This document shows positions 1-34,714 of a stretch of 34,714 nt of DNA, in pieces. The DNA lies in the IMG/VR virus record IMGVR_UViG_3300017991_005537, positions 1-34,714 of that record; one strand, given 5' to 3'. Origin of the DNA: a virus. Position numbers and translations under genes: made by a program. The notes under the pieces are model-generated. The model searched no databases, had not been told where the DNA came from, and was given only the letters and a program-made list of their open reading frames with translations. Positions within the stretch are counted from its first letter, which is position 1; each line of letters starts with the position of its first letter.

Positions 1-321
1 TAGAGACTTATTATAAATATGTTGTTTGTTAATTAAAATTTGAATACTGTTAATTTTATTAATAATTTCTTCTAAATTATTTGTTTCAAAATTTTTTAGT
101 AATGATTTAACTTTAAAAAGAATTATTTCGATATTGTGTACAATTTTATCATTGTAGAAAGTAAAAATTATTGTTATTAAAGAAACAATTGTTCCAATAA
201 TCGCTGAGGTCCAAGATAAATATTCAACAACGTCTTTATTTATTTTTGAAATATATTTAATATTATCAATTACAAAATTTAACATTGTACATATATAATC
301 TTTAAATATCGTTATTCTCAT
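1..321 (-). CDS. Partial small membrane protein, unknown
   Basis: The frame is open from an ATG at 321 to the window edge, so the C-terminus is missing; at least 107 codons are visible. The ATG at 321 was chosen because it has a Shine-Dalgarno-like TAGAGG about 7 nt upstream, whereas the internal ATG at 285 has none. It overlaps the end of the preceding gene by 20 nt, as expected for translational coupling in the minus-strand operon. There is one hydrophobic segment (about residues 39-58, with WTSAIIGTIVSLITIIF) followed by a charged, probably helical stretch. No family recognised. It looks like a single-pass membrane protein of the unknown lysogeny-operon cluster. Confidence 0.55.
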   Translation of the reverse strand, partial: MRITIFKDYICTMLNFVIDNIKYISKINKDVVEYLSWTSAIIGTIVSLITIIFTFYNDKIVHNIEIILFKVKSLLKNFETNNLEEIINKINSIQILINKQHIYNKSL

Positions 322-847
322 TATATACCTCTAAAATCTTCAAAATAATTTTTAATATCTCTATTGCTTTTTCATTTTCTACATTATATAGAATGGAATA
401 TGTAATTAATCCATTTGTATAAATTTTAGTTATGGATTGATATCCATCTGCATCTAAGTTAACTGTTAATCCAAAATATTTATCAATGTCTATATGCTTT
501 ATATAATCATCATTAATTTTTTTTGAGGGAACAGGAATAGGTAGTTTATAAATTTCAATGTCTGAATCTGACTTATAGATATGATTCAATATTTTTTTAA
601 ATGGAATAAAATTTTGTACTGAAGAAGTAAAAAGAAAAAAGTATTTGTTAATTTGCACAAAACTTACAATATTAATTTTTCCATACTTAAATGATTCCGC
701 CCAATGAATTTCACCAATATTATATCCAATTTCTTTTTTGTAACAAAGTGAGTAGAATTTACCGTCTTCCTCAAATGATACATTTTTTAATGCATTAATA
801 TTTTTTTCATTAATTTTTATAACAATAGAACTACTTGAAAAAAGCAC
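302..847 (-). CDS. Unknown protein of AT-rich lysogeny operon (181 aa)
   Basis: Starts at GTG 847, preceded by AAAGGTGAGGTGA at good spacing. It encodes 181 residues with no signal peptide or obvious membrane segment. The sequence alternates short hydrophobic strands with Ile/Lys/Asn-rich stretches and ends in a helix rich in Ile and Leu (about 160-175). I do not recognise a family. It lies 30 nt downstream of the 302-aa gene and overlaps the following membrane-protein gene, so it is probably cotranscribed with both. G+C is roughly a quarter by eye, clearly lower than the phage structural genes, which suggests recent acquisition. A defence or exclusion role is only a guess from position. Confidence 0.6.
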   Translation of the reverse strand: MLFSSSSIVIKINEKNINALKNVSFEEDGKFYSLCYKKEIGYNIGEIHWAESFKYGKINIVSFVQINKYFFLFTSSVQNFIPFKKILNHIYKSDSDIEIYKLPIPVPSKKINDDYIKHIDIDKYFGLTVNLDADGYQSITKIYTNGLITYSILYNVENEKAIEILKIILKILEVYNENNDI

Positions 848-877
848 GGTAAATTCACCTCACCTTTATTTTTGAAT

Positions 878-1786
878 TTATTTTATGTTAAATTTTTCGG
901 TAAAATACTTATTGATTTTATCAACAATGTCATCTTGGCTTTCAAATAAGTCATTAAGTTCGTTTTTTACAGTAGATAGGAATCTAGTAAGTAATTGTCC
1001 TGAAGTAGTAACATTCTTTAGATTTTCTGATAATAATTCTTCTGCTTCAGATATTGTGCTTGGACTTTCTAATATGTTACATATAGCATTATAAAGGTCT
1101 ATCGCAATTTTTTGAATAAGACGTTCACTTAAATCACTATCGTCAAAAGTAATTTTTAATATACTTTTAAAGTCAATTGTAAGATTAACAATAATAGCAT
1201 TGCCCTTATTGTTCAATTTAAAAAGTGAAACACTAAATTTTGTGATTTTATCTCCACGATAAATTCTTTCAATTACATCTCCGTCTTTAAACAAATTATT
1301 TCCCCCTAGTTTAGCATTTTTTACATAAGGGGCTTTTTCATTATTAAAGGTTAAAGAAATAACACTTTGAACGTTAAAACCTATTTCAAGTAATTTTTTG
1401 TAAATTAAATGTATTGCTAGCAAAGTAAGAGGTGCAAAAGAGGTATTTCTTAAACTTTTAGCTTTATTTTGAATATAAACATTTTTATAGTAAAAGTCAT
1501 CTATATTCTCTTCAATAAATGATAGTAATTTTGAAAATAACTTATTATATCCTGATTTTGATGAAATACAGAGTTTTTCTTCTAGTAAAAAGTGTAATTG
1601 AATAATACCTGAGCTTAACTCTCTCTCTCTTTCTTGAGTAAAATTATTAATATACCAGTCGGTATAACGAAATTTAACATCAACAGTTTGTTTCACATTA
1701 TCATAGATAGGTTCTTCAATTAATTCAAAATCAAAAGATTCGAATGATTTGGTTTCATTAAAAGCATTCCGTAATTCTACCGTCAA
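878..1786 (-). CDS. Unknown protein of AT-rich lysogeny operon (302 aa)
   Basis: A 302-residue soluble-looking protein whose ATG (1786) overlaps the stop of the upstream 96-aa gene in an ATGA arrangement, indicating translational coupling. The first 60 residues look like strands, the middle (about 80-140) is helical and includes LTLLAIHLIYKKLLEIGF, and the C-terminal 80 residues are predicted helical with a coiled-coil feel. No catalytic motif could be found and no family is recognised. Since it is coupled to the 96-aa protein, the two probably work as a pair. The whole group sits in the usual accessory slot downstream of the repressor and ImmA genes of Gram-positive prophages. Confidence 0.65.
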   Translation of the reverse strand: MTVELRNAFNETKSFESFDFELIEEPIYDNVKQTVDVKFRYTDWYINNFTQERERELSSGIIQLHFLLEEKLCISSKSGYNKLFSKLLSFIEENIDDFYYKNVYIQNKAKSLRNTSFAPLTLLAIHLIYKKLLEIGFNVQSVISLTFNNEKAPYVKNAKLGGNNLFKDGDVIERIYRGDKITKFSVSLFKLNNKGNAIIVNLTIDFKSILKITFDDSDLSERLIQKIAIDLYNAICNILESPSTISEAEELLSENLKNVTTSGQLLTRFLSTVKNELNDLFESQDDIVDKINKYFTEKFNIK

Positions 1787-2073
1787 ATTATTGAATCTAA
1801 TTTTGTATCTATTGTTGCAAAAAGGTATGGTTCACCATTAGAGTATCTGTCGTTTAGAATTACGACTAAATCACTTAATATAGCTTCGCCTTCTTCTGGA
1901 TTGTCATTAATGAGTTGAATGATTTGTAATAAATATTGTTGAGGTAATAAATCTTCTGTAATATCCAAGTCATGTTGAGTTGTTAAGTACTCATCGATAG
2001 CGTTTAAACGCTTTGTAGCGTTTCTTTCACGCATTTTCTGATTAAACAAACTTTGAAATTGTTCAATTTGCAT
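1783..2073 (-). CDS. Small helical unknown protein (96 aa)
   Basis: ATG at 2073 has an excellent ribosome binding site, AGGAGGGGG, about 6 nt upstream. The 96 residues look largely helical and acidic, with no membrane segment or cysteine pair. The stop overlaps the start of the 302-aa gene by 4 nt (ATGA), which argues for a stoichiometric partner, small subunit, antitoxin-like or regulatory protein. No family recognised. It begins 11 nt after the ImmA-like gene, so it appears to be in the same transcript as the repressor operon. The strong ribosome binding site suggests it is made at a higher level than its neighbours. Confidence 0.6.
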   Translation of the reverse strand: MQIEQFQSLFNQKMRERNATKRLNAIDEYLTTQHDLDITEDLLPQQYLLQIIQLINDNPEEGEAILSDLVVILNDRYSNGEPYLFATIDTKLDSII

Positions 2074-2084
2074 TTTTCCCCCTC

Positions 2085-2669
2085 CTAATTATTTATCCAT
2101 TCAATACTCCCAACTTTACCTTTAACCTTCGCAAACCCATCAACCCGACGGTTAAATATCAGCTCTAGTCGATACCGCGCAATTTCCTCCGTGACCACGA
2201 AGTAATCCGCAATATCAGAAATCACAACCATCTGTTCAGCTGCAGCAACATAAACATCTTCAAGGAATTTAGCAGGCATCAACAAATAAGCCGACATTCG
2301 TTTTGCCTGGTTCTCGGTTTTGGCTATGAAACTATGATTTATATTCAGTTGAGAAATATGGTGTGCATATATGTGACAAAATTCTTCTGCCAGCAATAAT
2401 TTCTTTTCAATAGCATCCAAACCAGGTCGAAGGTAAATAACTCCACGACGTCCTTTTTGACCTGCAATAGAAAATGCCTTTAATCCTTCATCGACATCTT
2501 CATCCAGAAAAGGCTTTTCCAATGGCATTATTTTAATGCCGTATCTCCAGCATATTTCATACATGTCGATTTCATCTGGGTACTGATAATTAAAGTGGGA
2601 GAGGACCTTATTAGCCCGATCCTCCCAGTAATCACTTGTTGTTTTAGGTAGAAGTTGTCCTAGTTGCAT
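2085..2669 (-). CDS. ImmA/IrrE-type (DUF955) metallopeptidase-like protein
   Basis: Encodes 194 residues. The start is ATG 2669; an in-frame GTG at 2678 is only 2 nt from the AAAGG ribosome binding site and is unlikely. The segment LAEEFCHIYAHH (about 94-105) aligns with the zinc motif HExxH of the ImmA/IrrE family, and ENQAKRMSAYLLMP (about 123-136) matches the downstream conserved Glu/Ala/LLMP motif. The first zinc-ligand position is Glu instead of His (E-E-F-C-H). In ICEBs1 and related phages ImmA cleaves the neighbouring repressor to trigger induction. Here the repressor gene is two genes upstream in the same operon, separated by a lipoprotein. The changed motif leaves catalysis uncertain; regulated binding without cleavage is an alternative. 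Confidence 0.8.
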   Translation of the reverse strand: MQLGQLLPKTTSDYWEDRANKVLSHFNYQYPDEIDMYEICWRYGIKIMPLEKPFLDEDVDEGLKAFSIAGQKGRRGVIYLRPGLDAIEKKLLLAEEFCHIYAHHISQLNINHSFIAKTENQAKRMSAYLLMPAKFLEDVYVAAAEQMVVISDIADYFVVTEEIARYRLELIFNRRVDGFAKVKGKVGSIEWINN

Positions 2670-2693
2670 AAAGAACACTGCCTTTAATCTTAA

Positions 2694-3266
2694 TTATTGA
2701 TATTTTTCATTAACAATAAAATATAGGTATGAAACATTTTCTTCTTCTTTCATAATTGAAACTTCATAAAATCCTTCTATACCTTCCCATCTAGTTGTAA
2801 ATTCGTTATCATAATCTGGCATTGTTTTTTCTAAACCTACTTTTTCTAATAACTCTTCTGCAAAATTAGGAACTTTTATTTCTTCTTTAGGAGTATATGT
2901 AATTCTTTGAGCAGTCCCTTCAATAAACGTTATTTCAAATTCTCCATCATGATAAGTTGACTTAATTGCTGGAACGGTTTTATCTGTTCCTGATAAACTA
3001 AACTTAGTATTTTGTTGATTTGTGGGTTCTCCTAATATTTCGTTTACCTCTTCTGAAGTTTTATTAGCTATTTCATTAACGTTAAATATTATTTGATTTT
3101 CACTTTTCGATTTGTCTGAACTAGAGTTTTCATCACTATTATTAGTAGTCACTTCATTTTCAACATTGGGCTCCTGTTTACTAGAATCATCTGAAACATT
3201 TTCTGAACCACATGCAGATAAAAGCAAAAATGTGGCACTAGTTATTAAAAATAACATTTTTTTCAT
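2694..3266 (-). CDS. Prophage lipoprotein in lysogeny module
   Basis: A 190-residue secreted lipoprotein: MKKMLFLI signal sequence, hydrophobic core and lipobox LLSAC, with the acylated Cys at about residue 19. A low-complexity Ser/Asn/Glu linker (about 22-60) follows, then a compact domain with EILGEPT and alternating strands, reminiscent of the small extracellular domains of Bacillus lipoproteins such as DUF4309 (weak resemblance). The start is ATG 3266, 9 nt after GGGAG; an in-frame ATG at 3275 abuts that site and is too close. It lies between the repressor and the ImmA-like gene, a position where temperate phages of Gram-positives often carry superinfection-exclusion lipoproteins (for example Ltp of TP-J34). 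That role is an inference from context. Confidence 0.75.
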   Translation of the reverse strand: MKKMLFLITSATFLLLSACGSENVSDDSSKQEPNVENEVTTNNSDENSSSDKSKSENQIIFNVNEIANKTSEEVNEILGEPTNQQNTKFSLSGTDKTVPAIKSTYHDGEFEITFIEGTAQRITYTPKEEIKVPNFAEELLEKVGLEKTMPDYDNEFTTRWEGIEGFYEVSIMKEEENVSYLYFIVNEKYQ

Positions 3267-3357
3267 TAGAATCATCTCCCATTAATGTCAATCAACTCTA
3301 TTAAAGTACTAATATATATTAAATCAAGAAAATAATGGATTTATTAAGTGTAACAAA

Positions 3358-3378
3358 AGACACGATTTAAACGTGTCT
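3358..3378 (-). terminator. Intrinsic terminator after the repressor gene
   Basis: Perfect 7-bp stem AGACACG/CGTGTCT with a 7-nt AT loop, beginning 3 nt past the repressor stop codon. Read on the minus strand it is followed by TTTTGTTA. It should end or attenuate repressor transcripts, so the lipoprotein and downstream genes would be read at a lower level or from another promoter. Confidence 0.7.
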
Positions 3379-3380
3379 AA

Positions 3381-3815
3381 TTAATCTTCGATGTCTCCAA
3401 ATCCTTCTTCATGATCATCGCTTTCAAGATCTTTCTTTACAAATTCCCACATCTTAATAAGTTGTTTGATCTTTTTCTCAGGAGCATTTGCAAGATCATG
3501 GAATAGAATAGGATGCTTTTTAATTTCTTGCAGAACTTTTAATTCTTCAGAGGTTAATAATAATTCAGATTGTTCATCATATTTATTATGTTCGTTACTT
3601 ACTCGGTATCTCGCTTTTTCTTCTTTTTTTTCTAAACCCAGTAAATAATCAGTTGTAACATTGTAATACGATGCTATTTTTTTTAGTGTTTCTGTGTCTG
3701 GTTCACTTCGTCCATTTTCGTAATGAGAATATCTCGCACGCGATACACCGATATACTTGGCAACTTCCTCTTGTGTCCTTTTACCCCTTAACTTTTTTAA
3801 CCTCTCACCTAACAT
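3381..3815 (-). CDS. CI-like phage repressor (XRE HTH)
   Basis: A 144-residue protein with an N-terminal HTH_3/XRE domain (about residues 4-60: [30 protein letters not shown] and the following [11 protein letters not shown]). A charged C-terminal helical part ends in an acidic tail. There is no LexA-type Ser-Lys peptidase domain, matching the short repressors paired with ImmA-type proteins. ATG 3815 has AGAGGAGA 7 nt upstream. It is divergent from the Cro-like gene at 3985 across an intergenic region holding four copies of a 15-bp palindrome. Its expected role is to maintain lysogeny by occupying those operators and shutting off the rightward early promoter. Confidence 0.9.
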
Positions 3816-3848
3816 AATTTATCTCCTCTTAAATAAATTTCTAATTAA

Positions 3849-3877
3849 ATTATAGATACAAATTGTATCTAATAAAA
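3849..3877 (-). promoter_or_regulatory. Leftward promoter of the repressor operon
   Basis: On the minus strand a perfect -10 TATAAT (3854-3849) lies 17 nt from a weak -35 TTTTAT (3877-3872). The 15-bp operator at 3855-3869 fills the spacer, so repressor or Cro binding there should block this promoter. The start site would fall about 25 nt before the repressor ATG. Confidence 0.6.
3855..3869. promoter_or_regulatory. Operator copy 1
   Basis: GATACAAATTGTATC, extended by flanking A and T into a 17-bp palindrome with one central base unpaired. It is the most symmetrical copy of the repeat and sits between the -10 and -35 of the leftward promoter. Confidence 0.8.
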
Positions 3878-3882
3878 CGAAT

Positions 3883-3897
3883 GATAAAAAATGTATC
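3883..3897. promoter_or_regulatory. Operator copy 2 (degenerate)
   Basis: GATAAAAAATGTATC, one mismatch in the left half-site compared with the consensus GATACAAAANGTATC. Its centre is 28 bp from copy 1 and 29 bp from copy 3, which allows side-by-side binding on nearly the same helix face (about 2.7 turns). Confidence 0.65.
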
Positions 3898-3906
3898 AAA
3901 AAAATA

Positions 3907-3935
3907 TTGACGATACAAAACGTATCATCTATAAT
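3907..3935 (+). promoter_or_regulatory. Rightward early promoter
   Basis: Near-consensus sigma-A promoter: -35 TTGACG (3907-3912), 17-bp spacer, -10 TATAAT (3930-3935). Operator copy 3 fills the spacer. It would drive the Cro-like gene and the whole early operon. Confidence 0.85.
3912..3926. promoter_or_regulatory. Operator copy 3
   Basis: GATACAAAACGTATC, lying between the -35 and -10 of the rightward promoter and starting at the last base of the -35. Occupancy should exclude RNA polymerase directly. Confidence 0.8.
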
Positions 3936-3949
3936 AAAAACACAAAGTT

Positions 3950-3964
3950 GATACAAAATGTATC
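3950..3964. promoter_or_regulatory. Operator copy 4
   Basis: GATACAAAATGTATC, just downstream of the expected rightward start site and 20 nt before the Cro-like gene. It is identical to copy 5 inside that gene. Confidence 0.8.
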
Positions 3965-3984
3965 ATGATGTGAGGTGATTACTT

Positions 3985-4230
3985 TTGAGAGAGCGACTAA
4001 TAAAAGAAAGACAATCAAAAGGTTATACACAAAAACAGATCGCTGAAATTCTAGGTATTTCAGAAGTTTTTGTTAGAAAAATTGAAAAAGGTTTAAGGAA
4101 TCCAGGGAGAGAAACATTGTTGAAATTTGAAATATTATTTAATATTCCTGCATCTGAGCTATTCCCAGATCTTTTTCATATATCTTTTGATACAAAATGT
4201 ATCAAGCAAAAAGTAAAAGAAGTCAGTTGA
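3985..4230 (+). CDS. Cro-like XRE regulator
   Basis: An 81-residue protein starting at TTG 3985, with GAGGTGAT 5 nt upstream. HTH_3 domain at about residues 3-58: KERQSKGYTQKQIAEILGIS, then VRKIEKGLRNPGRETLLK and FNIPASELFPDLF. It is the first gene of the rightward early operon and divergent from the repressor, the classic position of Cro. The operator repeat GATACAAAATGTATC occurs within its own coding sequence at 4189-4203, coding FDTKCIK, so the C-terminus is constrained by the DNA site. It probably represses the leftward promoter and tunes its own expression. Confidence 0.88.
   Translation: MRERLIKERQSKGYTQKQIAEILGISEVFVRKIEKGLRNPGRETLLKFEILFNIPASELFPDLFHISFDTKCIKQKVKEVS
4189..4203. promoter_or_regulatory. 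Operator copy 5 inside the Cro-like gene
   Basis: Exact copy of operator 4 (GATACAAAATGTATC), 239 bp further downstream and inside coding sequence. It could act as a roadblock or as a looping partner of the promoter-proximal array. Confidence 0.75.
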
Positions 4231-4252
4231 ACCTAGAGTTATTAGCTGAAAA

Positions 4253-4338
4253 AGGAGTTTTACACCATGAAAATAGCTATCTACTCCAAAAACTGAACTA
4301 AAGACAGAAACTCCTAAAATCGACACAACTTAAAGGAG
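4253..4338 (+). promoter_or_regulatory. Candidate leader with competing SD/anti-SD pairings
   Basis: The 116-nt gap between the Cro-like gene and the next gene holds a 9-codon open frame (ATG 4267, MKIAIYSKN) with its own SD (AAGGAG at 4252-4257). The segment AAACTCCT (4308-4315) can pair perfectly over 8 bp with AGGAGTTT (4253-4260), the leader SD. Its CTCCT can instead pair with the SD of the next gene (AGGAG, 4334-4338). ACTCC at 4283-4287 can also pair with the leader SD. The pairings are visible by eye; a regulatory role is inference. Confidence 0.35.
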
Positions 4339-4346
4339 ATGGTCGA

Positions 4347-4565
4347 ATGAGCACAACTCAACTTCATGCTTCGCATAAACATGAATCAAGGGGGAATGCG
4401 AGCATGAAGGAATATAAATTCGGCAACACGACGGTTGTCATTCACTCCAAATTGGTTCATATGAGTCCAAGTGAACGCAAACAGTGGTACCAAAAAGAAT
4501 GGGAAAAAGGAAATCCCGTTCTTAAACAAATTGCAAAAGCAGTTATAGATTGTTATCGCAAATGA
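4347..4565 (+). CDS. Small conserved-type phage protein, unknown function
   Basis: 72 residues from ATG 4347 with AAAGGAG 8 nt upstream. A second in-frame ATG at 4404 has its own SD-like AAGGGGGAA at good spacing, and the more protein-like part (EYKFGNTTVVIHSKLV, then SPSERKQWYQKEWEKGNP and IAKAVIDCYRK) begins there, so a 53-residue product from 4404 is quite possible. I recall this kind of protein from early regions of Bacillaceae prophages but know no function. It has no membrane segment or metal motif. It sits between the Cro-like gene and the Rha-type gene in the same direction. Confidence 0.65.
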   Translation: MSTTQLHASHKHESRGNASMKEYKFGNTTVVIHSKLVHMSPSERKQWYQKEWEKGNPVLKQIAKAVIDCYRK

Positions 4566-4580
4566 AAGGAGTATTTTTTA

Positions 4581-5276
4581 ATGAATCAATTAGTTTTCAT
4601 TGAAAACAACAAAGTTGTTACCGACAGTCTTACAGTCGCTGAAGTTTTTAATAAAAGACATTCAGATGTTATTCGTGATGTTGAAACACAAATTAATAAA
4701 CTGCATGAAGCAGGAGAACAAGAATTTGGAAAACGCAACTTTGCGTTATCCTCATATCAATCCGGAACAAGAGAATATAAAAAATACAATCTTACTGAAG
4801 ATGCTTTCACTCTTGTTGCGATGGCCTATACAACACCTGAAGCCATGAAGATGAAAGTGAAGTTTATTCAAGAGTTTAAGAGAATGCGAGAGCATATTGA
4901 GCAACATAAGGTAAAAGTGCTTGATGAAAGAACAGCCTTAATACAGTCTCTTAAACTAACAGTTGAAACCGCAGAAAGGACAGATCAACTTGAGAGAGCT
5001 GTTAACAAGCAAAGCCAAAAAATTTTAGAAATTGAAAACAAAGTTGAAGAACAAATCACTCTGGATCACGGTGAACAAAGACGTATTCAAAAATGTGTAG
5101 CAACAAGAGTCTATGAACTTTGTGACGATCCAGAAAGCAGACCAAAGCTCTTTAGAGAGCTTTATCGTGAAATCAAAGACAGGTTTGCTGTAGCAAGCTA
5201 TAGAGATTTAAAACGTCGTGATATGTTACAGGCTATCAACTATATCGAAAACTGGGTGCCAAGAAAGGTTTCTTAA
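4581..5276 (+). CDS. rha: Rha-type regulator with C-terminal ORF6C domain
   Basis: 231 residues. The N-terminal Rha (pRha) domain spans about 1-105: LTVAEVFNKRHSDVIRDVE, RNFALSSYQSGTREYKKYNLTEDAFTLVAMAYTTPEAMKMK. A coiled-coil linker follows (about 112-165), then an ORF6C domain (about 167-231: HGEQRRIQKCVATRVYEL to YRDLKRRDMLQAINYIENW). Proteins of this architecture act as DNA-binding antirepressor or early regulators in temperate phages of Gram-positive and enteric hosts. ATG 4581 has GAAAGGAG upstream. The position after the Cro-like gene fits an early regulatory role; the target is unknown. Confidence 0.88.
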   Translation: MNQLVFIENNKVVTDSLTVAEVFNKRHSDVIRDVETQINKLHEAGEQEFGKRNFALSSYQSGTREYKKYNLTEDAFTLVAMAYTTPEAMKMKVKFIQEFKRMREHIEQHKVKVLDERTALIQSLKLTVETAERTDQLERAVNKQSQKILEIENKVEEQITLDHGEQRRIQKCVATRVYELCDDPESRPKLFRELYREIKDRFAVASYRDLKRRDMLQAINYIENWVPRKVS

Positions 5277-5339
5277 TTAAATCATAAATTCATTCCATGT
5301 ATAGGAAAATATACCAGCGAATACAAAGGGGGAATTAAC

Positions 5340-5861
5340 TTGCAAGCTCAATTTGTAGGAGAGGCTGTTGAAAGGCTTCTTGAGGATGAAGATATTCCAG
5401 GTGTTCAGTTGGCATGGGATTTGAACATATCTGAGCAACTTGTTTCCCATTATAAGAATAATAGACGAAAAATGCAACCGGACATAGCAGAACATTCAAT
5501 AAGAAAACTAGATAATCCTTTTTACATCATGGAGATACTACATAAATTCTCGGATTATTGTTCACCACCGGTATTTCGAGGGAAGTCAGTTGAAGAACAC
5601 CGATTAGCTTTTGAGGAAGTAACTATAACAGAAGCTTACGAAGCAATCAAAACCCTTGAGGAAGTTAGTCTTGTAAAGTCACCGTCACTTGTGACAAAGG
5701 AAGAAAGGCAACGTATCAAAGATACGATTGGAGAGTTGTTAGATGTTGAAGCGTGGGCGCGAAACTTAGCAGCGATTCTTTGTTCAGAATACAAAATATC
5801 ATGGAAAGAAACATATAAAAGTAGAATACCTACTTGGAAAGCGAAAGGGTGGATGGAATGA
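5340..5861 (+). CDS. HTH-containing phage protein
   Basis: 173 residues from TTG 5340, which has AAAGGGGGAA 6 nt upstream. The first 50 residues contain a helix-turn-helix-like pattern (VQLAWDLNISEQLVSHYKNNRRKMQPDIAEHSIRK, shown in pieces: LAWDLNIS as first helices, LVSHYKNNRRK as recognition helix). The rest is helical and acidic (EEHRLAFEEVTITEAYEAI and EERQRIKDTIGELLD). It resembles small XRE-like proteins found just upstream of the yqaI-yqaJ genes in skin/PBSX-type elements. It overlaps the next gene by 4 nt (ATGA). Likely an early transcriptional regulator; target unknown. Confidence 0.7.
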   Translation: MQAQFVGEAVERLLEDEDIPGVQLAWDLNISEQLVSHYKNNRRKMQPDIAEHSIRKLDNPFYIMEILHKFSDYCSPPVFRGKSVEEHRLAFEEVTITEAYEAIKTLEEVSLVKSPSLVTKEERQRIKDTIGELLDVEAWARNLAAILCSEYKISWKETYKSRIPTWKAKGWME

Positions 5862-6091
5862 ACTCATACGAAGAGAGATATTACCGTCAAATGCTTGATG
5901 AAAATGAGTGTGTTTCAAATCTCATGCTTGAAATTAAAGGGAAGTTGCTAGATCAAGACTACGATATAGCCATTGAACGCTGTTTTGATATGATTCGATC
6001 TTTAAAACAAATGAAAAAACTCAACATGGAAAAACGTGCAGTCGATATGCTTTTCTTTGCAGCAAAGAACGCTCTCAGGGGACAGAAGTGA
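5858..6091 (+). CDS. Small early phage protein, unknown
   Basis: 77 residues from ATG 5858, which overlaps the upstream stop in an ATGA junction and has GGGTGG a few nt before it; this is preferred over the in-frame ATG at 5834 lying inside the neighbouring gene. It is a helical, charged protein (RYYRQMLDENECVSNLML, then IERCFDMIRSLKQMKK) with no recognised domain. Both junctions (ATGA upstream, TGATG downstream) show it is translated as part of a tightly coupled early cluster with the HTH gene before it and the 29-residue hydrophobic peptide after it. Confidence 0.65.
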   Translation: MNSYEERYYRQMLDENECVSNLMLEIKGKLLDQDYDIAIERCFDMIRSLKQMKKLNMEKRAVDMLFFAAKNALRGQK

Positions 6092-6180
6092 TGGATGACC
6101 TTCATCTTGTTCTAGCATATGCAGGTTTGTTGTTTATGATTTTTGGAAGTTTAATAGTTTGGAATTCATCACAAAAATAA
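6091..6180 (+). CDS. 29-residue hydrophobic peptide, possible membrane toxin-like peptide
   Basis: A short ORF whose ATG shares a base with the preceding stop codon (TGATG). The product has an acidic N-terminus (MDDLH), one hydrophobic segment (LAYAGLLFMIFGSLIVW) and a polar tail NSSQK. Size and layout are like the holin-like toxin peptides of Bacillota type I systems (TxpA/BsrE type). The coding region is followed at once by a hairpin at 6184-6212, as often seen in those loci. No antisense RNA gene could be identified. It could equally be a small membrane regulator. The family call is inference; the ORF and its coupled start are visible. Confidence 0.5.
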   Translation: MDDLHLVLAYAGLLFMIFGSLIVWNSSQK

Positions 6181-6183
6181 GAA

Positions 6184-6360
6184 GCAGCTAGCTATTTCCG
6201 GTAGCTAACTGCAAGCAATGGTAAAATCATCTGTTTCCATTCTATCATTCTAGTTTTTGTGTGGCAAGGAACTTTGTTCCTGCCATCATGGGTAGAAGTG
6301 GACAAGCTTTTCCCCCGAGCTGAGAATCCATTTCTGCCTGTGATGGTGCGAACAAAGCAC
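6184..6360 (+). ncRNA. Candidate structured RNA upstream of yqaI
   Basis: This gene-free stretch folds by eye into four elements. (1) An 11-nt arm pair at 6184-6194/6202-6212 with one mismatch and a TTTCCGG loop. (2) A hairpin GGCAAGGAAC (6263-6272) with GTTCCTGCC (6276-6284) and one bulged A. (3) A 20-bp helix, 6283-6302 with 6327-6346, in which all four deviations from perfect complementarity are transitions that still give G-U pairs. Its loop contains AGCT (6305-6308) facing AGCT (6318-6321). (4) GTGC/GCAC at 6346-6360. Elements 2 and 3 share bases 6283-6284. No U-tract is seen. It may be a leader or processed RNA of the recombination operon. Family unknown. Confidence 0.45.
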
Positions 6361-6386
6361 TAAAACATAAAGAAAGGAGGAATAAC

Positions 6387-6602
6387 ATGCTCGATCATCC
6401 AGTAACCACACGAATATTGCGTACTGGCTACCCAAATATGCTTGCTCAGTCAGAGCATTACGGTATCGACTATTTCGGTGATGAGATTCTTGTTGATGAT
6501 GATATCATCGAGGATCCAAACACTGGAGAAACAGTATTAAAAGATAACTTGGAACGCTATCTTGTGGAAGTTTATGAATTCAAGTTTCAAACTGCAAAAT
6601 AA
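6387..6602 (+). CDS. yqaI: YqaI-like phage protein
   Basis: 71 residues from ATG 6387 with AAAGGAGGAA upstream. It resembles B. subtilis skin-element YqaI, a small protein of unknown function: the IDYFGDEI core and the C-terminal pattern LKDNLERYLVE..EFKF correspond to that protein's ending as I remember it. It is acidic, with VDDDIIEDP in the middle. It directly precedes the YqaJ exonuclease gene as in skin. The partner-like location suggests a link to the recombination module, but no biochemical role is known to me. Confidence 0.75.
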   Translation: MLDHPVTTRILRTGYPNMLAQSEHYGIDYFGDEILVDDDIIEDPNTGETVLKDNLERYLVEVYEFKFQTAK

Positions 6603-6604
6603 AA

Positions 6605-6626
6605 AGCTCACTGGCCAGAGTGAGCT
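6605..6626 (-). terminator. Hairpin after yqaI with U-tract only on the minus strand
   Basis: Perfect 8-bp stem AGCTCACT/AGTGAGCT (6605-6612, 6619-6626) with loop GGCCAG, 2 nt past the yqaI stop. On the plus strand no U-run follows, so it should not terminate the early operon and may stabilise or process mRNA. On the minus strand it is followed by TTTTATTTT, a good intrinsic terminator for antisense transcripts. Confidence 0.55.
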
Positions 6627-6675
6627 CATGAAATGCATTTGATTTATCTCTATTTTAATTGAAAAGGGTGAGATT

Positions 6676-7611
6676 ATGCAAGCTACTGTTTTAGCGACGA
6701 CTACTGAAATGAATCGCCAAGAGTGGTTGAAAGCTCGAAAAAAAGGAATCGGTGGTAGTGATGCTGCTGCAATAGCAGGATTAAATAAATGGAAATCTCC
6801 AGTTACCGTTTACCTAGATAAAATTGGACAAGCTGTTGATGGAGATTCAAGCAGTGAAGCTGCTTATTTCGGATCCATTCTTGAGGATGTTGTTGCACAA
6901 GAGTTCAGTAAACGTACAGGTATTAAAGTTCGTCGTAGAAATGCGATTTTACAAAACCCAGAACATCCTTTCATGTTAGCGAATGTGGATCGTTTGATTG
7001 TAGGTAAAAAAGAAGGTCTTGAGTGCAAAACAGCAAGTGAATATCTCAAAGAAGAATGGAAAGACGACGAAGTTCCAGCACAATATTTAATCCAATGCCA
7101 GCATTATATGGCTGTCACTGGGTATGAAGCTTGGTGGATCGCTGTACTTATCGGTGGAAATAAGTTTATTTACAAGAAGATCGAACGTGATGAGGAAATC
7201 ATTGATTACTTAATTCAACTAGAATCAGACTTCTGGAACAATCATGTCCTTAAAGAAGAACCACCAATGTTTGATGGTTCAGAAGCCTCATCTGAATTGC
7301 TGAAAGCACTATATCCAGAAGCTGTACCCGAAACAGAAATCGAGTTACCTCCAGACGCAAACAGCCTAGTAGATGCTTTAGATCAAGTTAATTCTGAAAT
7401 CAAAGAACTTGAAACACAAAAGAAAGAATATGAAAACCAACTAAAAGCCATGATGGGTGAGAACGAAAAAGCATTCGCTGGGGACAAAATCATTACTTGG
7501 AAGTCCGTATCTTCAAATAGATTTGATAGCAAACGTTTCGCCAAAGAGCATCCAGAACTCTACAACCAGTATACTAAAACAACATCTTATCGTCGTTTTG
7601 CGATTAAATAA
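6676..7611 (+). CDS. yqaJ: YqaJ-family viral recombinase (exonuclease)
   Basis: 311 residues. The YqaJ domain covers about 13-190: EWLKARKKGIGGSDAAAIAG at the N-terminus, FGSILEDVVAQEFSKRTG, then the nuclease core LANVDRLIVG and GLECKTAS (about 99-120, acidic residue then E-x-K) and IQCQHYMAVTGYEAWWIAVLIGG (Q..Y motif). Proteins of this PD-(D/E)xK family are 5'-3' exonucleases, like lambda exonuclease, which resect double-stranded ends and hand single strands to an annealase. A coiled-coil occurs at about 235-265. ATG 6676 has AAAGGGTGAG upstream. It is adjacent to recT, forming a two-component single-strand-annealing system. Confidence 0.93.
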   Translation: MQATVLATTTEMNRQEWLKARKKGIGGSDAAAIAGLNKWKSPVTVYLDKIGQAVDGDSSSEAAYFGSILEDVVAQEFSKRTGIKVRRRNAILQNPEHPFMLANVDRLIVGKKEGLECKTASEYLKEEWKDDEVPAQYLIQCQHYMAVTGYEAWWIAVLIGGNKFIYKKIERDEEIIDYLIQLESDFWNNHVLKEEPPMFDGSEASSELLKALYPEAVPETEIELPPDANSLVDALDQVNSEIKELETQKKEYENQLKAMMGENEKAFAGDKIITWKSVSSNRFDSKRFAKEHPELYNQYTKTTSYRRFAIK

Positions 7612-7622
7612 GGGGGATTCAA

Positions 7623-8456
7623 ATGGCTACCAATAAAGATGTGAAAAATCAATTAGCAAGTAAAGCAAAGGGAAATAATGCACCAGTATCACCAGCAAAT
7701 ACAATAGCTGCTTATCTCAAGAAGATGGGACCAGAAATTGAGAAAGCATTACCTAAACATATGGATGCAGACCGATTGGCTAGAATCGCATTAACCACTA
7801 TTCGTACAAATCCAAAGTTACTGGAATGTTCCATTCCTTCACTAATGGGTTCGGTAATGCAAGCCGCACAATTAGGATTAGAACCTGGTTTAATTGGGCA
7901 TTGTTACATTATTCCATACGGGAAAGAAGCAACTTTCATTATTGGTTACAAAGGCATGATTGACCTAGCAAGACGTTCTGGACAGATTCAAAACATTTAC
8001 GCTCATGCGGTGTTTGAGAATGATGAGTTTGATTACGAGCTTGGATTGGAGCCTAAACTAAGGCACAAACCATATATGGTTGGAGATCGTGGAGAATTTG
8101 TTGGAGCCTACGCTGTGGCTCATTTTAAAGATGGTGGGTATCAATTTGAATTCATGCCAAAAAGTGAAATTGAAAAACGCAGACAGCGATCAGCTGCAGC
8201 AAAATCAAGTCATAGCCCTTGGAAAACCGATTATGAGGAAATGGCAAAAAAGACAGTAATTCGTCATATGTGGAAGTACTTACCGATTAGTGTAGAGATA
8301 CAACAACAAGCAGTCCAAGATGAAGTTATCCGAAAAGATATTACAGCTGAACCAGAGTTTATTGATATGGAAGTACCAGCTATCGAGGAAGATACCAAAA
8401 GCAAAGAAGAAGTAGTTGAACCTCAACAAGAGGAGATTGTATTTGATGTTGATTAA
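7623..8456 (+). CDS. recT: RecT-family single-strand annealing protein (YqaK)
   Basis: 277 residues. RecT domain at about 35-215 with the characteristic SLMGSVMQAAQLGLEPG, HCYIIPYGKEATFIIGYKG, MIDLARRSGQI and later DYEEMAKKTVIRHMWKYLP. RecT annealases coat single-stranded DNA exposed by the partner exonuclease and anneal it to a complementary strand, promoting phage recombination and concatemer formation. The C-terminal 45 residues are acidic and disordered-looking (EEDTKSKEEVVEPQQEE), a common docking tail. ATG 7623 has AAGGGGGA upstream and lies 11 nt after yqaJ. Gene order is that of the skin element. Confidence 0.95.
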   Translation: MATNKDVKNQLASKAKGNNAPVSPANTIAAYLKKMGPEIEKALPKHMDADRLARIALTTIRTNPKLLECSIPSLMGSVMQAAQLGLEPGLIGHCYIIPYGKEATFIIGYKGMIDLARRSGQIQNIYAHAVFENDEFDYELGLEPKLRHKPYMVGDRGEFVGAYAVAHFKDGGYQFEFMPKSEIEKRRQRSAAAKSSHSPWKTDYEEMAKKTVIRHMWKYLPISVEIQQQAVQDEVIRKDITAEPEFIDMEVPAIEEDTKSKEEVVEPQQEEIVFDVD

Positions 8457-8616
8457 TGACAGGGTTCCATACAAAGTCCTCCTTCCAGAAAGACTCTGGA
8501 GGGAGGCAAAAGACAAAGATCATTTGAAACAACTCGTACTACAGTATATGCAGCGATATCCTAAGTATGTTGTGAAATCAGTTAAAAATGGATTCGCTGT
8601 TTGCGATAGGAAGTAG
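8446..8616 (+). CDS. Small basic phage protein, unknown
   Basis: 56 residues from ATG 8446, overlapping the end of recT by 11 nt. AAGAGGAG lies about 11 nt upstream inside recT; this start was preferred over the in-frame ATG at 8416, which is deeper in recT. The protein is basic with a compact pattern (VLLPERLWREAKDKDHLKQLV, then YPKYVVKSVKNGFAVCDRK). No motif or family recognised. It is translationally linked to recT and followed 8 nt later by the replication initiator gene, so it is probably a minor early protein of the recombination/replication block. Confidence 0.6.
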   Translation: MLINDRVPYKVLLPERLWREAKDKDHLKQLVLQYMQRYPKYVVKSVKNGFAVCDRK

Positions 8617-8624
8617 GTGATACG

Positions 8625-9551
8625 ATGCCAGACAGCTATCCATTCCCAACTTACTCGGGGCTATTGGAACCAAAACATTATAAACGAATTGGATCAGCGA
8701 TATGGCTATTTCTCTGGTGCATTAGCTCCACGACGAAAGAAGTTGAGAGAGATGGAGTAGTCTGGGGCATCGTATTAGGGAATAAGCCATTAAAGCTCAA
8801 AGAATTAGCTGAAACATTTGGGGTTAATGAAAAAACCGTAAGACGTTGGTTAGATGTACTAGAAGAGAGTGAATACATCAGGGTCACAAGAGTTGCTTAC
8901 GGTTTGATTATCTCAGTTAAAAACTCGAAAAAGTTCCAAAACAAAACGGACAAAAATGTCCAATCTGATGAAAGAGAATGGACAAAAATGTCCAATCCAG
9001 AACGGACAGATATGTCCACTCTCTCGGACAAAAATGACCACTCTAATAAAGATATTACAGTAGATATTACAAATAACATATATGCTGCTGCTATAAACAC
9101 GCGCGAAGAAAAAACAACTGGCGGGGTGCCTACAACCGAAAGTGTCCAGCTTGCTGATGCCGATCAGAGTAAGGGACAAATACCAGGTAATTTTTCTATC
9201 GACGCTTATGAACGAATCAAAGAAGCTTACATGAGGCTAGCAGCAATACGTGGATTTGACATCAACGTAAAAGACAGGACAAGCATTTTAGAGTTGCTTA
9301 AATACGATATTGACACTGATAAAGTGATTCAATGGCTTGAAGAGTGCTTTAGAGACTATAAACCTAAACACAAGTTTGACAAGATTAATAGCTTTGCCTA
9401 TTGCTTGCCGAAGATTTTAGATAAACATGTTTCTGAACAGGAGGGGAGGAAAGGTGGCCAGAACCATCGAGGAAATCCTAGAAAACCTAAAAATGAGGTC
9501 GAATCAATCATTGGCAACAGAGTCGGCAGAATCCGAAGAAAAACAATATGA
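8625..9551 (+). CDS. yqaL: DnaD-like phage replication initiator (YqaL-type)
   Basis: 308 residues. The N-terminal winged helix (about 10-105) includes LKELAETFGVNEKTVRRWLDVLEESEYI. A variable polar linker (about 110-185) is encoded by DNA carrying four origin-like iterons. A DnaD/YqaL-type helical domain spans about 190-270 (AYERIKEAYMRLAAIRG, then IDTDKVIQWLEECFRDY and INSFAYCLPKILDKH). Such proteins bind the phage origin and recruit the helicase loader encoded next. The last 33 codons overlap the loader gene in another frame and encode a basic low-complexity tail (RKGGQNHRGNPRKPK). Start ATG 8625 has GTAGGTGAT upstream. Confidence 0.87.
   Translation: MPDSYPFPTYSGLLEPKHYKRIGSAIWLFLWCISSTTKEVERDGVVWGIVLGNKPLKLKELAETFGVNEKTVRRWLDVLEESEYIRVTRVAYGLIISVKNSKKFQNKTDKNVQSDEREWTKMSNPERTDMSTLSDKNDHSNKDITVDITNNIYAAAINTREEKTTGGVPTTESVQLADADQSKGQIPGNFSIDAYERIKEAYMRLAAIRGFDINVKDRTSILELLKYDIDTDKVIQWLEECFRDYKPKHKFDKINSFAYCLPKILDKHVSEQEGRKGGQNHRGNPRKPKNEVESIIGNRVGRIRRKTI
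8948..9090. other. Probable phage replication origin: four iterons plus AT-rich segment
   Basis: Four copies of a 14-bp palindromic element GGACAAAAATGTCC occur at 8948-8961, 8980-8993, 9004-9017 (GGACAGATATGTCC) and 9026-9039 (GGACAAAAATGACC), spaced 32, 24 and 22 bp start to start. An AT-rich tract with repeated GATATTACA (9050-9083) follows, a plausible unwinding element. The array lies in the linker-coding part of the initiator gene, between its DNA-binding and DnaD-like domains. Phage lambda O and several lactococcal and Bacillus phages have origins in the same relative place. Function is inferred. Confidence 0.75.
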
Positions 9552-10254
9552 TTGTCCTAAGTGCAAGGATCAACTTGGCTATATTAAAGGCGAGTGGCCG
9601 AACGAAGTATGGGTTAGATGTTCTTGTATCGAGTGGAGAAAAGCTCAAAAGCTTATGAAATCGAGTGAAATTACTGAAGAGTTTAAACGTCTTGGTTTCA
9701 AAAACTTCTGTACGGACGGAAAGCCACAAGTGATCATTGATGCTTACGAATGTGCGTTGGAATATTACCAAGACTTTGAGAATGTGAGGAATGAACGGAG
9801 AAATTCTATTGCGCTTTTAGGTCAACCTGGTGCTGGAAAAACTCACTTGCTTACAGCCATTGCAAACAACCTTATTCAACGGAAACATGTTCCAGTGATG
9901 TATTTCCCTTATGTTGAAGGGTTCAATGACTTGAAAGACGACTTTGACAAACTCGAAGAAAAGCAAGAACGAATGAAAAAAGTGGATGTTCTCTTTATTG
10001 ACGATCTATTCAAGCCTACTGGCCGTGATAGAAAGCCAAGAGCAACCGAATGGCAGGTTGAGCAAATGTACGCTGTAATCAACCACCGATATCTTACCCA
10101 TCAACCAATTATGATTTCATCAGAGCTAACGGTTGACGAGTTGATTGACGTGGACGAGGCGCTTGGAACAAGAGTATACGAAATGTGCCAAGATTTCTGT
10201 GTGGTGATTAAGGGTGACAGAAAAATCTTAAATTATAGATTGGTAGGTGCTTAG
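9454..10254 (+). CDS. yqaM: DnaC-type AAA+ helicase loader (YqaM-type)
   Basis: 266 residues from GTG 9454, chosen because GGAGGGGAGG lies 5 nt upstream. An N-terminal Cys cluster (CPKC at about 30-33 and CSC at about 52-54) resembles a small zinc module. The AAA+ core has Walker A GQPGAGKTH (about 122-130), Walker B VDVLFIDDL (about 176-184), sensor-1-like MISSELT and the arginine region LGTRVYEMC. DnaC/DnaI-type loaders deliver the host replicative helicase to the phage origin. The first 98 nt overlap the DnaD-like gene in a different frame. The neighbouring initiator and iterons support the role. Confidence 0.92.
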   Translation: MARTIEEILENLKMRSNQSLATESAESEEKQYDCPKCKDQLGYIKGEWPNEVWVRCSCIEWRKAQKLMKSSEITEEFKRLGFKNFCTDGKPQVIIDAYECALEYYQDFENVRNERRNSIALLGQPGAGKTHLLTAIANNLIQRKHVPVMYFPYVEGFNDLKDDFDKLEEKQERMKKVDVLFIDDLFKPTGRDRKPRATEWQVEQMYAVINHRYLTHQPIMISSELTVDELIDVDEALGTRVYEMCQDFCVVIKGDRKILNYRLVGA

Positions 10255-10256
10255 AC

Positions 10257-10433
10257 ATGTGTAACCTTTGCAATGGTACTCATACCATTCACGAGTTCGG
10301 CTCTTACTTCATCAAGTATCATCCATGCCCGAACTGCGGACCAGTTAATGAACGAAAGCTTGAAGAAAAGTACAAGAGAATGAGAGAGAAAATAGCAGCT
10401 GCAAAAGCGAAACTTGAAGCAGAAAGCGCGTAG
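10257..10433 (+). CDS. Small zinc-ribbon-like protein
   Basis: 58 residues starting at ATG 10257, 2 nt after the helicase-loader stop. Two Cys pairs, CNLC (residues 2-5) and CPNC (24-27), suggest a one-zinc ribbon, followed by a basic helical tail with KLEEKYKRMREKIAAAKAKL. A ribosome binding site, TTGGTAGGTG, lies inside the end of the preceding gene. Small proteins of this type commonly follow dnaC-like genes in Bacillaceae prophages; their role is not known to me. Confidence 0.7.
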   Translation: MCNLCNGTHTIHEFGSYFIKYHPCPNCGPVNERKLEEKYKRMREKIAAAKAKLEAESA

Positions 10434-10469
10434 TACATACAACATGAAATATTACATTGCGTAGAGGAA

Positions 10470-10651
10470 ATGAATCTTGACTGGAAGCCTCATGAAGTTG
10501 TTTTGGTTGAAGAATTATGGAAGAGAGGCTTCCAATCGAAGAAATAGCAAAGAAAACAAAACGACCGGTACAAGAAGTATTCATCTTAATTTTTGATAGA
10601 GCAGAGCAAGGACACATTGAGCCGAGAAAAGGAGGTATTTTCGGTGCCTAG
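10470..10651 (+). pseudogene. Frameshifted small HTH-like phage gene
   Basis: The first frame (ATG 10470) reads MNLDWKPHEVVLVEELWKRGF and then stops at 10546-10548 after a few aberrant codons. The continuing family-like sequence LPIEEIAKKTKRPVQEVF..GHIEPRKGGIFGA is found in another frame ending at TAG 10649-10651. Joining them gives a plausible intact protein of about 60 residues with an EIAKKTKR helix-turn-helix pattern, requiring one missing base near 10530. A 44-codon ORF from ATG 10517 could still be translated. The lesion could be real decay or a single-base sequence error. Confidence 0.6.
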
Positions 10652-10812
10652 TATTTTTGATAAGCGATTGACTATAGACGGCTATCTTAAGAGTAAAGCA
10701 GAAGGCTGGACGGACCAAGAGATTTCTACAGACTTTTGATATCAAGAGAAACATTACGTGTTTGAAAAAAGAAAAAATTGAAATGGATAAACTATTAAAA
10801 AATTTAAGATAA
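10644..10812 (+). pseudogene. Broken second HTH-like phage gene
   Basis: GTG 10644 has GGAGGTATTTTC upstream and opens VPSIFDKRLTIDGYLKSKAE..DQEISTDF, ending prematurely at TGA 10737-10739. Immediately after, ISRETLRV is readable in a second frame, and LKKEKIEMDKLLKNLR in yet another frame to TAA 10810-10812. Together these make an HTH protein (WTDQEIS..F.ISRETL) with at least two frame-disrupting changes. It overlaps the end of the previous broken gene by 8 nt, as intact neighbours would. Two adjacent damaged regulators suggest the locus is under relaxed selection, or that the sequence contains errors here. Confidence 0.6.
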
Positions 10813-10831
10813 GAAATAAGGAGTGTAGAAT

Positions 10832-11038
10832 TTGAAACTTGCAGAAGCTGTTGGAAAACGAAGAAGTTATTTAATTGGACATCTTACGTTTGATGGCTTT
10901 GACCCTGAGGAACTTAATTCGCTAACTTTAACCGAGTTAGAGAAATTGAATATCAAAATAGGTAGAAAAGCTAGACCAATTTCTAAGGAGGGAAGAGGAA
11001 GGGAAAACGTGGCAAACCTTAAATTAAAACGAGATTAA
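10832..11038 (+). CDS. Small basic phage protein, unknown
   Basis: 68 residues from TTG 10832, supported by AAGGAGTGTAG 6-10 nt upstream. It begins KLAEAVGKRRSYLIGHL, contains LNSLTLTELEKLNIKIG and ends in a basic tail rich in Arg/Lys. No domain recognised; the first half could be a short helix-turn-helix-like DNA-binding module. It lies between the two broken HTH genes and the ArpU-like late regulator, in the same direction, so it is likely the last of the small early/middle genes. Confidence 0.6.
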   Translation: MKLAEAVGKRRSYLIGHLTFDGFDPEELNSLTLTELEKLNIKIGRKARPISKEGRGRENVANLKLKRD

Positions 11039-11148
11039 GCAGACGTTATGTTTAAGTACGATTGAGAGTTTAAAAACGTTAAAAAGTGAATTAAGCGGGT
11101 ATACCGTCGGTATGTAAGTTATCAAGATGAAATATGAGGGGTGGTTGT

Positions 11149-11571
11149 ATGAAAACATTCCATGAAATAGAGATCGCATTAAAAAATTACAGTTGGATGG
11201 TAAGAGAGATTAAAAGATTAGAAGAAGAACTTAAAGCCCCAAATCAACCAATAACAGGAAAATATGGCGTTGAATTATTTATGTCTAAAGGTAATAAAAA
11301 AGCTGATCCTGTATGTGTAGAAGTACAGTCCAGGGAACGAAAGCGAAAAATATTGGACAAGTTTAAAAGAAAGGTTCAATTTATTGATACTCATTTATCT
11401 TTTATAGAAGATGATAGAGAATTAGCTATATTAAATTGTTTACTAGATGGAATGAGTATTGTTGCTATATCGCAACAAATGGGATTTAGCGAAAGAAAGG
11501 TTTATTGTATAAAAGATGCTATTGTAAGAAAAATGTTGAAAAATGCAGGAAATGCTGAAATTGCAGAGTAA
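11149..11571 (+). CDS. ArpU/RinA-like late transcription regulator
   Basis: 140 residues from ATG 11149, preceded by GAGGGGTGG; the in-frame ATG at 11134 is upstream of that site and is not preferred. The N-terminus is a coiled helix (VREIKRLEEELKAP), the middle has RERKRKILDKFKRKVQFID, and the C-terminal 45 residues form a sigma-70 region-4-like HTH (ELAILNCLLDGMSIVAISQQMGFSE then RKVYCIKDAIVRKM). This layout is typical of ArpU/RinA/LtfA-type activators, which are the last genes of the early operon and turn on the late packaging-lysis operon downstream. The exact target promoter was not identified. Confidence 0.8.
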   Translation: MKTFHEIEIALKNYSWMVREIKRLEEELKAPNQPITGKYGVELFMSKGNKKADPVCVEVQSRERKRKILDKFKRKVQFIDTHLSFIEDDRELAILNCLLDGMSIVAISQQMGFSERKVYCIKDAIVRKMLKNAGNAEIAE

Positions 11572-12134
11572 TTGAGTCTATATACTTCATTTGATTATCA
11601 TTGAATTGTAAAGTTTTAATTAATATTTAAACTCACAGGCAGTATAAATCTAATTTAAAGGAGCTGAATGATCTCTTACTTTTATGTACCAAGACTATCA
11701 TTGATCCGTTAATAGTTTTTTATGAGAGGTGTGTAAAACCAAATTAGAATCTGTGTTCTTTTCAAATTTATTGATTGACCCATTCCCCTTATAAGCACTG
11801 TCAAAATTGAGGTGTTTTTTGGGTTGACAAACATGGACGAAATGAAGAAGAAAAGAAACTCAATTGTATCAAATACCTAATGGGCAATTTGGATACATAA
11901 AAAGTGTTATGTTCATATAGTTCAGTAAATTGTGTGAAAGAGAAATATAATGATTTAGAAACTTATAAGCCTATTGTAATGAGATGAATTACAGATACTT
12001 AAAATGAAGAACAAACAAGAAAATGTAATAATTGTGGTCATCTCCTAGAATTACAAAAGCTGCTATTGGGATTACTTTATTTCTGTAATATTTTTAGCAA
12101 CAGTATTAAAGAATTAATGGGAGGAATTGTATAT
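11572..12134. other. AT-rich gene-poor stretch with possible coding remnants
   Basis: No intact gene was found. A 14-codon ORF at 11668 has an SD (AAAGGAG) but looks insignificant. From about 11950 to 12060 one frame reads like a decayed protein: YNDLETYKPIVMR, then stops, then a Cys-x-x-Cys stretch RKCNNCGHLLELQK, running into the frame of the beta-helix gene. A TTGACA at 11824-11829 has no matching -10. The stretch forms the left flank of a cargo-like segment. Confidence 0.5.
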
Positions 12135-13145
12135 ATGACAAAAGTTTCAATTTTAGAATTTGGTGCAAGCACTAGTAATACAGATAACTATACTCAAATT
12201 CAAGATGCAATTAACTATGTTTATAGTCAAGGCGGTGGAGATGTACATATACCTAATGGAAGATTTAAATATTCAAATACATTATCAGTAAAAGATTGTG
12301 TAAGAATTATTGGTGAGGGTGCAGATAAAAACGCTTCACAGTTAGAATATACAGGAAGCGGATTTGCGATGAAAACAGCAGGAAGCCATTTAAGACAAAG
12401 ATTTAAAGATTTTTATCTAACATTAAATTATAATCAACATGGAATTAAAATAGGTGATGTTGTAGCGAATTTGAATCGTGATTTAGGTATTCTACCTAGA
12501 CAAATTGATTTAGATAATGTTGTTATAAGTGGTCTTGGAATTGGTCAAGTTGGAATTAAGACATATAACGCTTCCCATATCACTATGAAGAAGGTGCGTA
12601 GTGCATATGGTAATGGAGGTTTAGGATTAGTTATTACATGTGATGGATATAATTCTGGAGTTTTTGTGGCAGAAGAATGTAGTTTTGGACGTCATGGACA
12701 AACACAAGTAGGGGTTGAGTTTCTTGGAGGTACTGGAGGATTAGATGGATATGTTTTTAATGGATGTTATTTTGGAGGAGCTGTACCTATTAGATTTAGG
12801 AATGGAAATACTAGTAACTTAGTATTTAATGCACCTCATATTGAAGTCACTGATAGTAGTGTAGAACATTATGCAGTAGATATCGAATCAGTAAAAGGAT
12901 TGGTATTTAATGGAGGATTAATTGGTGGATTTGGATCCAATACTGTAGTAGGAATTTTATTTCGGAAGGCATGCGAAGGGGTAAACATCAACAGTCTTAC
13001 GGTTAATGAATTTGCAGGAACAGTATTTAAAAACTCTTCTGGGGTATCACCAAAACATAGCATTCTTTATAATGCAGTTTCGACTGGCTCTACATCACCT
13101 GCAACCCAATTTAACGGAAACTTCAATGAAGCAATAATTGTGTAG
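12135..13145 (+). CDS. Orphan pectate-lyase-like beta-helix protein (tailspike-like)
   Basis: 336 residues from ATG 12135, with GGGAGGAA about 8 nt upstream; the longer frame from 12066 runs into non-coding sequence and was rejected. The N-terminus (VSILEFGASTSNTDNYTQIQDAINY..GGGDVHIPNGRFKYSNTL..VRIIGEGAD) is the signature of the pectate lyase 3 / GH28-related family. The rest shows the regular short Asn/Gly/Val strands of a right-handed beta-helix. Such folds occur in phage tailspikes and depolymerases that bind or cut surface polysaccharide. No signal peptide or virion-anchoring head domain is seen. It is far from the tail genes, between the late regulator and terminase, a typical moron position. 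Very low G+C. Activity and virion association unknown. Confidence 0.8.
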   Translation: MTKVSILEFGASTSNTDNYTQIQDAINYVYSQGGGDVHIPNGRFKYSNTLSVKDCVRIIGEGADKNASQLEYTGSGFAMKTAGSHLRQRFKDFYLTLNYNQHGIKIGDVVANLNRDLGILPRQIDLDNVVISGLGIGQVGIKTYNASHITMKKVRSAYGNGGLGLVITCDGYNSGVFVAEECSFGRHGQTQVGVEFLGGTGGLDGYVFNGCYFGGAVPIRFRNGNTSNLVFNAPHIEVTDSSVEHYAVDIESVKGLVFNGGLIGGFGSNTVVGILFRKACEGVNINSLTVNEFAGTVFKNSSGVSPKHSILYNAVSTGSTSPATQFNGNFNEAIIV

Positions 13146-13600
13146 AAAGGAGATAGTTATAGAGTTTTTATTTTAAATTAATAAAATAGTAGATATCTCT
13201 TTAAGTAGAAAAAAATATATGAGTTAAATAAAAAATGAATTTTTGGAAAGCCTTGAGAGTAAAATAATTGAACAAGTTAGGGTGGAGAAATTTGCTAAAT
13301 AATCATTAGTCCGATTGAAAATATAAGAACAGTATATTTATAGTACAAAGGTTACTATAAAGTTTTATATATGGAGATAATGCCAAGTATCTAGGGTGAA
13401 CCGGTTATAGGGAAGCCTAAAAAGAAATAAAGAAAGGGATAACTACTATTTTCATAGAATATACAATAATGAAATGAGATGAAATATAATGAAAATAATC
13501 AAACCAAGTGGGTGATAAGAAAGCACTCTCTAATGAGAGTGCTTTTTATTTTGGAATCCATACAACAATGCTGTCGTGTAATGGTAGATGGAGTGATGAA
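13146..13600. other. Gene-poor stretch before the packaging genes
   Basis: AT-rich DNA with no supportable gene up to the small ORF at 13601. A somewhat more G+C-rich patch (13386-13425, containing GGTGAACCGGTTATAGGGAAGCC) and the terminator at 13521 are the only features seen. The late promoter controlled by the ArpU-like protein should lie here or just after the terminator, but no consensus site could be assigned. Confidence 0.5.
13521..13552 (+). terminator. Strong intrinsic terminator before the late operon
   Basis: Perfect 10-bp stem AAGCACTCTC/GAGAGTGCTT with a TAAT loop (13531-13534), followed by TTTATTTT. It should stop transcripts coming from the early region or the beta-helix gene and so separate them from the packaging genes. 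Confidence 0.88.
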
Positions 13601-13726
13601 ATGGAAATCAAAGCTGTTATCACATTCATCCGTGAATACGACGGATTTTATTGTTATTGGGTACAGTTTGGAGATACAGGGAGAATGGTTCAATTGGGGG
13701 AAGGTAGAAGATATAGAGGAAATTAA
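13601..13726 (+). CDS. Small phage protein upstream of terminase, unknown
   Basis: 41 residues from ATG 13601 with GGAG 7 nt upstream. The sequence (IKAVITFIREYDGFYCYWVQ, then FGDTGRMVQLGEGRRYRGN) looks like a compact beta-type phage protein; the overlapping frame 13479-13736 gives an unnatural product and crosses the terminator, so it is rejected. It is the first gene after the 13521 terminator and 35 nt before the small terminase gene. No function recognised. Confidence 0.5.
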   Translation: MEIKAVITFIREYDGFYCYWVQFGDTGRMVQLGEGRRYRGN

Positions 13727-13761
13727 TAAAGAATGAATTTACGGGGTGTGGTGAGGATGTA

Positions 13762-14187
13762 GTGAAACTTACAGAAAAACAAAAGCGTTTTGCGGATTAC
13801 TACATTAAGTTAGGAAACGCTACGGAAGCAGCCAAAAAGGCTGGTTATAGCCATAAGACTGCTAGGAGTATTGGACAGGAAAACCTTACAAAACCTTACA
13901 TCAAAAAATATATTGAAGAACGTTTGGCCGAAAAGGAAGAAAAGATGATTGCCAAGCAGGATGAAGTGTTAAAGTTCCTTACCAGCGTTCTACGTGGTGA
14001 AGTCACTGAAGAAATCCCCGTCGGAAAAGGCGAGGGATTTTTTGCATTGGAAGATAAAACTCCAAGCATAAAGGACCGTGTAAAAGCAGCTGAACTTCTA
14101 GGAAAACGATATATGATGTGGACAGAAAAACAACAGGTAGAAGTAACCACTCCAATTTTTATAGACAATGTTCCAGATGAAGATTAA
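13762..14187 (+). CDS. terS: Terminase small subunit
   Basis: 141 residues from GTG 13762 with GGTGAGGATG upstream. The Terminase_2 family pattern is clear: LTEKQKRFADYYIKLGNATEAAKKAGYS (split here: helix 1 to the HTH), then KTARSIGQENLTKPYIKKYIEER, and a C-terminal part with KDRVKAAELLGKRYMMWTEK. The N-terminal HTH recognises phage DNA at the packaging site and the oligomeric ring loads it onto the large subunit. It overlaps terL by 20 nt. The acidic end NVPDED is typical of the contact region with TerL. Confidence 0.93.
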   Translation: MKLTEKQKRFADYYIKLGNATEAAKKAGYSHKTARSIGQENLTKPYIKKYIEERLAEKEEKMIAKQDEVLKFLTSVLRGEVTEEIPVGKGEGFFALEDKTPSIKDRVKAAELLGKRYMMWTEKQQVEVTTPIFIDNVPDED

Positions 14188-15463
14188 TATAGCCAAAATT
14201 ATTGGTAAAGGTTATAACCGTTTTTGGCATAATAAAAACTTCTACCGTGTTGTAAAGGGTTCACGTGGTTCCAAAAAATCCAAAACCACAGCTATTAATA
14301 TCATTTATCAAATGATGAAGCACAATTGGGCCAATACGCTGGTTATTCGTCGTTTTTCGAACACGTTAAAACAATCAGCCTACACTGATTTAAAATGGGC
14401 CATCAATAAGCTTGGTGTAAAACATTTGTGGAAAACTAACGAGAGTTTACCAGAATTAACTTATATTCCTACAGGTCAAAAAATTATTTTCCGAGGATTA
14501 GATGACCCATTAAAAATTACTTCCATAACTGTTGATGTTGGAATACTTTGTTGGGCTTGGTTTGAAGAAGCATATGAAATTGAATCTGAAGATAAATTCA
14601 GGACCGTTGTTGAATCCATTCGTGGTTCATATGACGATCCTGATTTTTTTAAGCAAGTGACGATAACCTTTAACCCTTGGAGTGAACGACATTGGTTGAA
14701 ACGAGTTTTCTTTGATGAGAAAACTCAAGAGGATGATACTTTTGCTATCACAACAACCTTTAGAGTTAATGAATGGTTGGATGACCAGGATAGAAAACGA
14801 TATATGAGTCTTTATAAAACCAACCCTAGACGTGCAAGAATTGTTTGCGATGGTGAATGGGGCGTTGCTGAAGGACTCATTTATGAGAATTTTGAGGTTA
14901 GAGAGTTTAATGTTGAAGAAGTCATTAGGCAAACTCAAGCAACTAGCTATGGTTTAGACTTCGGTTATGTTCATGATCCAACAGCTTTTGTTGCTTTTGC
15001 TGTTGATCAGAATGAGAAGGTTATCTATATCTTTGATGAGCTTTACGAAAAAGGATTAAGTAACCAAAAAATTTATGAAAAGTTAAGCCAAAAAGGTTAT
15101 CAACGAAGTCCAATTATTGCTGATTCAGCTGAACCAAAATCTATAGATGAATTGAAACGATTAGGTTTATCTCGAATTAAAGGTGCTGCCAAAGGAAAGG
15201 ATAGTGTCATGCATGGTATTCAGTTTATACAAAACTATAAAATTGTGATTCATCCTAAGTGTGTTCATTTTATTGAGGAAATTAATAACTATGTGTATGA
15301 CAAAGATCGTGAAGGAAATACATTAAATAAACCAATAGATGAGTTTAATCATTTGATGGACGCTTTACGTTATGGTATGGAAGTGTTTGTGTTGGAACAA
15401 GACTATGGAAATATGGTGTTACCTCGTATCGGCAGCTGGACTATGAAGGGGGTGAATACGTGA
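14168..15463 (+). CDS. terL: Terminase large subunit (PBSX-type)
   Basis: 431 residues; ATG 14168 lies inside terS (a second ATG at 14177 is possible, and no clear ribosome binding site marks either, so translation is probably coupled). The ATPase domain is N-terminal: the Walker A-like GSRGSKKSKT (about 31-40) is the variant typical of PBSX-family terminases, and the Walker B-like region ends ILCWAWFEEAYEIE (about 120-133). The RNase-H-like nuclease domain includes GLDFGYVHDPTAF (about 259-271), IIADSAEPKSIDELK and DEFNHLMDALRYGME near the C-terminus. It cuts concatemeric DNA and pumps it through the portal. Its stop overlaps the portal start (GTGA). Confidence 0.95.
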   Translation: MFQMKINIAKIIGKGYNRFWHNKNFYRVVKGSRGSKKSKTTAINIIYQMMKHNWANTLVIRRFSNTLKQSAYTDLKWAINKLGVKHLWKTNESLPELTYIPTGQKIIFRGLDDPLKITSITVDVGILCWAWFEEAYEIESEDKFRTVVESIRGSYDDPDFFKQVTITFNPWSERHWLKRVFFDEKTQEDDTFAITTTFRVNEWLDDQDRKRYMSLYKTNPRRARIVCDGEWGVAEGLIYENFEVREFNVEEVIRQTQATSYGLDFGYVHDPTAFVAFAVDQNEKVIYIFDELYEKGLSNQKIYEKLSQKGYQRSPIIADSAEPKSIDELKRLGLSRIKGAAKGKDSVMHGIQFIQNYKIVIHPKCVHFIEEINNYVYDKDREGNTLNKPIDEFNHLMDALRYGMEVFVLEQDYGNMVLPRIGSWTMKGVNT

Positions 15464-17751
15464 ACATATTTGATAGATTTCGATTATGGAGAGCCAAACG
15501 ACAAGCTCGAAAATATTTTACAGGATTACGACAGTCCATAAATTACAGACTCGAAAGTGGTCGACAAACAGGAGACCGATGGGAAAAACAGTTTGGTTGG
15601 TATGATGGACTTATTAAACGAAATGGGCTACGAAACAAAGATGTAATGGAGTCACTTCGGTTAATAAGAGACATAAATCCAGATGCATCAATGGCAATCT
15701 GGAATTTTTTACGTCTTTCGAATCAAGGGCATGAATTAGAATGTTTAAAACAAACTGGAAAACCAGATAAACAAGGTCTTGAATACTTGAATAACCTGGC
15801 TAAACGAATTGGAAAGTTATATGGTGGTGGTACTGATCAACTCATAAATGTTTTGAACCTTACAGGTTTTACACAAGGAGCCATTGCTCTTGAGGTCGAG
15901 TTGAATGAAGGATTAAATGATGTAGTAGATTTTCACGCTGTTGACCCATCGACACTTGATTTTAGACGTAATAAAGAAACAGGAGAAATAGAGCTTGTTC
16001 AAAAGCAAAAAGATGGCACTTATAAAGTACTTAATCCTGAGCAAGTATTCTATTATCCGATTGACCCTGATATTGGAGATCCGTACGGACGAAGCCCTAT
16101 ACTTCCAATCTTGCAAATTGTTTTTTTTCAAGTTGAAGTTTTAAGAGACCTTAAAGCAGTTGCTCATCATCAAGGACATGCTAGATTTGATATTTCTATC
16201 ATGGAAGAAGCAATACTCAAAAACATACCTCCTTCAATTGCTGCACAAGGCGAGGAAAAAGTGCGTGAGTTTGTAATGAACTATATTGCAGATATTGAAA
16301 GACATTTTAATAACCTAAAACCTGATGATAACTTCATCCATCCTGATAGCGTGAAGGTGGATATGGTTGGAGGTACCAATGGAAAGTCAATGGATGTAAC
16401 GAAAATCATTGACGTCATTAATCAGCAAGTGGTGACAGCTTTAAAACAACTTCCGATTCTATTAGGAAGAAATGAGGGGACTACAGAGACTCACGGGACA
16501 ATCCAATGGCAAATCTATGTTGCTGGTATCGAGAGTATCCAGAGGGGAACAAAAAGGTTATTGGAACGAGCGTACAATCTATCTTTACAAATCCAGGGGA
16601 GACAAAGTAGAGCAAAGCTAACATTTAACAAACTTTGTACAGTTGATCGTGAAAAAGAAGCAAAAGCTGAACAGATTGAAGTGGATACATGGATTAAGAA
16701 AGTTCAGCAAGGTTGGGCTGATAATGATGAAGCTGCTAATGCGGTTGTCGGTCATGATGCAGTTGACGAACCACAACAACCAGCTGTTTCAATTTCTAAT
16801 CTAGGTCGTACCAACCGTATGCAAACCAAAAGAACCCCTAACTCTAGAGCAGAAGAATCGGAAGAAGATGAGTTTGTCAGTGAGTTAAATGAAGAATGGG
16901 CATCAGATATTACTAAACTAACAACAGACGCAAAAAACGATTTTTATGAGTTGCTCCAAAAGCAATTAAAAAATTATAAAAATCGATTAGAGAAAGCGGA
17001 AGACCCTCCTACTCGAATTCTTTTATCGGTCGAAAGGATAAGGGCACTGAATGGTAATCGAGATGACAAACCAGAGCCAACAGAGGAATTTAAAGAGTGG
17101 GTTGAGGTTAATGTTCTAACTGATTCAGGAGAACAACTTGAATTATGGGATGAAAAGGGAAGAGATTGGATAGAACAAGCTGCAATAATAGCTGGACAAG
17201 CAACTCTTTTAGAATTAGAAGTTGACAAGGATTTTGATTCTAAAGATGAAAGATTATTGGAATGGATTAGTGAACGTTCAAGACGGGATGCAGAACTAAT
17301 TCAAGGTGTAACAGATGAAGAGGTCATTATGACTTTATGGGATGTCGTATATGAAGGTAAATATACGATTGAAAAAGCAGCAAAAGCACTAGAAGAATCC
17401 CACACATTTAGCGAAGGAAGAGCTCAAACGATTGCAAGAACTGAAATTCTTTCAGCAGCACGATCTGGTCAATTTCATGCTGATGAACAATCTGGTATTG
17501 TAATCGGGAAAGAGTGGTTTTCAGCACATCAATCAAATACAAGACCAGGGCACAGAGAAGCAGATGGTCAAATAAGGCCATTACATTATCCTTTTAATGT
17601 GAAAAATACGAATGGTGAGTACGAAGAACTAATGTTTCCTGGAGATACTTCTCATAGCGCAAGTGCATCGAACGTAATCAACTGTCGATGTGGTTATTTC
17701 CGTATATTAGAAGGTGAAGAAGAGAAGCTGAAAGGGTGGGAAAAAACATGA
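15460..17751 (+). CDS. Portal protein fused to MuF-type head morphogenesis domain
   Basis: 763 residues from GTG 15460 with AAGGGGGTGA upstream. Residues 1 to about 435 are an SPP1/PBSX-type portal (WNFLRLSNQGHELEC, VFYYPIDPDIGDPYGRSP, then TALKQLPILLGRNEGTTE). Residues about 480-763 form a Mu gpF-like minor head domain ending in RAQTIARTEILSAARSGQF, then WFSAHQSNTRPGHREADGQ and FPGDTSHSASASNVINCRCGY. In skin, PBSX and SPP1 these are two genes (yqbA/yqbB-like). The portal ring is the DNA entry vertex; MuF-type proteins are carried in the head and aid early infection. The fusion gives fixed stoichiometry of the two. Confidence 0.93.
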   Translation: MNIFDRFRLWRAKRQARKYFTGLRQSINYRLESGRQTGDRWEKQFGWYDGLIKRNGLRNKDVMESLRLIRDINPDASMAIWNFLRLSNQGHELECLKQTGKPDKQGLEYLNNLAKRIGKLYGGGTDQLINVLNLTGFTQGAIALEVELNEGLNDVVDFHAVDPSTLDFRRNKETGEIELVQKQKDGTYKVLNPEQVFYYPIDPDIGDPYGRSPILPILQIVFFQVEVLRDLKAVAHHQGHARFDISIMEEAILKNIPPSIAAQGEEKVREFVMNYIADIERHFNNLKPDDNFIHPDSVKVDMVGGTNGKSMDVTKIIDVINQQVVTALKQLPILLGRNEGTTETHGTIQWQIYVAGIESIQRGTKRLLERAYNLSLQIQGRQSRAKLTFNKLCTVDREKEAKAEQIEVDTWIKKVQQGWADNDEAANAVVGHDAVDEPQQPAVSISNLGRTNRMQTKRTPNSRAEESEEDEFVSELNEEWASDITKLTTDAKNDFYELLQKQLKNYKNRLEKAEDPPTRILLSVERIRALNGNRDDKPEPTEEFKEWVEVNVLTDSGEQLELWDEKGRDWIEQAAIIAGQATLLELEVDKDFDSKDERLLEWISERSRRDAELIQGVTDEEVIMTLWDVVYEGKYTIEKAAKALEESHTFSEGRAQTIARTEILSAARSGQFHADEQSGIVIGKEWFSAHQSNTRPGHREADGQIRPLHYPFNVKNTNGEYEELMFPGDTSHSASASNVINCRCGYFRILEGEEEKLKGWEKT

Positions 17752-17972
17752 ACCGAGCTGAACGAAGGCATTTAGCAAGCAAAAATAAGAGTTTAAAAGA
17801 TATGCCTAAATTTGTACAACAACATCAACAAAATATGGCAGCCGTTTTAGTTACTTCTGCTTTAACGGTGTTAGCCGAAGATTTTCTATTTACTCCTGAA
17901 CAATTAACAACTTTTAATGACAAAATGCAAAAAAAGGCAATGGAATTAGTCAATAGTCCTGAAAGGGGGTGA
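17748..17972 (+). CDS. Small head-module protein, unknown
   Basis: 74 residues from ATG 17748, overlapping the portal-MuF stop (ATGA) and preceded by GGGTGGG 7 nt upstream; the in-frame GTG 17736 was rejected because it lies within that site. The N-terminus is basic (MNRAERRHLASKNKSLKDMP), the middle is helical and hydrophobic (AAVLVTSALTVLAEDF). Position corresponds to the small yqbC-type gene between MuF and scaffold in skin-like elements. Role unknown; possibly a head assembly cofactor. Confidence 0.6.
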   Translation: MNRAERRHLASKNKSLKDMPKFVQQHQQNMAAVLVTSALTVLAEDFLFTPEQLTTFNDKMQKKAMELVNSPERG

Positions 17973-17976
17973 ATTT

Positions 17977-19185
17977 GTGGGAGACGAAAACAATGTTCTT
18001 CACTTACCCGTTAGACTAACTGTGGATGAAAATGAAGAAGTTGATCTTGAAAAAATTAACCGGCATACACTTGAACCAGTCACACTTGAAGAAATATTTA
18101 CATTTTCAGGAATATGCTCAAATGACAGATTGGATGCATATTTTACACGAATGGATCCAGTTACAACTCTACGTAACTATGTTGAAGATTTAAAGAATGG
18201 CGTGAGTTTGCAAGAAGGCCATAATATTTGGAAAAACCCCTATGGCCGTTCCTATGACGGGGAATTGATTCCTGTTGAAGAGGACCTTTCAACTTACAAT
18301 GCCGTCCGAGGACATTGGTACATTATGAGAGGATTGACTATCAATGGAAACAAAACAGATGACACCATAAAAGCGATTAAAGCAGGGATTATTCGAGATA
18401 TGTCCGTTGGTTTTGGTGGTCAAAAAATGTGGTATCGGTGTGGTTCGTGCGGTAAAGATTTATGGGATTGGGAATGTCCACACATTCCAGGACTTGAAGA
18501 TGAAGAAGGGCGTATTTCGTTTGCTTGGGTTGTAGATGCAAGACTTCGAGAAGTGTCAACGGTATATAAAGGTGCAACTCCAGGAGCATATATTGATAAA
18601 GCTCGTCAATATGTACAACAAGGAGAACTACCAGAAAACAAAATACAGCAATTAGAGCAGCGTTACCAAGTTCGATTTGAACGAGGAAACACTGCTATTT
18701 TTATGCCTAAAAAGAAGGAGGAAAGCCGATCAATGAATCTATTAGAACAAATTCGACAAGCATTGAAAGAAAATCAAATTGAGAAAGCACGTGTATATGA
18801 AATTCTTCAAGGAGAAGGAGAGCCATATCGTCATCAAGATGACATCGCTCTTCGTAATGAGTTAGGTGATTTGGCAACAGTCGAAGGCATTCGTCAATTA
18901 AAGAAAGAAGCTGAACATGGTCGACAATACGTTGCTGATTTAATCGATCAAGCTGTTCAAGCTAGAGTGAAGGCGCAAGGAGAAGGATTCAATGCGGAAT
19001 CCTATCGACAAATGTTAATTCGTTCTGATGATATTCAATTTATTAAAGACGAAATCGAGTCTTATGAAAACTTAGCAAAGGAACGCTTTACACCAGGTCG
19101 CCAAACGGAAATAGAAACACTTGGTAGGAATGAGACTGAACGAAAAGAACCAACTGATTTTGAAGATGACAATATTTTTGCATAA
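17977..19185 (+). CDS. Prohead protease fused to scaffold (YqbD-type)
   Basis: 402 residues from GTG 17977 (AAAGGGGGTGA upstream). Residues about 30-215 match an HK97/S78-type prohead protease: candidate catalytic His in LQEGHNIW (about 80), candidate Ser in DMSVGFGG (about 143), and EVSTVYKGATPGAYID (about 192). A Cys/His cluster CGSCGKDLWDWECPH (about 153-168) forms an inserted zinc-ribbon-like element. Residues about 250-402 are helical and charged, as in scaffolding domains. An internal in-frame ATG at 18733 has a strong AAGGAGG site, so a separate 150-residue scaffold is probably made. The protease would remove scaffold during head maturation. Catalytic residues are by pattern only. Confidence 0.82.
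   Translation: MGDENNVLHLPVRLTVDENEEVDLEKINRHTLEPVTLEEIFTFSGICSNDRLDAYFTRMDPVTTLRNYVEDLKNGVSLQEGHNIWKNPYGRSYDGELIPVEEDLSTYNAVRGHWYIMRGLTINGNKTDDTIKAIKAGIIRDMSVGFGGQKMWYRCGSCGKDLWDWECPHIPGLEDEEGRISFAWVVDARLREVSTVYKGATPGAYIDKARQYVQQGELPENKIQQLEQRYQVRFERGNTAIFMPKKKEESRSMNLLEQIRQALKENQIEKARVYEILQGEGEPYRHQDDIALRNELGDLATVEGIRQLKKEAEHGRQYVADLIDQAVQARVKAQGEGFNAESYRQMLIRSDDIQFIKDEIESYENLAKERFTPGRQTEIETLGRNETERKEPTDFEDDNIFA
18715..18735 (+). promoter_or_regulatory. Internal ribosome binding site and start for a scaffold-only product
   Basis: AAGGAGG (18715-18721) precedes ATG 18733 by 11 nt within the protease-scaffold gene, in frame at codon 253, exactly where the helical scaffold part begins (MNLLEQIRQALKEN). 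This mimics the nested protease/scaffold arrangement of lambda C/Nu3. The product would end at 19185. Confidence 0.6.
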
Positions 19186-19198
19186 GGAGTGATATAGA

Positions 19199-19591
19199 AT
19201 GTATGGAACTCGTCCAGGAGGAGTATCAAATCATAGTTATGGATTACAAGTGACTGTTTTAGTACCGGATGCAGACAGCAATCCAATTAATGCTGGTGAT
19301 GTATTGAAATTTGCGACAAGTGGTGCTTATCATGCTGCACCTTGCGCTGATGGTGATGCAATCCAATTAAAAGCATTACATCCAGTTAAAGATTCAGCTA
19401 CACCATTAGGCTGTCAAGTATATGGCTTCTCAAGAATTGACAAGTTTACTTATACAGGTACTGATCCAGTTATCGGTGATTCAATTGTTGCTGCAGAAGC
19501 AGGGACAGTCAAAGTTGCTGCATCTGCAAATGGCACCTTTGTTTTATATGTAGACACTGTAAATAAAATTGTTGAAGTAGCAATGCCATAA
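19199..19591 (+). CDS. Probable head decoration/cement protein
   Basis: 130 residues from ATG 19199 with AAGGAGTGATA upstream. It is Ala/Gly/Val/Thr-rich, beta-strand-like throughout (VTVLVPDADSNPINAGDVLKF, then GTVKVAASANGTFVLYVDTV) with no charged tails. Located between the scaffold and major capsid genes, the usual place of a capsid-stabilising decoration protein. The family was not recognised with certainty; a head-fibre or unrelated structural role is possible. Confidence 0.7.
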   Translation: MYGTRPGGVSNHSYGLQVTVLVPDADSNPINAGDVLKFATSGAYHAAPCADGDAIQLKALHPVKDSATPLGCQVYGFSRIDKFTYTGTDPVIGDSIVAAEAGTVKVAASANGTFVLYVDTVNKIVEVAMP

Positions 19592-19604
19592 GGAGGGAAT
19601 CGAA

Positions 19605-20648
19605 TTGAAAATTAAAGTTAAAAATCATCGTGGAGAAGAAGTAGAAATTAAAGTTGGTGGAGAGTTACGATCTCATGTAAAAAAAGAGTACAATAGCGAA
19701 AGTTCTAGCGCTGTTAAACGTTATTTAGCTTCCGAAGGGGTAAGGTTGAAAGATGTGTTTCGAGCATTAGGTGTTGAAGATATTAAATCAGTCAATGCAC
19801 GTTCTTTATTAGAGAACGATAGCACAAAACCATTATTTAATGCTGTTGTTGAAGATGGACTACGCATGGGGTTTGAAAAAGAATCAAAGTGGCAACAGTT
19901 AGTTGCAGCTGATATTCGTTCTACTCAAATGACTCGTGAATATTATGAATTGGTTGAAGAAGGACTGGATGATGAAGTTCAATTACGTGACATCGGTCAA
20001 GGTGCTCCAATTCCTGTAGGAACAATCAATATCGGTGATCAATCTATTAAGATGCATAAACGAGGTCGCGGTATTGAGTGGACAGACGAAGCGAAATCCA
20101 TGAATATTGACATGGTTTCTTTATTCTTAAAGAAAATGGGGAAAAGATTAGGTCGTGACTATGAAAATACAGCTGTATACCGTCTACTTAATGGATATTT
20201 TGCAGATGGCCACGATGCAGCGCCTACAATTGGTCTTAAACAAGCGAACACATTAACATTAGGTGATTTATTCTATGCTTACAAATACATGGACCAAGAA
20301 TTAGGTTACGATTCTAAAATCATGATTTGTAACTTAAACGTCGCTTCACAAATTGCAGAACTAAAGGATGGAAACGGTGGCTATTTATTCTCGAAAGAAA
20401 TGAAAGACGGCAACTTCCCGAACTTAATGAACCAAGATCCGTTTGTCAGTAACTTAATGCCGGATAACCGTATCATGTTTGTGGATACGTCTTTTGCTCT
20501 TGTTCGCTACTACTTCAAGGAATTTGGTGTTGAATTCGAGCGTTCTGCAAAGACACAAGTAGAAGGGTCTTATGGAACGGAAATCTCTGAATTTGTACCA
20601 TTTATGAAAGATGCTCGCTTAATTATTACAGTTGATCAAGCTCGTTAA
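19605..20648 (+). CDS. Major capsid protein (HK97 fold, YqbE-like)
   Basis: 347 residues from TTG 19605, with AGGAGGGAA upstream. The N-terminal 90 residues are charged and could be a delta domain or delivery segment, followed by the capsid core: WQQLVAADIRSTQMTREYYEL, DIGQGAPIPVGTINIGDQSIKM (P-domain-like strands, quoted in part), RGRGIEWTDEAKSMNIDMV and the C-terminal GTEISEFVPFMKDARLIITVD. Gene order scaffold, decoration, capsid, then connectors and its size support the identification. A hairpin with a U-tract lies 55 nt past its stop and may lower expression of the downstream genes. Confidence 0.9.
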   Translation: MKIKVKNHRGEEVEIKVGGELRSHVKKEYNSESSSAVKRYLASEGVRLKDVFRALGVEDIKSVNARSLLENDSTKPLFNAVVEDGLRMGFEKESKWQQLVAADIRSTQMTREYYELVEEGLDDEVQLRDIGQGAPIPVGTINIGDQSIKMHKRGRGIEWTDEAKSMNIDMVSLFLKKMGKRLGRDYENTAVYRLLNGYFADGHDAAPTIGLKQANTLTLGDLFYAYKYMDQELGYDSKIMICNLNVASQIAELKDGNGGYLFSKEMKDGNFPNLMNQDPFVSNLMPDNRIMFVDTSFALVRYYFKEFGVEFERSAKTQVEGSYGTEISEFVPFMKDARLIITVDQAR

Positions 20649-20661
20649 GGAGGGATTTTGA

Positions 20662-20835
20662 ATGGCGACAACTAAAAAAGAAGCAAAAAAGAATTATAAA
20701 CTCAAAGACCCAAAAACGCAATACGCAGAAGGGTCTTTTTCATTATCTGGTGAACAAGAAAGGGAGTTACCAGAGAATCCTTCACCTGATTTACTGGCTC
20801 GTATTCGAGCTGGTTTTATTGTTGAGGTGGAATAG
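20662..20835 (+). CDS. Small YqbF-like head protein
   Basis: 57 residues from ATG 20662 with AAGGAGGGATTTT upstream. It starts with a lysine-rich segment (ATTKKEAKKNYKLKDPK) and ends in PSPDLLARIRAGFIVEVE, reminiscent of YqbF-type proteins that follow the capsid gene in skin-like elements. The DNA of its middle contains a terminator-like hairpin (20704-20740), so its mRNA is structured. Probably a minor structural or assembly protein; function unknown. Confidence 0.7.
   Translation: MATTKKEAKKNYKLKDPKTQYAEGSFSLSGEQERELPENPSPDLLARIRAGFIVEVE
20704..20740 (+). terminator. Terminator-like hairpin just after the capsid gene
   Basis: 8-bp stem AAAGACCC (20704-20711) with GGGTCTTT (20731-20738), a 19-nt loop and TTTTT overlapping the 3' arm. 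It lies inside the small gene after the major capsid gene. The long loop weakens it; partial termination that keeps capsid mRNA in excess is a plausible role. Confidence 0.45.
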
Positions 20836-20836
20836 C

Positions 20837-21262
20837 ATGTACGCAACAATTCAAGAAGTTAAGGATGGGACCTCGTTTAATGAGGTCTCTTCTCTTTCAG
20901 ATACAAAGATTCAATCTTATATTGACCGTGCCACCAGCTGGATTCACCGAGTTGCTAAAAAGAGTTTTGAAAGTGAAACAGACCCATATCTTTTAACTGA
21001 TTTAAAAACAGCAACCATATTACTTGTCGAGTACCTATGGTTTTGGGACCAATCAGAAGTGAAAGAAGGTGCTTTTGACCAAATTGAAAGTGAAAAGTTG
21101 GGATCATATTCATATAAAGTCAAAGAAACAAAAGCTGCACCTGGTGAAGAAACAGGAAATAAAGAATTAGATAGTATCCTAGACTCACTAAAGCCGAGAG
21201 TAATAGGTGTTTCATTCTTTTCGGTAAGTGGTCCAACAAGGATGAATAGCGATGAGGTTTAG
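20837..21262 (+). CDS. Head-tail connector (YqbG / DUF3199-like)
   Basis: 141 residues from ATG 20837 with GAGGTGG 6 nt upstream; a longer in-frame ATG at 20750 lies within the previous gene and is rejected. It is a helical gp6/gp15-type adaptor: MYATIQEVKDGTSF, SDTKIQSYIDRATSWIHRVAKKSF, DLKTATILLVEYLWFWDQ. A C-terminal tail is rich in Glu/Lys and Pro. Such proteins form the ring joining the portal to the tail completion proteins. A hairpin (20867-20889, GGGACCTC with GAGGTCTC, one G-U) lies early in the gene. Confidence 0.85.
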   Translation: MYATIQEVKDGTSFNEVSSLSDTKIQSYIDRATSWIHRVAKKSFESETDPYLLTDLKTATILLVEYLWFWDQSEVKEGAFDQIESEKLGSYSYKVKETKAAPGEETGNKELDSILDSLKPRVIGVSFFSVSGPTRMNSDEV

Positions 21263-21626
21263 TCGGTTATTAATACACAGATGTACTCTTTTACAGGTTG
21301 GACAAGTCATTGGCAAAGATCCTTATGGACGTGATAAGTTTGAGGATGTTCCAATTTCTGATGTTCCTTGTCGAGTTGATCAAATTCGGAGAGTTGTTAC
21401 AAAAAATGACTTTGGAACTGATGTCGTCGTTGAAAATATCCTCTTTTTATCTCCTGACCAAGAATTGAATGAAACAATGAAAATCGAAAATGTTAAGGAC
21501 AAGGATGGTAGTGATGTGCTAAAAGGTACGTTTGCCATTAAAAAAATTAATCCAGTTTATAGAAGGTCACGACTCCATCATTATGAAATCACTCTTGAAA
21601 AGGAGAGTGACACAAGTGGCGAATGA
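21252..21626 (+). CDS. Head-closure protein (YqbH / DUF3599-like)
   Basis: 124 residues from ATG 21252, overlapping the previous gene by 11 nt. The pattern LLIHRCTLLQVGQVIGKDPYGRD, then DVPCRVDQ, TDVVVENILFLSPDQEL and RSRLHHYEITLEKE fits SPP1 gp16-type head-closure (stopper) proteins and B. subtilis YqbH. It follows the connector and precedes the gp10-like gene exactly as in skin. It would plug DNA exit until tail joining. Confidence 0.83.
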   Translation: MRFSRLLIHRCTLLQVGQVIGKDPYGRDKFEDVPISDVPCRVDQIRRVVTKNDFGTDVVVENILFLSPDQELNETMKIENVKDKDGSDVLKGTFAIKKINPVYRRSRLHHYEITLEKESDTSGE

Positions 21627-22023
21627 TGTGAAATTTCAAATTAATGTAGATAAGGACACGGTCAACTTTTTTCAAAAAGAAATGCCTCAAAAACTAAAAG
21701 AAGCACGCAAAAAAGCGGTTGAAGCTGCAGGAAAAGTGTGGGCTGATGAAGCAAAAAGAATTACACGAAATGATAATCACATCGTCACCGGGTTATATGT
21801 TAACTCAATTGGGTATAATACAGGTTCGCCTGCATCTGAAACTGATGTTGTACATGAAATTACTGAGGGATCAACGAGTACGAAACTTGAAACGGGAAGT
21901 AATGTTGCCTATGCATCAGTACTAGAAAAACGCTATAACATTATGGGAAGAGCACTGGATTCATCTCAAAATAGAATGGCAAAAGTAGCTGAAACACAGG
22001 TGAAAAAGACGTTATTTGGATAG
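21616..22023 (+). CDS. HK97 gp10-like tail-completion protein (YqbI-type)
   Basis: 135 residues from GTG 21616, with AAGGAG about 11 nt upstream; upstream in-frame Met codons lie inside the preceding gene. The family signature is visible: FFQKEMPQKLKEARKKAVEAAGKVW, then DEAKRITRNDNHIVTGLYVNSIGY, VAYASVLEKRYN and AETQVKKTLFG. These proteins act at the head-tail interface during tail completion. Neighbours on both sides are other head-tail joining proteins. Confidence 0.85.
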   Translation: MANDVKFQINVDKDTVNFFQKEMPQKLKEARKKAVEAAGKVWADEAKRITRNDNHIVTGLYVNSIGYNTGSPASETDVVHEITEGSTSTKLETGSNVAYASVLEKRYNIMGRALDSSQNRMAKVAETQVKKTLFG

Positions 22024-22033
22024 GAGGGGTGGC

Positions 22034-22390
22034 ATGATAGATTATGTTGATCCAATCCCTCATTTAGTTGATTTTTTCTCTAGCAGAATTGAAATAAACG
22101 TGTACGGAAATTCATTTCCTTTGACCCATGTTCTCCCTGCTCTCCTTGTAAAAAATGCGGGTGGGAATGGTTTTACTAGAGTGCAATTGATTTGCCGTGC
22201 AGAAGTCGATTTTGAAGCTATGAATGGTTTGATTCAAGCAATGAATCTCTTAGAAAGGGATGCTTGGCAAATTCATAGTTTAAGAGTTATTTGGTGTGAA
22301 AGGGAGTCCAATCCTTTTCCAACGGTTGACCAAGATACTAAAAAACCAGAAGCATGGTGTTATATGAGACTAGAACATGCTGAAGCATAA
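22034..22390 (+). CDS. Tail terminator-like protein (YqbJ/gp17-type position)
   Basis: 118 residues from ATG 22034 with AGGAGGGG 4 nt upstream; the in-frame TTG at 22016 precedes that site and is rejected. A mixed alpha/beta small protein (IPHLVDFFSSRIEINVYG, RVQLICRAEVDFEAMNGLIQ, AWCYMRLEHAEA). Its place between the gp10-like protein and the tail tube is that of SPP1 gp17 and similar tail terminators, which cap the tube and set attachment to the head. Assignment rests mostly on order and size. Confidence 0.75.
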   Translation: MIDYVDPIPHLVDFFSSRIEINVYGNSFPLTHVLPALLVKNAGGNGFTRVQLICRAEVDFEAMNGLIQAMNLLERDAWQIHSLRVIWCERESNPFPTVDQDTKKPEAWCYMRLEHAEA

Positions 22391-22403
22391 GAGGTGATGT
22401 AAA

Positions 22404-22616
22404 GTGAGTGAAAAGAAGTCACGAAAAATCATTTGTGAGGGTCCTGCTAGCAAAAAGAACGGGGCTCTTTTTTTACGGTTTCAGCCAGAAGGTAAGCGGA
22501 AAAATTCTTTAGAAATCTTCCCAGGTCAAATTCTCGAAATGGGTAAGGATGTAACAGAAAATGATGCTAAAAGATTGTTATCTTTGACCAATTGGAAATT
22601 TAGCGAGGTGAAATAA
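22404..22616 (+). CDS. Small tail-module protein, unknown
   Basis: 70 residues from GTG 22404 with AAGAGGTGATG upstream. Basic N-terminus (SEKKSRKIICEGPASKKNG), beta-like middle and SLEIFPGQILEMGKDVTENDAKRLL toward the end, which resembles small proteins placed before the major tail protein in many siphoviruses. Its stop is 1 nt before the start of the tail tube gene. Function not recognised. Confidence 0.7.
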   Translation: MSEKKSRKIICEGPASKKNGALFLRFQPEGKRKNSLEIFPGQILEMGKDVTENDAKRLLSLTNWKFSEVK

Positions 22617-22617
22617 G

Positions 22618-23424
22618 ATGAGTGATATTTATAAAGTGAACTCTGCTGATATTATTGGTGGTCCAGGTCGATTAGTTTGGGCTCCATACGGTACTACAGC
22701 ACCAACAAAAATTAGTGATGTGATGAATACAACCTCTCCATACGATTTAGTAGGTCCTTGGAAAGATTTAGGGGCGACAACAGAAGGTATTGAAATTTCA
22801 AGAGGTTTTGAAACAGAAGGATTTGAAGTTGATCAGGTTCTAGGAGAAGTCGATGAGGATGTAACAGGTTGGAGTCACTCTTTATCTACTCAATTAGCAG
22901 AAAATACACTTGAAAACCGACAACTTGCTTTGATTGGAAGTCCAATTGTTGAAACCGCACCACAGCTTGGTACACCAACAACACTAGTAAATGACGTTGC
23001 TGCAGGCGCAATGATTTTAAATGTTACCAGCGCAGCAGAATTCGCAGAAGGTGGATGGTTACAAATTGGTACTGAAATCATTAAAATTAGTAAAATTTCA
23101 GGAAACACAATTTATTTAACTGAACCAGTTAAACAAGCATATACAGCAACTGAAAATGTTACCCCAGTAACTGAACTAGGAACAAAACGAATCGGTTATG
23201 GAACTGTTACTGATGTTCCTTTATTTATGCTTGCATTAATCAGCCAAAAAAAAGATGGAACGCTTTATATGGCTGTGTTTAGAAAAGTAAAGGTATCAGG
23301 AGATGAAAAGACTCAAAACTTTGCGAAGGGTAAACGTACCTTACCACTTAACTTAAAAGCATTTCCTGAAGATGGAGTTGCTCAAGATGAGAACGTGTAT
23401 TATGAAATTGAGCAAGTTCGATAG
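22618..23424 (+). CDS. Major tail (tube) protein
   Basis: 268 residues. The N-terminus (GGPGRLVWAPYGTTAPTKI, DLGATTEGIEISRGFETEG, VDQVLGEVDEDVTGW) and C-terminus (RTLPLNLKAFPEDG, YYEIEQVR) fit tube proteins of siphoviruses with a YqbE-type head. Residues about 115-190 (TLVNDVAAGAMILNVTSAAEF to ENVTPVTE) look like an inserted Ig-like/phage-tail surface domain. ATG 22618 has GAGGTGAAATAAG upstream. Position just before the tail assembly chaperone supports the call. Confidence 0.85.
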   Translation: MSDIYKVNSADIIGGPGRLVWAPYGTTAPTKISDVMNTTSPYDLVGPWKDLGATTEGIEISRGFETEGFEVDQVLGEVDEDVTGWSHSLSTQLAENTLENRQLALIGSPIVETAPQLGTPTTLVNDVAAGAMILNVTSAAEFAEGGWLQIGTEIIKISKISGNTIYLTEPVKQAYTATENVTPVTELGTKRIGYGTVTDVPLFMLALISQKKDGTLYMAVFRKVKVSGDEKTQNFAKGKRTLPLNLKAFPEDGVAQDENVYYEIEQVR

Positions 23425-23435
23425 GAGGATTTTCA

Positions 23436-23909
23436 ATGAGTAAAGAATTATTGAACTCTATTAATATGGGACCAATCGGAACAGTAACATTATCCAATGG
23501 TCAAACGCTTGATATACCTAAATTAACTAATCTTAAATTGATTAAGATTGCGAAATTCATTGGTATTGATGGAATGAAACTATATGAAAAATTTCAAAAC
23601 CTTGTTGGTGATGAAAGTTTATCAGATTCAGAGAAATTTGTTGAAATTTTATCTGAACTTGAAGAAAAACAAATCATTCGTGTTTTGGCAATCCTGTTAG
23701 ATATTTCGGATGAGGAGGCATTAAGCCTTGATCCTATTGAAACCTTAGAAATTATTGAGGTGTATGTAGAAAAGACTAACATTGCAAAGGCTTTTACAAT
23801 CGTCCGGAATCTGATTCAGAAAATCACGGGCAAGGAGATTCCGGACATGTCGAATTTAGTGAAGAAGTATTTCACAGAAGAAGAATCAATGACTCAAACA
23901 ACTGGATAG
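23436..23909 (+). CDS. Tail assembly chaperone (gpG-type)
   Basis: 157 residues from ATG 23436 with TAGGAGGAT upstream. It is acidic and helical (LTNLKLIKIAKFIGIDGMKLY, VEILSELEEKQIIRVLAILL, EALSLDPIETLEIIEVYVEK), typical of the chaperone encoded between tail tube and tape measure. A second frame, offset by -1, is open from 23780 to 24229 and overlaps its end, as in gpG/gpGT frameshift pairs. A canonical slippery heptamer could not be found. The chaperone would coat the tape measure during tail assembly. Confidence 0.83.
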   Translation: MSKELLNSINMGPIGTVTLSNGQTLDIPKLTNLKLIKIAKFIGIDGMKLYEKFQNLVGDESLSDSEKFVEILSELEEKQIIRVLAILLDISDEEALSLDPIETLEIIEVYVEKTNIAKAFTIVRNLIQKITGKEIPDMSNLVKKYFTEEESMTQTTG

Positions 23910-24229
23910 AAAACGTTGAACGTTTAATTCGTGAAATAGAGTTTGTTAGCTCACATTTTAACTACACGGAAGAATATGTTTTGAATCAAACTCCAGAATG
24001 GTTAAACCGAAAATATAAACAAGCTGAAAGAGAAAAATGGGAAGATAGTCGATTGAATATTATCGAAGGAATGAAGAGTCTTGCTCTTATGATAGACTGT
24101 GTATTCAACAAAGGAAGAGCGCATCAAGATATTTTACCACCAACTTATGAAGAGGCTCTTCAAAAACAGTTGAATAAAAAGGAAGTTCATTCAAAGTTTG
24201 TACAAGGTACTTGGTGGAAGTCTGAGTAG
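23891..24229 (+). CDS. C-terminal (T) extension of the tail chaperone, -1 frame
   Basis: The -1 frame is stop-free from 23780 and becomes protein-like from about 23885 (DSNNWIENVERLIREIEFVSS, YTEEYVLNQTPEWLNRKYKQA) to TAG 24227-24229. It matches the T-domains of siphovirus chaperone pairs, which bind the tape measure. No good ribosome binding site precedes its TTG at 23981, so production by -1 frameshifting from the gpG gene is more likely than independent initiation. The 5' boundary given is approximate. The stop codon lies in the loop of a terminator-like hairpin. Confidence 0.6.
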   Translation, partial: DSNNWIENVERLIREIEFVSSHFNYTEEYVLNQTPEWLNRKYKQAEREKWEDSRLNIIEGMKSLALMIDCVFNKGRAHQDILPPTYEEALQKQLNKKEVHSKFVQGTWWKSE

Positions 24230-24250
24230 GTCTCAGACTTTTTATATTTT
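24218..24250 (+). terminator. Intrinsic terminator overlapping the chaperone T stop codon
   Basis: Perfect 9-bp stem AAGTCTGAG (24218-24226) with CTCAGACTT (24232-24240), loop TAGGT containing the TAG stop, and a TTTTTATATTTT tract. It stands 20 nt before the tape-measure start, so it should limit or regulate expression of the tail-tip genes. Confidence 0.8.
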
Positions 24251-24269
24251 CAAAAAGGGGGTGAAGATT

Positions 24270-26618
24270 GTGTCAACGGTAGGTAGAGCAAATGTAGAAA
24301 TCACAGCAGATGACAAGCAGGCTCGAAGTAAAGTTAATGGGTTTCTTAATTTTTTAAAAGGAACTACTAAAATTGCCTCAGGTGTTGTCGCTGGTTTATC
24401 TGTCTTTGGTGTTATTTCTAGTGGATTTCAAAAAATCAATGATTCTACCATTGGTGCTAATGCTTCAATGGAACAGTATCAAAACACTCTTGCTGTTGTA
24501 TTGAAAGACAGTAAAAAAGCCATTGAAACATTAGCTTGGGCAGAGAAATTCGCTGCTCAAACCCCTTTTGAAATTCCTGATATTGTGGAAGCTACTGTTC
24601 GTTTGGAATCATATGGTTTAAAGGCTCAAGAAATTTTAAGAACAACTGGAGATATGGCCGCAGTAATGGGGAAGCCATTAATGCAAGCTGTTGAAGCAGT
24701 TGCAGATGCTCAAACAGGTGAACTAGAAAGGTTAAAAGAGTTTGGGATAACCAAACAAATGATTATTGATCAAGCTAGTAAAATGTACAAACAAGAAGTG
24801 GTTAATGCTAAAGGTCAGATTGTTGACTTAGCAAAATTTAATGATGCTCTTTTTGCATTAATGGAAGAAAGATTCCAAGGAGGAATGGAGATACAGTCCA
24901 AAACTTATAATGGATTGGTATCAAACGTTAAAGACTCCTTTGGAACGATTGCAAGAATTCTTTCTCAACCTATTTTTGAAAAGCTAAAACAGGGTTTAGA
25001 TGTTACAGTCCCAGTCTTATCAGCATTCGTATCTGTATTAAAAGGGGATCTAAAGGTTGCATCAGAAACATTAGTTGATTCCTTTGGTGAAGAAAAAGCG
25101 TATAAGATGATCAACTTCTTTAGAGGTATGAAAAACGGAATCGATAACACTAAAAATGCCATTAAGCCTTTCGTTCAATTTGTTAAAGGTCTGTTTCAGT
25201 TGATAATCGGAAACCAAACAAAAGGGACAAAAATTCTAGAAGCTTTGGGATTATCAGCTTCAGAAGTACAGCAGATTATTAATTCGATTAACTTAATCAA
25301 GCAAATTATAAACAGTTGGATACAAAATACGATTAATGGATTTAAAACATTGGGGCAATTCATAATTGGAATGTGGCAAACGATTTGGCCGTTTTTACAA
25401 CCTTTACTTACTCAAATTATTACTTTTATCAATGAAAAAGTTAGTCAAATTACTCAATTTTGGCGAGAAAATGGCGAACAAATCATGCAAGCTGTTCAAA
25501 AGGTCTTTAATTTCATCCTTGGTGTTATCCAGTTTGTCATGCCGATAGCAATGTTCATTATTCATGGTATTTGGACTAATATCCGTAATATTATTGATGG
25601 TGCATTGAATGTAATTTTGGGATTAATAAAGATTTTTGCTGGACTACTCACTGGTGATTGGGGCAAACTCTGGGAAGGTGTTAAACAAGTTCTTATAGGG
25701 GCTGCCCAGCTAATTTGGAACCTTGTAATGGTTCTATTAGTTGGAAGAATCCTTGGTGCGCTTAAAGGTCTAGTTACTAGTGGAAAAGCCATTGTGCATG
25801 GATTTGTAAATTCTATTGTTAAATTCTTTGATTGGGTAGCGAAAAACACGAGTGGCATAGTTTCACGCATGTCTCAATCAATAGTGAACTTTTTTGTGAA
25901 GCTCTATTCAAACGGGTCTTCCGTTATATCAAATTTTGTTAAGAAAATAGTAGACTTCTTCAAGAACCTTTTTACTAGAGCAAAAGATATTTGGAATAGT
26001 ATTACTTACACTATTTGGTGGCAAGTAAACACAATGAAAGGTAGAGTAGGTTCAATCGTTCAAGGTCTTTATAATATCTTGTCATCAATTTTTAAACGTA
26101 TTTATTCCACTACTAAAGGCATTTTCGATGATGTGAAAAATGCAATTATTACACCAATAAAAGAAGCCAAAGACAAAGTAAAAGAAATCGTAGATAAAAT
26201 AAAAGACTTCTTTAGTGGATTAAACTTGAAGATCCCAAAACCTTCGTTGCCACCACTACCTCATTTTAAGTTAAAGGGTAAATTTAGTTTAGCCCCACCA
26301 AGTGTTCCTAAATTAAGTGTGGATTGGTATGCCAAAGGTGCGATATTTACGAAACCGACAATCTTCAATACTCCATTTGGTTTAAAAGGTTTTGGGGAAG
26401 CTGGACCAGAAGCAGCGTTGCCTCTAACGGATCGAGTACTTGCAGGTATTGGAGCTGGAATTGCAAAGTTTATACCATCAATTGAAGGAATGATAAAAGT
26501 TATTATTCACCCGCAATCTATTAATTTTGATGGTAGAGAAGTATCGAGAGTTACATGGGAATACGACGTTGAATTTGAAAAGATTTATGGTAATAGAGAA
26601 AAAGGATTTAGGGGGTGA
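24270..26618 (+). CDS. Tail tape measure protein
   Basis: 782 residues from GTG 24270, chosen because AAAAAGGGGGTGA lies just upstream. The N-terminus carries a tape-measure core (GRANVEITADDKQARSKVNGF, GANASMEQYQNTLAVVLKD, AAVMGKPLMQAVEAVADAQTG). Several hydrophobic helices lie in the middle (about 360-560, for example FIIGMWQTIWPFLQPLLTQI) and the C-terminus has KGFGEAGPEAALPLTDRV. It determines tail length and travels to the host membrane during DNA injection. At the usual ratio of about 0.15 nm per residue, the tail would be near 115 nm. Confidence 0.93.
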   Translation: MSTVGRANVEITADDKQARSKVNGFLNFLKGTTKIASGVVAGLSVFGVISSGFQKINDSTIGANASMEQYQNTLAVVLKDSKKAIETLAWAEKFAAQTPFEIPDIVEATVRLESYGLKAQEILRTTGDMAAVMGKPLMQAVEAVADAQTGELERLKEFGITKQMIIDQASKMYKQEVVNAKGQIVDLAKFNDALFALMEERFQGGMEIQSKTYNGLVSNVKDSFGTIARILSQPIFEKLKQGLDVTVPVLSAFVSVLKGDLKVASETLVDSFGEEKAYKMINFFRGMKNGIDNTKNAIKPFVQFVKGLFQLIIGNQTKGTKILEALGLSASEVQQIINSINLIKQIINSWIQNTINGFKTLGQFIIGMWQTIWPFLQPLLTQIITFINEKVSQITQFWRENGEQIMQAVQKVFNFILGVIQFVMPIAMFIIHGIWTNIRNIIDGALNVILGLIKIFAGLLTGDWGKLWEGVKQVLIGAAQLIWNLVMVLLVGRILGALKGLVTSGKAIVHGFVNSIVKFFDWVAKNTSGIVSRMSQSIVNFFVKLYSNGSSVISNFVKKIVDFFKNLFTRAKDIWNSITYTIWWQVNTMKGRVGSIVQGLYNILSSIFKRIYSTTKGIFDDVKNAIITPIKEAKDKVKEIVDKIKDFFSGLNLKIPKPSLPPLPHFKLKGKFSLAPPSVPKLSVDWYAKGAIFTKPTIFNTPFGLKGFGEAGPEAALPLTDRVLAGIGAGIAKFIPSIEGMIKVIIHPQSINFDGREVSRVTWEYDVEFEKIYGNREKGFRG

Positions 26619-26624
26619 TAAAAA

Positions 26625-28052
26625 TTGGGATTCACCTTCAATGGCGAACGGCGAGATTATATAACTGTGTTGCAAGGTAGAAGAAGACCTGCATGGGCAC
26701 CAAGAACGTTAAATTGGTTAAATGTCCCCGGAATGACAGGTGCTTATTTAGAGGGTGTTGAGACATCACCAAGACCCTATGATGTGCCAATTAGAATTAA
26801 AGCTAACGGAAATGAAGATCTACAAAAAATAAAAGAAGACCTTGCTGAGTGGTTACTTCACGATGAGATGAAGGAACTTATTTTTGATGACGAACCAGAT
26901 CGAACGTATTTGGCAATTGTGGACGGCACACTTGACCTTGATGAGCTTGTGAGAGTCGGAAAAGGTGTCATTAGTTTTATTTGTGACCCGTACAAATACG
27001 GTCCGGAAAAAGAAGCGATTTTTACATCTGACGCTGTATCTCTAGACTACGAAGGAACAGCCCCAGGCGACCCGATATTTGAATTGGAAGTACTTCAGCC
27101 AGTGACTTTCGCCATGATCCAAAACCAAAACGATGAGTACATGATGATTGGAAAACCCACAGATGTCATTGACACGCCGTACGAAAAGTATGAGCGTGTT
27201 TTTTATTCGGTTTGTAACAATTTAACGGGTTGGACAAACGCTACAAATGGAGAAATCGATGGAAACATTGCCGGTACTATGGAAACCAATGGAACACGTT
27301 TTCAAGCCTCTGATTTTGGCATAGGTTCAAGTTGGCACGGTCCAGCCATTAAAACCAGTCTATCAGAACCATTAACCGACTTTCGATTGACCGCATATGT
27401 TGGATTTTTCAATAAATCCGTTGCTAAACAAGTTGGTAGAATAGAGATTTACCTTCTTGATGTCAACGGAAATCAAGTTGGAAAAATTGCCATGAAAGAT
27501 ATTCAAAGTAGTAGATCTGTTGCATGGGGAGAAGCGAGAGCTGGTGATAACCAAGATAATCATTACTTAATTAACGAATATGGAGATAAACCAGGAAACT
27601 GGAACGACTTTAGTGGTCATGTAAGGATTGAACGCGAAGGGAATGTGTGGAGGGCCTACTTCGCAAAAGTGGACTCTTCTGGTAGACATCATACAAGACG
27701 ATTTGCAGAGTGGGTGGATACGGAAAACAAATTTAACCGAACAGTTGCACAAATTGTGGTACATCATGGACAGTATGGAAGTCATGAACCTGTTTCTGGT
27801 GGGGTTTATTCATTAAATGTATATAAAATCAACCAGGAGCAGGAGAATGAAGTGCCGTATATCGCTCAACCTGGTGATATTATCACGTTTGATCATAAAG
27901 AAAAATTACTTTTAATAAATGGTGAGCCACGCAAGGATTTAAAAGACTTCGGAGCCAGATATTTCAAGTTATATAAAGGCGAAAACAATCTGATTGTCCA
28001 TACATCAGATTCTTTCAATGTGACGTGTAAATATCGTGAACGTTTCAAGTAA
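26625..28052 (+). CDS. Distal tail protein (Dit) with inserted carbohydrate-binding-like module
   Basis: 475 residues from TTG 26625 (GGGGGTGAT upstream). The first 140 residues are a standard siphophage Dit N-terminus (FTFNGERRDYITVLQGRRRPAWAPR in pieces, VETSPRPYDVPIRIKANG, GVISFICDPYKYGPE). Residues about 185-405 (from FYSVCNNLTGWTNATNGE to GGVYSLNVYKIN) look like an extra beta-sandwich of the concanavalin/CBM type. The Dit C-terminal strand part resumes with GDIITFDHKEKLLLINGEPRKDL. Classical Dit proteins are about 250 residues, so this is an evolved Dit probably binding cell-surface sugars. It forms the baseplate hub ring with the next protein. Confidence 0.88.
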   Translation: MGFTFNGERRDYITVLQGRRRPAWAPRTLNWLNVPGMTGAYLEGVETSPRPYDVPIRIKANGNEDLQKIKEDLAEWLLHDEMKELIFDDEPDRTYLAIVDGTLDLDELVRVGKGVISFICDPYKYGPEKEAIFTSDAVSLDYEGTAPGDPIFELEVLQPVTFAMIQNQNDEYMMIGKPTDVIDTPYEKYERVFYSVCNNLTGWTNATNGEIDGNIAGTMETNGTRFQASDFGIGSSWHGPAIKTSLSEPLTDFRLTAYVGFFNKSVAKQVGRIEIYLLDVNGNQVGKIAMKDIQSSRSVAWGEARAGDNQDNHYLINEYGDKPGNWNDFSGHVRIEREGNVWRAYFAKVDSSGRHHTRRFAEWVDTENKFNRTVAQIVVHHGQYGSHEPVSGGVYSLNVYKINQEQENEVPYIAQPGDIITFDHKEKLLLINGEPRKDLKDFGARYFKLYKGENNLIVHTSDSFNVTCKYRERFK

Positions 28053-28064
28053 GGAGGTGATAGT

Positions 28065-31000
28065 TTGATTCACATTACAGACAGTCTAACAGATAGAATA
28101 CTAGATGATATTTCAGAAGAACTGTTTTGGAACGATAAACACCGAAAATCCTTAAAGGATACCCTTGAAACGTTTGATTTTACCACGTTTGCTGATAAGC
28201 CATTTTCAGAACATCTAGCAAAGAGAAATCGCATCATCATTCCAGATGAGGATGGCCAATTTGTAGAATTCATCATTGAAAACACACGAAAATTTCATGG
28301 TGTAAATGGTTTTTCCGTAGAAGTCTATACTTCAGCATCTTATATTGAACTGATAAAAGCAAAAGTCATTTCACCCCAGACTACACCATCCTGGACACCG
28401 AGACAACATGTTGATTTTGCTCTAGCTGGAACGGGATGGGAAGCTGGTGAAATCTACTTTGCAGGAGTCCGTTCACTTACTATTGAGAAACATACAAACC
28501 CATTTGCATATCTCAAACGATTAGCAGCTGAACTTGACCTTGAACTCCATTTTAGAGTTGAAAAAGACGGGAATAAAATTGTTCGAAGATATGTTGATTT
28601 AGTTGAACGTGTTGGCGCTTGGCGTGGCCGTGAAGGAGAATTCGGAAAAGACCTCATCGGTATCGAACGAAAAGAAAACAATGCTAACATCGTGACAGCA
28701 TTGGTTGGTCTTGGACCTATTCGTGAAGATGGGACAAGGCTTGAGGTGTTCGTCGAGGATAAGGATGCTCTCGCACGTTGGGGACGAAACGGTCAACATC
28801 TAGTCGAAGTATATGAGCCACAATCGACAGACCAAGACATGACGATTGAACGACTAACCGAACTCACAGAAAATGAGTTGAAGAAACGCGTTAATTCGGT
28901 AGTTGAATATTTGGCAGATATCGCAGACTTAGAGAAAGTACCAGGGCTAGAACATGAAAAAATACGGTTCGGTGACACAATCAAAATTAAAGACACCATG
29001 TTCAACCCACCACTTTATCTTGAAGCCAGAGTCCATACCCAAGAAAGAAGTATTAAGAAAAATGGTACAAAGAAAGTTACACTAGGCGACTATATTGAGT
29101 ACACAGAAGAAGATGTTTTGGCTATATGGAAGTCGCTTCAAGCAGAAATCGTCAAAAAGGTGTCCATGTCAGATGTGACGGAAGTTGTCTACACAAAGCC
29201 AGAAGTAGATGATAAAGATGCTTCAGTTTATCAAGACAGCACATATTATTCAGATAACGTTTCTGAAACCAAAAAACAAGAAGCGATTCAAGTTGCCGCA
29301 ACTGATGCTACAAGCAAGGCGAATGCTGCTGAAAATAATGCTAAAACTCATGCGGACACGAAATCCTCAGAAGCGGAAAACAATGCAAAAACTCACGCTG
29401 ATATGGTTGCTGAACAAAAGAAACAAGAAGCCATTCAAGCTGCTATTTTGGATGCAGAGACAAAGGTGAATCAAGCGAAAAGTGATTTAGAAGCTGAAAT
29501 TGCCACAAAAGCTGATGCCGATTGGGTAAATGGACAGCTAGTGCTAAAAGCTGATAATTCAACCGTACAAGACTTGCAAAATGAGGTTTCTAATAAAGCT
29601 GATGTCACATGGGTAAATAATCAGCTGGTTTTAAAAGAAAGTACCATTACAAAAGCTAGTAACGTACCATTAAACCCAACAATAAACCAACTTTGGCTAG
29701 ATACAAATGTGACTCCTAATGTACTGAAACGTTGGTCAGGAACATCTTGGGTTAAAGCTACTCCTACGAATGCAGGAGAAGTTAACGCATACACCAAGAG
29801 TGAAGTTGATAACGCATTGAACACAAAAGTTTCAGTCACTCAATACAACACAGATATATCAGGCATTGTTACAGATTTACAATCCCATGAATCGCGAATC
29901 ACACAAAACGAGCAAGAAATTGTAACGAAAGTATCTCAGACAGACTATGATGCTTTGGAAGGTCGTGTTTCTAATGCAGAGTCAAGTATTGTTCAAAATG
30001 CAAACGCTATTCAATCAAAAGTCAGTCAAACAGACTTTGATACTCTAGAAGGAAGAGTGTCAACCACCGAAAGTACAATTACACAGCATGCTAATTTAAT
30101 AGAGCAAAAAGTCAATCAAACAGATTACGATACCGACATGAACGGTGTAATCACGAGACTTGACAGTGCAGAAACTCGTATAACCCAAACAGAAACTGAA
30201 ATTGCAACAAAAGTAAGCAACACGACATACCAGCAAGACAAAACAGCAATCGAAGGAGATATATCATCTCTTGAAACAAGAATGAGTCAAGCAGAAACAA
30301 CCATTACACAAAATGCTAACAGCATTGCATTAAAGGCAAATGCAACGGATGTTTACACGAAAACGGAAGTAGATAATTCTCTTGCCAACAAAGCTGATAC
30401 TTCCACTGTTTCAGCCATTGAGCAAAGAGTCACGCAAGCAGAGGCAGAATTGGTGGTTCAGGCTGACCAAATAGCAACAAAAGTTAGCCAGACAGATTTT
30501 AACACCTATAAAGTTGACTCAGCTAACGATAAAAGCTTTAGAATTGGTGCTAAAACGATTTCTACGGCTGGTTGGTATCGTATAGCAACAAACGTAGGGA
30601 ACAGGGCTTTTGCCAGATTTATAGTGAAGGAAACTTATAGTGGTCGACATTCTACAGCTATTTTTAATGCTGGTATCCATTACGGTAAAAACCCTACGTT
30701 TACCCTTATCGGCTACAGCAACTACGGTACACCGGCAGTTACTAAAGCGCGCATTCTTTACAAAAGTACGTATGATGACCCTTATCTAGAGTTGTATATA
30801 GTGCCTACAGCTGTAGTTGAAGTATGGTGTTTAGACAACGTACAGACTAGTGGTTGGGTTAAAGTTGACTTAACGGCTGGTAGTGTTCCAAGTGGATATT
30901 CTGCGGTTGAATGGGATATAAACGCCTCTAAAGTTGTTGATGTTACTTCAGAGAATACAGCTTTAGACACTTCAAATGTAAATGGGATCCCTGCCAGTCA

Positions 31001-32168
31001 AGTCACAACAAGACTTACTAATGCTGAATCATCTATAACTCAGCTTTCAAACGAAATCGAGCTTAAAGTCAGTCAATCACAATATGACATTGATATTCCC
31101 AACTTGCAGAGTCGTATGTCAAGTGCTGAATCAACTCTTTCTGTACACGCTAACCAAATCGCTACTAAAGTAGAACAAGATGGTGTCATTTCTGCGATTA
31201 ACCAAACAGCTGAACAGATAAAAATTCAAGCAAGTAAAATACAGCTTCAAGGTGCTGTAACGGTTCTTTCAGATATAACTGATGATTTAGGAACTATCAA
31301 TGCTGGTATAATCAACGGAATTGATATAAACGGTGTAAACATTAGTGGTTCTACTTTTTATGCGGAATACACACCTTCAACAGCAACTTCTTATGGAAGT
31401 ACTTATTTTGATGGGGATGAATTATCGTTCTGGGAATCAGATATTACGGAACATGGAATGTACAATGAATTATACTTTTCAACTAAGTATGCTGCGAATA
31501 AAATGCGATTTGACCAAGAAAGATCTGGTCAGTATGCGATGTACGCAGAGATGGACATCATGGGTCTATACTTCTGGGGATTGGGTTATCCATACAATGG
31601 CTTATTAAAAATGTATCGAGAAGTTGAATCAAATGGTGGTGGTTCGTTTATTGAAGCAGATTCACTGAAGGTTATTGGAGTTAGGGGAATGTATGGAGTT
31701 TCTGATCCAACAGGAAATCCTATCTTAAATGATCACCTAAACGGGAATGTTTCTATAAATGCAGCAGGTGGAGATTTATATCTAGGGTATTACAGCACGG
31801 GAACCATACGTATGCAAAGACCTTTGGATGTGGGGGAATATGGTATCAATTGGCCAGTCCATGCCTCATTATCCCTTCAAAACGGCTGGGTAAATTATGG
31901 AGGTGGATTTATTTCGGCTGCCTACAGTAAAGATGGGTGTGGAGTAGTTCATTTACGTGGTTTGATTAAAAATGGTTCGGTTGGTTCTGTGATTGCCGTA
32001 CTTCCTGTAGGTTGTAGACCCTATGCCACTGAAATATTTACCGTCATGTGTGGCGGTAATGCAATCGCACGTGTTGATGTTCGAGCAAACGGAGAAATAG
32101 TTTGTCAAGCTGCAAGTAGTACAGCTTATTTGTCACTAAGCGGTATATCCTTTAGAGCTGAAAACTAA
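28065..32168 (+). CDS. Tail tip / receptor-binding structural protein (Tal-like)
   Basis: 1367 residues from TTG 28065 with AAGGAGGTGAT upstream. Residues 1 to about 360 are a phage minor structural (TIGR01665/gp44-type) baseplate hub (ITDSLTDRILDDISEELFW, RVHTQERSIKKNGTKKVTL). An Ala/Lys/Asp coiled-coil region follows (about 365-600). Then come heptad-rich repeats of about 33 residues built on KVSQTDYD..EGRVS.AES.I.QNAN.I (about 620-820). A separate globular domain (about 823-965, FRIGAKTISTAGWYRI) interrupts the repeats, which resume to about 1080. The C-terminal part (about 1090-1367) is a beta-rich receptor-binding tip. It probably recognises the host wall. Confidence 0.9.
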   Translation: MIHITDSLTDRILDDISEELFWNDKHRKSLKDTLETFDFTTFADKPFSEHLAKRNRIIIPDEDGQFVEFIIENTRKFHGVNGFSVEVYTSASYIELIKAKVISPQTTPSWTPRQHVDFALAGTGWEAGEIYFAGVRSLTIEKHTNPFAYLKRLAAELDLELHFRVEKDGNKIVRRYVDLVERVGAWRGREGEFGKDLIGIERKENNANIVTALVGLGPIREDGTRLEVFVEDKDALARWGRNGQHLVEVYEPQSTDQDMTIERLTELTENELKKRVNSVVEYLADIADLEKVPGLEHEKIRFGDTIKIKDTMFNPPLYLEARVHTQERSIKKNGTKKVTLGDYIEYTEEDVLAIWKSLQAEIVKKVSMSDVTEVVYTKPEVDDKDASVYQDSTYYSDNVSETKKQEAIQVAATDATSKANAAENNAKTHADTKSSEAENNAKTHADMVAEQKKQEAIQAAILDAETKVNQAKSDLEAEIATKADADWVNGQLVLKADNSTVQDLQNEVSNKADVTWVNNQLVLKESTITKASNVPLNPTINQLWLDTNVTPNVLKRWSGTSWVKATPTNAGEVNAYTKSEVDNALNTKVSVTQYNTDISGIVTDLQSHESRITQNEQEIVTKVSQTDYDALEGRVSNAESSIVQNANAIQSKVSQTDFDTLEGRVSTTESTITQHANLIEQKVNQTDYDTDMNGVITRLDSAETRITQTETEIATKVSNTTYQQDKTAIEGDISSLETRMSQAETTITQNANSIALKANATDVYTKTEVDNSLANKADTSTVSAIEQRVTQAEAELVVQADQIATKVSQTDFNTYKVDSANDKSFRIGAKTISTAGWYRIATNVGNRAFARFIVKETYSGRHSTAIFNAGIHYGKNPTFTLIGYSNYGTPAVTKARILYKSTYDDPYLELYIVPTAVVEVWCLDNVQTSGWVKVDLTAGSVPSGYSAVEWDINASKVVDVTSENTALDTSNVNGIPASQVTTRLTNAESSITQLSNEIELKVSQSQYDIDIPNLQSRMSSAESTLSVHANQIATKVEQDGVISAINQTAEQIKIQASKIQLQGAVTVLSDITDDLGTINAGIINGIDINGVNISGSTFYAEYTPSTATSYGSTYFDGDELSFWESDITEHGMYNELYFSTKYAANKMRFDQERSGQYAMYAEMDIMGLYFWGLGYPYNGLLKMYREVESNGGGSFIEADSLKVIGVRGMYGVSDPTGNPILNDHLNGNVSINAAGGDLYLGYYSTGTIRMQRPLDVGEYGINWPVHASLSLQNGWVNYGGGFISAAYSKDGCGVVHLRGLIKNGSVGSVIAVLPVGCRPYATEIFTVMCGGNAIARVDVRANGEIVCQAASSTAYLSLSGISFRAEN

Positions 32169-32193
32169 TAAATAAATTGAGGAGTGAAGAGAA

Positions 32194-32610
32194 ATGGTTG
32201 TAAAGATTGAAAATCATAAACTAGCACCAGTTATTAATTTGCTTTTTGATTTACCGTTACGAGGGAAACAAAGTCGTCATCGTACCAAGTTTATCAAGTT
32301 GCTGAATGAGAGATTGCAAGAGTACCAGAAGGAATTCAAAGAATTATTAAAAGAACACTGTCACTTAGATGAAAACGGAGAACCAAAGACAAAAAATGAT
32401 GGTCAGCATTGGGATGTTAAAGACATCGATGCTTTTGTGAAAGACAAAAAGGAATTAGATGAAGAAGTGTTTATAATCGAAGGTGCGAATAATCAAGAAA
32501 TGTTAAAAACTATTAAAGAAGTGTTGGATAATTGCGATCGTGCATTTAGTGGCCAAGAAGCCATGATTTATGACTATATATGTGAGAAATTTGAGGAGAC
32601 TGAGGAATAA
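32194..32610 (+). CDS. DUF1617-like phage protein
   Basis: 138 residues from ATG 32194 with TTGAGGAGTGA upstream. The pattern ENHKLAPVINLLFDLPLRGKQSR, then RTKFIKLLNERLQEYQKEF and IYDYICEKFEE matches DUF1617 proteins found after tail-tip genes in Bacillus, Listeria and Clostridium prophages. Strongly charged and helical. It may be a minor tail-associated or assembly protein; no function is established. It overlaps the next gene by 1 nt. Confidence 0.8.
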   Translation: MVVKIENHKLAPVINLLFDLPLRGKQSRHRTKFIKLLNERLQEYQKEFKELLKEHCHLDENGEPKTKNDGQHWDVKDIDAFVKDKKELDEEVFIIEGANNQEMLKTIKEVLDNCDRAFSGQEAMIYDYICEKFEETEE

Positions 32611-32831
32611 TGAATATTCAAATCACAAATATTAATATTCGTTATGAAAATGGTGAAGTTACTGGAGCTCAAGTGTATTTTGCTGGGCATGACCAAGATA
32701 GGACCATGAATCTTAACGGTCATATTCCGCTCACTGCGGAGGAATACCAGGGAAATGAAGCTGTTTCTGCTCTTACTGACCTTGTGAAACAAAAAGTAAT
32801 CGAGAAGTTAAACGGAAGCTCTGCTCAATAA
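32610..32831 (+). CDS. Small phage protein between tail and lysis genes
   Basis: 73 residues from ATG 32610 (TAATG overlap with the previous stop; GAGGAGACTGAGG upstream). Beta-like N-terminal half (IQITNINIRYENGEVTGAQVYF) and a helical end (AVSALTDLVKQKVIEKLNG). This type of protein is common just before holin genes in Bacillota phages; function unknown. Its TAA stop lies in the loop of a U-tracted hairpin. Confidence 0.75.
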   Translation: MNIQITNINIRYENGEVTGAQVYFAGHDQDRTMNLNGHIPLTAEEYQGNEAVSALTDLVKQKVIEKLNGSSAQ

Positions 32832-32850
32832 AGTAGGGTTTTTTATTTTG
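32819..32850 (+). terminator. Terminator-like hairpin overlapping a stop codon, before lysis genes
   Basis: 7-bp stem CTCTGCT (32819-32825) with AGTAGGG (32832-32838), including two G-U pairs, loop CAATAA containing the TAA stop, then TTTTTTATTTTG. It is weaker than the hairpins at 24218 and 33306 but has the best U-tract. It separates the tail module from the membrane-protein, holin and endolysin genes. Confidence 0.55.
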
Positions 32851-32953
32851 TTTTAAATCCCAAACAGTGATGAATACTGTAAGAAAGTGTATATACTAAA
32901 AACTTACATTATACAGTGAGATTTGAGATAATAAAAGAAAGGAGGTTGAAATC

Positions 32954-33319
32954 ATGAAACAGACACCTCTTAAAATTCTTTTCACATCACTTGTTTTATT
33001 TTTTATCGGTGGAGGCATCAGTGGTGCTTTAGTTTACCACATTAACGATGCTGCTGAAGCAGCCAAACAGGAATATCAGCAAGAGATCAATCAGTACTTG
33101 TCAGAGAAGGATTTAAAGATAAAAAACGATGTATCGAACTTAACACAGACCGAAATACAACGATTGAAGGATGAAACCCAAAAATATTTGAATGAAAAGA
33201 TAAATCAAGATTACCAAAGCTCTTTGAATCAAAAAACTGAAGAAATTAAAAAAATTACTGATCAGAAAATAGAAGAGATAAAAAACTATATTGATGAGTT
33301 ACTGGATAGTGCCGAATAG
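32954..33319 (+). CDS. Membrane-anchored coiled-coil protein in the lysis cassette
   Basis: 121 residues from ATG 32954, with the strong AGAAAGGAGGTTG upstream. One N-terminal membrane segment (ILFTSLVLFFIGGGISGALVY, about 9-29) is followed by about 85 residues of continuous charged coiled coil (EYQQEINQYLSEKDLKIK through KKITDQKIEEIKNYIDELL). It precedes the holin, and its own stop is inside a terminator hairpin. A role in regulating holin timing or in linking membrane and wall during lysis is possible by position. It has no lipobox and is not similar to a holin. Family not recognised. Confidence 0.7.
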   Translation: MKQTPLKILFTSLVLFFIGGGISGALVYHINDAAEAAKQEYQQEINQYLSEKDLKIKNDVSNLTQTEIQRLKDETQKYLNEKINQDYQSSLNQKTEEIKKITDQKIEEIKNYIDELLDSAE

Positions 33320-33336
33320 GCACTATTTTTATTTTG
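33306..33336 (+). terminator. Intrinsic terminator overlapping a stop codon, before the holin
   Basis: Perfect 8-bp stem ATAGTGCC (33306-33313) with GGCACTAT (33319-33326). The TAG stop (33317-33319) of the coiled-coil protein is in the loop and first paired base, and TTTTTATTTT follows. The holin start is only about 20 nt further on, so read-through is needed for lysis gene expression unless another promoter exists. Confidence 0.8.
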
Positions 33337-33356
33337 TTTTGAAAGGAGAAATCAAT

Positions 33357-33767
33357 ATGCTTGAAAATATTTTTAAAACAATTACAGCGATATTCGGGGC
33401 ATCAGTTACTTATTTGTTTGGTGAATGGTCCATTTTACTGCAAATGTTATTGACTTTGGTATTAGTTGATTACTCAACTGGGTTATTGGCAAGTGGTTAT
33501 GAAGGGAAGCTTAGTAGCAAAGTTGGTTTTAAAGGAATTTTGAAGAAAGTGATGATATTTGCTATGGTTGCAGTTGCCCATGCTATAGATAGTGTTCTTG
33601 GAGAAAACCACTTCTTCCGAGATGCAACTATCTTTTTTTATTTGGCCAATGAAGTGTTATCAATCATTGAAAATACAGGGAGAATAGGGATTCCAATACC
33701 AAGTGTTCTGTCAAAAGCAGTTGATGTATTAAAAGATAAATCAAATGAAAAAGGGGAGAGTAAATAA
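33357..33767 (+). CDS. Holin (phage_holin_4 / toxin-secretion type)
   Basis: 136 residues from ATG 33357 with GAAAGGAGAA upstream; in-frame Met codons at 33291 lie in the previous gene and are rejected. Hydrophobic segments are at about 22-45 ([21 protein letters not shown]), 62-80 ([18 protein letters not shown]) and 90-105. The signature [25 protein letters not shown] in pieces, and [18 protein letters not shown], is that of the phage_holin_4 family. It permeabilises the membrane to let the endolysin reach the wall. Its stop overlaps the endolysin ATG (TAATG). Confidence 0.93.
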
Positions 33768-34714
33768 TGGCTGTTATTATTGATATTTCTCATCATCAAG
33801 ACCCGAAAAAAATGGATTATGACAAATTGGCAAAACAGGTTGATCTAGTTATTATTCGTACACAGTACGGTTCAAAAACGATTGACCGTCACTATAAAAC
33901 ACATCATGCTGAATTTAATAAGCGTGGTGTTCCGACAGCTGCATATGCATGGGTTCGAGGTGTAAGTCTGAAGGACATGGAAGTCGAAGCAACAGACTTC
34001 TACAATCGCACGAAAGACTTGAACCCGACATTTTGGTTTTTAGATGTTGAAGAAGAAAGCATGAAGGATATGCGTGGCGGTGTTAAGGCTTATGTGAAGA
34101 AGTTACGTCAACTTGGAGCGGAAAAAATCGGAATTTATATTGCCCATCACTTGTACAAGTCCTTTAATCTTAATTTAGAAGAAGTCGACGCAATTTGGAT
34201 ACCTCATTACGGAGTAAATAATGGTAAAGTAAACAGTACACCTTCTTATCCTTGTGATTTACATCAGTACACCAGCGTTGGTAGGTTAGATGGATATAAT
34301 GGAGATTTAGATTTAAATCGAATTGTTAGTAATAAATCACTTGAATATTTCACAGGTGGAGATAAAAATTCGGAACTAGTGAAAAAAGTTAGTTCCACAA
34401 AGTCAACAGTACATGTATACACAGTCAAAAAAGGCGACACTCTTTCTGAAATTGCCCAAAAATATGGAACGACTGTGAATGAGCTCGTAAAACTGAACAA
34501 TATTAAAAATCCAAATTTAATATATGTCGGACAAAAATTGAAGATAGAATCAAATGGTAAAGAAGTGAAACAATATTATACTGTCAAGCCAGGAGATAAC
34601 ATGACAAAGATTGCGAATAAGTATGGTACAACATTATCAAATTTGAAAAAGCTTAACCCTAACATCAAAAATTATAATTTAATTTATCCAGGACAAAAAA
34701 TACGTGTAAGATGA
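33767..34714 (+). CDS. Endolysin: GH25 muramidase with two LysM domains
   Basis: 315 residues, complete, ending at the last base of the window. GH25 domain at about 1-190: [16 protein letters not shown] with catalytic-region Asp6, [18 protein letters not shown] with Asp93/Glu95, and the C-terminal [22 protein letters not shown]. LysM 1 at about 213-258 ([28 protein letters not shown]) and LysM 2 at about 268-314 ([28 protein letters not shown]) bind peptidoglycan. It cleaves the MurNAc-GlcNAc bond. No signal peptide is present, so release depends on the holin. AAAGGGGAG precedes the start, which is coupled to the holin stop. Confidence 0.96.

Follow-up and report, generated by a model that had tools for sequence, protein, structure and literature searches.

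What is encoded by the AT-rich DNA beyond the repressor and ImmA genes of this temperate phage, and could it defend the cell that carries the prophage? The window, by which we mean the whole 34,714-base stretch analysed (IMGVR_UViG_3300017991_005537), reads as a temperate siphophage of Bacillaceae type. The ten proteins scanned included a recognisable RecE-like exonuclease, DnaD-like loader, terminase, portal, tape measure and endolysin. At its left end, on the minus strand, a Cro/CI-type repressor (3381..3815; Pfam HTH_3, 1.4e-18) is followed by a lipoprotein-like gene of 193 aa (2694-3275; weak signal-peptide-type matches only), an ImmA/IrrE-like metallopeptidase (2085..2678; Pfam Peptidase_M78, 2.8e-12; 81% identity to the ImmA of phage AP45) and, 11 nt past the end of ImmA, the first frame of an operon here called A-B-C. 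The original prediction had placed a repressor and an ImmA-like gene upstream of the operon, which stands with the correction that the lipoprotein-like gene separates the two; phage AP45 has no annotated gene in its place. A terminator-like stem follows the repressor (3378-3358), and co-transcription of the operon with the repressor is therefore uncertain. Scanning positions 1-4000 for promoters was uninformative (26 found versus 26.3 expected).

The operon resembles acquired DNA. G+C content is 0.216 over the first kb of the window and 0.268 over its second, below the 0.359 of the window as a whole, bearing out the predicted difference from the phage genes, and it is AT-rich at every intact occurrence. 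Specifically, the four intact operons found in relatives have G+C contents of 0.279, 0.268, 0.278 and 0.316, as compared with 0.391, 0.368 and 0.407 for the rest of three of these loci and 0.392 for the whole L002 locus. The site after ImmA had been described as a position for lysogen-expressed cargo, and Aeribacillus phage AP45 supports this description. Between its ImmA and integrase lies other cargo (L030 6684-9195): a 469-aa SNase-type (SNase/Excalibur) protein, a DUF6941 protein and a 211-aa protein. Since AP45 carries different genes there, we regard the ImmA-integrase stretch as a cargo slot. The AP45 genes are possibly another lysogen-expressed system.

The four minus-strand frames predicted between 1 and 2073 are all present (96, 302, 181 and 107 aa, the last open at the window edge), as are a 4-nt overlap, a 30-nt gap and a 20-nt overlap between them, the first overlap being TTGA (1783..1786) instead of ATGA. 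We rejected their reading as four separate genes in favor of three. The 96-aa frame (1783..2073) and the 302-aa frame (878..1786, TTG start) are most likely one gene, A, split by a one-base frame difference, because A is a single continuous ORF in all four intact relatives (401, 408, 402 and 425 aa) and two shared anchors flanking the junction are 92 nt apart in the window versus 93 nt in the continuous ORF of Jeotgalibacillus. The first frame, a helical domain, has 72-73% identity to the N-terminus of Jeotgalibacillus A and the second has 66-67% identity to the rest of that protein. Hence, the separate small soluble protein, once proposed as a sensor, turned out to be the N-terminal part of A. 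A Shine-Dalgarno-like GGAGGGGG precedes the 96-aa frame at about 2085-2078, but no such stretch was found for the 302-aa frame, unlike for the 96-aa, 181-aa and membrane frames. The split may reflect genuine damage, an error in assembly or a coupled arrangement of the two halves and, with A divided, the window copy of the operon may be damaged.

Protein B (302..847, minus strand; 181 aa, GTG start) has 47% identity to Jeotgalibacillus B and a Shine-Dalgarno-like AGGTGAGGTG at about 865-856. The frame of C overlaps that of B by 20 nt and is cut by the window start, leaving 107 N-terminal residues (1..321, minus strand) with 41% identity to a 344-aa relative. Hydropathy places one hydrophobic helix at residues 35-53 of the window C and three in the L002 copy (near 32-50, 110-128 and 136-154) ahead of a soluble tail. 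By hydropathy alone, three of the four complete C copies have three such helices (L002, L008 and L010), and the four overlapping calls in the L016 copy were read as three. The predicted membrane component is thus supported. Compared with Jeotgalibacillus, each of the four frames shows conservation at the protein level, and these are therefore not chance ORFs. NG86 estimates of dN/dS were 0.24/5.1 and 0.24/2.0 for the 96-aa and 302-aa parts of A, 0.45/1.6 for B and 0.48/1.8 for C, of which only the direction (dN well below dS) is readable given that dS was saturated.

Searching the 302-aa protein against genomes of 84,980 species returned a single close relative at 66% identity, from Jeotgalibacillus sp. 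ET6. Its locus (L002) holds an intact operon with a spacing style like that of the window and proteins A, B and C of 401, 179 and 344 aa. Searches with the Jeotgalibacillus protein and with profiles found three further intact operons: L008 in genome G028 (408, 183 and 352 aa), L010 in G377 (402, 206 and 350 aa) and L016 in G238 (425, 169 and 338 aa). The last order-wide search matched 9 of 397 genomes, of which we judged seven real (four intact and three with only a broken A, namely L009, L013 and L029) and two chance, and a phylum sample matched 2 of 398 genomes, one of them by chance. Dropped as chance matches were G735, with metabolic genes and seven stops, and G195 and G086, with an S9-peptidase-like ORF. 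No relative was found with tblastn of the 302-aa frame against phages and plasmids, of L010 A against plasmids, or of L008 A against plasmids and phages, and scans of viral_contigs confirmed none. The operon is rare and patchy: of 397 genomes in one order, four carry it intact.

Wherever the operon is intact, the order A-B-C is fixed (4/4), with A of 401-425 aa, B of 169-206 aa and C of 338-352 aa. Jeotgalibacillus A is only 19-23% identical to the A proteins of the distant members, yet the order is kept, so linkage has outlasted sequence. The operon also occurs outside prophages. These are three real genes in a linked set, as had been anticipated, and none of the findings named as counting against the original prediction (scattered genes, ordinary host genes or a known unrelated function) was encountered.

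The neighbors of the operon are frequently defence genes. At L016, the operon is directly divergent from Gabija (PADLOC GajA 1.1e-205, GajB 5.9e-122). At L010, PADLOC identified a type I restriction subunit (7.6e-303) that is followed by a 745-aa AAA protein, and beyond the operon lie an McrB-like protein (MrcB_N) and a DUF2357/PDDEXK_7 protein that form an McrBC-like pair. L008 carries a GmrSD-type Orf5 (9.5e-191) with a uracil-DNA-glycosylase-like protein and adjoins phage-type replication genes. The broken A of L013 is near a cytosine methylase (MTase_II, 4.5e-98), the A fragment of L029 adjoins an Eco57I-type (IIG) enzyme, and the broken A of L009 adjoins an integrase. At L002, the operon has riboflavin genes (recognised by eye) on one side and, on the other, the remnant of a prophage that encodes scaffold, portal and minor head proteins. 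The flanks of L002 and L009 (2/7 loci) contain no named defence gene.

Four of seven loci had a strong PADLOC neighbor as compared with 1 of 20 control stretches (Fisher p = 0.009), in keeping with the defence-type setting proposed originally. Counting the HsdR of L010, which runs past the locus edge and hence falls outside the rule behind the 4/7 count, gave five of seven loci (p = 0.0014). By our reading of the scan, at least six of 39 flank ORFs matched PADLOC at E ≤ 1e-60 versus 1 of 129 control ORFs. PADLOC named GajA, GajB, Orf5 and one MTase_II among these flank members, and for L029 we inferred the other two, an IIG enzyme and another MTase_II; a flank match to SspA, probably a housekeeping desulfurase, was not counted. 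The test used ORFs of at least 200 aa, with at most seven per locus, and for the control, 155 candidate ORFs, of which 129 were used, came from 20 stretches at hand-picked fixed positions in six of the same genomes, with two ORFs (both from L050) left out. Defence-gene neighbors alone fall short of proving a defence function.

Other genes at these loci deserve mention in their own right. The cytosine methylase of L013 stands in a row (9122-13615) with a 767-aa GHKL-type ATPase-like protein and a 318-aa response-regulator-like protein, the latter two recognised by eye; this row is possibly an unnamed defence set, and the 767-aa protein has no PADLOC match. Nor does the 745-aa protein of L010 (2772-5009, plus strand), which is of AAA_16 type and separates the operon from the type I restriction subunit. 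The GmrSD-type protein of L008 (10386-12476, minus strand) has a C-terminal DUF5655 domain.

As in the original reading, the operon was not recognised as a member of any family: A, B and C had no confident match in Pfam, NCBIfam, PADLOC or PHROGs. With PADLOC-DB 2.0.0, the 96-aa frame matched only JetC3 (E = 0.0069) and the other three frames matched nothing at E ≤ 1. Weak Pfam matches (DUF2840, Mce4_CUP1 and Q4D059-like) were discarded as far below cut-offs, and Kiwa was rejected because no PADLOC profile matched. Library profile searches likewise matched A, B and C to no toxin or antitoxin family and to none of the Gabija, GmrSD, McrBC or restriction-modification profiles. Neither RexA (PF15969) nor RexB (PF15968) matched any of the three at E ≤ 10. 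The lambda proteins themselves matched these families at 1e-97 (RexA) and 8.5e-92 (RexB). Alignment with hhalign gave probabilities of 0.3 for A and 1.0 for B against four RexA rows and 0.1 for C against RexB. DUF4747 (PF15931), named as the Rex-like domain family, matched 0 of 139 genomes but also 0 of 14 control genomes, making this search uninformative. Profiles of A, B and C against PDB sequences returned nothing below E = 0.06, and A and B have no sequence similarity to each other.

The fold model of L002 A was poor (mean pLDDT 47.2, pTM 0.30), and its best ten Foldseek rows were all CENP-N/Chl4 (E from 1.5e-4 to 0.029, five at E ≤ 1e-3), the names of chains within the kinetochore complexes being our reading of the chain letters. 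VIA aligned the A model with CENP-N (Z 8.3, rmsd 10.4), KA1 (8.2), RdgC (8.1 over 112 residues, rmsd 3.5), Iml3 (6.5) and lambda RexA (5.2 over 98 residues, rmsd 3.7), along with triphosphate tunnel enzymes. Residues 79-204 of this model also match E. coli RnlA (VIA Z 5.8-6.4), alongside RdgC and CENP-N. RnlA is a toxin with anti-phage action. The model of Jeotgalibacillus B, made from two sequences, was of moderate quality (pLDDT 73.4, pTM 0.69) and displayed two successive sheet-plus-helix units. Its best VIA row was TBP (Z 6.7 over 75 residues). At or near the top were also RdgC, aligned along 163 of its 179 residues at a Z of 6.2 that common matches reach as well, and Chl4 (5.7), with CENP-N, Chl4 and CENP-L rows at 4.7-5.7 and PII-type and ribosomal proteins close behind. 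No row for B reached a Z of 8, and no Foldseek match in PDB or BFVD reached E ≤ 1e-3. RexA (8twq) was absent from the best 50 rows for B and from the listed Foldseek rows for A, appearing only in the VIA rows for A.

According to Adams et al. 2024 (PMC11077077), structural relatives of RexA include RdgC, IML3 and CHL4, and the Dali score between RexA and RdgC is itself only 4.4. The models weakly and independently suggest that A and B fall in this group of DNA-binding folds (RexA/RdgC/CENP-N-CENP-L). Taken singly, neither match is firm, and we consider it the most telling observation that two proteins dissimilar in sequence appear to point to one set of folds.

RexAB was the first abortive system tied to phage defence. 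Like the window operon, the RexAB systems of lambda, P. putida (RexABpp), Sbash (gp30/31) and CarolAnn (gp44/43) are lysogeny-module cargo beside a repressor and combine soluble protein with a membrane protein. The low-confidence model of A also aligns with lambda RexA, and the models of A and B with RdgC, the structural relative of RexA. In contrast, A-B-C has three genes encoding two different soluble proteins, A carries an extra helical N-terminal domain, and C, which has about 340-350 aa, three hydrophobic helices and then a long soluble tail, is far larger than the four-helix, 144-aa RexB. The operon is found amid restriction genes as well, where no phage repressor was recognised next to it: the window copy has one, whereas none was recognised at L008, L010 or L016. 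We would thus describe the operon as Rex-like in design and not as a RexAB member by sequence, given its three genes, a C that is not the four-helix RexB, and no profile match to RexA or RexB. The P. putida paper (PMC12894663) counts only five described Rex-like systems, and no three-gene version appeared among the titles and abstract openings returned by searches of open-licence PubMed Central papers.

Two other comparisons come from the folds. RdgC, the recombination-associated DNA ring of E. coli and Pseudomonas, has a fold arrangement in common with the A and B models, although no sequence match of A or B to PDB chains was found and RdgC is a chromosomal homodimer that is not known to have a membrane partner (PMC11077077). 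The CENP-N/CENP-L (yeast Chl4/Iml3) kinetochore heterodimer also consists of two different soluble subunits and supplies the best Foldseek rows for A. However, this pair is eukaryotic and had no sequence match in PDB profile searches, and its likeness is one of fold models, which need not reflect common descent. Gabija, GmrSD, McrBC and restriction-modification are close neighbors of the operon, but separate systems.

Our best explanation, which we hold with somewhat less than even confidence, is that A-B-C is a three-gene anti-phage operon carried as lysogeny-module cargo and acting through a Rex-like abortive mechanism. That the operon functions in defence we consider likely, and the Rex-like mechanism on its own is a more tentative proposal. 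Under this explanation, A and B would pair as a soluble sensor whose domains resemble those of RexA, RdgC and CENP-N, clasping DNA or DNA-protein intermediates formed during phage infection. The engaged pair would bind and switch on C, the three-helix membrane protein, which would disturb the membrane and stop growth before phage maturation, protecting the prophage and the population. The sensing of phage DNA by A and B and the activation of C are proposed by analogy with the Rex systems of lambda and P. putida, and A-B pairing and membrane damage are likewise inferences. It is conceivable, though improbable, that A-B is the equivalent, in prokaryotes, of the heterodimer with which CENP-N/CENP-L (Chl4/Iml3) clasps DNA, here coupled to a membrane effector, which would make it a heterodimeric, three-component Rex-like branch spread via restriction islands and prophages.

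The strongest competitor, a serious possibility that we nevertheless rate below a Rex-like operon, concerns only the window copy, which could be a decaying passenger inactivated by the frame change in A while intact copies elsewhere work. The gene is split here and whole in every intact relative, its second half has no ribosome site, and three other loci (L009, L013 and L029) retain only a broken A. However, both halves have a dN far lower than dS, the TTGA stop/start overlap can support re-initiation, and the virus contig could equally well contain an assembly error of one base. The operon might instead be a toxin-antitoxin-like addiction module, in which C is a membrane toxin held by A and B that stabilises the carrier prophages and islands, with phage defence secondary. 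Coupled genes ending in a membrane protein, AT-richness and residence in mobile DNA fit such a module, but three sizeable proteins are unlike the classic pair and no toxin or antitoxin family was matched, and we find it unlikely.

Less likely still is a prophage-specific set for lysogeny control or superinfection exclusion that acts on the phage switch and not in general defence. Its appeal lies in the placement of the operon within the lysogeny arm, 11 nt from the end of ImmA, and in lambda RexA, which also tunes the CI-Cro switch (PMC11077077). The intact copies at L010 and L016, situated amid restriction and Gabija genes with no phage repressor among the listed ORFs, argue against it. Finally, ordinary host genes could have been swept in by a wrong prophage boundary, since the record stops partway through C and the scanned proteins, which were part of the window's ORFs, included no integrase. 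The close spacing to ImmA, the AP45 integrase lying beyond the equivalent slot, and the rarity and patchiness of the operon in its order make this very improbable.

Taken together, A-B-C is a real, rare and unnamed three-gene operon that is probably anti-phage, for which a Rex-like mechanism is plausible. Whether or not the Rex link holds, it is a conserved set in strong defence-gene company with no name in the four libraries. If our explanation is true, two proteins would share the role of sensor in a system that is independent of the lysogeny switch and occurs next to Gabija and restriction systems, and sensing, activation and membrane attack would become genetically separable. If the resemblance to CENP-N/CENP-L holds, it would bear on the origin of that kinetochore pair, and a true counterpart would mean that phage defence, too, has employed the kinetochore fold pair, with the two subunits together sensing DNA.

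Follow-up and report, generated by a model that had tools for sequence, protein, structure and literature searches.

A family of structured RNAs with an overlapping predicted leftward promoter, found by structure ahead of recombination and replication genes in Bacillales phages

Comparative analysis indicates that a long hairpin in a viral DNA of 34,714 nucleotides (IMG/VR record IMGVR_UViG_3300017991_005537, positions 1 to 34,714, hereafter the window) is one member of a widespread, uncatalogued family of elements in the early mRNA of temperate phages of Bacillus-like bacteria, where it probably controls the use of the recombination/replication part of the message. Comparison of relatives shows that the rightward fold is under selection, that two of its loops pair, and that it keeps a fixed position in the operon; a leftward promoter and a leftward terminator, both predicted from consensus, are conserved as well. 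The best overall reading, to which we give a probability of roughly 0.4, is that of a new structured RNA family serving as a cis-acting boundary element of the early mRNA.

A preliminary description of the window had claimed a helix of 20 consecutive pairs whose only departures from Watson-Crick pairing were G-U, and this proved exact: arms 6283-6302 and 6327-6346 pair from C6283-G6346 to A6302-U6327 with no mismatch, and the four non-Watson-Crick pairs (U6289-G6340, G6290-U6339, U6293-G6336, and G6298-U6331) are all G-U. Also as described, a second hairpin (H1) at 6263-6284 overlaps the long helix, with C6283 and C6284 common to both, and in the window this region stands immediately 5′ of yqaI, yqaJ, and recT, which we recognized by Pfam matches. 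The only ORFs overlapping the helix region are short antisense ones. The + strand of 6256-6366 folds at -49.0 kcal/mol, compared with -26.8 ± 3.5 kcal/mol for shuffled sequences (z -6.4; 0 of 200 shuffles as good), whereas the reverse strand reaches only -33.6 kcal/mol (z -2.5), folding much more weakly because G-U pairs turn into A-C there. Three features had gone unseen in the earlier description: a third hairpin (H3), a loop-loop pairing between 6272-6279 and 6350-6357, and an overlapping predicted leftward promoter. The parts of the element and the genes that follow it are:

6263-6284, + strand: hairpin H1 (GGCAaGGAACUUUGUUCCUGCC), from sequence, fold, and an arm-pairing test in 56 clusters
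6272-6279, + strand: H1 loop segment CUUUGUUC, 8 bp of loop-loop pairing with 6350-6357, from sequence and a family permutation test
6280-6284, + strand: 3′ arm of H1, whose alternative partner is the 5′ arm of H3
6285-6302, + strand: 5′ arm of hairpin H2 (with 6283-6284, the 20-bp arm described earlier), from sequence, fold, and covariation
6303-6326, + strand: pyrimidine-rich apical region of H2, with CCCCC at 6312-6316, from sequence
6327-6344, + strand: 3′ arm of H2 (with 6345-6346, the other arm described earlier), from sequence, fold, and covariation
about 6344-6362, + strand: hairpin H3, core GUGC GAACAAA GCAC at 6346-6360, from fold and the arm-pairing test
6350-6357, + strand: H3 loop segment GAACAAAG, partner of the H1 loop, from the permutation test
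6371-6380, + strand: Shine-Dalgarno sequence AGAAAGGAGG of yqaI (start codon at 6387), from sequence
6387-6602, + strand: yqaI, the next gene after the element (Pfam PF09466, 42.9 bits)
6676-7611, + strand: yqaJ (Pfam PF09588 / PF03837 matches for the yqaJ-recT pair)
7623-8456, + strand: recT (same pair of Pfam matches)

Relatives were sought by retrieving loci around YqaI and YqaJ homologs and folding the DNA upstream of yqaJ, and many of these loci presented the same plan of H1, long H2, and H3 despite unrelated sequence. Direct nucleotide searches failed: blastn found no match to the element region in phages or plasmids and no match to another element plus its upstream region in phages, and comparison among the first related loci gave no useful match, so the family was detected by structure only. 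An initial scan for the pattern was far too permissive, its minus-strand matches being about equal in number, and it gave way to tighter filters and a covariance model; this model matches upstream of yqaJ on the coding strand, the weaker opposite-strand matches being reverse complements of the same elements. The resulting 78 relatives (56 clusters at <75% identity), from prophages and phages of Bacillales, have one common architecture, consisting of H1, a long H2 whose tip is rich in C (in many cases exactly CCCCC), and H3, with the H1 loop pairing with the H3 loop.

Covariation across these relatives is very strong. In an alignment of 26 elements made by MAFFT from sequence only, and not fitted to the covariance model, 92% of cells were paired, two-sided changes occurred in 21 of 26 pairs, and the covariation score was 0.659, against 0.06-0.12 when the partner was slid by 1-3 columns; the alignment of all 78 elements, fitted to the model, scored 0.732 against 0.06-0.14 when slid. 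The earlier suggestion that RNA structure is under selection thus passed the compensatory-change test in both alignments. H2 pairs in the 56 clusters comprised 563 Watson-Crick, 91 G-U, and 2 A-C, and this preponderance of G-U over A-C shows that selection acts on the rightward (+ strand) RNA. The flanking hairpins behaved similarly, with own-arm pairing stronger than permuted pairing in both H1 (-8.94 vs. -5.45 ± 0.30 kcal/mol; 0 of 5000) and H3 (-7.06 vs. -4.74 ± 0.24; 0 of 5000). The longest C-run in the H2 tip was exactly 5 in 27 of the 56 clusters and averaged 3.82, compared with 2.84 ± 0.12 in shuffled tips; pairing of this C-rich tip with the ribosome-binding site, upstream sequence, downstream sequence, or leftward RNA was no better than in permuted or shuffled controls. 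We regard it as nearly certain from these comparisons that the region encodes, on the + strand, a structured cis RNA of a new family.

The three hairpins also appear to have an alternative. Contiguous pairing between the H1 and H3 loops averaged 5.79 vs. 4.45 ± 0.14 in the family permutation test (0 of 10000), and pairing of the H1 3′ arm with the H3 5′ arm was likewise kept across the family (0 of 5000 permutations; 137 Watson-Crick, 83 G-U, and 0 A-C cells). Together with the loop pairing and H2, this second pairing makes a single helix of ~30 bp with one mismatch. A control pairing of the H1 5′ arm with the H3 3′ arm was equaled in 199 of 5000 permutations, so that part of the permutation signal reflects relatedness among elements, which these tests remove incompletely. 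The overall energy minimum averages 3.1 ± 2.1 kcal/mol below the sum of the three separate hairpins, with no loop-loop energy credited to the latter, and the two folds are therefore close in energy family-wide. The idea that the overlapping hairpins alternate accordingly gains support, as both pairings of the H1 3′ arm are kept across the family and the fold energies are similar.

We next consider distribution. Covariance-model matches at E ≤ 0.001 were present in 21 of 80 genomes of one Bacillus family, 43 of 200 genomes of a Planococcus family, and 11 of 299 Bacilli, and matches at E ≤ 1e-4 in 3 of 398 Bacillota, element frequencies that are lower bounds because filtering was stricter in the large surveys. 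Of six named phage records, those of the Geobacillus phages phiOH2 and vB_GthS_PK5.2 contain the element, and those of SPO1, A118, GBSV1, and JGon-2020a lack it. The published records of both Geobacillus phages leave it unannotated; in phiOH2 it sits in an unannotated gap between gp48 and gp47. In what was searched, the family appears restricted to temperate phages and prophages of Bacillales. Searching the window and 20 diverse related loci against Rfam 15 gave no family at or above gathering score, permissive searches giving far sub-threshold matches only, to unrelated types, and no riboswitch matched in the same set; the element has two near-equal folds and lies beside a ribosome-binding site. 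The tandem pseudoknot repeats before a toxin gene of type III toxin-antitoxin RNAs are absent from the window, where the element is single copy and is followed by yqaI, yqaJ, and recT. We found no equivalent element described in the open-access literature, subscription journals lying outside the scope of this search.

In the early operon the element is intergenic: Rha/antirepressor-class genes and small ORFs precede it, the recombination/replication module follows, and it stands some 2.5 kb into the operon, away from the operon's promoter. The association with yqaI noted earlier holds in the window and does not extend to a general rule, many relatives having another next gene. Across the family this gene may encode YqaI or a small HTH protein, or be another small gene ahead of one for an SbcC-like ATPase, an exonuclease, or a DnaD-like helicase loader. 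Such variation between phages would be expected if the element acts for the transcript as a whole and not for a single protein. The end of the element is followed within ~10 nt by a strong ribosome-binding site and start codon in 46 of 56 clusters, with the ribosome-binding site farther away in 5 and none found in 5; in a few relatives it is at least 30 nt off or absent. On the + strand, the sequence 3′ of H3 in the window reads CACUAAAACAUAAAG, without the G+C-rich hairpin and following U-run of an intrinsic terminator. Downstream of the elements we counted 1 rightward intrinsic terminator in ~150 kb, and 30 leftward ones.

Several further structures occur in this neighborhood. In the window, a second leftward terminator-like hairpin (GCTCACTCTGGCCAGTGAGC then TTTTTATTTT; 6606-6625, minus strand) comes directly after yqaI, and similar leftward terminators lie 220-550 nt downstream of the element in relatives, a recurrence that suggests further leftward transcripts; in two loci (L169 and L172) a leftward terminator-like hairpin abuts H3 (AAAAAAGCCCACTGGGTAGAGTGAGCTTTT), ahead of the next gene. 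Three Geobacillus-type loci (L004:112-215, L013:2162-2260, and L022:2531-2625) carry a leucine-type tRNA-like sequence right after the element, with an acceptor-like stem and a T-arm-like stem, that is rejected by ARAGORN and Rfam. We dropped the notion of tRNA genes after the element in some Geobacillus-type loci, as ARAGORN finds none, and this sequence is possibly a degenerate or tRNA-like structure. In three other loci (L010, L011, and L017), a hairpin in which a CCTATG...ACTTACATAGTACAGG-like sequence recurs stands immediately upstream of yqaJ and is possibly a second conserved RNA element.

Overlapping the element on the opposite strand are a predicted promoter and a short predicted transcript, called from sequence consensus:

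6239-6267, - strand: predicted leftward sigma-A promoter
6267-6262, - strand: its -35 box TTGCCA, inside the H1 5′ arm
6247-6239, - strand: its extended -10 TGA-TAGAAT (TGATAGAAT), with a 17-nt spacer
about 6232-6171, - strand: predicted leftward RNA of ~60 nt, its start placed from the -10
6212-6184 (stem) and 6183-6171 (U-rich tail), - strand: predicted intrinsic terminator of the leftward RNA

In relatives, a motif to the left of H1, at a distance of ~17-30 nt, reads as the reverse complement of TGNTATAAT. An extended -10 scoring at least 7.5 was found leftward in 31 of 55 clusters and rightward in 2, with 1.7 expected by shuffling, and in 25 clusters a TTG stands at a spacing of 17-18 from the -10, falling in the H1 5′ arm. 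On the left side of the element, 38 of 55 clusters have a leftward intrinsic terminator and none a rightward one, with 2.7 expected by shuffling, and no conserved rightward promoter was found near H1 (2 of 55 clusters). In the other 17 clusters the terminator went undetected, and ~10 have a weak promoter motif; the antisense RNA is therefore not universal. In the window the predicted leftward RNA is almost wholly intergenic, its tail touching the last codons of a small ORF that ends at 6180; this short ORF (6091-6180, MDDLHLVLAYAGLLFMIFGSLIVWNSSQK) has a hydrophobic stretch and ends just ahead of the leftward terminator. Between the leftward -10 and H1 there is often an inverted repeat that varies in sequence from phage to phage (e.g., GCTCTTTAAAGAGC), for instance in L160, L169, and L063. 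This repeat in the promoter spacer could serve as an operator for a repressor, or it could give the rightward RNA an additional hairpin.

Several known systems share parts of this arrangement. In the CopA-CopT and RNAI-RNAII plasmid kissing complexes, loop-loop kissing can progress to a longer continuous helix, as it would here, except that both loops of the element are in one molecule and flank a long hairpin. RNase III processing sites in phage early mRNAs (T7, SP82) are long hairpins between genes, and the element resembles them as an intergenic long hairpin in an early mRNA. Its H2 offers 20 bp and its extended fold ~30 bp, against the ~20 bp or more of continuous double-stranded RNA of an RNase III substrate, which makes it a candidate for such processing; unlike them, it carries a further pair of hairpins whose loops pair with each other, and a C-run that is conserved. 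The T4 gene 32 leader likewise places a pseudoknot upstream of a recombination-protein message, although its fold is unrelated and the gene downstream of our element varies. The put sites of phage HK022 are conserved cis RNA hairpins in an early operon, acting as an antiterminator; their architecture and position differ, and the element has almost no rightward terminators downstream. By analogy, the nearest known layout is that of lambda pO/oop, which shares a short leftward RNA with an intrinsic terminator, convergent with the early transcript, between regulatory and replication/recombination genes. To our knowledge, lambda has no comparable rightward RNA structure at pO. Convergent leftward transcription from pO tunes early transcription or replication (PMC3985674), and oop, of 77 nt, acts with RNase III on cII mRNA (PMC3985674, PMC12197685). 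The leftward promoter upstream of recombination/replication genes and the terminated short RNA are both found here by sequence, at the frequencies given above, whereas the ~60-nt predicted RNA is mostly intergenic, in the window does not lie antisense to the end of any repressor-class gene such as cII at its 3′ side, and takes its -35 box from the 5′ arm of a rightward RNA fold that is itself conserved.

Taken together, these comparisons make some form of post-transcriptional control in cis fairly probable. A specific version, combining antisense RNA, RNase III, and a protected 5′ end, is possible and we advance it tentatively. The predicted leftward RNA has, by its construction, perfect complementarity to the stretch of rightward mRNA immediately 5′ of H1; pairing of the two there would invite cleavage by RNase III, after which the mRNA downstream would begin with the compact H1-H2-H3 knot as a protected 5′ end, close to a strong ribosome-binding site. 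Alternation of the kissing hairpins with the ~30-bp continuous helix, whose length would by itself suffice for RNase III, would then set survival and translation of the downstream mRNA. With equal tentativeness, a bistable RNA switch passing from kissing hairpins to continuous helix, together with the overlapping antisense promoter, may time expression of the recombination/replication mRNA.

Other explanations account for parts of the same evidence. A translational operator or switch, in which a phage or host protein (e.g., a product of the downstream module) binds one fold and thereby exposes or masks the site where ribosomes bind ahead of the next gene, would suit the long Shine-Dalgarno sequence that usually adjoins H3, the similar energies of the two folds, and the unpaired C-run as a potential protein contact. 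We consider it rather unlikely, given that the C-run has no specific pairing to the ribosome-binding site and that the element is kept when the next gene changes and in the few cases without a nearby ribosome-binding site, which makes autoregulation by one downstream product unlikely. Independence of the downstream gene would instead be expected of a processive antiterminator RNA like put, whose nascent form would bind RNA polymerase so that later early-operon terminators are read through, and a compact conserved RNA early in a long operon fits this; yet the single rightward terminator leaves little to read through, unless the target is Rho-dependent stops, and the element does not adjoin the promoter of the operon, leaving this explanation improbable.

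The opposite strand offers another candidate, in that the leftward promoter could be the main function, with convergent transcription tuning early transcription or replication and the RNA structure accessory. Lambda pO is a precedent (PMC3985674), and a leftward extended -10 with a short terminated RNA does stand at the entrance of the recombination/replication module. The structure is, however, more consistently conserved, several clusters keeping it without a clear promoter or terminator, and the G-U bias reflects selection on the rightward RNA; we hold this reading to be distinctly unlikely as well. The self-contained fold of ~100 nt might alternatively be cut out, or terminated behind H3, as a free trans-acting small RNA, but no conserved rightward terminator follows H3 (in the window, the sequence is the CACUAAAACAUAAAG already given), in most clusters a ribosome-binding site is attached to the element, and no conserved target sequence is evident, so that we give this very little weight. 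Least credible of all, to the point of near dismissal, is a DNA feature (a cruciform, protein-binding inverted repeat, or origin) or a chance hairpin: the extended repeat of ~30 bp is partly palindromic, but the strand asymmetry in H2 and the pairing kept between relatives without sequence identity contradict it.

The structure yields precise predictions for arm swaps, loop swaps, and promoter mutants. If the switch interpretation is true, an antisense promoter and an mRNA structure can evolve within the same bases, and a bistable switch with a -35 box as one of its arms would be a regulatory architecture without earlier description. More broadly, the conserved operon position suggests a shared, undescribed step in the early gene control of these phages.
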